64,000 bases of DNA from Candidatus Gastranaerophilales bacterium (GTDB taxonomy: Bacteria; Cyanobacteriota; Vampirovibrionia; Gastranaerophilales; Gastranaerophilaceae), in assembly GCA_947588745.1 (NCBI GenBank), contig CANPYW010000002.1:1-64000 (forward strand), in the 5' to 3' direction. This document shows, piece by piece, positions 1 to 64,000 of this stretch. Made by a program: the position numbers and the translations under genes. How positions within the stretch are numbered: position 1 is the first letter of the stretch; each line of letters begins with the position of its first letter. Below the pieces are notes generated by a model that searched no databases, had not been told where the DNA came from, and saw only the letters and a program-made list of their open reading frames with translations.

Positions 1-987
1 GAATATATGCAGGAACAAACCGAACGTGACGGTTATTTTGATTTTAAAGATGTAAAAGGACAGTTAAAAGCTAAAAAAGCAATGGAAATTGCCGCCGCAG
101 GAGCTCATAATATGCTTATGTCCGGGCCTCCCGGGTCGGGTAAAACTTTGCTCGCAAAATGTTTTTCCTCAATTCTTCCGCCTTTAACGTTTGAAGAATC
201 CATCGAACTTACAAAAATATACAGCATAAGTTCTATGGTTAATCCCAACAGACCGTTGATTACGCAGCGTCCGTTCCGAAGTGTTCACCATACGGCTTCT
301 GCCATAGGTATAATCGGCGGCGGAACAAATCCAAAGCCGGGTGAAATAACACTTGCACATCGTGGTGTTTTATTTTTGGATGAATTTGTTGAATTTCCGA
401 GAGGGGTAATTGAAGTGTTAAGACAGCCGCTTGAGGACGGAAAAATTGTTATCGCAAGAGCAAAAATGAGATTGGAATTTCCCTCCGATTTTATTCTGCT
501 TGCGGCTATGAATCCCTGCCCTTGCGGGTATTTAGGTGACAGCGAAAAACACTGCACGTGTTCTGAATATCAAATTAAACAATATCGCTCAAAACTTTCA
601 GGCCCTATCCTAGACAGAATAGATATCGTAATAGATGTTCCAAGATTAAAGCTCAACGAACTTATGGACAATGCACCTCAACAGGCAGAAACGTCGGAAC
701 AAATAAGGAAAAGAGTTTCTGAAGCCAGAAATATTCAACTTGAAAGATATAAAGATTTCGGCATATATACAAATTCCCAATTAACTCCGAAACTTATCAG
801 AAAATTCTGCCATCTTGATAATGAAAGCAGTTTTATTCTGAAAGAAGCGGTAAAAAAGTTTAATATGTCTGCAAGAGCTTATGACAGAGTCCTTAAGCTG
901 GCAAGAACCATTGCAGACCTTGATAAAAGCCAGGATATACTTCTTAAACACATCTCTCAGGCTATTAATTATCGCTCAAGCATTTGA
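1..987 (+). CDS. yifB: YifB/ComM-family Mg-chelatase-like AAA+ ATPase, 5'-truncated by window edge
   Basis: This is the C-terminal two thirds of a YifB/ComM-type ATPase. The reading frame is open to base 1 and the first ATG (7) is internal to the family fold: these proteins are about 500 residues with an N-terminal Lon-protease-like domain, absent here because it lies upstream of the window. Visible are Walker A GPPGSGKT (bases 124-147), Walker B LFLDEF (373-390), the family's Cys cluster NPCPCGY...CTC and the C-terminal Mg-chelatase helical domain. ComM acts as a helicase promoting branch migration during natural transformation in some bacteria; that role here is only inferred. No terminator is obvious after the stop. 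Confidence 0.9.
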   Translation, partial: EYMQEQTERDGYFDFKDVKGQLKAKKAMEIAAAGAHNMLMSGPPGSGKTLLAKCFSSILPPLTFEESIELTKIYSISSMVNPNRPLITQRPFRSVHHTASAIGIIGGGTNPKPGEITLAHRGVLFLDEFVEFPRGVIEVLRQPLEDGKIVIARAKMRLEFPSDFILLAAMNPCPCGYLGDSEKHCTCSEYQIKQYRSKLSGPILDRIDIVIDVPRLKLNELMDNAPQQAETSEQIRKRVSEARNIQLERYKDFGIYTNSQLTPKLIRKFCHLDNESSFILKEAVKKFNMSARAYDRVLKLARTIADLDKSQDILLKHISQAINYRSSI

Positions 988-1195
988 TGAATATACATAT
1001 TAAATTAAATCTGTTTTGCAAAATTTATTTTTAATATTAAATTCTCATTCCCAAATATCAATCATCTATTGAAATACAGAGATATTTTTTTGTTAAGTTT
1101 TATTAATTACATAAAATTATAGAGCAATTACTTAACAAGTATATACTTTATATATATATTAAAATAAATTTATTGTGATTTTCAGAGGATATGAA

Positions 1196-2737
1196 ATGAA
1201 TTTTGGCATTACAAATAATTTTTCAGGTTCAAATAATATAGGCAATTTACAAGAAAAAGTAAACAATTGCCAATCGAAAGTTCAGACCGATTCGCAAACG
1301 GTAACGGAAAAATCAAATTTACTTTCAACTCTCAATTCGGACAAAGCGGAACTTTCAAATAATTTATCCGAAAAAGCTTCATTGGTATCAACAGCACAAT
1401 CCGTTTTAGATACGGCTAATTCTCTGCTTTCCTCGGCACAAAGTATTCCAATTCAACAAATAAAAGATGAAGATGGTAATGTTACACAAGATTCATCATT
1501 GAGAGATGCTGCAATAAATCAGGCTAAGGCCGCAATAAACAGTGCAACAGCAGAATTAAATGCCGCCGAAAAAGAATATGAACAAGCTCAAAAGGCTGTT
1601 GAACAAAAAGAGAAAGAAGCTTCTCAAGCTCAAACGGAATTAAATAATGCTAACACGATTAAAACCAATGATGAAGCAGCTTTAAGTTCAGCTCAACAAG
1701 AATTATCAGCCGCTCAAATGCAAAACAATAACAAGCCGAACGGCGAAATAGATAATCCGTTTTATCAGAATGATATTGGTGATTGCGGTTTACTTTCAAG
1801 TATTTATGCAATGTCTTGTTCCGAAAAAGGTGCGGAACATATAAAAAATTCAATTAAATCTTCAAAGGATAAAGACGGAAAGAATATTTACAACATTACT
1901 TTTAGCGGGATTAACGAAACATATTCCGTCAGTCAGGATGAAATTGATAAAGCTCAAAATGATAAAAACGGAAGAAAATATGCAACAGGTGATAATGATG
2001 TAACATTGATTGAGCTTGCGGTTGAGAAATGCATTACGAATTCAAATGATAATTTAATCAGAGATTTATACCCAAAGAAAAATGATAATGAAAATTCATT
2101 TGGTGCTTCAAAAGGTACGGATTATCTCAGAGGAATTTCCGCAAACTTAATAGATTACATCTTTACGGGGAATACCGGCGGGCGTAACAAGTTTGAGAAA
2201 AAAGATTTTGAAAATGTTATTCAAACTTCATCGACAATATTTTCAGATAAAGAATTAAACATTCAAGATATTGACGGAAAAGACGTTACCATAAAGAAAA
2301 ATAAGGTATATGATATTGTATCACGCAATGATGACGGAACCATCGATATAAAAACTCCGAAAAAATTCTTACAAGCTTCAAAAACATATACAATAGACCC
2401 AATGCAGTTATATGATGCAGATTACAACAACTTTAAATCCAACAATGATGATTTTGCTTCACATATTATTGATAATTATGAACAGGATAAAAATTCAAAA
2501 TCTCTCGTTTGGGCAAATATGGAAGATTACGAAAGTGATGAAGATTTTTATTCCAAAGTTAAAGATGTTAACGGTAATGAAATAGAACTTGCAAAACAAC
2601 ACGCTTATGCTGTAAGCAATGTTGAAGGTGATGTCATTACTCTTGTTAATCCCTGGAATACGGGAGAAGAAATGAAATTTAATAAAGAAGAACTGTTTGA
2701 TTTAGACAATTATCAATTATATGATTTAACAATGTAA
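1196..2737 (+). CDS. calpain-like (C2 family) cysteine protease with N-terminal coiled coil
   Basis: Predicted 513-residue protein. I chose ATG 1196 over an in-frame GTG at 1175 because AGAGGA lies 7 bases before the ATG. Residues about 10-185 are Ala/Ser/Gln/Glu-rich and predicted coiled coil. From about residue 186 a calpain-type papain fold begins: YQNDIGDCGLLSSIYAMS provides the oxyanion Gln191 and nucleophile Cys197 (compare QGxLGDCWLL in calpains), KQHAYAV gives His469 and VNPWN gives Asn485, so the full Cys-His-Asn triad is present in order. There is no signal peptide. No calcium-binding EF-hands or C2 domain are visible. The gene stands alone between yifB and a bidirectional terminator. 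Its substrate is unknown. Confidence 0.75.
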   Translation: MNFGITNNFSGSNNIGNLQEKVNNCQSKVQTDSQTVTEKSNLLSTLNSDKAELSNNLSEKASLVSTAQSVLDTANSLLSSAQSIPIQQIKDEDGNVTQDSSLRDAAINQAKAAINSATAELNAAEKEYEQAQKAVEQKEKEASQAQTELNNANTIKTNDEAALSSAQQELSAAQMQNNNKPNGEIDNPFYQNDIGDCGLLSSIYAMSCSEKGAEHIKNSIKSSKDKDGKNIYNITFSGINETYSVSQDEIDKAQNDKNGRKYATGDNDVTLIELAVEKCITNSNDNLIRDLYPKKNDNENSFGASKGTDYLRGISANLIDYIFTGNTGGRNKFEKKDFENVIQTSSTIFSDKELNIQDIDGKDVTIKKNKVYDIVSRNDDGTIDIKTPKKFLQASKTYTIDPMQLYDADYNNFKSNNDDFASHIIDNYEQDKNSKSLVWANMEDYESDEDFYSKVKDVNGNEIELAKQHAYAVSNVEGDVITLVNPWNTGEEMKFNKEELFDLDNYQLYDLTM

Positions 2738-2768
2738 AAAAGCCGTAAAATATTTTACGGCTTTTTTA
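2738..2768. terminator. bidirectional intrinsic terminator between calpain-like gene and dut
   Basis: A perfect 10-bp stem AGCCGTAAAA / TTTTACGGCT (2741-2750 and 2753-2762) with a 2-base loop is flanked by an A-run on the left and a T-run on the right. It can therefore end transcription from both converging genes. Confidence 0.85.
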
Positions 2769-2779
2769 TTATATTTTTA

Positions 2780-3214
2780 TCACATACCTGTTGAACCAAA
2801 ACCACCTTCGCCTCTCACTGAAGCTGCCAGCTCCGTAGTAACCTCAATTTGAGCTTTCTCTACTTTTGCAATTACCATTTGAGCAATTCTGTCATCCGGA
2901 TTAATTGTATATTCTTCATTTGAAAGATTAACAAGCCCCACACAAACCTCGCCTCTATAATCGGCATCAACCGTTCCAACAGCATTTATAAGCGTTATGC
3001 CGTGTTTAACCGATAATCCCGAACGAGCCCTTATTTGAGCTTCATACTCAACCGGAATTTCTATCTTTATTCCAGTCGGAACAAGTGTGCGTTCCAACGG
3101 TTTTAATGTTACGGGTTTATCTATTGCAGCATATAAATCCATACCCGATGAACCTTCTGTTTTATACTCCGGCAAATGTTTATTATGCTCAAGCCTTGTT
3201 ACTTTCATTTTCAT
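2780..3214 (-). CDS. dut: dUTP diphosphatase (dUTPase)
   Basis: Hydrolyses dUTP to dUMP and PPi, keeping uracil out of DNA and feeding dTMP synthesis. The 144-residue length is standard for the trimeric enzyme. All five motifs are seen in order: GSSGMDLYA (1), RSGLSVKHGI (2), GTVDADYRGE with the catalytic Asp/Tyr (3), RIAQMVI (4) and the Gly-rich RGEGGFGSTG tail (5). The start at 3214 has AAGGAG upstream (minus strand) at good spacing and overlaps the end of the preceding gene by 26 bases, so dut is the last gene of the operon running from the pxpA-like gene. Confidence 0.97.
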   Translation of the reverse strand: MKMKVTRLEHNKHLPEYKTEGSSGMDLYAAIDKPVTLKPLERTLVPTGIKIEIPVEYEAQIRARSGLSVKHGITLINAVGTVDADYRGEVCVGLVNLSNEEYTINPDDRIAQMVIAKVEKAQIEVTTELAASVRGEGGFGSTGM

Positions 3215-4217
3215 TGTTTTGCTCCTTTATTAACTTATACAACGGTTGCTTATTTGAAACTGATAAATTTTTAGACAAGTTATATTCACCTTTTAATTCC
3301 ATGGTATATTTATGAATTGGTCTGCAATCATAAGTTATTTTAAAACGGTTTGTGGTTATAAATTCACCAAAAAAGTTCAATGCGAGTATTGTATCCATAC
3401 AATCAAGTTCTTTTTCCAATACCCCTATTTGCGTAATTGCACTTAAAACATAACAAAATGACACATTAATGCCATATTTTTTAAATTCCAAGATAATTGA
3501 ATCTATTGTTGGTGATATGTAATAAACAAAATCATCCACATAATTAAAGTCTTTATAGACTAAAAATAAATTTTTTCTATAATAGCCTTTTTGAAGGGGC
3601 TTTGAATAACTGAAATTTTCTATCAGTTTTTTATTAATTCTTTGCTTCCAAACTTCAACTTCCTGAAATGTTAATTCTAAATCATCTTTTTTCTTCTTTA
3701 TTTTATTCAAATGAGGCATTATTAAAAACAACAATTTAGAATTTTCCAAAGGTGTATCCGAAATCAATTCGCTTTGCATTTTTCCGGAAGATTGCCCCGC
3801 CGTTTGTTCAGCATAATTCGGCGAAGGCATTGCATTAACTTTTTTATGTGCTTTACGTTTTTGTATATTTTTTAATCTCTTTTCTTCCTTTTCTATACTA
3901 TCTATTATCGAATAATAAATATTATTTAATATAAAATCAACCACAAATCCAATAACCAGCGAAATTACACCTATAATAGCAAGCGAAAAGTCAGCAGATA
4001 TTCCCTGTGGCTTGTAAAATTTACTTACAATTTGATACGGTACTTGAAATAACGGTGCAAATAAATATAACCATTCAACGTCTAAACAGTCTAAAAACCA
4101 AAATACAAAAGCTAAAAATGCATAAAAGAAAAATACAAAACACAAAAATTTTGCACTATTTACCAATTGTGCATAATTTTCAAGTTGTGATAATTTTTTA
4201 TTATTTCTGCTCTGCAT
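3189..4217 (-). CDS. membrane protein of unknown function in the panBC-dut operon
   Basis: 342 residues, family not recognised. After a charged N-terminus there is a hydrophobic segment (about residues 23-45, rich in Phe) and a second pair of apolar stretches (about 76-100), then a charged Lys/Glu-rich linker (about 105-150) and a soluble C-terminal domain of about 170 residues with alternating beta/alpha character (FLVYKDFNYVDDFVYY..., ALNFFGEFITTNRF...). That pattern loosely recalls a degenerate nucleotide-cyclase or GGDEF-like fold, but I see no catalytic motif. It starts 5 bases after panC ends and overlaps dut, so it is cotranscribed with them. Operon membership does not by itself reveal its role. 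Confidence 0.6.
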   Translation of the reverse strand: MQSRNNKKLSQLENYAQLVNSAKFLCFVFFFYAFLAFVFWFLDCLDVEWLYLFAPLFQVPYQIVSKFYKPQGISADFSLAIIGVISLVIGFVVDFILNNIYYSIIDSIEKEEKRLKNIQKRKAHKKVNAMPSPNYAEQTAGQSSGKMQSELISDTPLENSKLLFLIMPHLNKIKKKKDDLELTFQEVEVWKQRINKKLIENFSYSKPLQKGYYRKNLFLVYKDFNYVDDFVYYISPTIDSIILEFKKYGINVSFCYVLSAITQIGVLEKELDCMDTILALNFFGEFITTNRFKITYDCRPIHKYTMELKGEYNLSKNLSVSNKQPLYKLIKEQNNENESNKA

Positions 4218-4222
4218 TTATC

Positions 4223-5080
4223 CTATAAAATTATATTATCAATTAACCTTGTTTTTCCTGCCTTTGCAGCAATTGCTACAAGTGTGTTTTTACCTGCCGT
4301 CTTTACTTTTTCAAAATTTTCATAATCCCTGAACTCTATGTATTCCAAATATACATTATCCTTTAAAACGTCAAATCCGGCGTCAAATAATATTTCCGTA
4401 TCCGTTATTCCGCTTTTATATAATTTCTCTATTTGATTTAACGCCTTTGAAATACTCAATGCATTTTCTCTATCCTCTTTTGAAAGGTATGAGTTCCTTG
4501 AACTCAATGCCAATCCGTCAGATTCTCTAACTATCGGGCAGGATACAATTTCTACATTGACGTTTAAATCTTTTACCATTTGTCTTATTATAAATTGCTG
4601 CTGAGCATCTTTTTGTCCGAAAAAAGCAAAATCGGGTTGAACAATATTGAATAATTTTAAAACGACAGTTGCTACTCCGTCAAAATGACCTATTCTTGAT
4701 TTTCCGCATAAACAATCCACCAGGTTATACGGCGGACATACATAAGTTATTTCATCGTTTGAAAGCTTTTTATCGCCATACATCTCTTTAGGAGTCGGGG
4801 CAAAAATTATATCCGCACCGATTTCTTCACATACCTTTTTATCCCGGTCTATTGTTCGGGGGTATTTTTCGTAATCTTCATTCGGTCCGAATTGTATCGG
4901 GTTTACGAAAACGCTTACAACAACCTTATCACACATCTCTTTAGCCTTTTTTATCAATGATGCGTGACCGGCATGCAATGCACCCATGGTAGGAACAAGA
5001 CCTATGGTATATTTCCCCTCTTTATACGCTTTTATATTTTGTCTTACTTCTTCAATGCTGTTTGTTAATATAATGCTCAA
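4223..5080 (-). CDS. panC: pantothenate synthetase (pantoate--beta-alanine ligase)
   Basis: Condenses pantoate with beta-alanine using ATP, giving pantothenate for CoA synthesis. The 285-residue length is normal. The nucleotidyltransferase signature PTMGALHAGH (residues 30-39), the FVNPIQFGPNEDYEKYPR loop, GHFDGVATVV, FGQKDAQQ and the KMSKS-like region LALSSRNSYLS are all present. The start overlaps the end of panB by 29 bases, indicating translational coupling and a joint role in the vitamin B5 pathway. No panD (beta-alanine source) is in the window. Confidence 0.97.
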   Translation of the reverse strand: MSIILTNSIEEVRQNIKAYKEGKYTIGLVPTMGALHAGHASLIKKAKEMCDKVVVSVFVNPIQFGPNEDYEKYPRTIDRDKKVCEEIGADIIFAPTPKEMYGDKKLSNDEITYVCPPYNLVDCLCGKSRIGHFDGVATVVLKLFNIVQPDFAFFGQKDAQQQFIIRQMVKDLNVNVEIVSCPIVRESDGLALSSRNSYLSKEDRENALSISKALNQIEKLYKSGITDTEILFDAGFDVLKDNVYLEYIEFRDYENFEKVKTAGKNTLVAIAAKAGKTRLIDNIIL

Positions 5081-5918
5081 GTTTTATCCTCTCCTCATCA
5101 TCTAAATTAAAAGAATTCTTGTCAAACGGAAATTCGTTATTTTTAACCTCCGTCTTATATTGCGTTACGGCCAGTTTGATTATATTTTTTATATCCGCAT
5201 ATTGCTTTACGAATTTGGGAACATTTCCGGGATATTTACCCAAAATATCATCTATTACAAGCACCTGTCCGTCGCAATATTTTCCCGCACCTATTCCGAT
5301 TGCGGGTATCGATAAATTTTCACTTATATATTTAGCACTTTCTGTCGGAACCATTTCAAGTACAATCGAAAATACTCCGCTGTCCTCAAGTTTTTTAGCT
5401 GCTTCAAGCAGTTTAAGCGTATTTTCATAAGATTTACCCTGTATAAAATAGCCGCCTATCGTATTTATATATTGAGGGGTGAAGCCTAAATGCCCCATTA
5501 CGTTTATTCCGTTTTGAGTTAAATGTTTTACTTCATCAAGTATAAAGTCGTTTGCACCTTCCAATTTAACGGCTTTTGCTCCTGCCCGAATTAATTTTCC
5601 CGCATTTATAACTGTTTGCTCTTTTGAAACCTGATATGAAAGAAAAGGCATATCCGCAATTACCATTGCTCTTTTAACACCTGACGATACAGCTTTTGTA
5701 AATGTCAGCATATCTTCTACAGTAACATTTATCGTTGTATCATACCCGAGAATAGTCATTCCGAGCGAATCACCGACTAATATTGAGTCTATTTCACATT
5801 CATCAATATATTTTGCGGTTGAGAAATCATAAGCGGTCAACATTGTAATTTTTTCACCGTTTGATTTCATTTTTTGAAACGTTTTTGCGGTTACGGGCTT
5901 TATATTACCTGATATCAT
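5052..5918 (-). CDS. panB: 3-methyl-2-oxobutanoate hydroxymethyltransferase
   Basis: First committed step of pantothenate synthesis: transfers a hydroxymethyl group from 5,10-methylene-THF to ketoisovalerate, making ketopantoate. The 288-residue TIM-barrel protein has the expected motifs: TAYDFSTAKYIDE, the metal and substrate site DSILVGDSLGM, MVIADMPF, GAKAVKLEG and IPAIGIGAGKYCDGQVLVIDD. It overlaps yvcK upstream by 14 bases and panC downstream by 29 bases, forming a compressed operon. No ketopantoate reductase (panE) is seen nearby, so that step must be encoded elsewhere or done by IlvC. Confidence 0.97.
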   Translation of the reverse strand: MISGNIKPVTAKTFQKMKSNGEKITMLTAYDFSTAKYIDECEIDSILVGDSLGMTILGYDTTINVTVEDMLTFTKAVSSGVKRAMVIADMPFLSYQVSKEQTVINAGKLIRAGAKAVKLEGANDFILDEVKHLTQNGINVMGHLGFTPQYINTIGGYFIQGKSYENTLKLLEAAKKLEDSGVFSIVLEMVPTESAKYISENLSIPAIGIGAGKYCDGQVLVIDDILGKYPGNVPKFVKQYADIKNIIKLAVTQYKTEVKNNEFPFDKNSFNLDDEERIKLEHYINKQH

Positions 5919-7245
5919 GATGTTTACTCTTTTCTTTTTTTCTGAACCAATAATAAATTACTCTTGCCAGCCTGCCGGGAGAATGTCTTACAAATGAAGA
6001 ATGACCGTCCTCAAATCTTTTATCTTCAATTAAGTTCTTTTGGACAATTTCTATTCCCATTCTTGTAACTTCATCTTTATCTACAATCACAGGTTCAGAC
6101 CCGGCATCCTTATAAGGAGCTAACAAATCTGACGGTAATTCATTATTAACAAGAACAGCATCAATTATCTTATCATATTTGGCATGCTTTATAAGAGTTT
6201 TTATATGGTCTGAAACCTTGAAGCCGTCAGTTTCACCGGGTTGCGTCATTATATTACATACATATATTTTTTTTGCCTTGGCGAAATTTACCGCTTTTGC
6301 TATATCCGAGATTAAAAGATTCGGAACAACGCTTGTATATAAACTTCCGGGGCCTAATATTATTAAATCAGCATCGTGTATTGCGGCAATAACATCTTCA
6401 AGAGCCTTACAGTTATCGGGTTCGGAGAATAAACGTTTTATTTTTTTGCCCGATTCCGGTATGTTTGACTCGCCTTTAATAATTGTTCCGTCGTCCATTT
6501 CCGCAACCAAACGCATATCATCCAATGTTGAAGGTAATACTCTCCCCCTTATGGACAGTACATTTGATGATTCTTTGACTGCTCTATACATATCGCCCGT
6601 TATTGAACACATTGCGGTTATAAATAAATTGCCGAAGCTGTGCCCCGATAAGCCCGCACAATCTCTAAATCTGTACTGAAACAGTTTTGTTACCAAATCT
6701 TCGTCATCTGCAAGTGCAGCTATACAACTTCTGATATCACCCGGAGGCAATACACCCAGTTCTTCTCGTAATTTTCCTGAGCTTCCACCGTCATCACCTA
6801 CCGTTACTACAGCCGTTATATTATTCGTAATTTTTTTTATTCCTTTAAGCATTGTGGATAAGCCAGTTCCACCGCCTATAGCTACGATTTTAGGGCCTCT
6901 ATTTAATTTACGCCTTCTGTATAAGTCCTCTAAAAGAGCGTGTCTGTTTCTTTCGCTATGAATATCAAGTATTGAATAATTGGTTTTTAACCAGCCGATA
7001 AAGAAAAACATTCCGCCCACAAAAATTAAAAACCAGCCGAAAATCTCAGAAGGAAGCATCTGCGTTATTTTCATTATCATACTTATCATTGTATATACCG
7101 GACGCAGATTACAAATAATACATAATCCTACCGTTACAAAGACAGCACCGATAATCAGCAGAAAAAACCACCTTTTTATTTCCAACCCGGGAAGAAGCCA
7201 GCCTGCATCTTTGGGTATTCTTTTAAAAAAATCGGTTAATCGCAT
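5905..7245 (-). CDS. yvcK: YvcK/CofD-like gluconeogenesis factor with N-terminal membrane anchor
   Basis: 446 residues. The C-terminal about 325 residues match the YvcK/CofD-like family: nucleotide-sugar binding loop IVAIGGGTGLS (GGGTGL at 124-129), VTVGDDGGSSGKLREELG, PPGDIRSC, LSGHSFGNLF and the LGPGSLYTSVVPNLL motif. In Bacillus, YvcK binds UDP-GlcNAc and is needed for growth on gluconeogenic carbon and for normal cell-wall synthesis. This form carries an extra N-terminal region with two membrane spans (about 26-46 and 69-85), unlike the soluble 317-residue Bacillus protein, so it is probably anchored at the inner membrane. It lies between the pxpA-like gene (15-base gap) and panB (overlap). 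Confidence 0.9.
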   Translation of the reverse strand: MRLTDFFKRIPKDAGWLLPGLEIKRWFFLLIIGAVFVTVGLCIICNLRPVYTMISMIMKITQMLPSEIFGWFLIFVGGMFFFIGWLKTNYSILDIHSERNRHALLEDLYRRRKLNRGPKIVAIGGGTGLSTMLKGIKKITNNITAVVTVGDDGGSSGKLREELGVLPPGDIRSCIAALADDEDLVTKLFQYRFRDCAGLSGHSFGNLFITAMCSITGDMYRAVKESSNVLSIRGRVLPSTLDDMRLVAEMDDGTIIKGESNIPESGKKIKRLFSEPDNCKALEDVIAAIHDADLIILGPGSLYTSVVPNLLISDIAKAVNFAKAKKIYVCNIMTQPGETDGFKVSDHIKTLIKHAKYDKIIDAVLVNNELPSDLLAPYKDAGSEPVIVDKDEVTRMGIEIVQKNLIEDKRFEDGHSSFVRHSPGRLARVIYYWFRKKEKSKHHDIR

Positions 7246-7260
7246 ATTTTATACTCTTTT

Positions 7261-8031
7261 CTATACCCAGCCCGATATTTCGGCTCTGTTATAATTGGAA
7301 TTGGTCGGTTTTACAAGTTCGTTTGCTTTCATTAAGATTTTTAAAACATTGGGATTTTTTGTATCAAAATGAACAGTATCGCATTTTACGGGCATGAATA
7401 AGCCATTCCCCAGTTTTATTTGTGATGAAAACATTATTGTTCTTATTCTGTTAAGTATATCTTCTTCGTTTACATATTTTACCGAGTCCCAATCGGGTTT
7501 AAATTCGGGAGTATAATATTTATCCGCAAAAACTTCTCTATTGACAACCAGCCCCGTTTCATCCGCAACATTTGTAAGAATTTCATTATCCAAACACGTA
7601 TAATTCAGCCATTTATCAAACTTTTTTATTGCTTTTGCAATTTTCAAAGCAAAGTCTAAGTTCTCGCTTGCCAATTTATACATTGCTCCATGCGGTCTTA
7701 CGTGGTCTATTACGAGGTTATAAGATTTCGCAAATGAAGCAAGAGCACCCGTTTGATATATAACAATTGCCTCTATTTCATCATCGGTTAAGGACATTGG
7801 TCTATATCCTAATCCGGAAATATCATTAAACCCTATATGAGCTCCTATTGTAAGGTTCTTCTCTTTACATTTTAAAAGAAATTCACGTATTAATAAAGGG
7901 TCGCCGGCATGAAATCCGCATGAGATATTTACGGAACTGACATAATCCAATAATTCCGTTTCTTTATCATTCTTATATATCCCGAACCCTTGTGCTGCAT
8001 CTATATTAAAATCTATATGTTGAGATGGCAT
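7261..8031 (-). CDS. LamB/YcsF-family protein (PxpA-like, 5-oxoprolinase subunit A)
   Basis: 256 residues from the ATG at 8031, chosen because AAAGGGGA lies just upstream and translation then begins MPSQHIDFN, aligning with the IDLN start of the family. A longer open frame to 8118 has no ribosome site. YcsF/PxpA proteins normally act with PxpB and PxpC to open 5-oxoproline to glutamate with ATP. Conserved pieces are NISCGFHAGDP, GAHIGFNDISGLGYRPM and VRPHGAMYK. Departures are IDFNIDAAQGFG for the usual IDLNxDxGExFG and loss of the HPxxPD proline, and no pxpB/pxpC are nearby. I call the family firmly but the reaction only tentatively. First gene of the operon running to dut. Confidence 0.8.
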   Translation of the reverse strand: MPSQHIDFNIDAAQGFGIYKNDKETELLDYVSSVNISCGFHAGDPLLIREFLLKCKEKNLTIGAHIGFNDISGLGYRPMSLTDDEIEAIVIYQTGALASFAKSYNLVIDHVRPHGAMYKLASENLDFALKIAKAIKKFDKWLNYTCLDNEILTNVADETGLVVNREVFADKYYTPEFKPDWDSVKYVNEEDILNRIRTIMFSSQIKLGNGLFMPVKCDTVHFDTKNPNVLKILMKANELVKPTNSNYNRAEISGWV

Positions 8032-8248
8032 TCTATTCCCCTTTACCAAAACTGTTGTTCTCAAATTAAATATTATATGACAATTTATATTATACACTAA
8101 TATACAAATAATAGGCATTTATTAAGATTAATTTTGACTCTACGAAAAAAAACATTAAAATCAAGTTAAATTCATCTAAACAGATGTACTATACGAGGAA
8201 AAAAAATCGGATAATTCAAGTGTGGTAGTATAACAAAATAAGATAATT

Positions 8249-8710
8249 ATGCCATTTCGATACAGATTACAAAAGGTTCTTGATTTCAGAATTAAAAAGA
8301 AAGAAAATCAGCTTCAAGTCGTATTAAAAGCCAAAAGCGAGGTGGAAAGAATTCAAGATTTAATAAATGCCAATAACAAAGAAATTGAAGGTGTTATTCA
8401 AACTATGCGTGCTACAACCGATTTCAGAATGATGGATTCATACGACAAATATTTAAAACATCTGTATGAAAAAGGTGAAGAACTTAATAAACAAAAAGAA
8501 GAAGCCGAAAAAGTGCTTGCGGCAGAACAGGAAAAACTGGTTGAATGCGAAAAAGAAGTAAAAGTTCTTGAAAAACATAAGGAAAAAGCACTTGATACAT
8601 ACAAAGAAGAATTAAAACAGGCAGAAAATAAGCAACTTTCGGAAGTAGCGGTACAAAAATATTTTCAGAAAACAAAATTAAAGAAAGAAGAAGAAGAGGA
8701 CGATAACTAG
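8249..8710 (+). CDS. fliJ: flagellar export protein FliJ
   Basis: 153 residues, almost entirely one long antiparallel coiled coil with the FliJ-type opening MPFRYRLQKVLDFRIKKKE. FliJ sits in the export gate of the flagellar type III apparatus, linking the FliI ATPase ring to FlhA and recycling chaperones. The length (about 145-150 in relatives), high Lys/Glu/Gln content and position three bases before a FliK-like gene and a hook/rod gene support the call. It is the first gene of a four-gene plus-strand operon. The 130 bases upstream show no promoter I can assign with confidence. Confidence 0.85.
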   Translation: MPFRYRLQKVLDFRIKKKENQLQVVLKAKSEVERIQDLINANNKEIEGVIQTMRATTDFRMMDSYDKYLKHLYEKGEELNKQKEEAEKVLAAEQEKLVECEKEVKVLEKHKEKALDTYKEELKQAENKQLSEVAVQKYFQKTKLKKEEEEDDN

Positions 8711-8713
8711 TTC

Positions 8714-9346
8714 ATGAAAATTAATTCACAATTAAAACAGAATATCGACGGAAACGAAACTCAAATTCAAATTTCGGCGGAAGATGCCGAAATATTAACA
8801 AATACAAATATTCCGTTCGGCGATATGTTATCTGCACAATTAACAGGGGTAAATTTTATAAATGCAGGTAATCCCGCCGAAAATTTCGACTTCGATTTTG
8901 ATTTTGATTTTGATACTGTATCTATGAATCTTGATGATGCACTTTTCTTTATAAATTTGGCTCAAGCCGGGCAGTTTTCGGCTAATATTAATCAAAACGG
9001 ACAATTTAGCGAACTTATTCAAACGGAAGTTACTCAAAATGTTGTATCAAAAAGGACAATTGAAGTTACAAATCAATTAACAGATTTAATTGAAAAAGCA
9101 ATGAATACAAAGAAACCCGTTCGTATCTCTTTTGATAACAATGTTTCCGTAATTATTAAGATTGATAAAGCAGGAAAGGTTTCAGCGGAGTTCATTCCGG
9201 GAAATAGTGAAGTAGAAGCATATTTAAGAAATAATATCGCTTCATTAAAACAAAAATTTGATGAACAAAATTTGCCTTATAATGATTTATTTTACAGACA
9301 GAACAGGCAAAACAGACAAAATAAACAAAAGAGTAAAGGAGAATAA
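8714..9346 (+). CDS. FliK-like flagellar hook-length control protein (short form)
   Basis: 210 residues. The C-terminal part (about 120-200) resembles the Flg_hook/FliK C-terminal domain: VSAEFIPGNSEVEAYLRNNIASLKQKF followed by DEQNLPYNDL, matching the family pattern in which the last helices read 'L...L...L..QGL'. FliK secretes to measure hook length and then switches FlhB to filament export. This protein is much shorter than the 400-residue norm and lacks a long ruler region. Residues about 57-67 are an FDFDFDFDFD run encoded by a hexanucleotide repeat (8887-8914). The stop at 9346 lies 4 bases before the next ATG, whose ribosome site is inside this gene. Confidence 0.65.
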   Translation: MKINSQLKQNIDGNETQIQISAEDAEILTNTNIPFGDMLSAQLTGVNFINAGNPAENFDFDFDFDFDTVSMNLDDALFFINLAQAGQFSANINQNGQFSELIQTEVTQNVVSKRTIEVTNQLTDLIEKAMNTKKPVRISFDNNVSVIIKIDKAGKVSAEFIPGNSEVEAYLRNNIASLKQKFDEQNLPYNDLFYRQNRQNRQNKQKSKGE

Positions 9347-9350
9347 AAAA

Positions 9351-10190
9351 ATGCGTGATGCATTTATTAATGCCTTAAATACCCAAAAAATCACAAGCGA
9401 ATGGATAAATGACATATCCGAGAACTTAACAAATGCTTACACGCCCGGTTACAGGGAAAAGAAGTTCACGTTTAAAACTTTTTTAGACGGTTCGATTGCG
9501 GAAACAAACCTCAGAAATATCGGGCAAGGCAAATCTTCTCCCGGTACATCGGATGAAAATATTTTCCTTGAAGGTGCAGGCTTTTTTGTTTTAAGAAATG
9601 ATAAAGGACGAATTGTATATACAAGACTCGGCGAATTCAAGTTTGACGGTGAAGGTGTTTACAGAAGCCCTGACGGACAAGCTGTTCAAGGTTATATATT
9701 GAACGATAAAGGTGAGATAATGAACGGAGCAAAAGCTATTGATGCCGATTCTTTTATCGATACCGCATTCGACGGCGGGGCAGCCTCCGTTCCGACCACA
9801 AACATCAAACTTTGGATTGACCCGAGCAACGGCAAATATCTGGGCAAATATGAAGAATTTGAGTTCAAAGAGGACGGTATTTTATACGGAAAAGCCGATA
9901 ACGGTAAAGTAAAAACTCCTTTATATAAAGTTGCGGTTATTAATTTCCACAATCCTCAAATGCTTTATGAAGTTGCGGACGGTCAATTCGTAGAAACGGC
10001 AGATTCCGGTAAACCTGTTGTCGGACGGGGCGAAGTTCGAGGCGGGTTAATTGAATTATCAAATGTGGATTTTGATGCAAATACGGCATATTATCAACAA
10101 GCTCAAATGCAAATGGAGCTTGCAAATCAGCTTATAAAATCACACAAACAATTATTAATGAACGCTATCGAACTTATGAGTTCAAGCTAA
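9351..10190 (+). CDS. flagellar hook/basal-body rod protein (FlgE/FlgF/FlgG family)
   Basis: 279 residues from ATG 9351, preceded by AAAGGAG inside the end of the FliK-like gene; an open frame back to 9258 is not the start. The N-terminal helix (MRDAFINALNTQKITSEWINDISENLTNAYTPGYREKKFTF) is the rod/hook assembly D0 motif, with the normally invariant NNLANxxTxGY seen here as ENLTNAYTPGY. Next come GAGFFVLRNDKGRIVYTRLGEFKFD.EGVYRSPDGQAVQGY (FlgE/FlgG signature) and the C-terminal D0 helix LSNVDFD....YQQAQMQMELANQLIKSHKQLLMNAIELM. The protein is exported through the flagellar type III system to the distal rod or hook. The three paralogs cannot be separated safely from sequence alone. Confidence 0.85.
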   Translation: MRDAFINALNTQKITSEWINDISENLTNAYTPGYREKKFTFKTFLDGSIAETNLRNIGQGKSSPGTSDENIFLEGAGFFVLRNDKGRIVYTRLGEFKFDGEGVYRSPDGQAVQGYILNDKGEIMNGAKAIDADSFIDTAFDGGAASVPTTNIKLWIDPSNGKYLGKYEEFEFKEDGILYGKADNGKVKTPLYKVAVINFHNPQMLYEVADGQFVETADSGKPVVGRGEVRGGLIELSNVDFDANTAYYQQAQMQMELANQLIKSHKQLLMNAIELMSSS

Positions 10191-10207
10191 AACATAAATA
10201 TTTAATT

Positions 10208-10819
10208 ATGAAAAAATTATTTTGTATAATATTTCTTTGTTTTACCGCTTTATTTACTGCGGGTGCAGGATATGTCGGCACTTTACCTAATGTTGACGGC
10301 GAATTTTCTTATTTAAAAAAAGAAGTCAGTGAGAATTCAATTGCACCTTTTTCCGTTGAAGAACCGGATAAACAGAATGTATCAAAATTAAAGCCTATCC
10401 CACGAGGGGATGACAACTATATTGATATCATTATTAAAAAAGATAAAACATCACAATATATTAACGATATTAATTCCGTTATTATAATCCTTGAAAAATT
10501 ACGAAAATGTATGAATACGGATAATGATATTCAAAAATTCAATGCAATAATCAGCAATTTAATGGATAATGTTTCATACATCAGAGAAGAATACAAAGAT
10601 AAACCCGAAAGCAATTACCTTTCTTATGAAAGAATTTATCAACTTTCAAAACTGGCTAGCGATACCGCTAAATTCAGAATGAACGGACAAGCAGCAGCAA
10701 AATACCTTCCCTATACGTCATCCGAAAATATTTATACTAAAGAAAACTTAGACCAAAAACTGGAAGCACTGCTTACTAATGTAAATGAAACAATTTTTAT
10801 ATTAAAAAATTTGGAATAA
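10208..10819 (+). CDS. secreted protein of unknown function, end of flagellar operon
   Basis: 203 residues with a clear Sec signal peptide (MKKLFCIIFLCFTALFTAGAG, cleavage near residue 20). The mature part is hydrophilic, probably mostly helical (VIIILEKLRKCMNTDNDIQKFNAIISNLMDN), with a single Cys after the signal region and no recognisable domain. It begins 17 bases after the hook/rod gene and ends 13 bases before a converging gene, so it is the last member of the plus-strand flagellar unit. A periplasmic flagellar accessory role is possible but only suggested by position. Confidence 0.65.
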   Translation: MKKLFCIIFLCFTALFTAGAGYVGTLPNVDGEFSYLKKEVSENSIAPFSVEEPDKQNVSKLKPIPRGDDNYIDIIIKKDKTSQYINDINSVIIILEKLRKCMNTDNDIQKFNAIISNLMDNVSYIREEYKDKPESNYLSYERIYQLSKLASDTAKFRMNGQAAAKYLPYTSSENIYTKENLDQKLEALLTNVNETIFILKNLE

Positions 10820-10832
10820 TTTGCATTTTCAT

Positions 10833-11606
10833 CTATTGCAATTGCCACTTCTGCTTTAATTTTTTTATCGTTCCGTCTTTTTTCATTCTCACTACAATTT
10901 GGTCAAGAGTATTTTTTAACACTTTATCATCATACTTTTTTATCCCTATCGCATAAGGTTCTTGAGATATTCTGTGTTTTAGCATTCTGTAGCCCTGATG
11001 GTCTATCAAAAAACCCGATAATATCGTATCGTCGGAACTGATTGCATCACCTTTTCCGCTTAAAAATGCTTCAAAAGCTTCCTTATATGTTTTATAACCA
11101 ACGAGTTTAGCAGTCGGAATTATTCTTCTTATGTTTTCTTCGGTAGTCGAGCCTTGTACAACTATTGTTTTTTTGCGTTTTAAATCGGAAAATGTATGAA
11201 TATCACTATCTTCTTTAACCAATGCAGTTTGCCCCGCAATATAATAGGGTTCGGAAAAATCAATTAAATACTGTCTTTGAGGGGTTACGGACATCGTTGC
11301 TATCACCATATCCACTTCACCCGACATAATTGCCTCTATTCTGTTACCTGAAGTTACAGGTACAAATCTTATTTTTCTTTCTTCACCCAAAATATCTTTT
11401 GCTATATATTTCGCCACATCCACATCAAATCCGGCAGGTTTTCCTGTAGTTTTACTTATAAATCCGAACGGTTTTGTATCGTTTTTTATTCCGACTACAA
11501 TTACATCTTTTTCCTTAATTTTTTCGACGGCATTTTTCTCCTCCTTTTTTCCGCAACCGGTAAGAAGTATTAAAGATATAATAATTAAACTTATGAACTT
11601 TTTCAT
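10833..11606 (-). CDS. polar amino-acid ABC transporter substrate-binding lipoprotein
   Basis: 257 residues, SBP family 3. A lipoprotein signal ends in the lipobox LLTGC (Cys18), so the mature protein is tethered by lipid to the cytoplasmic or outer membrane. The family's opening KDVIVVGIKNDTKPFGF, then GFDVDVAKYIAKDIL, AIMSGEVDMVIATMSVTPQRQYLIDFSEPYYIAGQTALV and VVQGSTTEENI are present. Such proteins deliver amino acids such as glutamine, cystine or arginine to a permease, but no permease or ATPase gene is adjacent, so its partners lie elsewhere. It may be cotranscribed with hydG, 71 bases upstream. Confidence 0.93.
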   Translation of the reverse strand: MKKFISLIIISLILLTGCGKKEEKNAVEKIKEKDVIVVGIKNDTKPFGFISKTTGKPAGFDVDVAKYIAKDILGEERKIRFVPVTSGNRIEAIMSGEVDMVIATMSVTPQRQYLIDFSEPYYIAGQTALVKEDSDIHTFSDLKRKKTIVVQGSTTEENIRRIIPTAKLVGYKTYKEAFEAFLSGKGDAISSDDTILSGFLIDHQGYRMLKHRISQEPYAIGIKKYDDKVLKNTLDQIVVRMKKDGTIKKLKQKWQLQ

Positions 11607-11677
11607 ACAAAATCCTTATTAGTGCTTTTTTTATCGGAACTTCATACATTCAAAACGGAATATTCCTGCGGTTTTAT

Positions 11678-13096
11678 TTAAAATTTAAACCCTCTTTCGC
11701 CTTGAATAATTTTATTTATATTGTTTTTAACCGTTTCTTTTATTTTCGAATTTTCAATTTTTTCTATCTCTTTTGAAATTAATAGCTCACCTGCTTTTTT
11801 AGTTGCGGGAGAAGCGTAATCGGTTAAATATTCTTCCAAAGTCATTATTGCATTCGGATGGCAAAAATTATGTATCAATTTACTTTTGCATATACTCATA
11901 AATCTTTCGCCGGTTCTGTTTGCACCGTAACATGCGGTACAAAAACTGGGAAGATACTCAAGCTCCGTAAGCCAATTTACAACCTCATCAAGAGTTCTTT
12001 TATCATTGACTTCAAACTGGCTTGAATCTTCATCATCTTCTTCGGGCTTATAATATCCGCCTACACTTGTCTTTGAGCCGCCTGAAATTTGAGAGATACC
12101 GAGTTCCAAAAGCTCTTTTCTGCATTGTTTATTTTCTCTTGTGGAAATTATCATGCCCGTATACGGAACGGCAATCCTTATAACCGCCACAATTTTTTTG
12201 AATAATTCATCATCAAGACTATTTTTAAATGTTTCGGGATTAATATCATCCGCTTTACGGACTCTCGGAACGCTTATTGTATGAGGGCCCGCACCATATA
12301 ATGCTTCCAAATGTTCTGCGTGCATTAAAAGCCCGGTAAATTCGTACAAATAGCTTTCAAGACCGAACAGAACACCGATACCGACATCGTTGATACCCGC
12401 CTGCATAGCCCTGTCCATTGCTTCGGTATGATATTTGTAGTTATGTTTCGGCCCTGTAGGATGAAGCATTTCATAAGTTTCTTTATTGTATGTTTCCTGA
12501 AATAAAATGTATGTACCTATTTTAGCCTCGTGTAATTTTTTATAATTTTCAATCGTTGTTGCGGCGATATTAACATTAACACGCCTGATAGCTCCGTTTT
12601 TGTGTTTGACGGAATATATAGTATTTATTGACTCTAAAATGTATTCTATCGGATTATTAACGGGGTCTTCTCCGGATTCTATTGCAAGACGTTTATGCCC
12701 CATATCCTGGAGTGCGATAACCTCGTTTTTTATTTCTTCCTGCGTCATTTTTTTGCGGGGTATATGATTGTTATTGGTGTGGTAAGGGCAATATTTACAT
12801 CCGTTTACGCAATAATTTGAAAGATATAAAGGAGCAAACAAAACTATTCTGTTGCCGTAATAATCTTCTTTTATTTTTTTTGCCAGTGAAAATATCTCTT
12901 TGTTTCTGTTTTCATCACTGCATTCAAGTAAAACGGCAGCTTCTTTGTGCGATAAACCGTTTTGTTCACGAGCTTTTAAAAGAATATCATCAATCAATTT
13001 CAAATTGTTTTTGTTATTTTTTGCATATTCCATTGTATTTAATATTTCTTCGTGAGAAATAAATTCTTCCGCATTTTGTGATTTTTTGTTATACAT
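11678..13096 (-). CDS. hydG: [FeFe]-hydrogenase H-cluster maturase, tyrosine lyase HydG
   Basis: 472 residues, the usual HydG length. This radical SAM enzyme cleaves tyrosine to p-cresol and dehydroglycine, yielding the CO and CN ligands of the hydrogenase H-cluster. The SAM cluster motif CX3CX2C is at Cys96, Cys100 and Cys103 (CVNGCKYC). The diagnostic second, C-terminal cluster motif CX2CX22C is at Cys386, Cys389 and Cys412 within CTACYGANRTGERFMSICKS, which separates HydG from ThiH. It follows bioC by 20 bases. hydE, hydF and the hydrogenase itself are not in the window. It implies a hydrogen-metabolising anaerobe. Confidence 0.95.
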   Translation of the reverse strand: MYNKKSQNAEEFISHEEILNTMEYAKNNKNNLKLIDDILLKAREQNGLSHKEAAVLLECSDENRNKEIFSLAKKIKEDYYGNRIVLFAPLYLSNYCVNGCKYCPYHTNNNHIPRKKMTQEEIKNEVIALQDMGHKRLAIESGEDPVNNPIEYILESINTIYSVKHKNGAIRRVNVNIAATTIENYKKLHEAKIGTYILFQETYNKETYEMLHPTGPKHNYKYHTEAMDRAMQAGINDVGIGVLFGLESYLYEFTGLLMHAEHLEALYGAGPHTISVPRVRKADDINPETFKNSLDDELFKKIVAVIRIAVPYTGMIISTRENKQCRKELLELGISQISGGSKTSVGGYYKPEEDDEDSSQFEVNDKRTLDEVVNWLTELEYLPSFCTACYGANRTGERFMSICKSKLIHNFCHPNAIMTLEEYLTDYASPATKKAGELLISKEIEKIENSKIKETVKNNINKIIQGERGFKF

Positions 13097-13116
13097 AAAT
13101 ATTACCTTTTTCTATA

Positions 13117-13860
13117 TTATATCCCGTCAATTTTTTTTATGATGATATATATGGGATTATATGTTAAACCGACTTTATTATCTTTTGAATACAAGTTGAG
13201 ATATTTTTCTTCAAACATTTTTAATTTTGATTTATTCAAAGAATAATTTGTTATTGCGTTTACTCCCGTATATTTTAAATGTTTTAAAACGTCAATCGGG
13301 TTATCAAACAGTACCTTTTGTATATCTTCTTCCAATGTTATATTTTTATATTTTGATAAATATTTTTTTAAATTTTCAATTTTATTAACTTTGTTCGGAA
13401 TATCAAACAAATTATATATTTCGGGCAAATTACAATCACCGAACATAGATATGGCAAGTATTCCGTTTTCATTCAGCCTGTCATAGAGTTTATTTATTAC
13501 GCTTTCAACATCATTACACCATTGTAAAGCCGCATTTGACACAATTAAATCATAACTGTTTATAAGCGTAATATTTTCTATATCGCCTTTAATAAATATA
13601 CCTTGAGGGATTATTTCTTTAAAATATTTTGCCGATTTTTCGACTATATCATTGGCATAATACCCGTTAAATTTCACGCCGTATTTTATTTCTTTTGTTA
13701 ATAACCCGGTTGAACAGCCTATTTCAAGTATTTTTTCGACAGAATTTACACCGAGCATTCGAACAAGCTTTTTTGCCATTAATTTTTGTATAAATGCGTT
13801 TTCGTCGTATGTTTCAAGACTTTTTTCAAACCTTAATTTTACAAGTGATTTATCAATCAT
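13117..13860 (-). CDS. bioC: malonyl-ACP O-methyltransferase BioC (SAM-dependent)
   Basis: 247-residue class I methyltransferase. Motif I LEIGCSTGLLTKEI and the BioC-like N-terminus KLRFEKSLETYDENAFIQKLMAKKLV are visible, followed by YDLIVSNAALQWCNDVESVI, a typical BioC stretch. BioC methylates malonyl-ACP, disguising it so fatty-acid synthesis can build pimeloyl-ACP methyl ester for biotin. The start codon overlaps the stop of the bioG-type esterase gene by 4 bases (ATGA), and that partnership is the main support for BioC over a generic methyltransferase. bioF/A/D/B are not in the window. Confidence 0.85.
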   Translation of the reverse strand: MIDKSLVKLRFEKSLETYDENAFIQKLMAKKLVRMLGVNSVEKILEIGCSTGLLTKEIKYGVKFNGYYANDIVEKSAKYFKEIIPQGIFIKGDIENITLINSYDLIVSNAALQWCNDVESVINKLYDRLNENGILAISMFGDCNLPEIYNLFDIPNKVNKIENLKKYLSKYKNITLEEDIQKVLFDNPIDVLKHLKYTGVNAITNYSLNKSKLKMFEEKYLNLYSKDNKVGLTYNPIYIIIKKIDGI

Positions 13861-14492
13861 AATAAATCACTCCAATTTTGATAATTATCAAATATATAAT
13901 GACCCGAATTAATAATTTCATAATTAACATTCTGTTTTTGCCAATAATTAATTTGATTTTTTACGGGGAATATTTTATCTTTATTTCCTATAACGGCTTT
14001 ATTGAAAACAAATTTATCATTAATTTTCAAATCTCTTATTGAAACCAATTCGTTTTTTAATTCCGTCAAATTTCGGCTGCAATAATCTCTCAAGTTAACC
14101 GCAGAGGTTATTTTACTCATAAATTTTGCACAGGATAATTCGTTAAAATTTCGGACGGTTAAATCATATATTGCTTTAGGAATACCGTATAAATCATCAA
14201 TTGGATTTTGCGTTCCGTTTATTGCCGTATATTTATCAAAGTTCTTAAATTCTTTATAAAAATAATTACATACATATACGCCCATTGACCAGGCAATTAA
14301 ATACTTTTTTTCATAATTTGAAAAGATTTTAAAGTCCGAAAAATCCGTATCCGTTGTTTGGTAATCAAAAAATACAATTACGTCATTATTACCGCAACTT
14401 AAATGTGATACTATTTTCTCATCCATTCCCCAACCGTTAAAAAATACAATTAAATTTTTACCGCCGGATTTATTTATCCATTTATGTTTCAT
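13857..14492 (-). CDS. bioG: pimeloyl-ACP methyl ester esterase BioG (DUF452 family)
   Basis: 211 residues from the ATG at 14492; an in-frame GTG at 14507 overlaps the GAGAGG ribosome site and is unlikely. BioG removes the methyl group from pimeloyl-ACP methyl ester, ending the BioC-initiated elongation cycle. It is an alpha/beta hydrolase without a long lid: IVFFNGWGMDEK is the family's opening strand-turn, AWSMG carries nucleophile Ser69, IGNKDKIFP offers the Asp and SGHYIF the His of the triad. The 4-base overlap with bioC is typical of bioG-bioC pairs. Confidence 0.85.
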   Translation of the reverse strand: MKHKWINKSGGKNLIVFFNGWGMDEKIVSHLSCGNNDVIVFFDYQTTDTDFSDFKIFSNYEKKYLIAWSMGVYVCNYFYKEFKNFDKYTAINGTQNPIDDLYGIPKAIYDLTVRNFNELSCAKFMSKITSAVNLRDYCSRNLTELKNELVSIRDLKINDKFVFNKAVIGNKDKIFPVKNQINYWQKQNVNYEIINSGHYIFDNYQNWSDLL

Positions 14493-14539
14493 GCATAAAC
14501 CTCTCACATTATCCGATTATATTGCAAAAAATTTTGAAT

Positions 14540-17071
14540 TTACAGCCCGATTACATTTATATCCCCTTTTTTATTCAAAATATTAATATATTCGCTTCTG
14601 CACGTAAAAAATATAACCTGATTGGTTTGCGAAAACTCATATAAGCATTGAAGTGTGCTTTGTGTCCGCTTTTCGTCAAAATTCACGAATGCATCATCTA
14701 TTATAACGGGTAAATCCGGCTTGCCGTTTAATTGCATTGTTATTCTGTCTTTTGAATAATTGCTGGCATATCCCAGTCTTAAAGCCAAATATAATTGCTC
14801 TTTCGTGCCTCTTGACAGTTCCGTCCATTTCTTTATTTTTGAACCGTCCGAATTTTGAATTTCTTCCAAATCCAAATTAATTCCGCAATACTTTCCGTTT
14901 GTGAGCAAAGATAAAAATTTGCTTGCATTTTTTATATCGGGCTGATTTTTATTAAAATTCTCTTTTGTTTTTTCAATCAATTTTATGACCAATTTTTGCT
15001 TTAACAATTCGAATATTTTAGCCCTGTATTCTTCAAGTAATATAATTTTTTCAAGTTTTATTTCCTCAATATCTTTATATTCTTCTAAATTTCGCTTTAT
15101 ATATTTTAAATTTTCCCTTTCCGTGAGAAGTTTTTCCTTTTCAAATTTGATATTTTCGGCTTCTTGCAGCAATTCTTCAGCCGGATATTTGTTTAATTCG
15201 TTTAATACTGCTTCTTTGTGATTTTTCAAATTATTTTTCAAATTATCATTTTCAAGTTTTATCAATTCGTTTTCATTCGATAATTTATTAATTAACTCAA
15301 TTTCATCTTTTATTGTATTAATTTTATTTATAAATAAAATCGTATCTTTCGGATTTATTATTACCTCAATTCCGTTATTTTTTAATAATTCTTTAATTTG
15401 AAGTTTTATCTCATCAGCCCTTAGCGTTAATTCGTTTTTATTTGTATTTATTAAATTTATTTTGTCTTTATTACATTCCGTATTCTGCTCTTTCTCTTCA
15501 ATTTGTTCTTTCAATTTTTTATTATCGTTTAATTTTGTTTGAATTTCCTGTTTTATCGCTTCTAATTTAACGATTATCATGGAATTATCGACGTTTTCAA
15601 GCTCCGTATCATACTTTCCCGCCGCCGTTTTCATATCGTTGATTATGCTGTTTTTCTTTAAATTCAATTCTTTTATTATAGTTTCCCGTTCTTTGTTTTG
15701 CTTAAATTTTTCTCTTATATAAAATCCAAACCCCGCTATAATGCTTGCTGCAATCAGTAATATGCCTTGAAAGAAATATTTTGCATTATAAAAGATACAG
15801 ACAAAAATTATTGTTAACACGTTTAAAATAAGCGGCAAATAAAATATTTTGGCGGTAATTAACGGCGGATTATACTTAATATTCATCTTTTCGTCGATTT
15901 GTCCCAAAATGTAATTATACAGGGAAAAACCCTCACAAATATCCGAATAAATGCCCTCTAATTTTTCACACTCATTTTCGGATAATAACTTTTGAGCCAA
16001 ATATAACTTTTCCTGATTTAATTTGATTATATCATCTTGAATTGAATTTATTTTAATATTCAGTTCCGTTAATTTTGCAGTAATGGAGTCATCTTCCGAT
16101 ACTGATTTTTTTATTTGATTTATCCCGTCATTTTTTATATTAAATTGTTCGATATTTTTAACGGATAAATTGATAAAAAAAGTATTATTCAACTCTCTTA
16201 TTTCCGGTTCGATATTTTCTTTCAAAGAACCTGTTTTACTTTCGTTTTCGATTATCAGATTATTATTTGTTTCAAGTTTTCCCGCCGTTTGCAAAAAATT
16301 ATAATACTCGTCACTGTTCACGCATAAATCTCCGCTTATACGGATATCTCGAATATTTTCTCCAGAACGGATTTTATCTGCTATAGTTGCGGAATACATA
16401 AGATTTTTAACGGTTTGTATATCTTTTTCCTTTTGCTCCAATGATAAAATCTTGTTTTTTATTTTTTCAAGCCCCGAAACAGCCGCATTATATTTATCTT
16501 CATTATCCGAAATTTCTTTTATCTTTTGGTTTACGACACTGATTTTATCATATATTTCGTTTACTTCTTTTGTAAGTCTGTTATTCTCGCCGAATATTTT
16601 TTTTGCTTTATTTTGTGCAAGTTTATAATATTCGTTTAATTTATCGCAGGAGGGGTCTTTTATTGCATGTATAAGCACATCGGTATCTTTGTTTTGAATA
16701 CTCATTAAATCATCTAAATTTATCGTAAACCCCTGATTAAAATAATTTTTATTTACCGCATTTTCTATAATTTCATAACTTACTTCCGAATTATTATCAA
16801 AAACTCTGCAACGCAGCTCCGGTTTTCTGTTATCCCGAATATCAGCCCTGTACAATTTTTCACTGTCCGTAAGTCTGAAATAAATTTTTCCGTTATCCGT
16901 TCCTTTTTTTCGAAATAACCCGTCTTTCAGAAACTGCATTAATGAACTTTTGCCCGCTTCATTATCCCCGTATACAATGTTAAATTTTTCCGAAAAATCA
17001 TATTTTACCCCCGTTAAAATATCTTTTTCGGATTTATCGATAACTGCACTTTCAAAAATAAATTTACTCAT
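14540..17071 (-). CDS. YhaN/SbcC-like AAA ATPase with central membrane hairpin
   Basis: 843 residues. The N-terminal ATPase half has Walker A YGDNEAGKSS (35-42); the C-terminal half has the ABC signature LSRGTKEQLYLALRLGYA and Walker B LPVIIDDAFVNFDEKRT. Between them lie two long coiled-coil arms meeting at a pair of membrane spans (about 415-450, LPLILNVLTIIFVCIFY and FFQGILLIAASIIAGFGFYI) instead of the zinc hook of Rad50/SbcC. That layout is typical of the YhaN family. It overlaps by 8 bases the phosphoesterase gene upstream, so the two form a Rad50/Mre11-like pair, probably for DNA end processing at or near the membrane. Function beyond that is inference. Confidence 0.85.
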   Translation of the reverse strand: MSKFIFESAVIDKSEKDILTGVKYDFSEKFNIVYGDNEAGKSSLMQFLKDGLFRKKGTDNGKIYFRLTDSEKLYRADIRDNRKPELRCRVFDNNSEVSYEIIENAVNKNYFNQGFTINLDDLMSIQNKDTDVLIHAIKDPSCDKLNEYYKLAQNKAKKIFGENNRLTKEVNEIYDKISVVNQKIKEISDNEDKYNAAVSGLEKIKNKILSLEQKEKDIQTVKNLMYSATIADKIRSGENIRDIRISGDLCVNSDEYYNFLQTAGKLETNNNLIIENESKTGSLKENIEPEIRELNNTFFINLSVKNIEQFNIKNDGINQIKKSVSEDDSITAKLTELNIKINSIQDDIIKLNQEKLYLAQKLLSENECEKLEGIYSDICEGFSLYNYILGQIDEKMNIKYNPPLITAKIFYLPLILNVLTIIFVCIFYNAKYFFQGILLIAASIIAGFGFYIREKFKQNKERETIIKELNLKKNSIINDMKTAAGKYDTELENVDNSMIIVKLEAIKQEIQTKLNDNKKLKEQIEEKEQNTECNKDKINLINTNKNELTLRADEIKLQIKELLKNNGIEVIINPKDTILFINKINTIKDEIELINKLSNENELIKLENDNLKNNLKNHKEAVLNELNKYPAEELLQEAENIKFEKEKLLTERENLKYIKRNLEEYKDIEEIKLEKIILLEEYRAKIFELLKQKLVIKLIEKTKENFNKNQPDIKNASKFLSLLTNGKYCGINLDLEEIQNSDGSKIKKWTELSRGTKEQLYLALRLGYASNYSKDRITMQLNGKPDLPVIIDDAFVNFDEKRTQSTLQCLYEFSQTNQVIFFTCRSEYINILNKKGDINVIGL

Positions 17072-18338
17072 CCGCTTCCTCTAAAGAGTTATATAACCCT
17101 ATGCATATACTTTTACATTCTTCTTTTGCACTTTTTATAACCTTTGATTTCAGTTCGTTTAATTCTTCAGAAGTAAAATTGCACTTATCTGCCGCATTTT
17201 TAACGGAAAGATAAATTTCATCGTATAAATTTGATACAAGTTCATCATCGGAAGATATTTCGTACAATTCTCCCGATATGCCGTCATCACTTTTTAATAC
17301 GTTTTCGGAAGTATATGATTTTAATTCACTTGAAAAATCAAGTATATAAACCCGATGCATAAATTCACGCAAGGTTCTCTCCGCAAGTTGGTTGTAAAAT
17401 TCTTCGTTTATATCTGAAAGAAATTCAATTTGCCCCGTTAAATTTATCCTTAACAAATATTTTACTTTATCAAAATTCGATATAAACAATCTGATTTTAT
17501 CCGTAATTAATTCTGCGGCACTTACGGTATCTTTTGACTCCGTTATATCAATGCTTAAATTTTCAAATCTTAAAACATCAGTCGGAATAAATTCGTTTTT
17601 TACAACGGTTTTTGAATTAACCTCAATATACCTTATGCCATGCTCGCCCGTTTCTTTTATGTTTCTGCCCTGAATTGTTCCCGAATATAAAATATTTGAA
17701 TTATCCGAAGAAGGAAGATGAATATGACCCAATGCAAAATAATCATAATTGAGTTCTTTAAGCTCCGTAATACTGCAAGGTGCATATCTGCTTGATTTAT
17801 CGGCATTCAAATCACAATGAAGAAGCCCTATGTGAAAATCATTATCATAAACTTTGGTAAAATATTTAACCGGATTTTCGTTAAATATTTCATCCCTGAA
17901 ACTCAGTGCATGAACTTTACAAATATATTCGTTATTTTTGTTATAAACGGGGAATGTACCGTAAAATTCGGTGTTTAAACCTATTATTTTTATATTTGAA
18001 TTATTATCATAATTAAATGTATTTTTATTATACGAACTTAAATAATCATGATTTCCGCAAATAAGAAAAACTTTTATACCTTCTTCATCAAATCTGTCCA
18101 GAAATTTTTTTAACAAAAACTTTGAGGAAAAATCATGCTCGCTTGAATTAAAAGTATCCCCCGCTATCAATACAAAATCAACCTGCTTTAAAATTGCAAC
18201 CTTGAATATATTATCAAGACAAGCCTCAAGTGCATTTTTGTATACTTCCGATAACTCTTTATTATATGAAAAATTTGAAAACTGCGAAAATGACCTGCTT
18301 AAATGTATATCCGCTATATGTAGAAAAGAAAACTTCAA
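17064..18338 (-). CDS. YhaO/SbcD-like metallophosphoesterase (putative DNA nuclease)
   Basis: 424 residues. All calcineurin-like phosphoesterase motifs of the Mre11/SbcD/YhaO group are visible: ADIHL (DxH), LIAGDTF (GD), CGNHDYL (GNHD), LLHCD (H) and ALGHIHLP (GHxH), which bind two metal ions, usually Mn. The C-terminal about 170 residues form the capping and ATPase-binding region. In relatives the protein is a 3'-5' exonuclease and endonuclease gated by its partner ATPase. The gene leads into the YhaN-like gene with an 8-base overlap. It is the first gene of the minus-strand run that continues to bioG, bioC and hydG. Confidence 0.88.
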   Translation of the reverse strand: MKFSFLHIADIHLSRSFSQFSNFSYNKELSEVYKNALEACLDNIFKVAILKQVDFVLIAGDTFNSSEHDFSSKFLLKKFLDRFDEEGIKVFLICGNHDYLSSYNKNTFNYDNNSNIKIIGLNTEFYGTFPVYNKNNEYICKVHALSFRDEIFNENPVKYFTKVYDNDFHIGLLHCDLNADKSSRYAPCSITELKELNYDYFALGHIHLPSSDNSNILYSGTIQGRNIKETGEHGIRYIEVNSKTVVKNEFIPTDVLRFENLSIDITESKDTVSAAELITDKIRLFISNFDKVKYLLRINLTGQIEFLSDINEEFYNQLAERTLREFMHRVYILDFSSELKSYTSENVLKSDDGISGELYEISSDDELVSNLYDEIYLSVKNAADKCNFTSEELNELKSKVIKSAKEECKSICIGLYNSLEEADE

Positions 18339-18407
18339 ACCTTACTCCAATAACATATTTATAAAACAATATTATACGGCAGGATACAAAGCTTATATAT
18401 AAAAATA

Positions 18408-18773
18408 TTAATTACTCTTATTTTTTAAAGCTTTATCCAACGCAATTTCTAATGAAGCTATTTTTCTTTGCAATGCCTCTTTATCATCAGTATCGATTTC
18501 ATTCTGTTGAGAAAGTTTTTCTGTTTTTCTGACAAAAAATTCAAGTTGTTCTCTATATTTAACCCCTATATTTAATGAACACAATATTCCGGATACTTTA
18601 CCAAATATATAGGTAATTAATAAAAGAAGCCAGGTATTAACAATTATCAAACTACCATCATTACGAACGACAAATTGACTTGTTGCCTCTGAATGCCAAT
18701 TTATAAAACATATATATACGATAATTGCTAAAAAAATTAATGTAACTGTATGTAAGACTATTTTATTAATCAT
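18408..18773 (-). CDS. small LapA-like (DUF1049) inner-membrane protein
   Basis: 121 residues with two membrane spans (about 5-25 and 46-68) separated by a short polar loop, followed by a coiled-coil tail (EFFVRKTEKLSQQNEIDTDDKEALQRKIASLEIALDKAL). That two-span plus coiled-coil shape matches the LapA/DUF1049 group, whose Escherichia member helps regulate LPS synthesis together with LapB. The match rests on topology and length, not on a diagnostic motif. The gene stands alone between the YhaO-like gene and the rpsG terminator. Confidence 0.55.
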   Translation of the reverse strand: MINKIVLHTVTLIFLAIIVYICFINWHSEATSQFVVRNDGSLIIVNTWLLLLITYIFGKVSGILCSLNIGVKYREQLEFFVRKTEKLSQQNEIDTDDKEALQRKIASLEIALDKALKNKSN

Positions 18774-18911
18774 TATATAAACTCCTAAGTTATTTTAAAC
18801 TCTTTTTATTATTATGCAAATCAATTTTAGCTTAATTATACCATTATAATTCAATTCGGCAAATTTCGGGTTATTTATTCACAAATCCACTGTCAGCTTT
18901 TTATAAAGTAT

Positions 18912-18946
18912 AAAAAGAGAGAAGCCGTTAATGCTTCTCTCTTTTA
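18912..18946 (-). terminator. intrinsic terminator after rpsG
   Basis: Stem AAAAGAGAGAAGC (18913-18925) pairs with GCTTCTCTCTTTT (18933-18945) around a 7-base loop, with a T-run in the minus-strand transcript. It ends the rpsL-rpsG message directly after rpsG, so fusA and tuf do not follow in this str-type operon. Confidence 0.85.
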
Positions 18947-18962
18947 TCATTTGAATAAATTA

Positions 18963-19433
18963 TTAATATCTGTAATGAGCAAAAGCTTTGTTTGCTTCAG
19001 CCATTTTATGCGTATCTTCACGCTTTTTGCAAGCAGCACCAATACCGTTTGAAGCATCCAATAACTCATTTGTTAATTTTTCAATCATGGATTTTCCACT
19101 GCGTTTTTTTGCAGCTTCAATTAACCATGTTGAACCTAATACCATACCTCTGTCTGGTTTTACATCCAAAGGAACTTGATATGTTGAACCGCCGATTCTT
19201 CTGGCTTTTACTTCCAATAACGGAGTTGCATTTGTTAATGCTTTTTTGAATATTTCTAACGGTTCATCTTTTGATTTAGTTTTTAAGTTTTCCAATGTAG
19301 AATAAAATATTCTTTCAGCAAGAGATTTCTTTCCACGTCTCATTAATCTGTTAATAAAACTTGCTATATCAGTACTATTATATACAGCATCAGGAGCCGG
19401 TATTCTTCTTGCAGCTTTACTACGTCTTGACAT
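18963..19433 (-). CDS. rpsG: 30S ribosomal protein S7
   Basis: 156 residues, standard length. S7 nucleates assembly of the 30S head and binds the 3' major domain of 16S rRNA and E-site tRNA. The family blocks are clear: FINRLMRRGKKSLAERIFYSTLE, ALTNATPLLEVKARRIGGSTYQVPLDV, GSTWLIEAAKKRSGKSMIEKLTNELLDA and a C-terminal HKMAEANKAFAHYRY. It follows rpsL by 17 bases, cotranscribed. Translation may be autoregulated as in Escherichia, but no S7-binding structure was identified here. Confidence 0.98.
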   Translation of the reverse strand: MSRRSKAARRIPAPDAVYNSTDIASFINRLMRRGKKSLAERIFYSTLENLKTKSKDEPLEIFKKALTNATPLLEVKARRIGGSTYQVPLDVKPDRGMVLGSTWLIEAAKKRSGKSMIEKLTNELLDASNGIGAACKKREDTHKMAEANKAFAHYRY

Positions 19434-19450
19434 TTTTCAAATCACCTTTC

Positions 19451-19828
19451 TTATTTCTTTTTAGCTCTCTTAGCGCCGTATTTTGATCTTGATTTAGCTC
19501 TGTTTGCAACGCCTGCCGTATCTAATGTGCCTCTTACTATATGATATCTAACACCCGGTAAATCTTTTACCCTGCCGCCTCTGATTAGAACCACAGAGTG
19601 TTCTTGCAAATTGTGTCCGATACCAGGTATATATGAAGTAACTTCAAAACCGTTTGTTAATCTTACCCTTGCAACTTTTCTCAGTGCAGAATTCGGTTTT
19701 TTCGGAGTAGTCGTATAAACTCTTGTGCATACTCCTCTTTTTTGAGGGCAATTTGTTAACGCCGGTGATTTAGTCTTATCAGTTGTTTTTTGACGTTCTT
19801 TACGAACTAACTGTGCTATTGTTGGCAT
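19451..19828 (-). CDS. rpsL: 30S ribosomal protein S12
   Basis: 125 residues. S12 lies at the 30S decoding centre and controls accuracy. The start [12 protein letters not shown], the conserved [15 protein letters not shown] loop, and the [32 protein letters not shown] segment containing the PGVRY motif are all present. Lys residues that mutate to streptomycin resistance (in TTPKKPNSA and in GRVKDLPG) are wild type. It is the first gene of the two-gene unit driven from the promoter at 19985-20013. Confidence 0.98.
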
Positions 19829-19984
19829 GTTTTCTCCTTATAATATTACTCTGCGGAATACGTTCAGCACAAACTCAACCGCTGCTTTTACTTTATTTTC
19901 GTCCGTTTATTAGAACCCAAACCGTGCCTCCACCCGGCTTAAAATTCCATAAACAAACCGGTCAGAAATACCTGACTACATTTA

Positions 19985-20013
19985 TTGATACTACAACCAT
20001 ATTCCGTTGTCAA
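19985..20013 (-). promoter_or_regulatory. sigma-70-type promoter for rpsL-rpsG
   Basis: On the minus strand TTGACA (20008-20013) is followed after exactly 17 bases by TATCAA (19985-19990). Transcription would begin near 19978, leaving a leader of about 150 bases before rpsL. The 327 bases between the rpsL start and the divergent peptide gene hold this promoter, the one facing right at 20078-20106 and no gene I can support. Confidence 0.7.
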
Positions 20014-20077
20014 TACAAATAAAACAGCTATTTAAAGATATGTTATATTTTATCTTGCATAAATACAATCTATTTGA

Positions 20078-20106
20078 TTGACAATGAATTTTACAAATGA
20101 TATTAT
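20078..20106 (+). promoter_or_regulatory. near-consensus promoter of the candidate RiPP locus
   Basis: TTGACA (20078-20083), a 17-base spacer and TATTAT (20101-20106). This matches the sigma-70 consensus at 11 of 12 positions and should be strong. Start of transcription is expected near 20113, giving a leader of about 43 bases before the peptide ATG at 20156. Confidence 0.8.
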
Positions 20107-20155
20107 GAACTGTAGTACTAATTTTTTTATATTTGATATGGAAAGGGGCTTACAA

Positions 20156-20305
20156 ATGGATAAAAATAATACTTTAGTTAAAGACGTTAAATCATCTGAA
20201 AAATTATCTTTTTATAAATCGTCTTCAATGAAAATATCAATGGGAAGTTGCTCAAATCAAGCTCTTAGTCAGACCTGGGGTTGTTGCCAGGGATGTTGTT
20301 ATTAA
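20156..20305 (+). CDS. candidate RiPP precursor peptide, C-terminal WGCCQGCCY
   Basis: 49 residues from ATG 20156, which has GGAAAGGGG upstream; an open frame extending back to 20078 overlaps the promoter and is rejected. The N-terminal about 30 residues are charged and Ser/Lys-rich (MDKNNTLVKDVKSSEKLSFY...), like a leader peptide. The C-terminus TWGCCQGCCY holds four of the five Cys residues as two CC pairs, with a fifth Cys at residue 32. The gene precedes a PqqD-like recognition domain, a radical SAM/SPASM domain and an ATP-grasp gene, the usual order of precursor then maturases. I know no named family with this exact core. Cys-rich radical SAM peptides such as ranthipeptides are the nearest concept. 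Confidence 0.75.
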   Translation: MDKNNTLVKDVKSSEKLSFYKSSSMKISMGSCSNQALSQTWGCCQGCCY

Positions 20306-20352
20306 TATATTCTCCTGTTTTATTCCGCTAATTTTTGAGGGTTGTATTTTAA

Positions 20353-20682
20353 ATGATTCCTGAGTGGGTTTGTACTAATGTCGTAAATTTTGAGCGTGAA
20401 AATTCAAGGGCTTATATTTCAAATATTATTACTTGTGAAATTTTTTGGCTTCAAAATGAATCGAGTGATTTATGGTATAAACTCATCGGTTCTTCTGATA
20501 TTAAAGAGGTTGAAGAATATGCGAAACAAAGAAATTTAATTGATGAATTACCCGAATTTTTATCACTGTTGCAATCAAAAGGTTTATATTATCCCGATGA
20601 TGTTGATAAATCGGTTTATTCAAATAACGTACCAAAAAGTTACGGCGATTTGCAAAAAGGAATTGATTTTAGAGCGGAATAG
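20353..20682 (+). CDS. PqqD-like RiPP recognition element, ends at an in-frame TAG before the radical SAM domain
   Basis: 109 residues resembling a PqqD-type winged-helix leader-binding domain: a beta-rich start (NSRAYISNIITCEIFWLQNESSDLWYKLIGSSDIKEVEEYAKQ), then helices ending LPEFLSLLQSKGLYY, which is the usual PqqD pattern. The function would be to bind the leader of the 49-residue peptide and present it to the maturase. The TAG at 20680-20682 ends it, but the same frame continues without another stop to 21699 and encodes the radical SAM enzyme. The natural ancestor was therefore probably one 448-residue protein with this domain N-terminal, as in many peptide maturases. A weak GAGGG lies 11 bases before the ATG. 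Confidence 0.7.
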   Translation: MIPEWVCTNVVNFERENSRAYISNIITCEIFWLQNESSDLWYKLIGSSDIKEVEEYAKQRNLIDELPEFLSLLQSKGLYYPDDVDKSVYSNNVPKSYGDLQKGIDFRAE

Positions 20683-21699
20683 AATAAATTAAATAAAAAA
20701 GAACGTAAGTTAACCCGTATTCAGTTTGATATTACATATAAGTGCAATGAAAATTGTGTACACTGCTATAATAATAAAGATATCCCAAATGTTTCTCTCC
20801 GTTTTGAAGATGTCAAAAGAATTATTGACGAAGCCTATGATTTAGGTCTTATTCAGGTTATATTATCCGGTGGCGAATGCACTTTGGCTGATGATTTCTT
20901 AAAAATTATACGTTATATACGAAAAAAAAGGCTTGAATTGTATATTTTCACCAACGGTCAAACTATGTATGATAAACCTGGGCTTTTTGAAGAAATTGTT
21001 TCGCTTATACCTGCAACTGTTGCTTTATCCGTTTACAGTATGAACCCCGAAATACATGATAAAATTACGAGAGTCAAAGGTTCATGGGAAAAAACAATAT
21101 CCGTTGCGAAAAAGCTTCTGGACAGACATGTTCCCGTTGAAATAAAGTCTTTTTTAACAAAATACAATGCAGATGATTTTCGTGAAGTTTTTGATTTTGC
21201 GTTTAAGAATAATTGTATTCCAAATGTGAGCGAATATTTAATTGAAAATAAAGACGGAAGTAATTTGCATACCAGAATTACAAAAGAGCAGCAGAAAAAA
21301 TTCTATGAATATTTGTATGAAAATAAATTAAGAAATTTTGTACGAACCATTGATGATGAGTATCTCAATGATTATCCTTGTCTTGCGGGTCAAACAACTT
21401 TACACATAGATCCGAATTTTAACGTAACTCCGTGTCCGAGTGCAAATTTCATATTTACAAATTTACGTGATAAATCATTAAAGGATTTTTGGCTTGATGA
21501 TAAATACTGCAGTACTTTTGGTAAATTCAGGACAGATAAAATAAAAGATTACAAAGATTGTTTTAAAGAAGAATATTGTAAATATTGTGAATTTTGTCCA
21601 GCCAAATTTCTTAATAAAAACGCAAGAAAAGCAGATGTTTGCGAAAATGCAAAATTTAGGATGAATATTATAAAAAAATATGAACAACAATTACATTAA
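20683..21699 (+). CDS. radical SAM/SPASM peptide maturase, same frame as the upstream domain after TAG, no canonical start
   Basis: The frame carries a complete radical SAM domain: CX3CX2C as CNENCVHC (Cys codons at 20743, 20755 and 20764), SGGE at 20866-20877 and a C-terminal SPASM-type Cys region (CLAGQTTLHIDPNFNVTPC, DCFKEEYCKYCEFC, then a final Cys) able to bind auxiliary clusters. Such enzymes make thioether or C-C links in peptides. Between the TAG and the first Cys there is no ATG, GTG or TTG in frame; the first canonical start, TTG at 20884, would delete the SAM cluster. Activity therefore needs readthrough of TAG, a non-canonical ATT start, or the gene is a recent pseudogene. The remaining frame is intact. 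Confidence 0.8.
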   Translation, partial: NKLNKKERKLTRIQFDITYKCNENCVHCYNNKDIPNVSLRFEDVKRIIDEAYDLGLIQVILSGGECTLADDFLKIIRYIRKKRLELYIFTNGQTMYDKPGLFEEIVSLIPATVALSVYSMNPEIHDKITRVKGSWEKTISVAKKLLDRHVPVEIKSFLTKYNADDFREVFDFAFKNNCIPNVSEYLIENKDGSNLHTRITKEQQKKFYEYLYENKLRNFVRTIDDEYLNDYPCLAGQTTLHIDPNFNVTPCPSANFIFTNLRDKSLKDFWLDDKYCSTFGKFRTDKIKDYKDCFKEEYCKYCEFCPAKFLNKNARKADVCENAKFRMNIIKKYEQQLH

Positions 21700-22564
21700 T
21701 ACGCCTAAATACTTTTTAAGGTATTTATTACAGCGTGGTATTCCTATTTGTTTATATAAGTATTTGTTAAAGTGGAAATATAAACAATTATATAAATTGA
21801 ATTTAGATTTAAAAAATCCGCTCAGATTAAGCGAAAAACTGCAATATCTTAAATTAAACGATAGTTCAAAGTTAAAAACATTACTTTCCGACAAAATATA
21901 TGTTAAAACCTACGTAAATGAAAAATGTTCGGACTTAAAAACGGCTAAAATATATCAAACGGCAGATTGTTTTGATGATATTAATTTTGATACGCTTCCT
22001 GACACTTTTGTATTAAAAACAAATCATGCTTGGAAAACAAATGCTTATGTAATAAACAAAAATGTATTAACTTCAAAAGAAAAAAAATTTTATAAAAATT
22101 TCTATGATAAAGTTTTAAAAATTAATTATTCTTATTGGGCATATTTAGAAATGCAATATAAAAATATAAAGCCCCGAATTTTTGCTGAAGAACTTTTAAA
22201 AATGAAATATTGGGAAATATCTAATTATGAGGTATATTGTTTCAACGGGAAACCCGAATTCATTTTGTTTAGAGCGGTCGATAAGTTTATAGAACAAAGT
22301 ATATATTCACCCTGTGGTAAAAAACTCAACTTTGATATTGAGTTTCAAACAAAAAACATAACTAAAATGCCCAATAAAATTGAAGAAGCGGTATATTATT
22401 CAAAAAAGTTATCTAAAGAGTTTGATTTTGTCAGAGTCGATTTTATGGAGTCCAATAATGAACTTTATTTTTGTGAAATGACATTTACTCCTTATTCGGG
22501 CTTTATTAAGTTTATACCCGAATTCTATGACTTATATTATGGTAAGAAATTAAATCTAAGTTAA
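21680..22564 (+). CDS. TupA-like ATP-grasp protein, RiPP locus copy
   Basis: 294 residues matching the TupA-like ATP-grasp group: NPLRLSEKLQYLKLND, LSDKIYVKTYVNEKCSD, INFDTLPDTFVLKTNHAW with the ATP-binding Lys, RIFAEELL, YEVYCFNGKPEFIL, and the metal/ATP site FVRVDFMESNNELYFCEMTFTPYSGF. Founding member TupA joins glutamate units in a cell-wall teichuronopeptide, so an amide- or ester-forming ligase is expected. It overlaps the radical SAM frame by 20 bases, has no ribosome site of its own and is thus coupled to it. A paralog at 37659-38573 also neighbours a Cys-rich peptide. A peptide-tailoring role is inference. Confidence 0.8.
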   Translation: MNNNYINTPKYFLRYLLQRGIPICLYKYLLKWKYKQLYKLNLDLKNPLRLSEKLQYLKLNDSSKLKTLLSDKIYVKTYVNEKCSDLKTAKIYQTADCFDDINFDTLPDTFVLKTNHAWKTNAYVINKNVLTSKEKKFYKNFYDKVLKINYSYWAYLEMQYKNIKPRIFAEELLKMKYWEISNYEVYCFNGKPEFILFRAVDKFIEQSIYSPCGKKLNFDIEFQTKNITKMPNKIEEAVYYSKKLSKEFDFVRVDFMESNNELYFCEMTFTPYSGFIKFIPEFYDLYYGKKLNLS

Positions 22565-22776
22565 ACAATTATCGATTATTTTTGTTTATAATACATTATC
22601 AAGCACAATTTCAAGCAAGGTAATTTTGCGTTAAAGAACTTATTTATTATAAGTACCAATTTCATTTTGTTTATAAAGTTTTACGTTTTTCTTGCAAAAA
22701 ATTCCAATTATACTCTATATTCAAGACAGACTTTTTAAGAACAAATAATAACAAAAATATGTTTAAAACCGTTTTA

Positions 22777-23706
22777 TTAACCATTTTTTATACTTCTTAG
22801 AAATTTAAGAACTTTTATCAAATCTTCATCCATATCAATTTTAAGCTCAATTGTTTCATGATTATTTAATGATATAAATTTTAATTTATAGGCCTGTAAA
22901 ACCTGCTCTGTTGTTTTTACTTTAAATTGTTTTTTATTATACAAACTGTCGTTCACTATAGGGTGACCGATAAAATTTGTATGAACTCTTATTTGATGTG
23001 TTCTGCCTGTTTTTAACGTAAATTCTAAGAATGCATATCCTTTAAACTGTTCCAAAACCTTATAAATTGTAACAGAAGGTTTTCCATCAGGAATTACGGC
23101 CATTTTTTCTGGATTAACGGAACTTCTGCCTATGGGTTCGTCAATTACACCTTCTTCATTATCAAAGTTACCGGTAACAACTGCTAAATATTGTCTTTGT
23201 GCGGTTTTACTTTTTATTTGTTCAGCTAAAAACTCATGTGAAATATTATTTTTGGCAATCATCAACAGTCCGGATGTATTTCTATCCAGTCTATGCACAA
23301 TTCCCGGTCTTAAGACTCCGTTTATATCAGAAAGCCCTTCATATCCATATTTATACAGTAATGCATTTACTAAAGTTCCCGTAGTTTCTTTTGTTGTTGG
23401 GTGAGTTAACATATTTTTAGGTTTATTTACAACAACAATATCATTATCTTCATAAATTATGTTTAAAGGTATATTTTGAGCAGGTATTATAACCGACGAG
23501 TCACTGTTTAATAAAATTCTGATTTCATCACCGTTTTCAACTTGAGATGATGCCTTAGCTTCCTTACCATTTATAAATATTTGTTTTTTCTTTATTAGAT
23601 TTTGAACCTGAGAACGGGATTGAAAACAATCTTCTTTTGATAAAAAAATGTCCAATCTTTGAGCGGACTCAACAGATTGAACATTTATAACAAATTCATT
23701 TATCAT
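22777..23706 (-). CDS. RluA-family 23S rRNA/tRNA pseudouridine synthase (RluD-like)
   Basis: 309 residues. An N-terminal S4 RNA-binding domain (RLDIFLSKEDCFQSRSQVQNLIKKKQIFINGK) is followed by the RluA catalytic domain with VVNKPKNMLTHP and GIVHRLDRNTSGLLMIAKN, where Asp141 is the catalytic aspartate, and GRTHQIRVHTNFIGHPIVND. The S4 domain and length fit RluD, which modifies helix 69 of 23S rRNA. RluA-group members are hard to tell apart by sequence, so the target is left open. It starts 13 bases after lspA, the common lspA-rluD order. Confidence 0.92.
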   Translation of the reverse strand: MINEFVINVQSVESAQRLDIFLSKEDCFQSRSQVQNLIKKKQIFINGKEAKASSQVENGDEIRILLNSDSSVIIPAQNIPLNIIYEDNDIVVVNKPKNMLTHPTTKETTGTLVNALLYKYGYEGLSDINGVLRPGIVHRLDRNTSGLLMIAKNNISHEFLAEQIKSKTAQRQYLAVVTGNFDNEEGVIDEPIGRSSVNPEKMAVIPDGKPSVTIYKVLEQFKGYAFLEFTLKTGRTHQIRVHTNFIGHPIVNDSLYNKKQFKVKTTEQVLQAYKLKFISLNNHETIELKIDMDEDLIKVLKFLRSIKNG

Positions 23707-23719
23707 TATATTTAAGAAC

Positions 23720-24226
23720 CTATCTTCTGAAAAGTATAGAAAGTATTAATCCTAAAGCACCTACCACAATCATTATATCAGGAACATTAAATACCGGGAA
23801 ATTATGCAAGAAATCACAATGTATATAATCTATTACATAACCTTGATTTATTCTTTCAAGCATATTCATGGTAATTCCGGAGCTTAATAATGCCATTGCG
23901 GAAATTGCAGAATGTGTGAGCTTTGTTGAAGCAATTAATACAATAAATGTTAATACTGCAACGGCTAAACCCGAAGCTATAATTATCATTTCAGGCTGAT
24001 TTGAGAATAAATTAAAAGCAGCTCCTGTATTATGAACTTCATATAACGTAAGCATACCGTTACCGCATTGTTTTGTAGGTGACATATTTACAGCACCCAA
24101 AACAACCGTTTTAATACCAAACGATATTGCGGCAAAAACTATCCATAATGCAAAATATTTAACAATTGAAGCCATATCCAGTAAACCGGAATTATTTTTT
24201 CTACGTTGTTTTATATGCCTTGTCAT
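23720..24226 (-). CDS. lspA: lipoprotein signal peptidase (signal peptidase II), atypical active site
   Basis: 168 residues with four membrane spans, the LspA fold. It removes the signal from prolipoproteins such as the binding protein at 10833. Family blocks VHNTGAAFNLF and FNVPDIMIVVGALGL (catalytic Asp150) are present. The other block is usually GNxxDR, with the first catalytic Asp. Here it reads MNMLERINQGYVIDYI, so the expected Asp is Glu124 (codon GAA). The N-terminal Asp before the conserved Lys is also missing (SFGIKT). A strong AAAAGGAG precedes the start, 4 bases from the upstream gene. Either a divergent active form or a paralog with altered activity. Confidence 0.85.
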   Translation of the reverse strand: MTRHIKQRRKNNSGLLDMASIVKYFALWIVFAAISFGIKTVVLGAVNMSPTKQCGNGMLTLYEVHNTGAAFNLFSNQPEMIIIASGLAVAVLTFIVLIASTKLTHSAISAMALLSSGITMNMLERINQGYVIDYIHCDFLHNFPVFNVPDIMIVVGALGLILSILFRR

Positions 24227-24230
24227 ATAA

Positions 24231-25196
24231 TTACTCCTTTTCTTTTACCTGATTTTGTGCTGAAAATACGTTTACACGTTTCATAATAAATGCAGCACCT
24301 GTCATATCTATATTCACTTTAGGCGGATCTACCTTTGCCCTTGTAATTGCTATTGAAACAGTTGCATACTCATTATGATTAGCGGTATTCGCTTTTAAAA
24401 TTCTCGCCAAAGAATCAGATTTTATATTCTTATATACATCTTTTTTATTTTTTTGAGGATATACAATATCTTCATTTACAATAGAACCGACAACAAAAGA
24501 ACCGCCAGGTAATATTGTTTTTACATCAACTTCATATTCCGAACCTGCTGGTATATAATCCGGTGCGGATATATCAACATCCATATATTTTGCTTCACCA
24601 TATTTTAATGATACTTTTTCGTACGTAACATCTGTTGCGGAAATTTTCCACTCATTATTTACTTTTTGTAAATAATCGGTATAACAAATTTCAGATACAA
24701 TATTTCCTGTTCCCGATATATTACTTAACTCTTTAACAGTTTCTCCGGTTGCTATTTCTTTAACTTTTACGGAAGCATAATTTTCTGAAATATTTATTTT
24801 CATAATTTCAGTTTTATATTTAACATTCTTATACACAGCCGACGACATTTTCATCATATCCATAATCGTATCAAGCTTAAATCCGTCATTATTAACATAA
24901 GAATCCGTATATAACTTTTTTAATTTTTCTAAATCAGATGACATCGAATATTTATTATATTTTTTTATCAATGCATTAATTTGTGCTTCAGGAGAACGTT
25001 TAAATTTATCTCTTAGACTAACTTGTTTTATAAGATAAGATTCTTTATCTGATGTATCAGAATCACAATCCGCTTCCACATCAACTTTCTCATTTTGTTT
25101 TATTTCGGGTATCGCTGCAGATGCCGCTATTCTGGTTTGAAAACCGATTAGAAATAAAACCATTAAAATTGTTATATAAATTTGCCTTCTATACAT
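24231..25196 (-). CDS. secreted protein with putative NTF2-like domain, function unknown
   Basis: 321 residues with an N-terminal signal or anchor segment (about 6-26, ITILMVLFLIGFQTRIAASA). Residues about 75-195 (PEAQINALIKKYNKYSMSSDLEKLKKLYTDSY..., MKINISENYASVKVKEIA..., YLQKVNNEWKISATDVTYE) have the helix-plus-curved-sheet pattern of NTF2/SnoaL-like domains, which bind ligands or partners. A second beta-rich domain (about 205-310) follows. Exact family not recognised. It lies 4 bases upstream of lspA and is first in an operon with lspA and the rluD-type gene; it probably acts in the periplasm. Confidence 0.65.
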   Translation of the reverse strand: MYRRQIYITILMVLFLIGFQTRIAASAAIPEIKQNEKVDVEADCDSDTSDKESYLIKQVSLRDKFKRSPEAQINALIKKYNKYSMSSDLEKLKKLYTDSYVNNDGFKLDTIMDMMKMSSAVYKNVKYKTEIMKINISENYASVKVKEIATGETVKELSNISGTGNIVSEICYTDYLQKVNNEWKISATDVTYEKVSLKYGEAKYMDVDISAPDYIPAGSEYEVDVKTILPGGSFVVGSIVNEDIVYPQKNKKDVYKNIKSDSLARILKANTANHNEYATVSIAITRAKVDPPKVNIDMTGAAFIMKRVNVFSAQNQVKEKE

Positions 25197-25319
25197 TTTT
25201 ATCTCTCACTATTAATAATATAGCATATTACAAGTTTATAACATTTATGTAAAAATGCATATACTGAAAATTAAGTATTTTTATCTTTTTGTTAATATAA
25301 CATGTGTGAGGAAAAATTT

Positions 25320-26084
25320 ATGCTTTTAGTAATAGATATCGGAAATACAAATCTTACATTAGGAGTCTTTGATAATAACGAAATTATACACTCCTGGCGA
25401 TTATCAACTCAAATAACCAGAACTGAAGATGAATACGGAATGTTTATATCTAATTTATTAATACAGACTAATTTAGTCAATAAGATTGAAAATGCCGTTA
25501 TTTGCAGTGTTGTTGTTCAACTTACAAACAAAATTGAAACTGCCCTAAAAAAATATTTATCAATTAATCCGCTAATAATTTCACACAAAATACATTCTAA
25601 CGTTATTCTAAACATAGATAATCCCGCCGAAATCGGTGCTGATAGAATTGCTAACAGTGCTGCCGTCTGCAAACTATACAAAATTCCGGCAATTGTCGTT
25701 GATTTCGGTACTGCTACCACTTTTGATATAGTTAATAAAAATCACGAATTTATCGGAGGAATTATTACAGCAGGCATGAAATTACAAGCAGATGCACTTG
25801 CTTCAAAAACTTCAAAACTCCCTAAATTAAATATAGAAAATTCATTAGACGTTATTGGACGAAATACAATTGATGCAATGTTATCGGGAATTGTAAGAGG
25901 ACATGCCTCAATGATAGAAGGCTTAGTTTTTGAATGTGAAAAAGAACTTGGCGAAAAAGCAACAATTATTGCGACAGGAGGCTATTCATCAATTATTTCT
26001 CAATATCTCAACAGAAAATTTGATTATATTAACCCTGATTTAACGCTTATAGGTGCTAAAATAATATTTGATTTAAACAGATAA
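25320..26084 (+). CDS. coaX: type III pantothenate kinase
   Basis: 254 residues from ATG 25320, chosen over an upstream ATG at 25302 because GAGGA precedes it at 7 bases and the protein then starts MLLVIDIGNTN. CoaX phosphorylates pantothenate, the first step of CoA synthesis, and is not feedback-inhibited by CoA. ASKHA-fold motifs DIGNTNLTLGVFD, IGADRIANSAA, VVDFGTATTFDIV and GGIITAGMKLQADAL are present. With panB and panC in the same window it completes most of the pantothenate-to-CoA entry. Its 3' end overlaps converging kdsC by 12 bases. Confidence 0.96.
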   Translation: MLLVIDIGNTNLTLGVFDNNEIIHSWRLSTQITRTEDEYGMFISNLLIQTNLVNKIENAVICSVVVQLTNKIETALKKYLSINPLIISHKIHSNVILNIDNPAEIGADRIANSAAVCKLYKIPAIVVDFGTATTFDIVNKNHEFIGGIITAGMKLQADALASKTSKLPKLNIENSLDVIGRNTIDAMLSGIVRGHASMIEGLVFECEKELGEKATIIATGGYSSIISQYLNRKFDYINPDLTLIGAKIIFDLNR

Positions 26085-26579
26085 TCTCTGAATTTTGTAT
26101 ATCAAATCTGTAAGTTCTCTTACAGCACCCCGTCCTCCTCTTTTTGAAGAAATAAAATCGCAGATATTTTTAACTTCACTTATTGCATCGTTAGGGCAGC
26201 ATGCCAGTCCGACTTCCTTTAACACGCATATATCAGGCAAATCATCGCCCATATATGCAACTTGAGAAAAATCGAGATTATATTCATTTAGTAATTCTTT
26301 CATGGCTATAATCTTATTTTTCTGATTCATATATAATTTTGTCATACCCAAATTTTCAAACCGGTGTTTTACGGCCCCCGACTCACGTGCAGTTATAATG
26401 GCAGTAATTATTCCTGCTTTTGTTAACATTACAATACCTTGACCGTCTTTAGCATTAAATATTTTATATTCCATGCCGTTTCCATCATATATAATGCCGC
26501 CGTCAGTCATAACTCCGTCCACATCAAAAACGACCATTTTAATTTTTGAAACTTTATTTCTAATTTCAATATTAAACAT
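26073..26579 (-). CDS. kdsC: 3-deoxy-D-manno-octulosonate 8-phosphate phosphatase (KdsC)
   Basis: 168-residue HAD-family phosphatase without a cap domain, the KdsC size. Removes phosphate from Kdo-8-P for LPS inner-core synthesis. The nucleophile motif VVFDVDGVMTDGGI, then ITARESGAVKHRFENLG, and the metal-binding YMGDDLPDICVLKEVGLACCPNDA match the family, as does the C-terminal GGRGAVRELTDLI tail. Its start shares one base with the end of kdsD, so the two are cotranscribed and coupled. Confidence 0.95.
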   Translation of the reverse strand: MFNIEIRNKVSKIKMVVFDVDGVMTDGGIIYDGNGMEYKIFNAKDGQGIVMLTKAGIITAIITARESGAVKHRFENLGMTKLYMNQKNKIIAMKELLNEYNLDFSQVAYMGDDLPDICVLKEVGLACCPNDAISEVKNICDFISSKRGGRGAVRELTDLIYKIQRLSV

Positions 26580-27562
26580 TACGCAACTCCGGCTTTTAAT
26601 AAATCATGGATATGAATAATTCCTATAGGCTTTTTATCTTTATCGCATACGGCAAGCGATGTAATTGAATATTTTTCCATATAGCTTAATGCTTTAGCCG
26701 CCATATCATCAGCATCTATAACTTTAGGATTTCTAGTCATGACCATTTTGTTTTTGAGAATTGAAACATCGGGATACCGAAGCAAAATACGTCTTATATC
26801 GCCATCGGTAATCACACCCGTTAATTGGTATTGAGAATTAACTATTAACGCACATCCTAATTTCTTTTTTGAAATTATATCAACTGTTTCAAGGAATGTA
26901 TCCTCTTCATGTGCAATAGGCAAAAGATTTCTATCTTTTAACATTAAATCTTTTATCAAATAAAGTATCCCTTTTCCTAAAGTTCCTGAAGGATGATATA
27001 AAAGAAAATCTTCCGTTGAGAAACCTCTTTTTTTTAATAAGCAGACAGCTATGGCATCACCCATTGCCAAGGTAGCTGTAGTACTTGCTGTTGGAGCTTT
27101 GCCTAAAGGACATGCTTCTTTTTCAACTGATATATCAAAGAATATATCCGCACACTTCCCTAATGTAGAATTTCTATTGCCAGATAGAACAATAAGTGGT
27201 ACGCCAAAACGTTTAATTAAGGGCAATAAGTTTAATAATTCCGTTGTTTCACCACTGTTTGATATTGCAATAATAACATCATCTCTTGTAATTATTCCGG
27301 AATCACCATGAGTACTTTCAGCAGGATGAAGGAAATAGGAAGGCGTTCCGGTTGATGATAAAGTAGCAGCAATTTTTCTGCCAATTAATCCGGATTTTCC
27401 CATGCCGGTAACAATAACACGCCCCTTCGAGGCAATAATAAGTGATATTGTTTCTTCCAAATTATCCGTAATTCTTTCTTTTAATTTTAAAATCGAATCC
27501 GCTTCTATATTAAAAACTTCCTTTGCCAATTCGACCATATCCGTTTGCTGCATAAGTTCCAC
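26579..27562 (-). CDS. kdsD: D-arabinose 5-phosphate isomerase (KpsF/KdsD/GutQ)
   Basis: 327 residues: an N-terminal SIS domain (VIVTGMGKSGLIGRKIAATLSSTGTPSYFLHPAESTHGDSGI) then two CBS domains, the standard layout. It interconverts ribulose-5-P and arabinose-5-P, the first step towards Kdo. GTG 27562 is the likely start because GAGAGG lies 7 bases upstream; the ATG three codons later is too distant from it. KdsC follows directly, giving two Kdo-pathway steps in one operon. Confidence 0.95.
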   Translation of the reverse strand: MELMQQTDMVELAKEVFNIEADSILKLKERITDNLEETISLIIASKGRVIVTGMGKSGLIGRKIAATLSSTGTPSYFLHPAESTHGDSGIITRDDVIIAISNSGETTELLNLLPLIKRFGVPLIVLSGNRNSTLGKCADIFFDISVEKEACPLGKAPTASTTATLAMGDAIAVCLLKKRGFSTEDFLLYHPSGTLGKGILYLIKDLMLKDRNLLPIAHEEDTFLETVDIISKKKLGCALIVNSQYQLTGVITDGDIRRILLRYPDVSILKNKMVMTRNPKVIDADDMAAKALSYMEKYSITSLAVCDKDKKPIGIIHIHDLLKAGVA

Positions 27563-27648
27563 GACATTACCTCTCGGAATTTTTTATATAATCTTGATAT
27601 TTTATTAGAATTATACAATAATAATAATCGTAGTGTAAAATATTTATT

Positions 27649-29463
27649 ATGAAAAAGAATTCAAAAAAAGATAATCCGCAAAAGAAATATTTGCTAAGAA
27701 CCAATATTTTATACACTTTCATTCTTGTTATAGCAAATATTATTGTATTTTACTCCGTTAACGGAGATAAAGCATTATATAATTTAATCAACATATACGC
27801 CTCCATTTTAATAGGCTTTTTATATTATTTCCATATTTCATCAATGTTTTCAAGAAGGCTTCAGAATTTAAAAAATGAAGCTAAATCAATAAACTATCCT
27901 TTATACATAGCTTTGTTTTTGACAATTCTTCTTCTAATCTTCTTGTCCAGTTTTATTTCATTGTATGTAATAAATAAAGATGCTTTAAATATAACTTCTA
28001 TATTTACATTTTTTATGAATTTGGTTTTCTCTGTATTCCCTACGATAATGATTGTCCTATTTATGTATTTTATAGTTCCGGAATTTATTATTCCAGGTAT
28101 TACAATCAAAGATTTAATTAACAAAAATAAATCTAACATTATAAAAATATTATTCATTTTGTTTTTAATTCTAGGTTCTTTAAACATTTTGTTATTTACA
28201 TATAAAAAGATGAGAATTAATACACTTGAAAAATATGAAGTTTCAAAAATCACAGTAGATTTTTCTGATAAATATTTAAAATACGACGAAAATATAAGCC
28301 CTTATTCCAAAAAATTAATGGAACAAGATAAAGTTAAAGTGCCTTTTTTATATGCTAAAGAAGCTGTTCCTTTTAATACATACGACGAAGCTCAAAGATT
28401 TTGCAGTGCATTAAATGCCAGAATGCCTAATTATAAAGAAACATACTATATTGCATTTAATAAATTTGATACTTTCGGAAATAAATATTACTGGACAAGT
28501 GATAAAGACAGAGAACATAACATCGTTATTCATTTCGATAATATGTCATATACAGTACAAAGACAACCAAAAGATGTTAAGCCCATGGTCTTTTGCGTAT
28601 CCGATATAGAGGATAAATTCGGAAAAACAGACAGAAAATATTTCTACAGAAATATAGAACAAGAAAGAAAAGCCGAAATAAAATCAATGGTTGAAAAACC
28701 TTTCAATGTAAATAAATTCAATAACATTTTAAATAATAAAGAAAATAATTACGAGGCAGAAATAGATAATATGCTGACCTCTGAAAAGAAACACGTAAAT
28801 TTCAGCGTAAAAGAAGTTCCCTATGATGTGTTCAATCAATTGATTAATATGGGTTATACATATAATCCGGCTGTATCCATAAAGCAAGAATTTGAAACAA
28901 ATGATTTCGACATGCAAAATCGATTAAACAAAGATTCTAACAAAAAAGAAGTAAGACTTTGTTATTATCCATTTATAAATTATGACGGAATTGATATGCA
29001 CAATGAATTGCAAATATACAAACAAAACTTTTGTTCACCTGCATTCGAATTGATAAACATCAATCCAGAAATGAAAACTAAGCATGAAAAGGATGCATTC
29101 TGTTACTCAAGAGGCGGCAGGCTGCCTAATATTCCGGAATTATACGGCATTCTTAAAACCTACGGTTCAATTACTCCCGGAATTAAATATTGGACAAATA
29201 ACAAACTATCAGATACATATTCAGATACAATGAGTCCGATACTTGTGTATAATCAAGACAGCACATTTGTTAAATTAAAACCGATTTTAGACCAAGAGAA
29301 CGATTCAGCATACACTTACTGTATTAAAAATTCAAAAAATCCTTCAAAAGTAATTGCAAATTACATTTCAAGATTTCCTAATACAGACGGAAAAACACTT
29401 GCAAAACAGAAGTGTCCTAATTGTATATATTATGAAATGCCTGATGTTATATTAAAAAAGTAA
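27649..29463 (+). CDS. polytopic membrane protein with two lectin-like (Lcl/FGE-type) domains
   Basis: 604 residues, not assigned to a named family. The N-terminal about 200 residues hold five or six membrane spans. Two related soluble domains follow, each of the pattern found in Lcl/DUF1566 and sulfatase-modifying-factor C-type-lectin-like folds: AQRFCSALNARMPNYKE...YYWTSDK (Cys252, Trp282, Cys316) and DAFCYSRGGRLPNIPEL...KYWTNNK (Cys485, Trp515, Cys558). Spacing Cys-x29-Trp is identical in both. The second Cys likely closes a disulfide, implying the domains face the periplasm. No catalytic residues of formylglycine-generating enzymes are evident. No ribosome site stands out before the ATG. 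Confidence 0.65.
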   Translation: MKKNSKKDNPQKKYLLRTNILYTFILVIANIIVFYSVNGDKALYNLINIYASILIGFLYYFHISSMFSRRLQNLKNEAKSINYPLYIALFLTILLLIFLSSFISLYVINKDALNITSIFTFFMNLVFSVFPTIMIVLFMYFIVPEFIIPGITIKDLINKNKSNIIKILFILFLILGSLNILLFTYKKMRINTLEKYEVSKITVDFSDKYLKYDENISPYSKKLMEQDKVKVPFLYAKEAVPFNTYDEAQRFCSALNARMPNYKETYYIAFNKFDTFGNKYYWTSDKDREHNIVIHFDNMSYTVQRQPKDVKPMVFCVSDIEDKFGKTDRKYFYRNIEQERKAEIKSMVEKPFNVNKFNNILNNKENNYEAEIDNMLTSEKKHVNFSVKEVPYDVFNQLINMGYTYNPAVSIKQEFETNDFDMQNRLNKDSNKKEVRLCYYPFINYDGIDMHNELQIYKQNFCSPAFELININPEMKTKHEKDAFCYSRGGRLPNIPELYGILKTYGSITPGIKYWTNNKLSDTYSDTMSPILVYNQDSTFVKLKPILDQENDSAYTYCIKNSKNPSKVIANYISRFPNTDGKTLAKQKCPNCIYYEMPDVILKK

Positions 29464-29574
29464 TATAAAATAAAGTTTTTTACGTATTATTTTTTATGTA
29501 TAATATAAAAAGGTTAGAAAACTTTTGAATTTATATTTATTATATATACAAAACAACCGGAGATTGAGGGGAAT

Positions 29575-32574
29575 ATGACAGCCGAAACAATTAACACTAA
29601 TAAATTTTCATTCTCTTTTAAAAAAAATAATATAGACGAAATGTTTCACAATCTGACAGAAAATCCTGTCGGTTGCGAAAAAAAAGACTTTCGGCTTATG
29701 ATAAGCACAATATATCAATTAGTTGAGGACGAATTTGCAACTACATTCCAAAATTCCAGCAACGTCATAAAAAACACCGAGTTTTATCTTATAAAAGAAC
29801 CAAAAGATTTTGAGGTATTTGTTACCCCCACAAACAATTTTGATTTCTATCTTAAATCAAAAGGTTCTATGTTTAGATTTTCTTCAACTTCTTACACGAT
29901 AGAAAAAGACGGAATTCAAAAAGATTTAATAGGCTATAAAATTCCTCTCGATTTAATTTGGGAATATTTTTCAGGATTTGATTGTATTGTAGATAATCCT
30001 AACATTACCGAAACATTTAGTATATTTAATATTTTAACCCAGTTTGTAAAAAAAATGGTTGAAAAGATGTATTTCTTGCCAAAAGTAAATACAACAGATA
30101 AATTTTTCAACATTACATACGAAATGTTTGCCATAAATGATTTTTTGAATGACTCTTTACAAGAAGTATATTCGCTTAATTTTTCTAAAATATCAGATAT
30201 TAAAAATATAGCCGATTTATTAATCGAAAATTATATTAATTACGTAATTTTTAAATTTTTAAAATTTAAGGCTTACAGATTTAAAGATATTATTTCATCA
30301 ATTTATTTTATAAAACAAGCAAATAATAAAAGATTTATACGTTCTTTAGATTTGGCAGAGGCAATAAATGAATGGCTTGACGAAATTTACATAGGGAAAT
30401 ATCCCGTAAGCCCGCAATTAGATATTGAAAAAATTGAAGAAGATAAATTTAAACTTACAATTTCTGTAAAATCAAATGACAAAAAATTAAACGAAAAAGA
30501 ACCGCCCAAAAAATTAATAGATATTTACAAAGAAGGTGAATATTGGGGGCTTCAAAATACTTATATCGTAAGCATTGTTGAAAAACAGCTGAATTACGCA
30601 ATAAGATACTACAAAGAACTTGAACAGCTTTTTGAGGACGAAGAAAAACTTTATATGTATTTATCATTAAATGATGTGTATAAATTAATGATACATACGG
30701 CGTATTATCTAAATAAAGCAGGAATTAACATCAACTTCCCGCCTAATTTCGGTAACATTGTTGTTCCACGAGCATCAATAAATGCGAAAATAAAATCATC
30801 CAGAGAACAGGATGTGGCAGATATATTAAACGGAAAGGGTGGAAATATAAGCCTTGCCGGAATATTTGATTTTTCTTTCCAAGTTGCAATCGGTGATGAG
30901 AAGATTTCTGTTGAAGAATTTGAAAAATTAATAAAAAATGCAAACGGGATTATAGAATTTAAAGATAAATATATATTAATAGATCAGGCTGAAGCACAAG
31001 CAATAATAGAAAAACTAAAATCTCCAAAAATTGATAAAATTACAAGAATGGAAATGCTTCACGCTGCATTTTCAGGTCATTTAAACGAATACGAATTTGA
31101 TTATGATGAAGCCTTCGCAAATATAGTAAAAGATTTAGGCAAAGCAGTTGAAATTACACCGCCTGCTAATTTAAAAGGAGAATTAAGACCATACCAATTA
31201 AGTGGACTAAAATGGCTGTATACAAATACTTCTAAAGGATTTGGGTCTTGTATAGCAGATGACATGGGCTTAGGTAAAACTATTCAGGTTATAAGTTTAA
31301 TCCTAAAATTAAAAGAAGAAGGTAAATTAAAAGCACCTGTTCTTGTAATATGTCCAACTACATTAATGGGAAACTGGATTAAAGAATTAAATATGTTTGC
31401 ACCAAATTTAAAAGCAAGTGCATACCACGGTGCAGAAAGACAGCTTGACTTAAAAGCAGATATATTGATTACTACATTTGCAATTTTAAGAATCGATATT
31501 GAAGAAGTTAAAAAAACAAACTGGGGCATGGTTGTAGTAGACGAAGCTCAGAATATAAAAAATCCGGATACATCTCAAACTGCTGCGGTTAAGTCATTAA
31601 AATCAGACATAAAAATAGCAATGACAGGTACTCCGGTCGAAAACAAACTAACAGAATTATGGAGTATATTTGATTTTATAAACAAAGGGTATTTGGGGTC
31701 AATAAGAGATTTTCAAAAATGCTACGCTATCCCGATTGAGAGATTTAAACAATATGAACAAGCTGATAAATTAAAACTTTCTATATCTCCGTTTGTATTA
31801 AGAAGATTAAAAACAGATAAAACAATCATTGATGATTTACCCGAAAAAATGGTACTGGATGAATACTGCTATTTGACAAAAACGCAAGCAGCTTTATATG
31901 AAAAAACATTAAACAGCTTAATGAACGATATATCATCACAAACAGGTATAAACAGACGAGGAATAATTTTCAAACTTATTACCGCATTAAAGCAAATATG
32001 CAACCATCCTTTCCAATATTTAAAATGCGGAGAAATGACAAAGGATGTATCGGGTAAAACAGAGAAGTTTATTTCTTTATTATCTCAAATACTTGATAAT
32101 GACGAAAAAGTTATTGCATTTACGCAGTATAAAGAAATGGGAAATATTCTTTCAGCAATTATACAAAATGAACTGAATATCACACCATTATTCTTTCATG
32201 GTTCATTAAACACAACTCAAAGACAAAAAATGCTGCAAGAATTTGAAACCAATCCCGATAAAAAAATAATGTTATTGTCGTTAAAAGCCGGTGGAACCGG
32301 TTTAAACTTGACATCGGCAACAAATGTAATACATTATGATTTATGGTGGAATCCGGCAGTAGAAGAACAAGCAACCGACAGAAGCTACCGTATTGGACAA
32401 GACAAAAATGTAATGGTTCATCGTTTAGTAACGATAGGGACATTTGAAGAAAAAATAGATGAAATGATTAAACAGAAAAAAGAACTTGTTAATCTTGCCG
32501 TATTTGAAGGTGAAAAAGTTATTACAGAACTTTCAGACGAAGAAATATACAACATATTCAGTCTTGGAAGCTAG
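29575..32574 (+). CDS. SNF2/SWI2-family DNA-dependent ATPase (helicase-like)
   Basis: 999 residues. After about 530 residues of poorly conserved N-terminal sequence typical of bacterial SNF2 proteins, the motor begins: LRPYQLSGLKWLY, Walker A DDMGLGKT (562-569), CPTTLMGNW, DEAQ (656-659), MTGTPVENKLTELWSIFDF, and the second RecA lobe with FTQYKEMG, FFHGSLNT..R, LKAGGTGLNLTSATNVIHYDLWWNPAVEEQATDR and the motif VI arginine in SYRIGQ. Such proteins translocate on duplex DNA to remodel protein-DNA complexes. HepA/RapA and phage-defence SNF2s are relatives, but no defence genes flank it. GAGGGG lies before the ATG. Confidence 0.92.
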   Translation: MTAETINTNKFSFSFKKNNIDEMFHNLTENPVGCEKKDFRLMISTIYQLVEDEFATTFQNSSNVIKNTEFYLIKEPKDFEVFVTPTNNFDFYLKSKGSMFRFSSTSYTIEKDGIQKDLIGYKIPLDLIWEYFSGFDCIVDNPNITETFSIFNILTQFVKKMVEKMYFLPKVNTTDKFFNITYEMFAINDFLNDSLQEVYSLNFSKISDIKNIADLLIENYINYVIFKFLKFKAYRFKDIISSIYFIKQANNKRFIRSLDLAEAINEWLDEIYIGKYPVSPQLDIEKIEEDKFKLTISVKSNDKKLNEKEPPKKLIDIYKEGEYWGLQNTYIVSIVEKQLNYAIRYYKELEQLFEDEEKLYMYLSLNDVYKLMIHTAYYLNKAGININFPPNFGNIVVPRASINAKIKSSREQDVADILNGKGGNISLAGIFDFSFQVAIGDEKISVEEFEKLIKNANGIIEFKDKYILIDQAEAQAIIEKLKSPKIDKITRMEMLHAAFSGHLNEYEFDYDEAFANIVKDLGKAVEITPPANLKGELRPYQLSGLKWLYTNTSKGFGSCIADDMGLGKTIQVISLILKLKEEGKLKAPVLVICPTTLMGNWIKELNMFAPNLKASAYHGAERQLDLKADILITTFAILRIDIEEVKKTNWGMVVVDEAQNIKNPDTSQTAAVKSLKSDIKIAMTGTPVENKLTELWSIFDFINKGYLGSIRDFQKCYAIPIERFKQYEQADKLKLSISPFVLRRLKTDKTIIDDLPEKMVLDEYCYLTKTQAALYEKTLNSLMNDISSQTGINRRGIIFKLITALKQICNHPFQYLKCGEMTKDVSGKTEKFISLLSQILDNDEKVIAFTQYKEMGNILSAIIQNELNITPLFFHGSLNTTQRQKMLQEFETNPDKKIMLLSLKAGGTGLNLTSATNVIHYDLWWNPAVEEQATDRSYRIGQDKNVMVHRLVTIGTFEEKIDEMIKQKKELVNLAVFEGEKVITELSDEEIYNIFSLGS

Positions 32575-32641
32575 ATTAAATACAGTTGATTAAAATATTA
32601 ATAGATATAAATAATTTTTTATTAGCAAAATTTTAACATTA

Positions 32642-32689
32642 ACAAGTATATTCTTAAACACCTTTAAAAAGTTAAAAGAATATACTTGT
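32642..32689. repeat. perfect 14-bp inverted repeat between converging genes
   Basis: ACAAGTATATTCTT (32642-32655) and its exact complement AAGAATATACTTGT (32676-32689) are separated by 20 bases. They are flanked outside by GCAAAATTT on both sides (about 32624 and 32690) in direct orientation. There is no T-run typical of an intrinsic terminator. It lies between the ends of the SNF2 gene and the small regulator gene and could be a transcript-stabilising hairpin or a protein site. Confidence 0.6.
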
Positions 32690-32747
32690 GCAAAATTTCA
32701 TAGAATAAAAAACTAAACTACAAAACCTGAAATCAAAACTTTAGATA

Positions 32748-32963
32748 TTAAAAAGTGAATAATTCAGACTCATTAATATCAAGGATTTCACAAATCTTAA
32801 ATACAAGATTTATGCTTACACCTCTTTTTGCAGTTTCAATCTTAGCTAAATGTTCTCTTGAAATATTGAGCATATCAGCTAACTGATTTTGTGAAAGATT
32901 TTTATTCTTTCTTTCTTTTGCAATGTTTTTTCCTAATGCTATGTTTTTTTCTACTTCGTTCAT
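32748..32963 (-). CDS. small XRE-family transcriptional regulator
   Basis: 71 residues consisting of one helix-turn-helix domain of the Cro/C1 type: LGKNIAKERKNKNLSQNQLADMLNISREHLAKIETAKRGVSINLVFKICEILDI. The order helix, NLSQNQLA, turn, ISREHLAKIE recognition helix is classic. No second domain for ligand or oligomerisation. It stands alone, converging on the SNF2 gene. Target unknown. Confidence 0.88.
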   Translation of the reverse strand: MNEVEKNIALGKNIAKERKNKNLSQNQLADMLNISREHLAKIETAKRGVSINLVFKICEILDINESELFTF

Positions 32964-33026
32964 AATAAATATATTATGTAACCTTTTTTAAAATTTGTAT
33001 GTAGTCTAATTGGCTACATTTAGGAA

Positions 33027-33272
33027 TTATTTTAAAATTGTATACAAGGTGGATGATTCTTGAACAGAAACATTACCGGAAGGCAGTTTTAATACTTTAA
33101 CATCAATAGTAACATCTGCCTGAACGATAGAAATCACATCTCCGACTTTAAGTTGTTTTGAAGGTTTAGATGAAACACCGTTAACTAACACACGCCCCTG
33201 ATCGGAAACTTTATTAGCAACAGTTCTTCTTTTAATTAAACGTGAAACTTTTAAAAATTTATCTAGCCTCAT
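33027..33272 (-). CDS. S4-domain RNA-binding protein, RqcP/YabO-like
   Basis: 81 residues, one S4 domain with the RqcP signature start MRLDKFLKVSRLIKRRTVANKVSDQGRVLVNG, followed by KPSKQLKVGDVISI. In Firmicutes RqcP works with RqcH on stalled 50S subunits, adding C-terminal alanine tails during ribosome rescue. The alternative, Hsp15, is longer and has a basic tail absent here. The gene is monocistronic and diverges from the atpD promoter. Confidence 0.85.
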   Translation of the reverse strand: MRLDKFLKVSRLIKRRTVANKVSDQGRVLVNGVSSKPSKQLKVGDVISIVQADVTIDVKVLKLPSGNVSVQESSTLYTILK

Positions 33273-33310
33273 AGTTATATTATAACATTAATATTAAAGA
33301 TAATTAATTT

Positions 33311-33339
33311 TTTACAAAAAGAATATATAATTGTATAAT
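33311..33339 (+). promoter_or_regulatory. sigma-70-type promoter for atpD-atpC
   Basis: TTTACA (33311-33316), a 17-base spacer and a perfect TATAAT (33334-33339), 31 bases before the atpD ATG. It shows that atpDC has its own promoter and is not part of a larger atp operon. Confidence 0.8.
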
Positions 33340-33358
33340 AATATAGAATGGCAAATAG

Positions 33359-34777
<1,419 letters not shown>

Positions 34778-34788
34778 GAACAAAATAA

Positions 34789-35193
34789 ATGTCTGAAAAC
34801 AAGATACATCTTAAAATAATAACACCTGAAAAAATCGTATATGAAAATGATGTAGATTCCATATATGCACAGGGAGAAGCGGGAAGCTTCGGTATTTTGC
34901 CTAATCACATACCGTTTATGGCGGCACTTGCAATTGGTACGGCAAAAGCGGAAATATCGGGAGAAACAATTAATTTCTCAATTATAGGCGGAGCGTTCCA
35001 GTTTAAAAACAATGAAGCAATAATTTTAACAGAAGTTGCCGAAATAGGAAGCGATATAGACGTTACCAGAGCACAACTTGCAAAAGAAAGAGCAGAAGCA
35101 AAATTAGGCAATGCCTCAACTCAACATGATATAAAAATAGCAAATGCTGCTCTTGCAAGAGCAATGGCAAGATTAAAAGCCGCCTCAAAATAA
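34789..35193 (+). CDS. atpC: F-type ATP synthase subunit epsilon
   Basis: 134 residues, usual length. The N-terminal beta-sandwich (IHLKIITPEKIVYENDVDSIYAQGEAGSFGILPNHIPFMAAL) and the C-terminal helical hairpin (VTRAQLAKERAEAKLG...ALARAMARLKAA) are clear. Part of the central stalk, inhibits ATP hydrolysis through its C-terminal helices. It begins 11 bases after atpD and is followed by a terminator, so the unit has two genes only. Confidence 0.96.
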   Translation: MSENKIHLKIITPEKIVYENDVDSIYAQGEAGSFGILPNHIPFMAALAIGTAKAEISGETINFSIIGGAFQFKNNEAIILTEVAEIGSDIDVTRAQLAKERAEAKLGNASTQHDIKIANAALARAMARLKAASK

Positions 35194-35217
35194 TTTTTTG
35201 TAAACAAATATTAAGCT

Positions 35218-35252
35218 AGCTTTAATTAAAGAAAATTAATTAAAGCTTTTTT
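35218..35252 (+). terminator. intrinsic terminator of atpD-atpC
   Basis: 12-bp perfect stem AGCTTTAATTAA (35218-35229) / TTAATTAAAGCT (35236-35247) with a 6-base loop, followed by a T-run. The stem is AT-rich but uninterrupted. Confidence 0.8.
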
Positions 35253-35337
35253 AATGTAAAGTTTTATAAATTAAATCATACATTCAAACGGCGGCAAAAT
35301 AAAAATATAACAATATAATGATTACAGGGAAATTTGT

Positions 35338-35895
35338 ATGGATATTTCAAACAATGGATTAAATCAACCGGTCAGTTTTTATCAAAAGAATACCGGAAAC
35401 AATATAAATTATGCTATAAGCGGTGATAACCTCTTATATACAACCAATGTTTTTATGAAAGAAGCACAGGCTCAAAATAATATAAGCAATCAAATATTAC
35501 AAAAACCCAAAAGGAAAAACCATAGCAAAAGATTGAATACTGTAGATACCGATTATCTGCCCGATTTTGCGGAAGCGGAATATGATGAAAAAAATACAGA
35601 AAACAGCGAAAATTTTTTTCTTGAAAATAAATCAAAAAATATGTTTAAAAAATTTAACAATGTCATAAAATTCATTACAAGTTCAATTCCGCTGGTCAAT
35701 TATTTCTTTTTAAGGAATAAAGAAAAAACAATAAAAAATACAATAATAAAATTAAATGATATTAACCAGAATGTTGATGAAATAATAAATACAACGGCAC
35801 CATACGGTGAAGAAGCAACATTATATGATAATTTAGCAAATAATCTTAGTAAAGCGGCAAATATTATAGGCGAAACAAACAAAAAAAATTGGTAA
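35338..35895 (+). CDS. hypothetical protein, lineage-specific
   Basis: 185 residues, no recognised family. The N-terminal about 100 residues are polar and low-complexity (Asn/Gln/Lys/Glu), probably disordered. A moderately hydrophobic stretch at about 105-125 (FNNVIKFITSSIPLVNYFFL) may be membrane- or partner-binding. The C-terminal about 55 residues look helical (TIIKLNDINQNVDEIINTT... LYDNLANNLSKAANIIG). AGGGAAATTT precedes the ATG. It lies alone between atpC and ftsZ. Confidence 0.5.
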   Translation: MDISNNGLNQPVSFYQKNTGNNINYAISGDNLLYTTNVFMKEAQAQNNISNQILQKPKRKNHSKRLNTVDTDYLPDFAEAEYDEKNTENSENFFLENKSKNMFKKFNNVIKFITSSIPLVNYFFLRNKEKTIKNTIIKLNDINQNVDEIINTTAPYGEEATLYDNLANNLSKAANIIGETNKKNW

Positions 35896-36055
35896 AAAGA
35901 TTTGTCAAATAAATTCATAAACTTATATTAATATTTCGAGTTTTTTTCTTTACTATTTCAAACATTTACAATACTATGTTAATGGTAGAACTTATACAAT
36001 CAAAATAAAACTATCAAACATAAATAAAAGTAATAGAAATAAAGAGGGCACATAA

Positions 36056-37231
36056 GTGGAAAATTTTGTTCCGGACATATTTGGCAAGAAAGAGAATAGT
36101 ACCAATAATTCAACACCATTACAAACAGGCGGTACGCCGGCAGATATAAAAGTCATAGGTGTTGGCGGCGGCGGTGGTAATGCTGTAAACCGTATGATAA
36201 AAGCAGGCTTAGGCGGTGTAGAATTTTGGGCTTTAAATACAGATGTTCAAGTCCTTGAAATGTCATTAGCTGAAAATAAAATCAGAATTGGAAGCAAATT
36301 AACAAACGGATTAGGTGCGGGCGGTAACCCTGAAAAAGGCGAAAAGTCTGCTGAAGAAACAAGAGATGAAATAGTAAATGCTATCGGAAAAGCAGATATG
36401 GTATTTGTAACTGCCGGAATGGGCGGTGGTACAGGTACAGGTGCTGCTCCTGTTGTAGCCAGAATAGCTAAAGAATTAGGTGCTTTAACAATAGGTGTAG
36501 TAACCAAGCCCTTTGGTTTTGAAGGCAAAAAGAGAATGAATCAAGCTCTGCAAGGTATTGAAAAATTAAAAGAAACCGTAGATGCTTTAATTGTTATTCC
36601 TAACGATAAATTGCTTGAAGTTGTTGACAGAAGAACAACAATGAGAGAAGCTTTCCAAGTTGTTGATGAAGTATTATTAAGAGGTGTACAAGGTATATCT
36701 GATATAATTACTGTTCCGGGCATGATAAATGTTGACTTCGCCGATGTAAGAAGCGTAATGGAATCATCAGGTTCAGCATTAATGGGTATCGGACGTGGCA
36801 CAGGCGAAGGCAGAGCATTAGAAGCTGCAAAAGCGGCTATCAATTCTCCTCTGCTCGAAACTTCAATATATGGTGCATCGGGTATCATAATGAATGTAAC
36901 CGGAGGCCCGGATATGACACTTCACGAAGTAACAGAAGCAGCACAATTAGTACAAGAAGCAGTTGCTGACGATGCTATATTCCACTTTGGTGAAGTTATT
37001 GATGAAAGAATACAAGGTGAAATTCAAATTACTGTTATTGCAACAGGTTTTGAGTTAAAGAAAAATCAGGTTGAAAAATTTGCACAACAAGAACAAGAAG
37101 AAAAACCAATTCCAAGTGCAATGGATTTATTCGGAAGCGGCAGCATAAGCCAGCCATCACCCAAAATTTCAAAATCAGCTGCGGAGTTTGCAAATAATAT
37201 TCTTGATATACCTGAATTTTTAAAGAAATAA
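36056..37231 (+). CDS. ftsZ: cell division protein FtsZ
   Basis: 391 residues with a GTG start preceded by AGAGGG. Tubulin-like GTPase forming the division ring. Nucleotide-binding [14 protein letters not shown], tubulin signature [13 protein letters not shown], the T7 loop [11 protein letters not shown] and [26 protein letters not shown] are all present. A short linker leads to the conserved C-terminal peptide DIPEFLKK, the docking site for FtsA/SepF-type partners. Single gene with its own terminator; no ftsA or ftsQ beside it, as in cyanobacteria, which lack FtsA. Confidence 0.98.
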
Positions 37232-37244
37232 AAATACAATATTA

Positions 37245-37280
37245 AATAAAAGCTCTAACAGATTGTTAGAGCTTTTATTT
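37245..37280 (+). terminator. intrinsic terminator after ftsZ
   Basis: Stem AAAGCTCTAACA (37249-37260) pairs with TGTTAGAGCTTT (37264-37275) around a 3-base loop, then a T-rich tract. A-rich sequence on the left would let it act on the converging small gene too. Confidence 0.85.
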
Positions 37281-37311
37281 ATGTTCAATTTTAGAGATGA
37301 AAACCAAAATA

Positions 37312-37545
37312 TTACTTTTTAACTTCTCTTATGACAATCTCATATCCCAAAATATTTGCTATATCATTCATTTCAGAAAATTTTAGTGTATTATTTTTTA
37401 ATTTATTGTAAAAGCCTGCATAACAATTGCTATATCCTTTTTCAGAGCTTAATTTATTCAGCAATTTTCTTATAGTAGTTCCTCTATATGCACTAATTGT
37501 TTTTACAAAATTTAATAATGATATGTTTTCAAATTTATATTCCAT
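37312..37545 (-). CDS. small helix-turn-helix protein (XRE-like)
   Basis: 77 residues. The sequence TIRKLLNKLSSEKGYSNCYAGFYNKLKNNTLKFSEMNDIANILGYEIVI follows the short Cro-like HTH pattern in which a 'YNKLKNNTLKFSEMNDIANILG' segment (compare 'xNKLKRxxFSxxELxxIAxALG') supplies the recognition helix. No other domain. It lies between ftsZ and the second ATP-grasp locus, diverging from it, so it could regulate that locus. That is only positional. Confidence 0.7.
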   Translation of the reverse strand: MEYKFENISLLNFVKTISAYRGTTIRKLLNKLSSEKGYSNCYAGFYNKLKNNTLKFSEMNDIANILGYEIVIREVKK

Positions 37546-37584
37546 AATTTAAGCATATATTGAAGTTACAATTAAAACAAAGAG

Positions 37585-37613
37585 TTGATTTTTTATATCT
37601 TTAGAGATATAAT
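37585..37613 (+). promoter_or_regulatory. promoter of the second ATP-grasp/peptide locus
   Basis: TTGATT (37585-37590), a 17-base spacer, then TATAAT (37608-37613), 45 bases before the ATG at 37659. The locus is therefore transcribed on its own. Confidence 0.7.
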
Positions 37614-37658
37614 TAATAATGTTCTAAATATAATTAATATTAACAATCAAGAATAGTT

Positions 37659-38573
37659 ATGGAAACATTACAAAAAAATACTCAAGAAATGCTACAAACT
37701 TTTTCTTATAAGAATTTTTTAGCATTAAAAGAAAAAGAATATCCAAAACTTTTAGAAAAGATATTCGAAATGAATACGGGTTATAGCTTAAATTTAGATA
37801 ACCCTAAAACTTTTAATGAAAAAATACAATGGTTAAAATTATATGATTTATCACCGCTTAAGACATTCTTAACTGATAAAGTTCTTGTAAGAGGCTGGAT
37901 TAGTGAAAAAATAGGCGATAAATATTTAAAACCTGTTTTATGGATTGGAAAAAATTTTGATGATATTCCGTTTGACAATCTGCCTGATAGGTTTATTATA
38001 AAGGCAAATAACGGGTGCAAATGGCAATATAAAATTAAAGATAAAACAAAATTTTTAGAAAATAAACAAATTTTCAACTATGTAAAATTGAGATTTGACG
38101 GCTGGATGGTGCAGAAATTTCATTTATTCGGTGGCTTTGAGCTGCAATACAAAGATATTGAACCTCAAATAATAATCGAAGAACTGTTACCACTGGATAT
38201 CGACGAGAATTCTCTTGAGTTTGAAATTTATTGTTTTAATTCTAAACCTATGTTTTATCAGGAAATTAAATATATCAAGCCACCGGTGTGTTGTGTATAT
38301 AGTAAAGACTACTCAATATCCGATATCGAATTTAACCCTGATTATATAAAAATAAAAAAAGAGCCTGATAAATTTTTAAAAGAAGCAGTAGAACTTTCTT
38401 CAAATCTGGCTGAAAATTTTATTCTGGTGAGGGTTGATTGGATAAAATGTCAAAACAAATTATATTTTAATGAAATGACATTTACACCTTTTTCGGGTTT
38501 CTTTAGTTTTAAAAATAAAGACATAGATAAATATTTGGGATCACTACTAAAAATAGAGGTTAATAAAAACTAA
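37659..38573 (+). CDS. TupA-like ATP-grasp protein, second copy
   Basis: 304 residues, paralog of the protein at 21680-22564. Shared blocks are NPKTFNEKIQWLKLYDLSPLKTFLTDKVLV, FDNLPDRFIIKANNGCKW (ATP-binding Lys), IIIEELL, FEIYCFNSKPMFY, and FILVRVDWIKCQNKLYFNEMTFTPFSGF with the Glu/Asn-type metal site. TupA-like enzymes ligate carboxylates to amines using ATP. Its stop overlaps the start of the next gene (TAATG), coupling it to a 91-residue Cys-rich peptide. Bases from 38428 to its end are repeated 411 bases downstream. Confidence 0.8.
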   Translation: METLQKNTQEMLQTFSYKNFLALKEKEYPKLLEKIFEMNTGYSLNLDNPKTFNEKIQWLKLYDLSPLKTFLTDKVLVRGWISEKIGDKYLKPVLWIGKNFDDIPFDNLPDRFIIKANNGCKWQYKIKDKTKFLENKQIFNYVKLRFDGWMVQKFHLFGGFELQYKDIEPQIIIEELLPLDIDENSLEFEIYCFNSKPMFYQEIKYIKPPVCCVYSKDYSISDIEFNPDYIKIKKEPDKFLKEAVELSSNLAENFILVRVDWIKCQNKLYFNEMTFTPFSGFFSFKNKDIDKYLGSLLKIEVNKN

Positions 38574-38665
38574 TGGATAATATAGATATAGATTTCAATT
38601 CATTGGACGATGGCATAATAGATGACCTGTACAATGATGTATTAGAAACCGGAACCTTTTTAGCA
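38428..38665 (+). repeat. direct repeat, copy 1 (ATP-grasp 3' end plus peptide 5' end)
   Basis: This 238-base segment recurs at 38839-39077 with two substitutions and one inserted base. It covers the last 146 bases of the ATP-grasp gene and the first 93 of the peptide gene. The repeat period is 411 bases. Confidence 0.95.
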
Positions 38666-38848
38666 CGGACTAAATGCTATCAAGCCTCTTTCTCGTATGG
38701 AGGTGGAGATATTGCTTATTGTAGTTTTATGTATTGTGAAGCTGATGAAAATGGTTATAGGATTTATGGAACCTGTAATTGGACTCCGACACAAAGAATA
38801 TCAGCTTATAACATTTACTACTATTGTAGTTGTCCTTATGAGGGTTGA
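38573..38848 (+). CDS. candidate modified-peptide precursor, acidic leader and six-Cys C-terminal part
   Basis: 91 residues. The N-terminal about 30 residues are strongly acidic (MDNIDIDFNSLDDGIIDDLY), like a leader. The rest holds six Cys (35, 50, 55, 68, 85, 87) among Tyr, Gly and Ser, ending YYYCSCPYEG. The start overlaps the ATP-grasp stop as TAATG, so enzyme and peptide are made together. The last three residues come from the duplication junction; the decayed copy downstream ends YFYCTCP followed by a stop, which suggests the ancestral C-terminus was YxYCxCP. No signal peptide or known family. Function as an ATP-grasp substrate is inferred from coupling. Confidence 0.65.
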   Translation: MDNIDIDFNSLDDGIIDDLYNDVLETGTFLARTKCYQASFSYGGGDIAYCSFMYCEADENGYRIYGTCNWTPTQRISAYNIYYYCSCPYEG

Positions 38849-38984
38849 TTGGATAAAATGTCAAAACAAATTATATTTTAATGAAATGACATTTACACCT
38901 TTTTCGGGTTTCTTTAGTTTTAAAAATAAAGACATAGATAAATATTTGGGATCACTACTAAAAATAGAGGTTAATAAAAACTAA
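38839..38984 (+). pseudogene. duplicated 3' fragment of the ATP-grasp gene
   Basis: Encodes only the last 47 or so residues of the TupA-like protein (VDWIKCQNKLYFNEMTF onward) with the same TAA stop. It has no start of its own and is a by-product of the tandem duplication. Confidence 0.85.
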
Positions 38985-39077
38985 TGGATAATATAGATAT
39001 AGATTTCAATTCATTGGACGATAGCATAATAGATGACCTGTACGATGATGTATTAGAAAACCGGAACCTTTTTAGCA
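38839..39077 (+). repeat. direct repeat, copy 2
   Basis: Second copy of 38428-38665, differing by two substitutions (in the codons for Gly14 and Asn21 of the peptide) and a one-base insertion in AAAACCGG. Beyond 39077 about 132 bases of the unit are missing, then similarity to 38811-38838 resumes at 39091-39117. Confidence 0.95.
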
Positions 39078-39118
39078 GAAGTTAAATTAAACATTATTTC
39101 TATTGTACTTGTCCTTAA
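38984..39118 (+). pseudogene. decayed second copy of the six-Cys peptide gene
   Basis: Starts like the first copy (MDNIDIDFNSLDDSIIDDLY, then DDVLE), but a one-base insertion shifts the frame to a stop at 39083-39085 after 33 codons. The central Cys-rich part is deleted. A remnant of the 3' end (39092-39118) still reads HYFYCTCP and stop in another frame, differing from the first copy's YYYCSCP, so this was once a distinct paralogous peptide. Confidence 0.8.
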
Positions 39119-39120
39119 TA

Positions 39121-41943
39121 TTATTGAGTAGAAATTGCATTTAAAGTCTTTTTACTGGCAACAATCGAGTTAATCGGAGGATATTCAAACACATAATTTG
39201 CCGCAGCTTTAACGTCATCTGCCGTTACGGCATCAATCGCTTTTAATAACTCAATTTTACAGTTAAGACCGTATACATTATCAATATTTTCCATTACGTA
39301 AAACATTTCAGATTCGCTGTCGTGAAAAGCGGAAAGTAAAGAAGTTTTTAATGCATTTTTTGCGGAATTTAATTCCTGTTCCGTAACATTTTCCGTTTTA
39401 AGTTTTTCAACATTTCGTTTAAATGCATTAATTGCCTTTGTTATATTTTCGGATGAAGCTTCGGCGGAATCCGTAGATGTTTCAATTTCAAGATTAATTA
39501 ATCCCGTATCATAATATGCGTCTATGTTCGAAGCAACGTGGTATGCGATTTTTTCGTTATTTCTTAAATCTTGAAACAATCTTGAGGACATTCCTTCGCC
39601 GAGTATATGATTTAAAATTTTAATTTTAGCGATATCGCTTACATTATTTGAATCCTTATACAGATATGATTGTATAATTTGTGCCTGTGCATTTTCTTCG
39701 GTATCGGTTAGGAACAATTCTTTTGTATTTGGTTTATATGCATTTACATGTGATGATTTTTGGGGAACAAACTCGTTAAAGACAGGTAAGTTCGATGAAA
39801 ATTCATTAAATACCGTAGTTTTAAGATTTGAAAGCTGTTCAGCGGGTGCGGAAGCGGTTATTAAAGATTGTGAATTATTCAGTATTTTATAATACAAATT
39901 TTTTACATCTTGAAGCGTTAAATTATCCAAAGCTTTAAGTTTTTCTTCATCGGATGCGAAGTATTTGTTATCCGGGAATATTGTTTGGTATATTTTTGAG
40001 TATGGATTTTTAGAACTGTTTTGAATATCATCCTTTATGAGTTTTTTTGCTCTGTCAAATTCCGTTTGTGAAAAATTAGGGTATAACAGAGTTTGTTTTA
40101 TTAAAGGAATTACCTCATTTGATTTTTCGGCGGGAAAATCGGAAAAAATACATATATAGCTGCCAATATCGAAAATTTCGATTTTAGTGTTTAAATCCGT
40201 CATTATTTTATCGAATGAACAATTATCGTGGAATGCGTTACCTCTGTTTAACATTAAGGTTAAAACCGATGTTGCGGCTTTTGAAATATTTTTATCGGTA
40301 TCCGCTTCAAAACTCATTGCAAAATGTGCTTCGGGCGTACCTTCCGATTTTGTAAATGCCAGCTGCATATTGTTTTGAAGCTTATATCTGCTGACTGAAG
40401 CATTCAATGCATTAAAACGTTCCGAAGGGCTTTGAGATTTACCGAAAGAAACCGTATTTGCTCCCGATTGTGCGTTCTTATAATTACTCTTAATTTGTTC
40501 ATCACTGATTGATGAGGGATGAGATATGCAAATTGAGGCTTTTGATAAATCAAGAAATTTTTTTGCGGTATCGGATACATCTTGAGGAGTAAGCGATTTC
40601 AAAGTATTTTGGCAATTTTCAAAATAGTTAAAATTATTGTTTTTAACGATATCTAAAAGTTGGGAACTTATCATTGCATTATCTTCATTGGTGTTTATTG
40701 ACAGAATTAAAGAATTTACAATTCTTGTTATATCTTCCTGTTTTGGAGGATTATTGTATAAATTTGTCAATTCTTCATAAATAATTTTGAGAACTTCTTC
40801 TGTGTATTCATCAGGCAAAGAAATTTTGCTATAAGCGGATGCTGCACCTGCGGGGTCGGAAGATAAATTTTCTATGGCAAAGTCTAAACCTATTCCGTAT
40901 TTATCCAATTTTTGTGAAATTTCCGAATTAGATGAAAGTATATAAATAAAAAGAAATTTTAATTTATAATAATCTTCAAAAGAAGTACCCTCTTCTACAG
41001 GAAAACCTAAAAGCATTATGGCATTCGGATTATTTTTATGTTTAATATCGACTCTGGAAGCCTTATTTAGAGGTTTTAAATCCGGAATTTTTCTTTGATT
41101 AATTTTACTGTAGTCGGGCTGTTTGTTGTAATATTTTGAAACCAAATTTATTGCTTCTTGTTCATCCACATCACCCGTTATTACCGTTATTGCATTATCA
41201 GGCGTATACCAGGTGTTATAATAGTCAAATAAATCTTCTCTTGTAAGTTTGTTAATATTTTCTTTTGTACCTATAATAATATCTTCAGAGTTTGTTTCAA
41301 GCCCGAACATATTTTTAAGCATTATTGTATAAGCTTTATTTTCGGCATTATCACTGCACATATCAATTTCCGATTTTACGGGTTCTTTTTCACGTTCCAA
41401 AGGTTCTTTCGGAAATGTGGGGAATTGAGTTTGATATGCATTCAATTTAATTGCTTCCTCGAGAGAATTATCATTAAGCAATTCCAACGAAAGATAATAT
41501 TGCGTTTCCCCAAATGAAGTATAAGCATTTGTATATCCGCCGAGTTCTTCAACTTTTGTATCGTATTCGCCGGGGGCAAGATTTTTACTCCCGTTAAACA
41601 AATTATGCTCAATAAAATGACTTATGCCTCTTTTTTCATCATCTTCGTTTAAAGAACCTACATTAAAAGACGTGCGAATATATAAAGGGCCGTCTTTCTT
41701 TTGAATTATGACTTTTTGTCCGTTTGAAAGTTTATAAACGGAGGCTTTATTATTTAAGCCGGGAACGGATATTTCACCTGTTTTGGTGTAATTAACGGGT
41801 AAATTCGAATTAACTTGTGAAATACCTTTTATATCCGAAAGAGGAAGCTTTGTTGAATTTTCACTGTTATTATATTGCCGGTTTTCCGGCTTTAAAATTG
41901 AAGTATTAGTATATTTTTCTATTAAATTTGTTGTTATTTTCAT
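39121..41943 (-). CDS. M16-family zinc metallopeptidase (insulinase/pitrilysin type), two fused M16 halves
   Basis: 940 residues. The first M16 domain has the inverted zinc motif HFIEH (His109, Glu112, His113), the following NLFNGSKNLAPGEYDTKVEELGGYTNAYTS block, and Glu192 in KSEIDM as probable third ligand. The second half (from about residue 510) is a non-catalytic M16 domain lacking HxxEH, completing the clamshell. No signal peptide, so cytosolic unless exported otherwise. M16 peptidases degrade small peptides held in the chamber and some process RiPP leaders (PqqF/PqqG). The gene converges on the peptide repeats, ending 2 bases from them. Confidence 0.88.
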   Translation of the reverse strand: MKITTNLIEKYTNTSILKPENRQYNNSENSTKLPLSDIKGISQVNSNLPVNYTKTGEISVPGLNNKASVYKLSNGQKVIIQKKDGPLYIRTSFNVGSLNEDDEKRGISHFIEHNLFNGSKNLAPGEYDTKVEELGGYTNAYTSFGETQYYLSLELLNDNSLEEAIKLNAYQTQFPTFPKEPLEREKEPVKSEIDMCSDNAENKAYTIMLKNMFGLETNSEDIIIGTKENINKLTREDLFDYYNTWYTPDNAITVITGDVDEQEAINLVSKYYNKQPDYSKINQRKIPDLKPLNKASRVDIKHKNNPNAIMLLGFPVEEGTSFEDYYKLKFLFIYILSSNSEISQKLDKYGIGLDFAIENLSSDPAGAASAYSKISLPDEYTEEVLKIIYEELTNLYNNPPKQEDITRIVNSLILSINTNEDNAMISSQLLDIVKNNNFNYFENCQNTLKSLTPQDVSDTAKKFLDLSKASICISHPSSISDEQIKSNYKNAQSGANTVSFGKSQSPSERFNALNASVSRYKLQNNMQLAFTKSEGTPEAHFAMSFEADTDKNISKAATSVLTLMLNRGNAFHDNCSFDKIMTDLNTKIEIFDIGSYICIFSDFPAEKSNEVIPLIKQTLLYPNFSQTEFDRAKKLIKDDIQNSSKNPYSKIYQTIFPDNKYFASDEEKLKALDNLTLQDVKNLYYKILNNSQSLITASAPAEQLSNLKTTVFNEFSSNLPVFNEFVPQKSSHVNAYKPNTKELFLTDTEENAQAQIIQSYLYKDSNNVSDIAKIKILNHILGEGMSSRLFQDLRNNEKIAYHVASNIDAYYDTGLINLEIETSTDSAEASSENITKAINAFKRNVEKLKTENVTEQELNSAKNALKTSLLSAFHDSESEMFYVMENIDNVYGLNCKIELLKAIDAVTADDVKAAANYVFEYPPINSIVASKKTLNAISTQ

Positions 41944-42038
41944 ATTGATATAAAACCTTCAAAATTATTTTTTTGATACTAAATATTATAAAATTAATTT
42001 ATATTAAAATAACAAAAAAAATCTTGTTTTGAGTTATA

Positions 42039-42581
42039 ATGAGTAAAGCAGGCAGAATTTTTATGGAAAGAATAACCGGTTTATATCCTCAATATCAAAG
42101 CAGTAAAGACAGAAGGCAAAATAACATTCCTGTCGCCATAGACAGACGTTCTGGTAATGACAGACGCAGCAGCGACAGAGTTGCACTCGATAAGCAGCTC
42201 ACAAGAGATATTTTTGAAGTAAAAAGTAAAGTTGCAAAACTTGAAGCACTTGCACCCAAAATTTTTGAAAATAACGTAACAACACAAGCTCCTACATTTT
42301 CTTCCATGAATAATACGACTCAAGATATGCTTGTAAAAGAAAGTAAGCCCGATAATACCGATATTGCAAGACGGGAAGCAAAATTACAACAAACGGCAGA
42401 TACTTCTTTTAAAGTTGGAATGATTGCCGCTGCATTAGCTGCTTCAATTGCCGTTTCTTTTATGGGTACCGCAGGTGCAGTTATTGCAGTCGGCACAAGC
42501 TTTTATATAGGGGCAAGAGTGCTTAAGACAATGGTCGCAAAAGAACTAAACGACAGAAACGATAAAACGGAAAAGAAGTAA
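42039..42581 (+). CDS. hypothetical protein with C-terminal membrane-inserting segment
   Basis: 180 residues, family not recognised. An Arg/Asp-rich N-terminal patch (DRRQNNIPVAIDRRSGNDRRSSDR) recalls the short DRRxxxDRR repeats seen before some signalling domains. A predicted coiled coil follows (about 48-70), and residues 125-160 form an Ala/Gly-rich hydrophobic hairpin (VGMIAAALAASIAVSFMGTAGAVIAVGTSFYIGA). It diverges from the M16 gene and converges with the next gene, 3 bases apart. Confidence 0.5.
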   Translation: MSKAGRIFMERITGLYPQYQSSKDRRQNNIPVAIDRRSGNDRRSSDRVALDKQLTRDIFEVKSKVAKLEALAPKIFENNVTTQAPTFSSMNNTTQDMLVKESKPDNTDIARREAKLQQTADTSFKVGMIAAALAASIAVSFMGTAGAVIAVGTSFYIGARVLKTMVAKELNDRNDKTEKK

Positions 42582-42584
42582 ATT

Positions 42585-43655
42585 TTAATTGTTTCTTTTG
42601 TTTTTATTCAAAAATTTATCCGATTTATCTGCCGCAAAAGTGCTGAAAACAGGCAAAATACCATAGTATATTCCCGCAAAAATTAAAGTAGGTCGTGCAA
42701 TATTAATACCTTGAATGTATTTATTCAGTTTGGGATTACCGGCATTTAAACGCATAAATTTATCAATGTAGTTTTTTGTATTCTTTTGAACGGATTTATC
42801 AATTGCATAACCCGCAGTTAAAGAAATCAGAGTTGAAATAACATTGTTGTAAATCAGCGGTTTTTTCCGTTCGTCTTTTATCTTTTTACTTTTGTTCGTT
42901 CTGTGAACAAATGAAGCGGTAAGAACAACATCAGTTAACATTGAAATATTTCTTGAAATGTTATTTTCGTTAAAATTGTGTTTGATTACAAAATTTTGTA
43001 TTTGTTTATTATTTATAATTTTTGCCATACCTTTTGTAATTTCGTTTTCAAACCCGCCTTTAAACGCAGGTCTGTTGTTTTTTTCCGTAATGTTGTTAAA
43101 TATATCGGGGCTTTGAATTGTTTTTAAATTATCATAAATATTTTGCTTTTTATCCTTTTTTTTATTAAATAATAAGTCCGTAATAAGAGGGATTAAAGCA
43201 ATGGTTAGCATTGATTTGGGAATTGCGGTAATTAATCCTGCACTTAATTTAAGTGTTTGGGTTATAATATTGTAACTTTTGGATGAAACCAGCTCTTTAG
43301 CAGAACCCTTTAGCGTTTTTAACGTATCTTGTTTTAAAAATTTTTCGGGAGCTTTATCAATCTTATTTATTGCATTTTCAACGGGTAATGCAATTGCCTC
43401 CGTCATTCCGAATTTTATTAACCCCGAAGCTATCGAATTTGTTATGGCATATTGTTTGTTTTCCTTATCTGTTTTTGGGGTTAAAGCTATGGCCGCCGGG
43501 CGAACTCCAGATGCCATAATAAAAGAAGTTGCAGCAACAAATGTAGTTCCATGGTCAGCAATTTTTTCAAGTCCGTTTAAAACATATTTATTTGTCATAA
43601 GACTCTTAAAAGAAGGATTATTAATTTTATTCGAATTGCCGATATTCATACTCAA
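42585..43655 (-). CDS. hypothetical membrane-associated protein with repeated N-P-x-F-K modules
   Basis: 356 residues, not assigned to a family. Two halves each open with a short similar motif: NNPSFKSLM near residue 13 and NRPAFKGGF near residue 194. Each is followed by a helical region and apolar segments (FVAATSFIMASGVRPAAIAL; LSAGLITAIPKSMLTIALIPLITDLLF in the first half; VVLTASFVH, NNVISTLISLTAGYAI, PTLIFAGIYYGILPVF in the second). It is Lys/Asn-rich and lacks a cleavable signal. The gene is monocistronic. Membrane association is likely, function unknown. Confidence 0.5.
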   Translation of the reverse strand: MSMNIGNSNKINNPSFKSLMTNKYVLNGLEKIADHGTTFVAATSFIMASGVRPAAIALTPKTDKENKQYAITNSIASGLIKFGMTEAIALPVENAINKIDKAPEKFLKQDTLKTLKGSAKELVSSKSYNIITQTLKLSAGLITAIPKSMLTIALIPLITDLLFNKKKDKKQNIYDNLKTIQSPDIFNNITEKNNRPAFKGGFENEITKGMAKIINNKQIQNFVIKHNFNENNISRNISMLTDVVLTASFVHRTNKSKKIKDERKKPLIYNNVISTLISLTAGYAIDKSVQKNTKNYIDKFMRLNAGNPKLNKYIQGINIARPTLIFAGIYYGILPVFSTFAADKSDKFLNKNKRNN

Positions 43656-43727
43656 TGGTAATAATAAAAATATAAAAAATGAAATATTTTGTTAAAATAA
43701 ATAACATTTTATTTTATAATAAAACAG

Positions 43728-44423
43728 ATGGATTTGGTAAATTTTATTAAAAAAGAGTTTCAAAATTGGGGAAATACGGAAAAATTTGCGTTTCCCCTTA
43801 TAATTATTTTTATAATCGCCGTTTCGATTATAAATCAAGATAGCCCGATATCAATCTTTGCAGCTGCCTGCGGGATTTCATATACAATACTTGCGGGTAA
43901 AGGGAAAATTTCATGTTATCTTGCAGGAATTTCCGGAACGCTTTGTTATGCTTATCTTGCAATGAAAAACGGATTTTTCGGTAATTCGCTTTTATATGCC
44001 TTATACTATTTTCCCATGGAAATTATAGGTATATATAAATGGAAAAAACATCTTAAAAAATCCACAAACGAAATAATTAAAACTCGATTAACGCTTAAGG
44101 AAAATATAAGACTGTTTTCGCTTACAACTTTTGCTTCCGTTTTGTTCGGAGTATTTTTAAATTTAAACGGAGGAAATCATGCTTATTTAGACTCTTTTAC
44201 AACGATATTTTCAATATCCGGAATGTATTTGACCGTCAAAAGATGTATAGAACAGTGGTATATATGGTTTTTTGTAAATTTACTATCCTCCGTAATGTGG
44301 TATTTATCCTTTATTCAAGCCGGAAAAAACATTGCCGTTTTATTAATGTGGATTACATATTTATGCCTTTCTGTTTATTTTTGGTATAATTGGAAAAAAG
44401 CTATTTACGACAAGGATAGTTAA
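43728..44423 (+). CDS. pnuC: PnuC-family nicotinamide riboside/mononucleotide transporter
   Basis: 231 residues with about seven membrane spans, the PnuC/SWEET-like fold. Characteristic stretches are YALYYFPMEIIGIYKWKKH (compare the family's YxxxxxxGxYxWxxx) and YLTVKRCIEQWYIWFFVNLLSSVMWY, which contains the conserved KR..EQW..W motif lining the substrate path. PnuC takes up nicotinamide riboside, trapped inside by phosphorylation, for NAD synthesis; PnuT (thiamine) and PnuX variants look similar, so the vitamin is not certain. One base separates it from the following radical SAM gene. Confidence 0.85.
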   Translation: MDLVNFIKKEFQNWGNTEKFAFPLIIIFIIAVSIINQDSPISIFAAACGISYTILAGKGKISCYLAGISGTLCYAYLAMKNGFFGNSLLYALYYFPMEIIGIYKWKKHLKKSTNEIIKTRLTLKENIRLFSLTTFASVLFGVFLNLNGGNHAYLDSFTTIFSISGMYLTVKRCIEQWYIWFFVNLLSSVMWYLSFIQAGKNIAVLLMWITYLCLSVYFWYNWKKAIYDKDS

Positions 44424-44424
44424 A

Positions 44425-45495
44425 ATGGATTTGAGCGATTTATTTGATGTTGGACGTAATTTATATGCAATGTACTCTTTTTCCGAAAAAACAGGCAAAA
44501 TAAAAATGCCTTTAAGATATATTCTTGAACTCACATACAGGTGTAATCTACGCTGTCCATTTTGCTATATTCCCGATAAAACAGGCAATGATGAACTTAC
44601 AACTCAAGAATGGTTTGATATAATTAATCAAATACCTCCTTTTTCTCTGATATCATTTGTTGCCGGCGAAGTTTTGCTGAAAGAAGATTTTATTAAAATA
44701 TACGAAAAAGCTTCGGAAAAATTCAGAAAAGTTACCGTAATATCAAACGGAATTAAATTACATGAAGAAATTATCGACTCTTTTATCAAAAATAAATTGT
44801 TTCTTTTATCCGTATCTCTTGACGGATACGGTACAAAACATGACGAAATGCGAAACTGTAAAGGTTTATGGGATAAAGTAACCTCTAATCTCGAACTGTT
44901 TAAATCAAAAAAAGGAAACAAAAAAGGCTTAATGCTTGATATAAAAACGTGCGTTTTGGAAAATAATCTGGATGACTTGCCCGTTCTTTATAAAGAAGCA
45001 ATGAAATTCAATGCACAATTCTTTTCCTTAACATTTATAAGAAAACAGCAGTTAAGACAAAGCTCGCATTTATGGGATGAATTTACCGAAGAATTTTACA
45101 AAACGCAATACCCGATTGAACTTTATTTTAATATGGAGCATTTTAAAGAAATATATAAAGAACTCGAAAGTTTGGCAAAAAATTCAAAAACAATTCTAAG
45201 GTATGCACCAAGGTTTAAATCGATAGGCGATATAGATAAAATTGAACGGTTCTTTAACTGCAGAAATAAACCTGTTACAGAGCTTTATAAACCTTGCCAT
45301 ATACCTTTTACAAGTATTTATATTACTCCCTGCGGGGATATATACCCTTGTTTATCGTATAAAGCTGCAAGTTTAAAAGATATGCCGCTAAAAGAAGCTA
45401 TAAATACCGTAAAATTCAAATGTTTTAGAAAAAATCTGCACGCAAGCAAGGTATTTAACGCATGCCAGATGTGCTGCGATGCAATACCCCGATAA
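44425..45495 (+). CDS. radical SAM/SPASM-domain protein, substrate unknown
   Basis: 356 residues. The CX3CX2C motif is CNLRCPFC (in ELTYRCNLRCPFCYIP). The usual GGE strand motif is replaced by FVAGEVLLKEDF. The C-terminal region has SPASM-like Cys residues: CHIPFTSIYITPCGDIYPCLSYK and KCFRKNL...FNACQMCC, where 'PCGDIYPC' is the typical GxxxPC turn. Such proteins modify peptides or heme-related and cofactor precursors using auxiliary clusters. It starts one base after pnuC stops, so they are cotranscribed; no peptide gene is seen beside it. Convergent pyrF ends 2 bases away. Confidence 0.85.
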   Translation: MDLSDLFDVGRNLYAMYSFSEKTGKIKMPLRYILELTYRCNLRCPFCYIPDKTGNDELTTQEWFDIINQIPPFSLISFVAGEVLLKEDFIKIYEKASEKFRKVTVISNGIKLHEEIIDSFIKNKLFLLSVSLDGYGTKHDEMRNCKGLWDKVTSNLELFKSKKGNKKGLMLDIKTCVLENNLDDLPVLYKEAMKFNAQFFSLTFIRKQQLRQSSHLWDEFTEEFYKTQYPIELYFNMEHFKEIYKELESLAKNSKTILRYAPRFKSIGDIDKIERFFNCRNKPVTELYKPCHIPFTSIYITPCGDIYPCLSYKAASLKDMPLKEAINTVKFKCFRKNLHASKVFNACQMCCDAIPR

Positions 45496-45497
45496 TG

Positions 45498-46250
45498 TTA
45501 TTCGTCATCACTGACTAAAGCTTCTTCGATTTCCGCAATAACCATTTTTGCGGCAGCTACGGGGTCTTTGGCTTCGGTAATGGGTCTGCCTATAATAATA
45601 TAGTCAAAACCGGCTTTTATTGCATCAGACGGCGAAACAATACGTATCTGGTCGTTAACGATAGCCCAGGTAGGTCTGACGGCTGGGCAAACAACGATAA
45701 AATCTTCACCCAATTCGGCTTTTATTTTTTTTGCATCGGTATCAGGAACTATAACACCTTGAAGCCCGCTTTGTTTAGCTAATTTAGATAACTGAAGCAC
45801 ATAATCCGAAATATTTTTTTCAACACAGAGTTCGTTAGTTAATGTTTTTTGCCCGAAACTCGATAAGAGCGTAACCGCTAAAATAACCGGCTGTTTAATT
45901 TTTTGTTTTTTTGCATATTCCCTGCAAGCTTCAACGGTAGTAGAAAGCATTTTAGAACCGCCTGTTGCACTGATATTAAAGAAGTCAATACCTCTTTTCA
46001 TAAGATTTACGCAGGTTTGTGCGGTGGTATGCGGAATATCCTGATATTTACCGTCAAAATATATCTTGCCGCCGTGTTCTTTAATAACATCAATGGAATG
46101 GAAACCGCAAGAAGCCATAAGCGGCATACCAACTTTAAAAAAGCCTACATAGTCTTTTAATAAATCCACATACTTTATTGTATCTTCAATACTATCAACA
46201 TCAAGAGCAAGAATAATTCTATCTTTTGCCGAAATAATTTTATCATTCAT
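45498..46250 (-). CDS. pyrF: orotidine 5'-phosphate decarboxylase
   Basis: 250 residues. Decarboxylates OMP to UMP, last step of pyrimidine synthesis. The TIM-barrel motifs are IILALDVDS at the start, FFKVGMPLM, the catalytic Lys/Asp stretch YFDGKYQDIPHTT (family DxKxxDIPxT), GVIVPDTDAKKI, VCPAVRPTWA and the phosphate-binding IIIGRPIT. Single gene; no other pyr genes in the window. Confidence 0.96.
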   Translation of the reverse strand: MNDKIISAKDRIILALDVDSIEDTIKYVDLLKDYVGFFKVGMPLMASCGFHSIDVIKEHGGKIYFDGKYQDIPHTTAQTCVNLMKRGIDFFNISATGGSKMLSTTVEACREYAKKQKIKQPVILAVTLLSSFGQKTLTNELCVEKNISDYVLQLSKLAKQSGLQGVIVPDTDAKKIKAELGEDFIVVCPAVRPTWAIVNDQIRIVSPSDAIKAGFDYIIIGRPITEAKDPVAAAKMVIAEIEEALVSDDE

Positions 46251-46317
46251 AACTAATTCTCAAAAATCAGGATATCAAAAATATGTTAACATTATCATAA
46301 AAAGATATCAATAGTAA

Positions 46318-46707
46318 TTATTGATATCTTTGAGCAGCAATATCCATAAATTCCGTTTGGGCTGCAAGTGCATTTATATAAGCATCTGCATCTTCCATAC
46401 CTTGGTCTTTAAAAGTATTATAAGCACTTTCAAACACAATATCACAGCCTTCAAGCAATTCAGGATGATTTTGTGCAAGGAAAACAGCTTCATCAACACT
46501 TTTATTGATGTCTCCGCCTTTTGATTTTACGACTTGTGAACGACCTAAAACACCTGTATCTTTAATATATGAATGTTGTTCATTTTCAATTTCATTATTT
46601 TGTTGTTTTAATATTTCTTTTCCTTTTTTTGGTTCAACTTTTCCTAGATTTAAACCAAATTTTGAAATATTTCCGTTTATTTCTGTCATTTTCATCTCCG
46701 TGTTCAT
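46318..46707 (-). CDS. small hypothetical protein
   Basis: 129 residues, family not recognised. The N-terminal half is polar and probably disordered; the C-terminal half looks helical and acidic (VDEAVFLAQNHPELLEGCDIVFESAYNTFKDQGMEDADAYINALAAQTEFM). No signal peptide or membrane segment. The start codon follows a GAGATG-like element weakly. Located 67 bases after pyrF on the same strand. The 255 bases before its start, up to the outer-membrane protein gene, are very AT-rich and hold nothing I can identify. Confidence 0.5.
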   Translation of the reverse strand: MNTEMKMTEINGNISKFGLNLGKVEPKKGKEILKQQNNEIENEQHSYIKDTGVLGRSQVVKSKGGDINKSVDEAVFLAQNHPELLEGCDIVFESAYNTFKDQGMEDADAYINALAAQTEFMDIAAQRYQ

Positions 46708-46962
46708 TTCGCAATATATTTTAAACCCTGCTCTGAATTTTTTTTGCTACTTTATTTTAAAATATATACCACTTTTTTTTATTTTTTAATTTTATATTTT
46801 TGGAATTACCTACAATTACTGGGTTTTAGCACAAAAAAATCCAACTTTACAAAAGTTAATATTTTATATACTAAATAGATAAAATTTATTACTTATTTAA
46901 AATTACAAAAAATTATTCATTTATTTGTTGAATTAATATTATTTTTAAATCACAATTAATGT

Positions 46963-48039
46963 ATGAAGAAAATAGTTGCTTTATTCACATTATTATTATT
47001 TACAACAAATTTTGCATTTGCAAAAAATTCTAACAACAATACTCCTAAAATTAATAATTTTACTGATTTGGGACGTTATGTTGAAACTTTGGAAATAAAT
47101 GAAGAAGAATCTATACAAAATATTCAGGAAGAAAACAGTGATGATAATTTTGAAAACGAAGCAATCGAAAATGTTTTAAAACGCTATGAAGAAAATACGG
47201 TTGAATTAAAACTTGACGATGTTAATGATGAAGCAATTAATACAGTAAACAGCAGCAGAATATTTCAATTAAAAGTAAATGAAACTCAATATCGAATTGA
47301 AAATAATATAAAAGCCGAAAATATGATTTGGGACAGTTCTAAATCATTTTCACAAGCTTTTATTAACAATTCAAGACATTTAGCACCAATTCCTTCCGTT
47401 ATTAATTCTTCAAAAATAAATGCACAAGTATCAAATTCCGTATCGGCTTCACTAGGGCAAACTTTTTTAAACGATGCAATAGGTACATCGGTAATTTTCG
47501 TGAGAGCAAATGAATCCACCTATAATACCGGTGCTGTTCTTAAATATAAAGGAGATAGACTAAACATTGCAACAGGCTCGTTTACATCCTCTTTTAATCA
47601 GGCTTCCTCAGGCGGTGCGATAATTTCTTCTAATGAAATTAACCTGCCTATGAATACGGGAAGTTTTATTCTCGGCGGTGCATATATGGCTAATGAGCAA
47701 CAGGATTTTGATAAATCTACAGGCGGTTTTTTTGCGGAATACAGGTTTAAACGCCTAAAATTAAATGCTCAAGCCGCTCAAAGCAAATACACAAATTCTG
47801 ATAACGTCGATACATCTTTATACTTAGTTCCGGAACTTCAACTCACAAATTCTTTAAGCTTAAAAACAAGATTTATAAGAAATTTATCTCAAGATACCAT
47901 GCAAGATGAGTTGGTTCTGAACTTTAAGCCAAAAAATAACAATCATAATCTTGAATTGGAATTAAGTGCAACAAATAAATATACCGATTCATCAACAATA
48001 AATCAAAGAATAAAATTTTCAACATCTTTTAAAATTTAA
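46963..48039 (+). CDS. putative outer-membrane beta-barrel protein
   Basis: 358 residues with a Sec signal peptide (MKKIVALFTLLLFTTNFAFA, cleavage after residue 20). An acidic linker (about 35-90) precedes a region of alternating polar/apolar strands from about residue 150 (VSASLGQTFLNDAIGTSVIFVRAN, GGFFAEYRFKRLKLNAQAAQSKY, LSLKTRFIRNL, ELVLNFKPKNN, LELELSATNKY), ending IKFSTSFKI with an apolar-aromatic terminal strand as in BAM-assembled barrels. About 10-12 strands can be counted. It lies 44 bases upstream of mlaE. Pore or lipid-transfer role not established. Confidence 0.65.
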   Translation: MKKIVALFTLLLFTTNFAFAKNSNNNTPKINNFTDLGRYVETLEINEEESIQNIQEENSDDNFENEAIENVLKRYEENTVELKLDDVNDEAINTVNSSRIFQLKVNETQYRIENNIKAENMIWDSSKSFSQAFINNSRHLAPIPSVINSSKINAQVSNSVSASLGQTFLNDAIGTSVIFVRANESTYNTGAVLKYKGDRLNIATGSFTSSFNQASSGGAIISSNEINLPMNTGSFILGGAYMANEQQDFDKSTGGFFAEYRFKRLKLNAQAAQSKYTNSDNVDTSLYLVPELQLTNSLSLKTRFIRNLSQDTMQDELVLNFKPKNNNHNLELELSATNKYTDSSTINQRIKFSTSFKI

Positions 48040-48083
48040 AAATCATTCTGGTTAAAAAAATGAGTTTATTGTAATATATAAAT

Positions 48084-48896
48084 ATGTCAAAAATACAACT
48101 GTATTTAAAACATTCATTAACTTATAATATTTCTCTTATGATGTTTGCCCATATAAGAGAGTTTTTGGAAACCTTTGGTATTATTGCACGCCAATTTTGT
48201 CAGGTTGTCAAGTATATTATCAAAGGACAAATTAATTTTAAACAGGTAATCGAACAATCTTCACGTTTTGCGGTTGATTCCCTGCCTATAACACTTTCTA
48301 TCGTTGCAATGACGGCAATTATTCTTTCAATGCAAGTTGCACCTGAAATGGTTAAACAAGGAGGGAAAGATTATATCGGATTGCTTGTTGCACTTACAAT
48401 GGTTAGAGAAGTCGGAGTTATAATGTCAGGGTTTGCCATTATTTCAATGATAGGTTCATCACAAGCCAGTGAACTTGCAACTATGCGTGTAACTGAACAA
48501 ATTGATGCTATGGAAGTACTTAAAGTTTCTCCTTTTCAATATTTGTTTCTCCCCCGTATTTTGGCAGGAATTATTATGATGCCCTTTGTTGTGATAATTT
48601 CTTCAACATTTGGTATTCTTGCTGGTGGACTTACAGCAATGACAGCAGCAAAAGATGTTACGTGGCTCTGCTATATTACGTCTGTTTGGCAGGGATTATA
48701 TATAAGAGATATTAATATAATGTTATTAAAAGCAGCTTGCTTTGGCGGTTGTATCAGCCTAATAAGTTCCAGCTGCGGATATGAAGCAAAAGGAGGTGCA
48801 AAAGGTGTAGGTATCGCTACTACAAAAGCTGTTGTATGGTCTTTTGTTGCAATAGTTATTGTAGATTGCATATTTGCAGCTGCTTTCTATGTATAA
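48084..48896 (+). CDS. mlaE: MlaE-family ABC transporter permease (lipid transport)
   Basis: 270 residues, MlaE/TGD1 (DUF140) family, inner-membrane permease of an MCE lipid transporter. Hallmarks are SLPITLSIVAMTAIILSMQVA, VREVGVIMSGFAIISMIGSSQASELATMRVTEQIDAMEVLKVSPFQYLFLPRILAG (the conserved central block with EIDAL-like EQIDAME) and the C-terminal KAACFGGCISLISSSCGYEAKGGAKGVGIATTKAVV. Works with the next two gene products to move phospholipid between inner and outer membranes. The cyanobacterial and plastid TGD systems are its closest functional relatives. Confidence 0.95.
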   Translation: MSKIQLYLKHSLTYNISLMMFAHIREFLETFGIIARQFCQVVKYIIKGQINFKQVIEQSSRFAVDSLPITLSIVAMTAIILSMQVAPEMVKQGGKDYIGLLVALTMVREVGVIMSGFAIISMIGSSQASELATMRVTEQIDAMEVLKVSPFQYLFLPRILAGIIMMPFVVIISSTFGILAGGLTAMTAAKDVTWLCYITSVWQGLYIRDINIMLLKAACFGGCISLISSSCGYEAKGGAKGVGIATTKAVVWSFVAIVIVDCIFAAAFYV

Positions 48897-48912
48897 AGAA
48901 GATGACAATATT

Positions 48913-49644
48913 ATGGCTATAAATGTTCAAAATTTGACCAAAGAATTTAACGGAAAAAAAGTTTTAAATAACATTTCCTTTAGCGTAAATCCACAGGAAG
49001 TATTATCAATAGTAGGATTTAGCGGTTCCGGAAAAAGCACCATACTTAAAATATTATGCGGATTATTAGAAGCAGATTCCGGTTCAATTAATATTTTAGA
49101 CGGTGACATTGCCATGGTCTTTCAGTACTCGGCACTTTTTGACTCTCTTAATGTATTTGATAATATTTCTTTTGCACTTCAAGAAAGAAAAGAGTTTAAA
49201 AATAAATATACCAAACAAGAGCTGAAAGAAATAGTAAGAAAAAGCCTTCAAACTGTTGGACTTTCAGGAATTGAGAGTAAATATCCTCACGAATTATCGG
49301 GCGGTATGCAGAAAAGAGTTAGCCTTGCACGTGCTATCGTTACTCGTCCCAGGTTTATTTTATATGATGAACCTACCGCAGGGCTTGACCCGGTTGCTTC
49401 AACCGTTATTGAAGATTATATTCTCCGATTAAGGGAAGAAACAAAAGCTACTTCAATAGTAGTTACTCATCAAATGTCAACTATAACAAGATGTTCGGAC
49501 AGAGTAATCATGCTATACGACGGAAATATCGTATTCAGAGGAACTCCTGATGAATTATTAAGACAAGATACACCGTATACAAAACAATTTGTATCCGCTT
49601 CAATAGAAGGTCCAATGAAAATATCATCACTTGGATTTGAATAA
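48913..49644 (+). CDS. MlaF-type ABC transporter ATP-binding protein
   Basis: 243 residues counted from ATG 48913, where the protein opens MAINVQNLTKEFNGKKV as in relatives; earlier in-frame ATGs at 48874 and 48889 overlap mlaE and are less likely. Walker A GFSGSGKST, Q-loop FQYSALFDSL, signature LSGGMQKR, Walker B FILYDEPTAGLDP and the switch His in VVTHQ are all present. ATPase of the MlaE/MlaD complex. Confidence 0.93.
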   Translation: MAINVQNLTKEFNGKKVLNNISFSVNPQEVLSIVGFSGSGKSTILKILCGLLEADSGSINILDGDIAMVFQYSALFDSLNVFDNISFALQERKEFKNKYTKQELKEIVRKSLQTVGLSGIESKYPHELSGGMQKRVSLARAIVTRPRFILYDEPTAGLDPVASTVIEDYILRLREETKATSIVVTHQMSTITRCSDRVIMLYDGNIVFRGTPDELLRQDTPYTKQFVSASIEGPMKISSLGFE

Positions 49645-49696
49645 TTTTAAAACATTGAATAATTTTTATTGTAAAATTATAAAAAAGAGGAAACTT

Positions 49697-51055
49697 ATGA
49701 AATTTTCATCATCATTTAAAGTCGGAATACTTGCAATTACAGCAATAATCATATTGGTTTTTACCGTTTTATGGATTAAAGGTAAAGCTATATCGAGTGC
49801 GGAACGTATAACAATAAGCTTTAAAGATGTTAACGGCATGCGTCCCGGCAGCGGAGTACAAATGATGGGCGTTCGAATAGGACAGGTTGAAGAAGTAAAA
49901 CCGCAAATGAATGCTGATGAAAGCTATGTAAATGTTAAATTTGTTATTACAGAACCTAATATTGTAATTCCTAAAGCTTCTGAAATTTCTATTCAGCAGT
50001 CAGGAATTATAGGTGAACAATTTCTTGAAATAACACCGCCAAAAGAAAGAATTATTTACATTCCAGAAACTGATAAAACAATGATTTTACATTCCAATGA
50101 CAAAGTTCAAATGGAATTAGACGATAAATATTATGATATCGGTATAATTAAAAAAATTGAAATTGTTCAAACAGACATGATTCCGGTTATTGATCAAGAA
50201 AATATCAAAACAAAAAATGCTTATAAAGTAAGTTATATAATCAATTTGCCGGGGCTGATACTTCCCGATATGCTGAACGGAAAAATTATTAAAGCTGATA
50301 ATGATAAAAAATTAAGAATTACGCCTAAAAATGATATAGATATACCTTATCCAATAACAAGTTCACCTTATACTGTTATTGAACCTATGAGAATAGCAGA
50401 CTTCTTAGCACTTCAATACAGGAGTGCAGAATCTTTAATTGAAACAAACGAACGTATTTCGCTCTTACTTTCTGATGATGTAATAAAAGAATTACAACAA
50501 TCGGCTTCAAACGTAAACGAATTGACTCAAAATGTTAATGTTGCAATGGCTAAAACTCAAGAATTAATTGATTTATCTAGAACAGAACTTGAAATACTTT
50601 CAAAAGATGCTTCTAATTTAGCTGATAAATTAATTGTTTTAACCGATAATATCAATCAAATTGCAGGTGATAAAGATTTTGTTGAAAATGTTACAAATGC
50701 AACAAAATCATTTACAAGACTTTCAAACAACATTTCTAATTTAATGGAAGACCCTCAAACAAAGGTTACGCTTAATAATCTAAGTGTCACATCTAAAAAT
50801 ATTGCGGAATTATCAGGATATATAAACGATATGTCCAAAGATCCACAGCTAAAAAAATGTTTGAAGGAATCTGTTGCTAAACTTAATACTGCATTAGACA
50901 AGCTGGCTATTACACTTGATACAGTTAATTATGCAACAGAGGATGAAGAAAAACTTAAACAAACATTGGATGATGTTAACAAGACTTCAGAAAATTTAAG
51001 AAAATTCTCTGAAAAATTAAATAAAAGATTTCTAATTTTCAGATTGTTATTCTAA
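49697..51055 (+). CDS. MCE-domain (MlaD/TGD2-like) lipid-binding protein
   Basis: 452 residues from ATG 49697, which has AAGAGGA upstream; an open frame back to 49631 has no such signal. One N-terminal membrane span (about 8-27) anchors the protein. The MCE domain follows (ITISFKDVNGMRPGSGVQMMGVRIGQVEEV, SGIIGEQFLEITPP), then a long helical region (about 230-440) with coiled-coil and repeated NN-type segments (VTNATKSFTRLSNNISNLMED, VTLNNLSVTSKNIAELS). In E. coli MlaD is only 183 residues; the long helical extension resembles cyanobacterial and TGD2 forms that bridge the periplasm. Part of mlaE/F/D; no mlaB or mlaC follows. Confidence 0.92.
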   Translation: MKFSSSFKVGILAITAIIILVFTVLWIKGKAISSAERITISFKDVNGMRPGSGVQMMGVRIGQVEEVKPQMNADESYVNVKFVITEPNIVIPKASEISIQQSGIIGEQFLEITPPKERIIYIPETDKTMILHSNDKVQMELDDKYYDIGIIKKIEIVQTDMIPVIDQENIKTKNAYKVSYIINLPGLILPDMLNGKIIKADNDKKLRITPKNDIDIPYPITSSPYTVIEPMRIADFLALQYRSAESLIETNERISLLLSDDVIKELQQSASNVNELTQNVNVAMAKTQELIDLSRTELEILSKDASNLADKLIVLTDNINQIAGDKDFVENVTNATKSFTRLSNNISNLMEDPQTKVTLNNLSVTSKNIAELSGYINDMSKDPQLKKCLKESVAKLNTALDKLAITLDTVNYATEDEEKLKQTLDDVNKTSENLRKFSEKLNKRFLIFRLLF

Positions 51056-51062
51056 GGTAGTT

Positions 51063-52127
51063 ATGAAACTATTTTTATCAAAACTGCACTATAAAAAAGA
51101 TTTAACATTACCGGAAAGTACGATTTTATTTGTTTTAAGATTTTTCAGTATTTTTTATGCAATAATTACCAAAACAAGAAATTCTTTATATAATAAAAGA
51201 CTGCTTCCGGCATATACATCAAAAGCATACGTTATTTCAATCGGAAATATCACGACAGGAGGAGTCGGAAAAACTCCTTTAACACTTGAAGCTGCAAAAT
51301 ATTTCCTTGAACTGAATAAAAAAGTAGCAATTATATCAAGAGGTTATGGTGCAAAACTTTCAAACAAAAATCCTATAATAGTATCAGATGGTTCAGGTGC
51401 TAAATATTCAGCATTAGAAGTGGGAGATGAACCTGTTTGGCTCAGTCAAAATGCAAAAGGTGCTGTTGTTGCTATATGTAAAAGCAGAATAAAAGCAGAA
51501 AAGTATATTAGTGAAAATTTTGGTTCTGAAATAATCATTCTTGATGACGGATTTCAACACAGGAAAATGAAACGGGACTTAGATATTCTTTTAATTGATT
51601 CAAAAAATAAATTCGGAAACGGCTATCTTCTTCCCGCAGGGCCGTTAAGGGAGGACACTTCCAACATAAAAAGAGCAGATAAAGTTATTGTTGTAAACAA
51701 AGGTTCTGCTTTAAAAAACGCACTTCAATATTGTGATTTTTTAAAACAGAAATACAATAAAGATACATATTTATGCAAAATTGTTCCGTATTATGCATAT
51801 AATATATTAACTAACGAACAACTTATACAGGGTACTAAAATAATGGCATTTTCAGCAATAGGTCAGCCGCAGGGATTTTACGAATTTTTAAAAAATGATT
51901 ATAAACTTGCGGCAATTCTTGAGTTTGAAGATCATCATTATTATGAAAAAGATGATATTTCAAAAATCATTCATTATGCTCAGGAAGAAAATATAGAGTC
52001 TGTTGTCACAACAGAAAAAGATGCCGTTAAATTAATCAATATAATTAAAGATATAGAGCTTCCAATTAAAATTTATGCACTAAAATTAAAAGCATATATA
52101 GATATAAAAGAGATTTGCGGTAAATAA
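51063..52127 (+). CDS. lpxK: tetraacyldisaccharide 4'-kinase
   Basis: 354 residues. Phosphorylates the 4' position of the lipid A disaccharide at the inner-membrane face. N-terminal membrane-proximal helix, then P-loop GNITTGGVGKTP (about 61-72), IISRGYGAKL, EVGDEPVWLSQNAKGAVVAICKSRIKA, the catalytic-site LDDGFQHRKMKRDLDILLID, PAGPLRED and VTTEKDAVKL. It begins 7 bases after the MCE gene and ends sharing a base with the next gene. Presence shows that the organism makes lipid A. Confidence 0.95.
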   Translation: MKLFLSKLHYKKDLTLPESTILFVLRFFSIFYAIITKTRNSLYNKRLLPAYTSKAYVISIGNITTGGVGKTPLTLEAAKYFLELNKKVAIISRGYGAKLSNKNPIIVSDGSGAKYSALEVGDEPVWLSQNAKGAVVAICKSRIKAEKYISENFGSEIIILDDGFQHRKMKRDLDILLIDSKNKFGNGYLLPAGPLREDTSNIKRADKVIVVNKGSALKNALQYCDFLKQKYNKDTYLCKIVPYYAYNILTNEQLIQGTKIMAFSAIGQPQGFYEFLKNDYKLAAILEFEDHHYYEKDDISKIIHYAQEENIESVVTTEKDAVKLINIIKDIELPIKIYALKLKAYIDIKEICGK

Positions 52128-53152
52128 TGAAAATTCTTGTTGTAAGATATCGTTTTATCGGTGATATGGTTCTTATGATTCCATTTCTTAGGAACTTAAG
52201 ATATAAATATCCCAATGCTCAAATAGATATGCTTGTTGCACCTAATTCGGGCGAAGTTATTTCAAACTGTCCTTATGTTAATAATTTTATATTTTTTGAT
52301 ACAACAAGAAAACATAAATATGAAAACGGAGTTGGAAAACAAAAATCTTTTTTGCATTATGTAAAACTTTTAAGAAAAGAAAAATACAACAAAACTTATG
52401 TATTAAAACGTTCGCTATCAAGTGCCGTTTTGGTATTTTTAGCGGGAATACCAGAACGCATCGGTTTTAATACCGAACATAGAGGTATATTCCTTACTAA
52501 AAAAGTTAAATACGATACTAATAAACATGAATCAATATGTGCTTTAGATCTTTTAGAAGCCGATAACATTCAAATTAAAGATACTTTTTTAGAAAATTGG
52601 ACTGACCCAAAATCGGATTATAAGGTAAATAAGATTTTTGAATTTTATAATATTTTACAAAATCAAAAAAAAGTTATAGTACACGCCGCTGCTTCTAATC
52701 CTTATAAAACATGGAATATAGATTATTTTGCACAAATAATAGAGTACCTTTCTAATGAAAAAAATGCTCAAGTTTTCTTTCTTGGTGCAAAAATCGATAA
52801 ATCTATATACGAAAATATTAAATATAACAGTGTGCTTAAAATCAAACCGATAAATTTATGCGGAGAACTTACAATTCAAGAAAGTCTTGCTTTTATTAAA
52901 GCTACTGATTTATTAATCGGTAACGATTCGGGTAATCTTCACATGGCTTCTTCCGTTAACACTCCCGTTATAGGTATTTACGGGCCTATGCCGTTTGAAA
53001 AATGGAAAGCTTTAGGTGATAAAAATATTCTTTTTAAATCAGAAGTATCTTGTGCACCTTGTTCGTTAAAGAAAAAATGTAAAAATAACAAAGCCTGTTT
53101 AAATTCGATATCTCCATCGCTTATTAAACAGGCTGTTGATAAATTCTTTTAG
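52127..53152 (+). CDS. glycosyltransferase family 9 (heptosyltransferase-like)
   Basis: 341 residues, GT-B fold. Opens MKILVVRYRFIGDMVLMIPFLRNLR (family R.xxIGDxVLxxPxLxxLR) and has ANKxPxxxLxxK-type acceptor/donor elements: VVHAAASNPYKTWNIDYFAQII and LIGNDSGNLHMASSVNTPVIGIYGP, the ADP-heptose-binding block of WaaC/WaaF. It overlaps lpxK by 1 base, so it probably adds a core sugar to lipid A-Kdo. Exact position in the core cannot be told. A Cys pattern CAPCSLKKKCKNNKACL near the C-terminus is also common in WaaF-like proteins. Confidence 0.88.
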   Translation: MKILVVRYRFIGDMVLMIPFLRNLRYKYPNAQIDMLVAPNSGEVISNCPYVNNFIFFDTTRKHKYENGVGKQKSFLHYVKLLRKEKYNKTYVLKRSLSSAVLVFLAGIPERIGFNTEHRGIFLTKKVKYDTNKHESICALDLLEADNIQIKDTFLENWTDPKSDYKVNKIFEFYNILQNQKKVIVHAAASNPYKTWNIDYFAQIIEYLSNEKNAQVFFLGAKIDKSIYENIKYNSVLKIKPINLCGELTIQESLAFIKATDLLIGNDSGNLHMASSVNTPVIGIYGPMPFEKWKALGDKNILFKSEVSCAPCSLKKKCKNNKACLNSISPSLIKQAVDKFF

Positions 53153-53168
53153 TTATAATTTTTAATTA

Positions 53169-54173
53169 TTAAAATACCGCTGCAAATGCATTTGAAAATT
53201 TAGGCATTTTATTATTTTGTTTTTTTGCTTTTGTAGTTGTACTTGTTCCGTCAGGTTTACTAACTATTATTGATTTTAACTTACTATAATTTGAATTATA
53301 ATTATAATAAACAACAGTAGTTCCTTTTTTCTTATCAAAAATTCTCATTTTTAACGGTTTATCACAAAGTGTATATCTGTATGATAATGATATTCTTTTA
53401 ACAAGTTCATTATTTTCATCTCTTGTTTCAACGCTTGATAAATCGCCATTGGCAAATTTATAAACCTGCATTGATTTTACACCGTTTATCGGTTTGTCAA
53501 ATTCTGAATATATTGTAGTTCCTGCAAGATTATCAGAATATATTGTATCTGTTTTAGTAATTCCGTTTTTAAGTGTTGTTTTATTAACAACAGGCTCTTT
53601 ATAATCATCATTTGAAGGAACAAAATCTATATCATCATCATTTATATCATAATCTTCTAAAACATTTTCTTCATTGTTTAATTCTTCTAACGAATTATCA
53701 TCATCATCCGTTAATTCAACAACTGCTTCCGAAACAGTTGCAGGTCTTTGTTCTTCTTCAAATAAATCAAATTGCGGGGTTAAAACATCGCCTTCTTTAA
53801 CTACACTAACATTATCAACATGTGGATTTAAAAATTCTTCACTTTCTATAATGTTGATGTCATCTTGAGGAACAGCCATTTTCTCTTTTATTATATGCTG
53901 AGGAGCTTTTGTATCAGTTTTACCTTTTACTTGACTTTCGGATGGAATAGTTTGTTTTAAATTAGATTTTTTCATTCTGTTTTCTTTAGCAGCTGCTAAA
54001 CCTTTAATCGTATTCATTGTAATTTGATTTAACAATGATAACGAATTACTTTTTTCTGCTGCTTTATCATTACTATCATTATTACTTGCTACAGAAGATT
54101 TTTCCTGCTTCTTATTAAAAGATAAAGCAATTTTTCTTTCATAGGGAAATTGAGTTCTTAAATTAATATTCAT
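53169..54173 (-). CDS. hypothetical protein with acidic low-complexity middle
   Basis: 334 residues from ATG 54173, preceded by AAAGGA; an open frame to 54206 lacks a ribosome site. The first 100 residues are polar and basic. About residues 110-200 are strongly acidic (EEEQRPATVSEAVVELTDDDDNSLEE, DINDDDIDFVPSNDD) and probably disordered. The last about 130 residues carry short beta-rich repeats of the kind TKTDTIYSDNLAGTTIYSEFDKPINGVKSMQVYKFANGDLSSVETRDENNELVKRISL, reminiscent of YD/RHS-like or MORN-like strand repeats but without a clear consensus. Family not recognised. No signal peptide. Confidence 0.5.
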   Translation of the reverse strand: MNINLRTQFPYERKIALSFNKKQEKSSVASNNDSNDKAAEKSNSLSLLNQITMNTIKGLAAAKENRMKKSNLKQTIPSESQVKGKTDTKAPQHIIKEKMAVPQDDINIIESEEFLNPHVDNVSVVKEGDVLTPQFDLFEEEQRPATVSEAVVELTDDDDNSLEELNNEENVLEDYDINDDDIDFVPSNDDYKEPVVNKTTLKNGITKTDTIYSDNLAGTTIYSEFDKPINGVKSMQVYKFANGDLSSVETRDENNELVKRISLSYRYTLCDKPLKMRIFDKKKGTTVVYYNYNSNYSKLKSIIVSKPDGTSTTTKAKKQNNKMPKFSNAFAAVF

Positions 54174-54315
54174 ATCAGTTCCTTTCACAAGCACTTTAAA
54201 AAACAAAAAGAAATAAATTTGCTATAATTTTAAAAAAACATTTATTACAGATACTAACTTTTTTAATATTGGCTTATTTATTGGTTATTATACGTTTACA
54301 ATATGTAACATATTT

Positions 54316-55356
54316 TTAAAACATTGACATTATACCTTCATAATAGCCCTTATAACCATTATAAACTACATAAAATACAATAAAACCTATAAAAATCATC
54401 AAAATCGGTTCTATAACTTTTGCAGCTGTTTTTACTTTTACATCAAAACTTTTTTCATATCTTTGAGAGATATTGTTCATAGTTTTATCTAATGTACCGG
54501 CTTCCTCGCCTGAAGCTATCTGGGATAATATATTACCGGGGAATAACCCTGCGACCGTAAGTGCTTGAATTAATTTACATCCTCCCGAAATCATTTTTTC
54601 CGATTTTTTCAAACTTTTATTAACTGAAGGTATTCCTATAACCGAAGAAGATAAATTTAACGCTTCATATACAGGTATTCCGGCTTTATATGCCAATGAA
54701 AATACGGAAAAAAAATTTTTAAAATAATAATCTTTTAATATGTTAGATATTAAAGGAATTGTATAGACTATATCTAAAAATTTTCGTTGTATCTGTTTGT
54801 TTAAATAGACGTAAAATGCAATAATTCCTAAAAAGATATATATAATGGCTATTTTTATACAAGCGATTATTAGAAGATTTATTACTTCCTGTTGTGAAAT
54901 ATTATCTTGAAATGAAGCAAAAACCTTTAACAAAAAGAATTTGCAGAAGAAAAACACACCGATTGCCAAAAGGAAAACGCAAACAGGATAAGTTAAAGAT
55001 GATATCATATTGTTTAAAATTTCTTCTTCTTTTGAAAGATTATTTTCTATTTCATTCAATGTATTATCTAAACTTCCCGATTCTTCACCCGTGATTAGCA
55101 GCATTGTATATGCTTTTCCGATTGCGTGGGAATACGGAAGTACGGCTTCTCTAAAAGAAGCACCTTTTTCAATATTTTTGGAAACGACACCACAAAATTT
55201 TTTTATATTTTTTTTTGATGCCGATTTCATTATTGATTTAAAACAATCTATAATAGGCATATTTGAAGCGTATAATAAATAAAAAGAGTTAAAAAACTCC
55301 CATTTTTCTTTCAATGAAAATATTTCTATATTGATATTAGATTTAAAATTATTCAA
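54316..55356 (-). CDS. GspF/PilC-type inner-membrane platform protein
   Basis: 346 residues, type II secretion system F family (type II secretion or type IV pilus). Two T2SSF domains are visible: residues about 18-140 (FFNSFYLLYASNMPIIDCFKSIM, KGASFREAVLPYSHAIGKAYTMLLITGEESGSLDNTLNEI) and about 215-330 (FSVFSLAYKAGIPVYEALNLSS, IASGEEAGTLDKTMNNISQRYEKSFDVKVKTAAKVIEPILMIFIGFIVFYVVYNGY). Three membrane spans. It is shorter than most (about 400). No GspE/PilB, pseudopilin or secretin gene lies nearby, so it is an orphan here. Confidence 0.88.
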   Translation of the reverse strand: MNNFKSNINIEIFSLKEKWEFFNSFYLLYASNMPIIDCFKSIMKSASKKNIKKFCGVVSKNIEKGASFREAVLPYSHAIGKAYTMLLITGEESGSLDNTLNEIENNLSKEEEILNNMISSLTYPVCVFLLAIGVFFFCKFFLLKVFASFQDNISQQEVINLLIIACIKIAIIYIFLGIIAFYVYLNKQIQRKFLDIVYTIPLISNILKDYYFKNFFSVFSLAYKAGIPVYEALNLSSSVIGIPSVNKSLKKSEKMISGGCKLIQALTVAGLFPGNILSQIASGEEAGTLDKTMNNISQRYEKSFDVKVKTAAKVIEPILMIFIGFIVFYVVYNGYKGYYEGIMSMF

Positions 55357-55428
55357 ATTATTACCTTTTAATTTTAATTACAGATTTTATTATATATGAT
55401 TTATAATTTTTTGTGCTACCATATTCGT

Positions 55429-56214
55429 ATGACTAACTATATTTTACCGTTAATGCTTACATTGTTTGCCGGAATGTCCACCTTAACAGGCGGATTTATT
55501 ACTTTCTTTGTTAAACGAAACAACTTAAAAGCTTTATCTGTGGGATTAGGTTTTTCTGCGGGAGTTATGGTTTATATAAGTTTGAATGAACTTATGAATG
55601 AAGCTCCACGTATGCTTTCACCCTTTTATTCTTTAATGGGGGCAAAAGCACTGACTTTTACCGGTTTTCTATTTGGCATTATTATTGCCGTTGTTATAGA
55701 TTACTTTATCCCCGACCATATTGAATCGGATTTTTTAACTGTTTCAAAAAAGTCCGCACAACGTCATCAAATTAAACGTGCAGGGCTTATAACTGCCTTT
55801 GCCGTTACACTTCACAATTTTCCCGAAGGTATGGCAACGTTCCTTGTATCCAGTCAGGATTTAAGACTCGGTATTCCCGTTGCAATCGCTATTGCGATAC
55901 ATAATATACCTGAAGGTATTGCTATAGCACTGCCAATTTTCCACGCAACGGGAAGAAAACGTTTAGCCGTTTTATATTCTTTTGTTTCAGGTATATCTGA
56001 ACCTGTAGGCGGACTTATCGGGGTACTTTTGTTAAAAACGGTTATGCCAGAACAATGCGTAGGTATTATGACAGCTTCGGTTGCAGGAATTATGGTATAT
56101 CTTTCTTTTGATACCCTTTTGCCTCTTGCAAGAGAATACGGCGAAAATCACCACGTAATAATTGGCATAGTTTCGGGAATGCTGATTATGGGGTTCGGAT
56201 TAATTTTTCTGTAA
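55429..56214 (+). CDS. zupT: ZIP-family metal transporter (ZupT-like)
   Basis: 261 residues from ATG 55429, aligned with the ZupT start (LPLMLTLFAGMSTLTGGFITFF); an earlier ATG at 55396 gives a non-conserved extension. Eight membrane spans are expected. Metal-site motifs HNFPEGMATF in helix 4 and HNIPEGIAIALP in helix 5 are intact, as is the early LSVGLGFSAGVMVYISLNEL. ZupT takes up zinc and other divalent ions. Single gene, converging with the acetyltransferase gene, overlapping by 15 bases. Confidence 0.92.
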   Translation: MTNYILPLMLTLFAGMSTLTGGFITFFVKRNNLKALSVGLGFSAGVMVYISLNELMNEAPRMLSPFYSLMGAKALTFTGFLFGIIIAVVIDYFIPDHIESDFLTVSKKSAQRHQIKRAGLITAFAVTLHNFPEGMATFLVSSQDLRLGIPVAIAIAIHNIPEGIAIALPIFHATGRKRLAVLYSFVSGISEPVGGLIGVLLLKTVMPEQCVGIMTASVAGIMVYLSFDTLLPLAREYGENHHVIIGIVSGMLIMGFGLIFL

Positions 56215-56706
56215 TTCATACTCCATAATATAATCATCCATCACAAATCCGCTTCCGATATCGGTTACGACTGCATCTACTTTTTTAAAGCCCCACGCTT
56301 CATAGGCTTTTATCGTATCCACATTATTTTTATTAACTGTTAATTGTATTACTTTTTTATTGTATTTTTGTGCATATTGCTTTATTTTTTTTAATGCAAG
56401 CTTTCCGCAGCCAATTCCTCTAAAATCTTGTACCAGATACAATTTTGATAAAAATAAATAATCTTTCTGCAATTTTACGCCAAAATATCCGATTTCAGAT
56501 TTATTATTATCATCATAAAAAATATTATAAGTATAGTTTTCATCATCAATTTGACGGTTAATAGCATCAACTGATTGAAACTTTTTAAGCATATAATCTA
56601 CTTGTTCAACTCCGATTATTGCCGGCCAATACTCATGCCAGATATTTGAAGCTAATTGAGCTAACTCTTTTATATCATCTTGTGTTTTTATTTCTTTAAA
56701 TTTCAT
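56200..56706 (-). CDS. GNAT-family N-acetyltransferase
   Basis: 168 residues. Acetyl-CoA-binding motif A is GIGCGKLALKKIKQYAQKY (Q/RxxGxG/A type), preceded by LSKLYLVQDFRGI and followed by VIQLTVNKNNVDTIKAYEAWGFKKV, a typical motif B. Substrate cannot be inferred. It begins 9 bases after the phosphatase gene, likely cotranscribed. Confidence 0.9.
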   Translation of the reverse strand: MKFKEIKTQDDIKELAQLASNIWHEYWPAIIGVEQVDYMLKKFQSVDAINRQIDDENYTYNIFYDDNNKSEIGYFGVKLQKDYLFLSKLYLVQDFRGIGCGKLALKKIKQYAQKYNKKVIQLTVNKNNVDTIKAYEAWGFKKVDAVVTDIGSGFVMDDYIMEYELQKN

Positions 56707-56715
56707 ACTTCTGCC

Positions 56716-57339
56716 TTAAATTGGAATGTATGAAGAATACACTAAACTTGCAAAATCCGTATAATAACTTATTTGCGTAGCACTGCCTGTAGGAACATAT
56801 ACTTTAAACTGATGTTTTAAAGGTATATGTAGTGCATTTGCGATAGCAGCCTGTATTACTTCACCATGTGTAATAATAATCAATCTTTTTGAAAGATTTT
56901 TTTCTATTATATCACAAATACAGTCATCAACTCGTTTGTTTAATTCCTGCGTGGTTTCACCTCCGTCGGGATAATAATTTTCAGGATTTTTGTGATATTC
57001 ATCAAGCATTTGCGGATATTTTTTTTCTATTTCTTCAAAAGATAAACCGCTCCATATCCCATTTCTGCGGCTTGTAAGCCCGGGTAATAATTCAAAATCT
57101 TTTTTACATACCGATGATATTATTTCAGCACTCTGTACGGTTCTTAATGCCGTACTTGAATATATTTTATCTATTTTTAATCCTTTATTTTTAATCCATG
57201 CGGCTATTTTTTCCATTTGATATTTGCCATTAACATTTAATGCAGGATAACTTTCATCATCAAACAATCTGTTTTCTTCAGTATTAATAGTTGCCCCATG
57301 GCGTATAAAAGTTATTTTACATTTTCTTTTAAATAGCAT
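56716..57339 (-). CDS. histidine phosphatase family protein (phosphoglycerate mutase-like)
   Basis: 207 residues. RHG motif FIRHGATINTEENRLF supplies the phospho-accepting His; YSSTALRTVQSAEII, GIWSGLSFEEIEKKYP and the second catalytic His in IIITHGEVIQAAI complete the fold. The family covers CobC/alpha-ribazole phosphatase, GpmB-like and other small-molecule phosphatases. The N-terminal and length fit CobC, but no cobalamin genes are close, so I keep the general call. Confidence 0.9.
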   Translation of the reverse strand: MLFKRKCKITFIRHGATINTEENRLFDDESYPALNVNGKYQMEKIAAWIKNKGLKIDKIYSSTALRTVQSAEIISSVCKKDFELLPGLTSRRNGIWSGLSFEEIEKKYPQMLDEYHKNPENYYPDGGETTQELNKRVDDCICDIIEKNLSKRLIIITHGEVIQAAIANALHIPLKHQFKVYVPTGSATQISYYTDFASLVYSSYIPI

Positions 57340-57515
57340 ATTTACCTCAATTTCATATATATAATTCCTTAAATTTAGCTTTTATAAACATCCATGGTTC
57401 AATTAAATTTATTTAGTGTTTTACTGCCTTTTCATTCTTTTTTCTTTCTTTCCAAAAAGAAATAATAACTGTTTTTTATTTAATATACAATGTATAATTA
57501 AAAAGAGGCTGAGGT

Positions 57516-58157
57516 ATGATAAAAAATTTTAATAAAATCATTCAAAATATAAAAAAAATGGATTTACCGCAAACGGATTTTGTTAAATTTATGGAAGATA
57601 TTCATGACCCGTTTATTGTGCTTATAGCTTGTATTCTTTCTTTAAGAACAAACGACAGAACCACATATCCTGCAACGATGAGAATGCTTGAACTCGGCAA
57701 AACACCCGAAGATTTTTTAAATGTTTCACTTGCAGATTTAGAAAAAGCAATATACCCCGTAGGTTTTTATAAAAATAAAGCAAAACAAATTTTGGATATT
57801 GCAAAAGAACTTTATACAAATTACAACAGTGTTGTGCCTAACGAGATTGAAGAATTGATTAAATTTAAAGGAGTGGGCAGGAAAACGGCAAATCTGGTTC
57901 AAGCAAAAGGATACGGAATGCCAAGCATTTGCGTTGACGTGCATGTTCACCGCATATCAAACCGATTGGGGCTTGTTTCGACAAAAACTCCGGAAGAAAC
58001 AGAATTTGCACTTAAAGAAAATCTCCCAAAATCCTGCTGGTCAGAAATTAATACTCTGTTTGTAACTTTAGGGCAGAACATCTGCAAACCGTCTAAACCG
58101 TTATGTTCAAAATGCCTGTTATGCGAATTTTGCAAAAATTTTAAATTAACCGATTAA
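57516..58157 (+). CDS. nth: endonuclease III-family DNA glycosylase/AP lyase
   Basis: 213 residues. Helix-hairpin-helix FKGVGRKTANLVQ carries the Schiff-base Lys123; Asp141 in VDVHVHRISNRLGL is the second catalytic residue. The [4Fe-4S] Cys set Cx6Cx2Cx5C is at 190, 197, 200 and 206 (with an extra Cys203). It removes oxidised pyrimidines and cleaves the abasic strand. The usual LSAQTTD motif reads LSLRTND, so the base-flipping Gln is Arg, as in some other bacterial and archaeal members. GAGG precedes the ATG. Confidence 0.95.
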   Translation: MIKNFNKIIQNIKKMDLPQTDFVKFMEDIHDPFIVLIACILSLRTNDRTTYPATMRMLELGKTPEDFLNVSLADLEKAIYPVGFYKNKAKQILDIAKELYTNYNSVVPNEIEELIKFKGVGRKTANLVQAKGYGMPSICVDVHVHRISNRLGLVSTKTPEETEFALKENLPKSCWSEINTLFVTLGQNICKPSKPLCSKCLLCEFCKNFKLTD

Positions 58158-58400
58158 TTTTTCTTTTTCTTTTCTTGAAAGATGTTTTATTCTGTATTCT
58201 TCTTTTTGAGCTTCCTGCTTTGTGTCAAATTCTTTTGTATAAACAATTTCAACGGGTGCATTTGCTTTTGTATACTTTGCACCTTTACCTTGTTTATGCT
58301 GTTCAAATCGTTTCTTTACATCATCGGTATATCCGCAATATAAGGTATTATTAACGGTTAAAAGCATATAAACATAATATTTTTTATCGGTTTTGAGCAT
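58146..58400 (-). CDS. GIY-YIG domain protein (UPF0213/YhbQ family)
   Basis: 84 residues, a single GIY-YIG nuclease domain: YYVYMLLTVNNTLYCGYTDDVKKRFEQHKQGKGAKYTKAN, where YVY and YCGYT correspond to GIY and YIG, and the Arg of 'KKRFEQH' and a later Glu are the expected catalytic partners. Relatives such as YhbQ have weak nuclease activity linked to DNA repair. It overlaps dus by 17 bases upstream and nth by 12 bases (converging) at its 3' end. Confidence 0.92.
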   Translation of the reverse strand: MLKTDKKYYVYMLLTVNNTLYCGYTDDVKKRFEQHKQGKGAKYTKANAPVEIVYTKEFDTKQEAQKEEYRIKHLSRKEKEKLIG

Positions 58401-59370
58401 TTAGGGCAATTTCTTCCAGAATTTCAATAATTTTATTATAATTAAGCTCTGTTACAAGTTTATATCTGTATTCGGCTCCGTTTCTTATCCCTTTTATATA
58501 ATAAGGATAAAATTTTCTCATAAATTTTATACCGTTTTCTTCGCCTCGAAATGATATTTGAGAGTCCAAATGTTCTTTTATCATTTTTAATTTTTCATTT
58601 ATATCGGGTTCAGGCAGCTTAACTCCCTCGTTTAAATATGTTTCCGTTCTGGAAATTAAAGATAAATCGCCCATTATGCCCCTTCCAATCGCAATTCCGT
58701 CTGCTTTTGAAAGTTCCAGGCATTTTTCCGCCGTTTCAATACTTGTAATATCACCGTTCGCAAAATACGGAATATCAATATTCCCACGTAATTTTGCAAT
58801 TTCTTCCCAATCTGCATTGCCGGAATACATTTGTGAACGTGTTCTTCCATGAATGGTAACCGCACTTATGCCGGAATTTTGCATTAGCTGTGCAAATTCT
58901 ACAAAGTTCTTTTCTTCTTGGCTCCAACCCAATCGGAACTTACAGGTTACAGGCACGTTAACGCTTTCTTTAACTGCAATAACAATATCTTTTGCAAGCT
59001 CCGGAGTCCGCATTAACGAACAACCGTCCTGCCCTTTTACAATTTTATTTATGGGACATCCCATATTAATATCTATTACGGAAGCTTTTTCTTCCAATAA
59101 TTTTGCTGATTTCGCCATAAGCTCCGGCTTATGTCCCTCTATTTGAAATGCAATCGGGAATTCTTGACCGTTTGTATAATTGATTAAAGTTTCATTATGT
59201 TGAACTAATGCCTCTGAACTTATCATCTCCGTTGTAAGCAAACAAGTTTTTGAATACTTTCTTATAAGCTGTCTTAGCACAAAATCGGTAATTCCCGCCA
59301 TTGGAGCAAGCGAAACGCAGCTGTTTATTGTTACATTTCCTATTTTCGTCTGCTTTATCTGAACCGGCAT
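58384..59370 (-). CDS. dus: tRNA-dihydrouridine synthase
   Basis: 328 residues, FMN-dependent TIM barrel plus C-terminal helical domain. Reduces uridine in the D-loop of tRNA with NADPH. Motifs present are SLAPMAGITDFVLRQL, QIEGHKPELMAKSAKL, VIDINMGCPINKIVKGQDGCSLM with the active-site Cys in GCP, VTCKFRLGW, VTIHGRTRSQMYSGNADWE and IPYFANGDITS. It is close to the DusB/TIGR00737 group by length and sequence. It shares one base with the TPR protein gene before it, and the GIY-YIG gene follows. Confidence 0.94.
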   Translation of the reverse strand: MPVQIKQTKIGNVTINSCVSLAPMAGITDFVLRQLIRKYSKTCLLTTEMISSEALVQHNETLINYTNGQEFPIAFQIEGHKPELMAKSAKLLEEKASVIDINMGCPINKIVKGQDGCSLMRTPELAKDIVIAVKESVNVPVTCKFRLGWSQEEKNFVEFAQLMQNSGISAVTIHGRTRSQMYSGNADWEEIAKLRGNIDIPYFANGDITSIETAEKCLELSKADGIAIGRGIMGDLSLISRTETYLNEGVKLPEPDINEKLKMIKEHLDSQISFRGEENGIKFMRKFYPYYIKGIRNGAEYRYKLVTELNYNKIIEILEEIALNAQNR

Positions 59371-61490
59371 TATTTTATCTCATCAATTCTCGATTGTGCA
59401 TATTTTTTATATTCGTCATCCTGATTGGAAAGTTCTACAAATTTTTGATAGTTCTGCTTTGCACTCGCATAATTGCCTAAAGAATCATAATCCACACCTA
59501 TGGAATAATATGCAATTACCATATCAGGAGCATAAGTCAACACCGATTTATAATCAGCTATTGCTTTTTGATAATTATTCAAAGCGTCATGGGATAATGC
59601 TCTGTAATAATATGCATTTGCATTTGAGCTGTCCGTTTTTATAACTTTATCCAATAACGCAACCGCCTCATTGTATTTTTGCTTATCATACAATTCAACT
59701 GCCTGATTAAGCGTATCCTCGGCAAGTTTTGAGTTAATATATTTTGAAAGTTCTTTTGCCTGCGTTGAATTCGGATTTTTACTTAATGCCATTTCGATAT
59801 ATGTTTTTGCACTGTTTATATCGTTATCATCGGCATATAATGCGGCTATATAATAAGGTAAATCCGCATTTTTACTATCCAATTCCATGGCCTGCTTATA
59901 ATAACTTATAGCTTGAGCTTTATCATTCAATGATTGATATGATGCGGCTATTCCTATTAAAGACTCTGCAGTCGGCGGGGTTATCTTTTTATACTGCTCT
60001 ATTGCTTTTTGATAATCTCCGCTTTCATATAAATTTGAAGCTGTATTTATCTCATTTGCCATATTTTCTTGAGCAATAATATCATACTGCTTCTTTACAA
60101 GTTGATTATCCGGTGCAAGTTCCTGAGCCTGTTTTATTACATTAAATGCTTCTATATAGTTTTTCTTTTGTCTGTATACCTGAGATAAATTTATATACGC
60201 ATCAATATTGTTATTATCCAATTTAATCGTTTGCTTATAATATACAATCGCATCATCTAATTTATTCGCTTTATGAAGCTCATAAGCAAATTCATAACAA
60301 TTTGCCGCCGTCAAAGGTTCTGACTGCAAATTTTTATACATATAGTCTAAAACTTTATCCGCAGGCATTGTTTCTTTTATTATTTGGAATAATTCAGCTT
60401 TTGCGGTTGTATTTTTTGGGTCTATTTTTAATATGTTTTGATAAACTTCCTGTGCCTCATCGTTTTTGTTCAAATATTTTAAACATTCACCTTTATAAAG
60501 CAGCACATTAACATTTTTAGGCGATGACTCCAATATTGAATTATATGTATTTATTGCCACGTCATATTTTTTCTGTTCCTGATACAATGTTCCTATGTTT
60601 ATTTTGGTATTTATGTTGCTTGGATTAAGAGTTTCAGCCTTTTTGTATTCGGCTAAAGCCTCATTATATCTTTTCTCTTTTTGAAAAACAACGCCTAAAT
60701 TAGCATGAGCTTCCGCATCTTTCGAATTTTCATCCACCTTTTTCTGCCAAATGCGTTCTAATGCCATTAATATATCTTCTCTTTCAGAAGAAGTATTTAG
60801 TGCATAACTGTATTCGTTTAATGCTGCACTATAATTATTAAGCTGTTCATATATTCTTGCAATTTTTAGATGTGTATCAGTATCTTTTGCATCCGTTTCC
60901 AATGCCGTTTTATAAAAATTTACCGCTTTTTCGGGTCTGTTAAATATGTTATAAATATCACCAATTGATATATTCGCATCTTTTTTATATTTTTCGTTGT
61001 TTAATAATTGATAATAATCGTAAGCGGAAGCCGCAAATTCACCTTTCAGCCTTGATTTTTTCGCTTCACTATATCTTTTATCAGGTGTAATTGCACCTTT
61101 TGTTGCTTCCAAAGAGGAAAGATTTTTCTCCATTGCAGCTATTGATTGTGCAGCAGTTGAAATAGAACTGCCCGCATAGTATTTAATAAAAAACAATGCG
61201 GATTTTATGTCAGATATCGCACTGTCTATATTTTTAGCGGTATTATTATAATACACTGCCCTCATATTATATGCATTTGATAAACCTATCAAAGCGGAAG
61301 TATCATTCGGATTTGTTCTTATAGCTTTTTTAAATTCTGATATTGCACTTGAATATTGTGAATTTTTCAAATATTTGTTACCTTGTAGATAATTCGGATT
61401 TTCTACGTAATTATCATCATATACAGTTTGTGCAAATGATAAATTTTGAAAAAATACCGCTACCGCAAATAATACAAACAATTTTTTCAT
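59370..61490 (-). CDS. periplasmic TPR-repeat protein
   Basis: 706 residues with a Sec signal peptide (MKKLFVLFAVAVFFQNLSFA). The rest is nearly all tetratricopeptide repeats, at least a dozen, with typical blocks such as NPNDTSALIGLSNAYNMRAVY, PSNINTKINIGTLYQEQKKYDVAINTYN, NAYYYRALSHDALNNYQKAIADYKSVL and APDMVIAYYSIGVDYDSLGNYASAKQNYQ. TPR solenoids scaffold protein complexes; exported ones often work in envelope assembly. It is the first gene of the unit with dus and GIY-YIG. Partner unknown. Confidence 0.88.
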   Translation of the reverse strand: MKKLFVLFAVAVFFQNLSFAQTVYDDNYVENPNYLQGNKYLKNSQYSSAISEFKKAIRTNPNDTSALIGLSNAYNMRAVYYNNTAKNIDSAISDIKSALFFIKYYAGSSISTAAQSIAAMEKNLSSLEATKGAITPDKRYSEAKKSRLKGEFAASAYDYYQLLNNEKYKKDANISIGDIYNIFNRPEKAVNFYKTALETDAKDTDTHLKIARIYEQLNNYSAALNEYSYALNTSSEREDILMALERIWQKKVDENSKDAEAHANLGVVFQKEKRYNEALAEYKKAETLNPSNINTKINIGTLYQEQKKYDVAINTYNSILESSPKNVNVLLYKGECLKYLNKNDEAQEVYQNILKIDPKNTTAKAELFQIIKETMPADKVLDYMYKNLQSEPLTAANCYEFAYELHKANKLDDAIVYYKQTIKLDNNNIDAYINLSQVYRQKKNYIEAFNVIKQAQELAPDNQLVKKQYDIIAQENMANEINTASNLYESGDYQKAIEQYKKITPPTAESLIGIAASYQSLNDKAQAISYYKQAMELDSKNADLPYYIAALYADDNDINSAKTYIEMALSKNPNSTQAKELSKYINSKLAEDTLNQAVELYDKQKYNEAVALLDKVIKTDSSNANAYYYRALSHDALNNYQKAIADYKSVLTYAPDMVIAYYSIGVDYDSLGNYASAKQNYQKFVELSNQDDEYKKYAQSRIDEIK

Positions 61491-61585
61491 TAATTCACTC
61501 TCCTACATATTTTCTCTATTTTATATCAAGAATTAAATTCTGCCTATAGTTAAAAAGAATATTCATAATTTCTTAAAAATCCGAA

Positions 61586-61622
61586 TAAAAAAAGGAGAAT
61601 AAACATTTATTCTCCTTTTTTG
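61586..61622 (-). terminator. intrinsic terminator after thrS
   Basis: Perfect 15-bp inverted repeat AAAAAGGAGAATAAA (61589-61603) / TTTATTCTCCTTTTT (61606-61620) with a 2-base loop between, ending in a run of T in the minus-strand transcript. It separates thrS from the TPR gene. Confidence 0.88.
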
Positions 61623-61636
61623 TCCGACTTTAAAAT

Positions 61637-63418
61637 TTATAATGCTAAATCCTGAGATTTTGTCTTTATCTTTTCTAATGCTTTATTGATAAATTCGTCA
61701 ACAGATAATGTACCTGCTTCGCCTATGCCTCTAATTCTTACGGCAACTTGATTTGCTGCGGCTTCTTTATCACCTACAACAAGTACATAAGGTATTTTCT
61801 TATCCTGAAGTGCTTCTCTAATCTTATAATTCATACTTTCACTTCTGTCATCAAGTTTTACTCTTATCCCTGCTTCAAATAATTTATCATATATTTGTTT
61901 TGCATAATCATTATGACGTTCCGCAATCGGGACTATACATACCTGTCCGGGAGCAAGCCACATCGGGAAAGCACCTGCATAATGTTCTATAAGTATACCG
62001 TGGAAACGTTCCATAGAACCGAATATTACTCTGTGAAGCATAACAGGGGTTTTAAGCTGCCCGTCTTTATCCTGATATTTAATATCAAATCTTTCGGGTA
62101 AATTAAAATCCAACTGAATTGTCGCACACTGCCATGTTCTGCCTATAGCATCTTTTACTTTAAAATCTATCTTCGGCCCGTAGAATGCACCGTCACCCTC
62201 ATTTATTTCATAATGCATTCCTCGTTTATCCATGGCTTCTTTTAAACCTGCCTCGGCAAGCTCCCAATTGGAAAGCTCTCCGACATAACTGTCGGGTCTT
62301 GTGGATAGTTCCACTTCAAAGCTCATATTAAATATTTTCATTGTGTCTGCAACAAAATCAATGATATTGTTTATTTCATCAACGAGCTGCTCCGGTGTGC
62401 AGAATATATGTGCATCATCTTGCGTAAAGCCCTGAACTCTGGTTAAACCTGATAAAGCACCTGATTTTTCTTTTCTGTATACGGTTCCCAATTCTGCCAT
62501 TCTTAACGGTAACGACCTGTACGAATGTCTTTCCGATTGATAAATCATAATATGGAAGGGACAATTCATAGGTTTAACAATGAACTGTTCTTCATCATCG
62601 TTTTCTTTTTGAATGAAAAACATATTTTCTTTGTAATGGTCAATGTGTCCCGATAATTCCCACAATTTTGATTTGGCAATTTGAGGAGTATGAACTATTA
62701 CATACCCTCTTTTTCTGTGTTCCGTTCTCCAGTAATTTTCTATTTCTTCTCTTACTATTGATAAATTAGGATGCCACAATACCAATCCTCCGCCGATTTC
62801 TTCTCTTACGGAGAATAAATCCAATTGTGCACCCAGCTTTCTGTGATCCCTTTTTTGTGCTTCTTCCATTAAGGTCAAATACGCTTCTAAATCTTCTTTA
62901 TTCCAAAATGCGGTTGCATATATTCTTTGAAGCATTTTGTTTTTTTCATTTCCTCTCCAATATGCACCTGCCGTTTTTAATAATTTTATGGCATTTCCCT
63001 TTATATATGTTGTATTCGGAAGATGCGGGCCTGAACATAAATCGTTAAACAGAATATTGCCTTCTTTATCTTTTGTCAAATAAAGAGTCGGATTATCGTT
63101 CTTATGCTCTTCCAAAAGCTCTGCTTTATATATTTCACCTTGTGATTTAAACTCGTCAATTTGTTTTTGAACATCAGGGATTTCGTATCTTTCAAACGTT
63201 AAATTCTGTTTTATTATATTTTTCATTTCGGCTTCAATTTTGGCTAAATCTTCTTCCGTAAAAGAATGACCTTCCAAATCAAAATCATAATAAAAACCGT
63301 TATCTATTGCAGGCCCTATGGCAAGCTTGGCATTCGGAAACAATTTTTGAACGGCCTGTGCCATTATGTGAGAAGTTGAATGCCTTAATATATGCAAAGT
63401 TTCGTTATTTTTTTCCAT
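61637..63418 (-). CDS. thrS: threonyl-tRNA synthetase, without N-terminal TGS domain
   Basis: 593 residues. The protein starts directly at the editing domain, whose zinc/editing motif is HxxxH in HSTSHIMAQA (His13, His17) with CSGPHL further on, so the about 60-residue TGS domain of E. coli ThrRS is absent. The class II core is complete: motif 2 region RMAELGTVYRKEKSGALSGLTRVQGFTQDDAHIF, zinc ligands in MNCPFH, DAHIF and MLHRV, motif 3 GSMERFHGILIEH, and the C-terminal anticodon-binding domain (VCIVPIAERHNDYA, VGDKE). Charges tRNA-Thr. No leader or T-box structure recognised in the short upstream gap. Confidence 0.96.
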   Translation of the reverse strand: MEKNNETLHILRHSTSHIMAQAVQKLFPNAKLAIGPAIDNGFYYDFDLEGHSFTEEDLAKIEAEMKNIIKQNLTFERYEIPDVQKQIDEFKSQGEIYKAELLEEHKNDNPTLYLTKDKEGNILFNDLCSGPHLPNTTYIKGNAIKLLKTAGAYWRGNEKNKMLQRIYATAFWNKEDLEAYLTLMEEAQKRDHRKLGAQLDLFSVREEIGGGLVLWHPNLSIVREEIENYWRTEHRKRGYVIVHTPQIAKSKLWELSGHIDHYKENMFFIQKENDDEEQFIVKPMNCPFHIMIYQSERHSYRSLPLRMAELGTVYRKEKSGALSGLTRVQGFTQDDAHIFCTPEQLVDEINNIIDFVADTMKIFNMSFEVELSTRPDSYVGELSNWELAEAGLKEAMDKRGMHYEINEGDGAFYGPKIDFKVKDAIGRTWQCATIQLDFNLPERFDIKYQDKDGQLKTPVMLHRVIFGSMERFHGILIEHYAGAFPMWLAPGQVCIVPIAERHNDYAKQIYDKLFEAGIRVKLDDRSESMNYKIREALQDKKIPYVLVVGDKEAAANQVAVRIRGIGEAGTLSVDEFINKALEKIKTKSQDLAL

Positions 63419-63455
63419 ACTTTTTCCCTTTTATAGCTCTATAAAACTTAATATA

Positions 63456-64000
63456 TCACTCATAAAATAATATATCAACAAACGCAACATTTGTGTATTT
63501 TTTGGATATATTGATTTCAATTTCAAAAAATCTGTTCCATGGAAATTTATATTTAATTTCCATATTTTTAAATGCAAATGCTTTTAACAGCCTTTCTTCA
63601 TATTTATGCATCATTTCTTTTACAATACCGTTTGTTAAATTTACCTTTTTAATCTTTATTTTCTGTCTTACATTTGCCTGATATGCCCAATCATCCAATA
63701 ATCTTGTAAGTTGTAATATATCAAAAGCTTCTCGATTAGGTAATTTTGCACCGTAATATATCAAAGCCGACGAAACTGCACTGCCTAACGTATTTCCGGT
63801 TGTATTCCAAGCCGTATATCCATAAAATTCCTTTAAATCACTTTTCGATAATAATTTATTTATAAAACTGTTATCACTGCCGTTTGCATTTAAGATATCC
63901 GCAATAAAGTACGGTTTATCGGGTATAATAATATCTTTTTTACCAAAGCCTTGTTCTTCAATTCCCATAACAAGCTCGCCCTGAGCATTTTTAAAGTTAT
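63456..64000 (-). CDS. DUF4127-family protein, C-terminal part, runs off window
   Basis: The frame is open through base 64000, so an ATG at 63968 is internal and the gene starts beyond the window. The visible about 180 residues match the C-terminal end of DUF4127 proteins: YFIADILNANGSDNSFINKLL, then LKEFYGYTAWNTTGNTLGSAVSSALIYY, the family's most conserved block, and a beta-rich tail. DUF4127 proteins are about 500 residues and of unknown function, often found beside sugar catabolism genes. It precedes thrS by 37 bases on the same strand and may share its transcript. Confidence 0.85.
   Translation of the reverse strand, partial: NFKNAQGELVMGIEEQGFGKKDIIIPDKPYFIADILNANGSDNSFINKLLSKSDLKEFYGYTAWNTTGNTLGSAVSSALIYYGAKLPNREAFDILQLTRLLDDWAYQANVRQKIKIKKVNLTNGIVKEMMHKYEERLLKAFAFKNMEIKYKFPWNRFFEIEINISKKYTNVAFVDILFYE

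Follow-up and report, generated by a model that had tools for sequence, protein, structure and literature searches.

A 64,000-nt stretch of DNA from a Candidatus Gastranaerophilales bacterium (the window) carries a locus which, with a probability of about 0.6, belongs to a family of RiPP-type systems in gut Gastranaerophilales built around a TupA-like ATP-grasp ligase paired with a small precursor peptide, and in which one step is probably no longer active. The architecture of the locus is that of the RRE-radical SAM RiPPs; its parts are listed in Table 1 together with those of a second ligase-peptide pair. The gene order, the folds, the recurrence of the family, the conservation of the type A leader and the in-frame TAG were observed. 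Pairs of TupA ligase and peptide genes apparently make up a large, undescribed family with very variable peptides, and there is a substantial chance that they form a class of their own. No published family combining TupA with a precursor peptide, nor any account of a Gastranaerophilales RiPP or ATP-grasp, was found in the open-access literature; an earlier description is possible.

Table 1. Features of the two TupA-peptide regions of the window
Feature	Coordinates	Strand	Basis
Promoter-like TTGACA-17-TATTAT, TG before the -10	20078..20106	+	consensus scan, 11/12 positions
49-aa candidate precursor peptide, Cys-rich tail TWGCCQGCCY	20156..20305	+	ATG, Shine-Dalgarno, shuffle frequency, position
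RRE (PqqD-like, winged-helix leader-binding) ORF, ends in in-frame TAG	20353..20682	+	AlphaFold model, structure matches
In-frame TAG in RRE-radical SAM linker; most relatives read through as one protein	20680..20682	+	alignment, genome search
Radical SAM/SPASM frame, CNENCVHC and SPASM cysteines kept, no canonical start before the cluster motif	20683..21699	+	PF04055, PF13186
TupA-like ATP-grasp ligase, intact, ATP-grasp residues kept	21680..22564	+	PF14305 5e-29; invariant residues in alignment
Second TupA-like ATP-grasp, no radical SAM gene nearby	37659..38573	+	PF14305 5e-29
91-aa type A peptide, leader MDNIDIDFNSLDDGIIDDLYNDVLETGTFLA then Cys/Tyr-rich tail	38573..38848	+	leader profile E 9e-9 (sequence itself a member of the profile)
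Partial tandem duplicate: TupA tail and second, truncated leader ORF (38984-39085)	38830..39085	+	direct repeat

The recurring unit is a TupA-like ATP-grasp gene (PF14305) together with a small peptide gene, the radical SAM gene being optional. A PF14305 search was positive in 34 of the 41 genomes of the genus and gave 10 matches in the genome of the window, 41 in G009 and 38 in G010. At most sites an ORF of 45-165 aa begins within a few nucleotides of the TupA stop, typically anywhere from an overlap to +30 nt. The peptides designated type A share a common leader, ENLSxEEIxxLYxDIxE, which is joined to unrelated cores rich in Cys, Tyr and Gly. Among the leader matches listed in the genus, 86 of 150 were located just downstream of a listed TupA gene (83 at 14-80 nt), a count in which the adjacency of the profile's own 27 members is not independent, such pairs having been used to construct it. 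The true share of paired leaders is higher, since the count covers listed matches on both the leader and the TupA side and most of the 13 unpaired ones examined were at contig ends. True orphan leaders nevertheless exist (L192, and a tandem pair in L187). When 288 family genomes were searched, the leader proved to be confined to the genus, the two exceptions being weak matches within 300-aa frames. The 51 viral TupA ORFs gave no leader match at or below E 0.01 and viral contigs contained no close radical SAM relative, so viral carriage was rejected.

In a quick-method tree of 79 TupA proteins the window copy grouped with all other copies from loci with type B peptides (described below; support 98), the type A copies formed a second group (support 99), and these peptide-paired groups stood apart from most of the TupA proteins that have no peptide. 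Some TupA copies in the genus do lack a peptide, and stops interrupt several TupA copies. The C-terminal residues of the peptides vary; Lys is slightly over-represented among them (17 of 41, background 20%, P 0.0015), which does not point to any single ligation site. The original prediction had overlooked the pair as a recurring unit, including its second copy in the same window (37659-38848), which is followed by a 243-nt direct repeat of 95% identity.

At the first locus the candidate precursor is a 49-residue ORF, present as predicted. An AAAGGGG Shine-Dalgarno sequence lies 7 nt before its ATG, and about 50 nt further upstream there is a near-consensus promoter box, which is a consensus match only, in a region where 24 sites were found and 20 expected. 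ATG ORFs of at least 40 aa with at least four Cys in the last 12 residues occurred at a frequency of 5e-5 (5 per 100,000, estimated from 20,000 Markov shuffles of the intergenic region holding the ORF), so at that level chance does not account for a frame with such a Cys-rich tail. The peptide occupies the same place as the small peptides of related radical SAM-TupA loci. A homologue search of 288 family genomes gave no convincing match to it (best E 0.02 or worse, two with stops). The suggested recurrence of WGCCxGCCY-like peptides was thus not found in the literal sense; small peptides do recur in this place beside homologous enzymes, yet with unrelated cores. When the 49-mer was scored with a profile built from the remaining type B peptides, it did no better than shuffled sequences, and because 430 of 500 shuffles equalled its score, homology to the type B leader was dropped and no leader homology is claimed for this peptide. 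No transporter or dedicated protease was seen adjoining the locus, and NCBIfam models run against eight peptides and two TupA proteins gave no match.

The next ORF encodes the predicted PqqD-like leader-binding domain, which structure bears out. Pfam did not recognise PqqD in the window copy; 8 of 33 relatives matched. An AlphaFold model based on 33 sequences reached a pLDDT of >90 over residues 1-80, with the order b1-b2-b3-a1-a2-a3. Its best structural match was TbiB1 (Z 10.9, rmsd 2.0 over 78 residues), and further matches were TigE (Z 8.4), lasso B1 (8.3), TruD (7.5), SuiB (6.7) and CteB (5.6). The top matches were RiPP leader-binding domains only.

The TAG that ends the RRE ORF is in the same frame as the radical SAM/SPASM sequence behind it. 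That sequence matched Radical_SAM (PF04055, 1e-23) and SPASM (PF13186, 1.5e-6) and retains every Cys that is invariant in the family, and the solved structures nearest to its profile were SkfB, CteB, PqqE and SuiB. The predicted domains and cysteines are therefore there, but they do not form an open gene, the stop codon having been missed. In an alignment of 22 relatives most were a single intact RRE-radical SAM-SPASM protein of 440-470 aa, and among the matches in its own genome a TAG was marked inside the window copy only. No ATG, GTG or TTG occurs between the TAG and the CxxxCxxC motif. Recoding of TAG was rejected because this is an ordinary stop here, ending 8 of the 55 window ORFs of at least 150 aa. 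An intact, translatable maturase was thus found in most relatives and not in the window copy. Because of the in-frame stop, the lack of a start codon and the intact fusion in most homologues, the window maturase is probably a recent pseudogene in this genome; an assembly error is less likely.

It might then be asked whether the whole locus is a dead relic, in which the 49-aa ORF and TupA persist only since the stop is recent and from which no product is made. We rate the chance of this slightly above even, and it is compatible with the family-level explanation. Apart from the TAG without an alternative start, it is favoured by decay elsewhere in the family: in L088 the corresponding linker is frameshifted and the SPASM part truncated, L048 carries a frameshift near its start, the family member G030:C44 contains a TAA, and several TupA copies have the stops mentioned above. 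On the other hand, the catalytic motifs, TupA, the promoter and the peptide are all intact in the window, one assembly error would look identical, and TupA and peptide stand alone at other loci.

Two further radical SAM copies are present in the same genome, on C21 (L002) and C11 (L003), the former with TupA and a 52-aa peptide ending in GGCSKYGMGGSCCCGGASQ, and 19 of the 41 genomes of the genus have a copy. Most of the relatives that bear a name are Candidatus Gastranaerophilales MAGs, and sample names point to animal guts for many of them; more distant ones come from Clostridia, Erysipelotrichaceae, Spirochaetia and Bacteroidales. The TupA loci of Clostridia and Bacilli (L056, L052) are on contigs of 3-4 kb and may be misbinned. 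Three kinds of small ORF accompany the radical SAM gene. Type B comprises Cys-rich peptides beside radical SAM and TupA genes (the window, L002, L009, L027, L015, L013 and L054); type A peptides, with the leader LSIEEINELFSDIIE, sit between TupA and radical SAM; and the third kind are short MLKISxxxKH peptides at loci that have no TupA. In a quick-method tree of 65 radical SAM proteins the position of the window copy among type B and other branches was not resolved. Some loci add genes for YcaO, asparagine synthase, GT8, a second radical SAM protein or a U32-like peptidase. The original reading of the locus as a RiPP architecture, which holds for the family, gains support from the RRE fold, from homologous loci with small peptides beside radical SAM and TupA, and from the RiPP-type enzymes YcaO and asparagine synthase at some of these loci.

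Several accessory or unusual genes were noted in the course of this comparison. YcaO lies beside TupA and small peptides in L054 (6535-8265) and L185 (14044-15831), in both by Pfam match, and in L048 (5219-6890) by N-terminal resemblance only. A protein of ~370-390 aa (MYNFSVPMPY...) with weak matches to U32 peptidases directly adjoins TupA-peptide pairs in L169 (1072-2181), L179 (3717-4877), L183 (3492-4652) and L195 (981-2126) and is a candidate leader peptidase or accessory enzyme. The clostridial radical SAM relatives follow a ~300-aa protein of unknown family (L057, L070, L050, L051, L084, L094), and some of these loci have a 33-aa peptide, MLKITKVVxxSxANMSGCGK..CGIRAKMG (L057 3010-3111, L070 about 3980-4081). 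ORFs of 214-230 aa in L190 and L191 (G007) contain several tandem leader-like segments and then one Cys-rich tail. L202, L185 and L145 have a third kind of peptide adjoining TupA, with KIAATY near the C terminus in two.

The window TupA gene is, as predicted, a TupA-like ATP-grasp overlapping the radical SAM frame, by 20 nt, and all parts of the locus are on one strand. The folds nearest to TupA are ArgX/LysX-LysW and D-Ala-D-Ala ligase, with RimK and PsnB also listed; no sequence relation to any solved structure was detectable. LysX/ArgX and RimK extend proteins with amino acids at the C-terminal end, whereas the putative substrate here is a hypervariable peptide. The TupA-like domain of Campylobacter Cj1438C, a capsule enzyme of the same fold type, makes amides on the glucuronic acid carboxylate of a polysaccharide (PMC11800379), while TupA here is coupled to a peptide gene. 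Given these fold neighbours and the amide formation by Cj1438C, the TupA reaction is, by analogy, likely to be a carboxylate-amine ligation on the peptide.

The precedent of Cj1438C can also be turned the other way: TupA might be a cell-surface polysaccharide enzyme here too (PMC11800379), and the adjoining small ORFs unrelated, or surface antigens rather than substrates. The TupA copies without a peptide in the genus and the GT8 genes at a few loci would agree with this. We consider it improbable, however, in view of the tight coupling of the genes and the common leader. Moreover, minimal two-gene loci of TupA and peptide occur far from sugar genes, the two genomes richest in TupA (41 and 38 matches) have dispersed peptides, and the peptide-linked TupA proteins form separate clades.

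RRE and radical SAM domains occur as separate proteins in other RiPP systems. That they are truly two proteins in the window, by read-through of the TAG or by initiation at an unusual codon, for instance an ATT near 20719, would accord with a break exactly in the non-conserved linker between the two domains, but is very unlikely, as TAG is a normal stop here, no canonical start is available, most relatives are intact fusions, and in L088, where the linker is also broken, the cause is a frameshift and the copy is decaying.

With sactipeptide and ranthipeptide systems (SkfB, CteB) the locus shares an RRE fused to a radical SAM/SPASM enzyme, a Cys-rich core and a small precursor directly upstream. 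It differs from them in the added TupA-like ATP-grasp and the interrupted maturase, and many of the sibling precursors have few or no Cys. As in the graspetides (microviridin, plesiocin PsnB), an ATP-grasp ligase adjoins a leader-core precursor, and as in grasp-with-spasm (TIGR04192), an ATP-grasp, a SPASM enzyme and a precursor share a single cassette. The pairing is known in principle (PMC8939145) and PsnB is among the fold neighbours of TupA, if a distant one, yet the locus is very unlikely to be a diverged graspetide or grasp-with-spasm system: TIGR04192 had no match in the genome at E 0.001 or better, the ligase is a PF14305 TupA that the graspetide and other ATP-grasp NCBIfam models miss and that is absent from the survey of PMC8939145, no repeated acidic core motif is present, and the window core, having no Asp or Glu after residue 15, lacks the acidic residues needed for graspetide side-chain esters or amides.

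How such a system may work can be outlined, although for substrate recognition, both chemistries, cleavage, export and biological role the outline is what we infer. The N-terminal part of the precursor would be bound by the RRE, or by TupA where an RRE is absent. The radical SAM/SPASM enzyme would crosslink the core by radical chemistry, most probably through a Cys-derived thioether, and TupA would use ATP to activate a carboxylate of the peptide and join it to an amine. Since the window tail has no acidic residue, its C terminus is the sole carboxylate, and C-terminal amidation or a tail-to-Lys macrolactam is therefore predicted for this peptide rather than graspetide-type side-chain links. 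At the window locus the TAG probably halts production of the radical SAM enzyme, leaving RRE, TupA and peptide. Docking of the leader on TupA was also modelled by read-through, with stops read as Gly to join the neighbouring genes; because the leader had a pLDDT of about 60 and the core was disordered, this model was set aside as evidence.

It is conceivable, though we hold it at somewhat less than an even chance, that the TupA-like ligases constitute a new RiPP class in gut Gastranaerophilales, with a few to dozens of ligase-precursor pairs per genome, a common leader, unrelated cores, and radical SAM, YcaO, asparagine synthase or glycosyltransferase added locus by locus. The two-gene loci reduce the chemistry to one enzyme and one peptide. 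If TupA acts on peptides, a ligase family so far found characterised on polysaccharides would turn out to include enzymes that modify peptides, and a gut lineage not yet cultured would carry in each genome a dense set of genes for hypervariable modified peptides.
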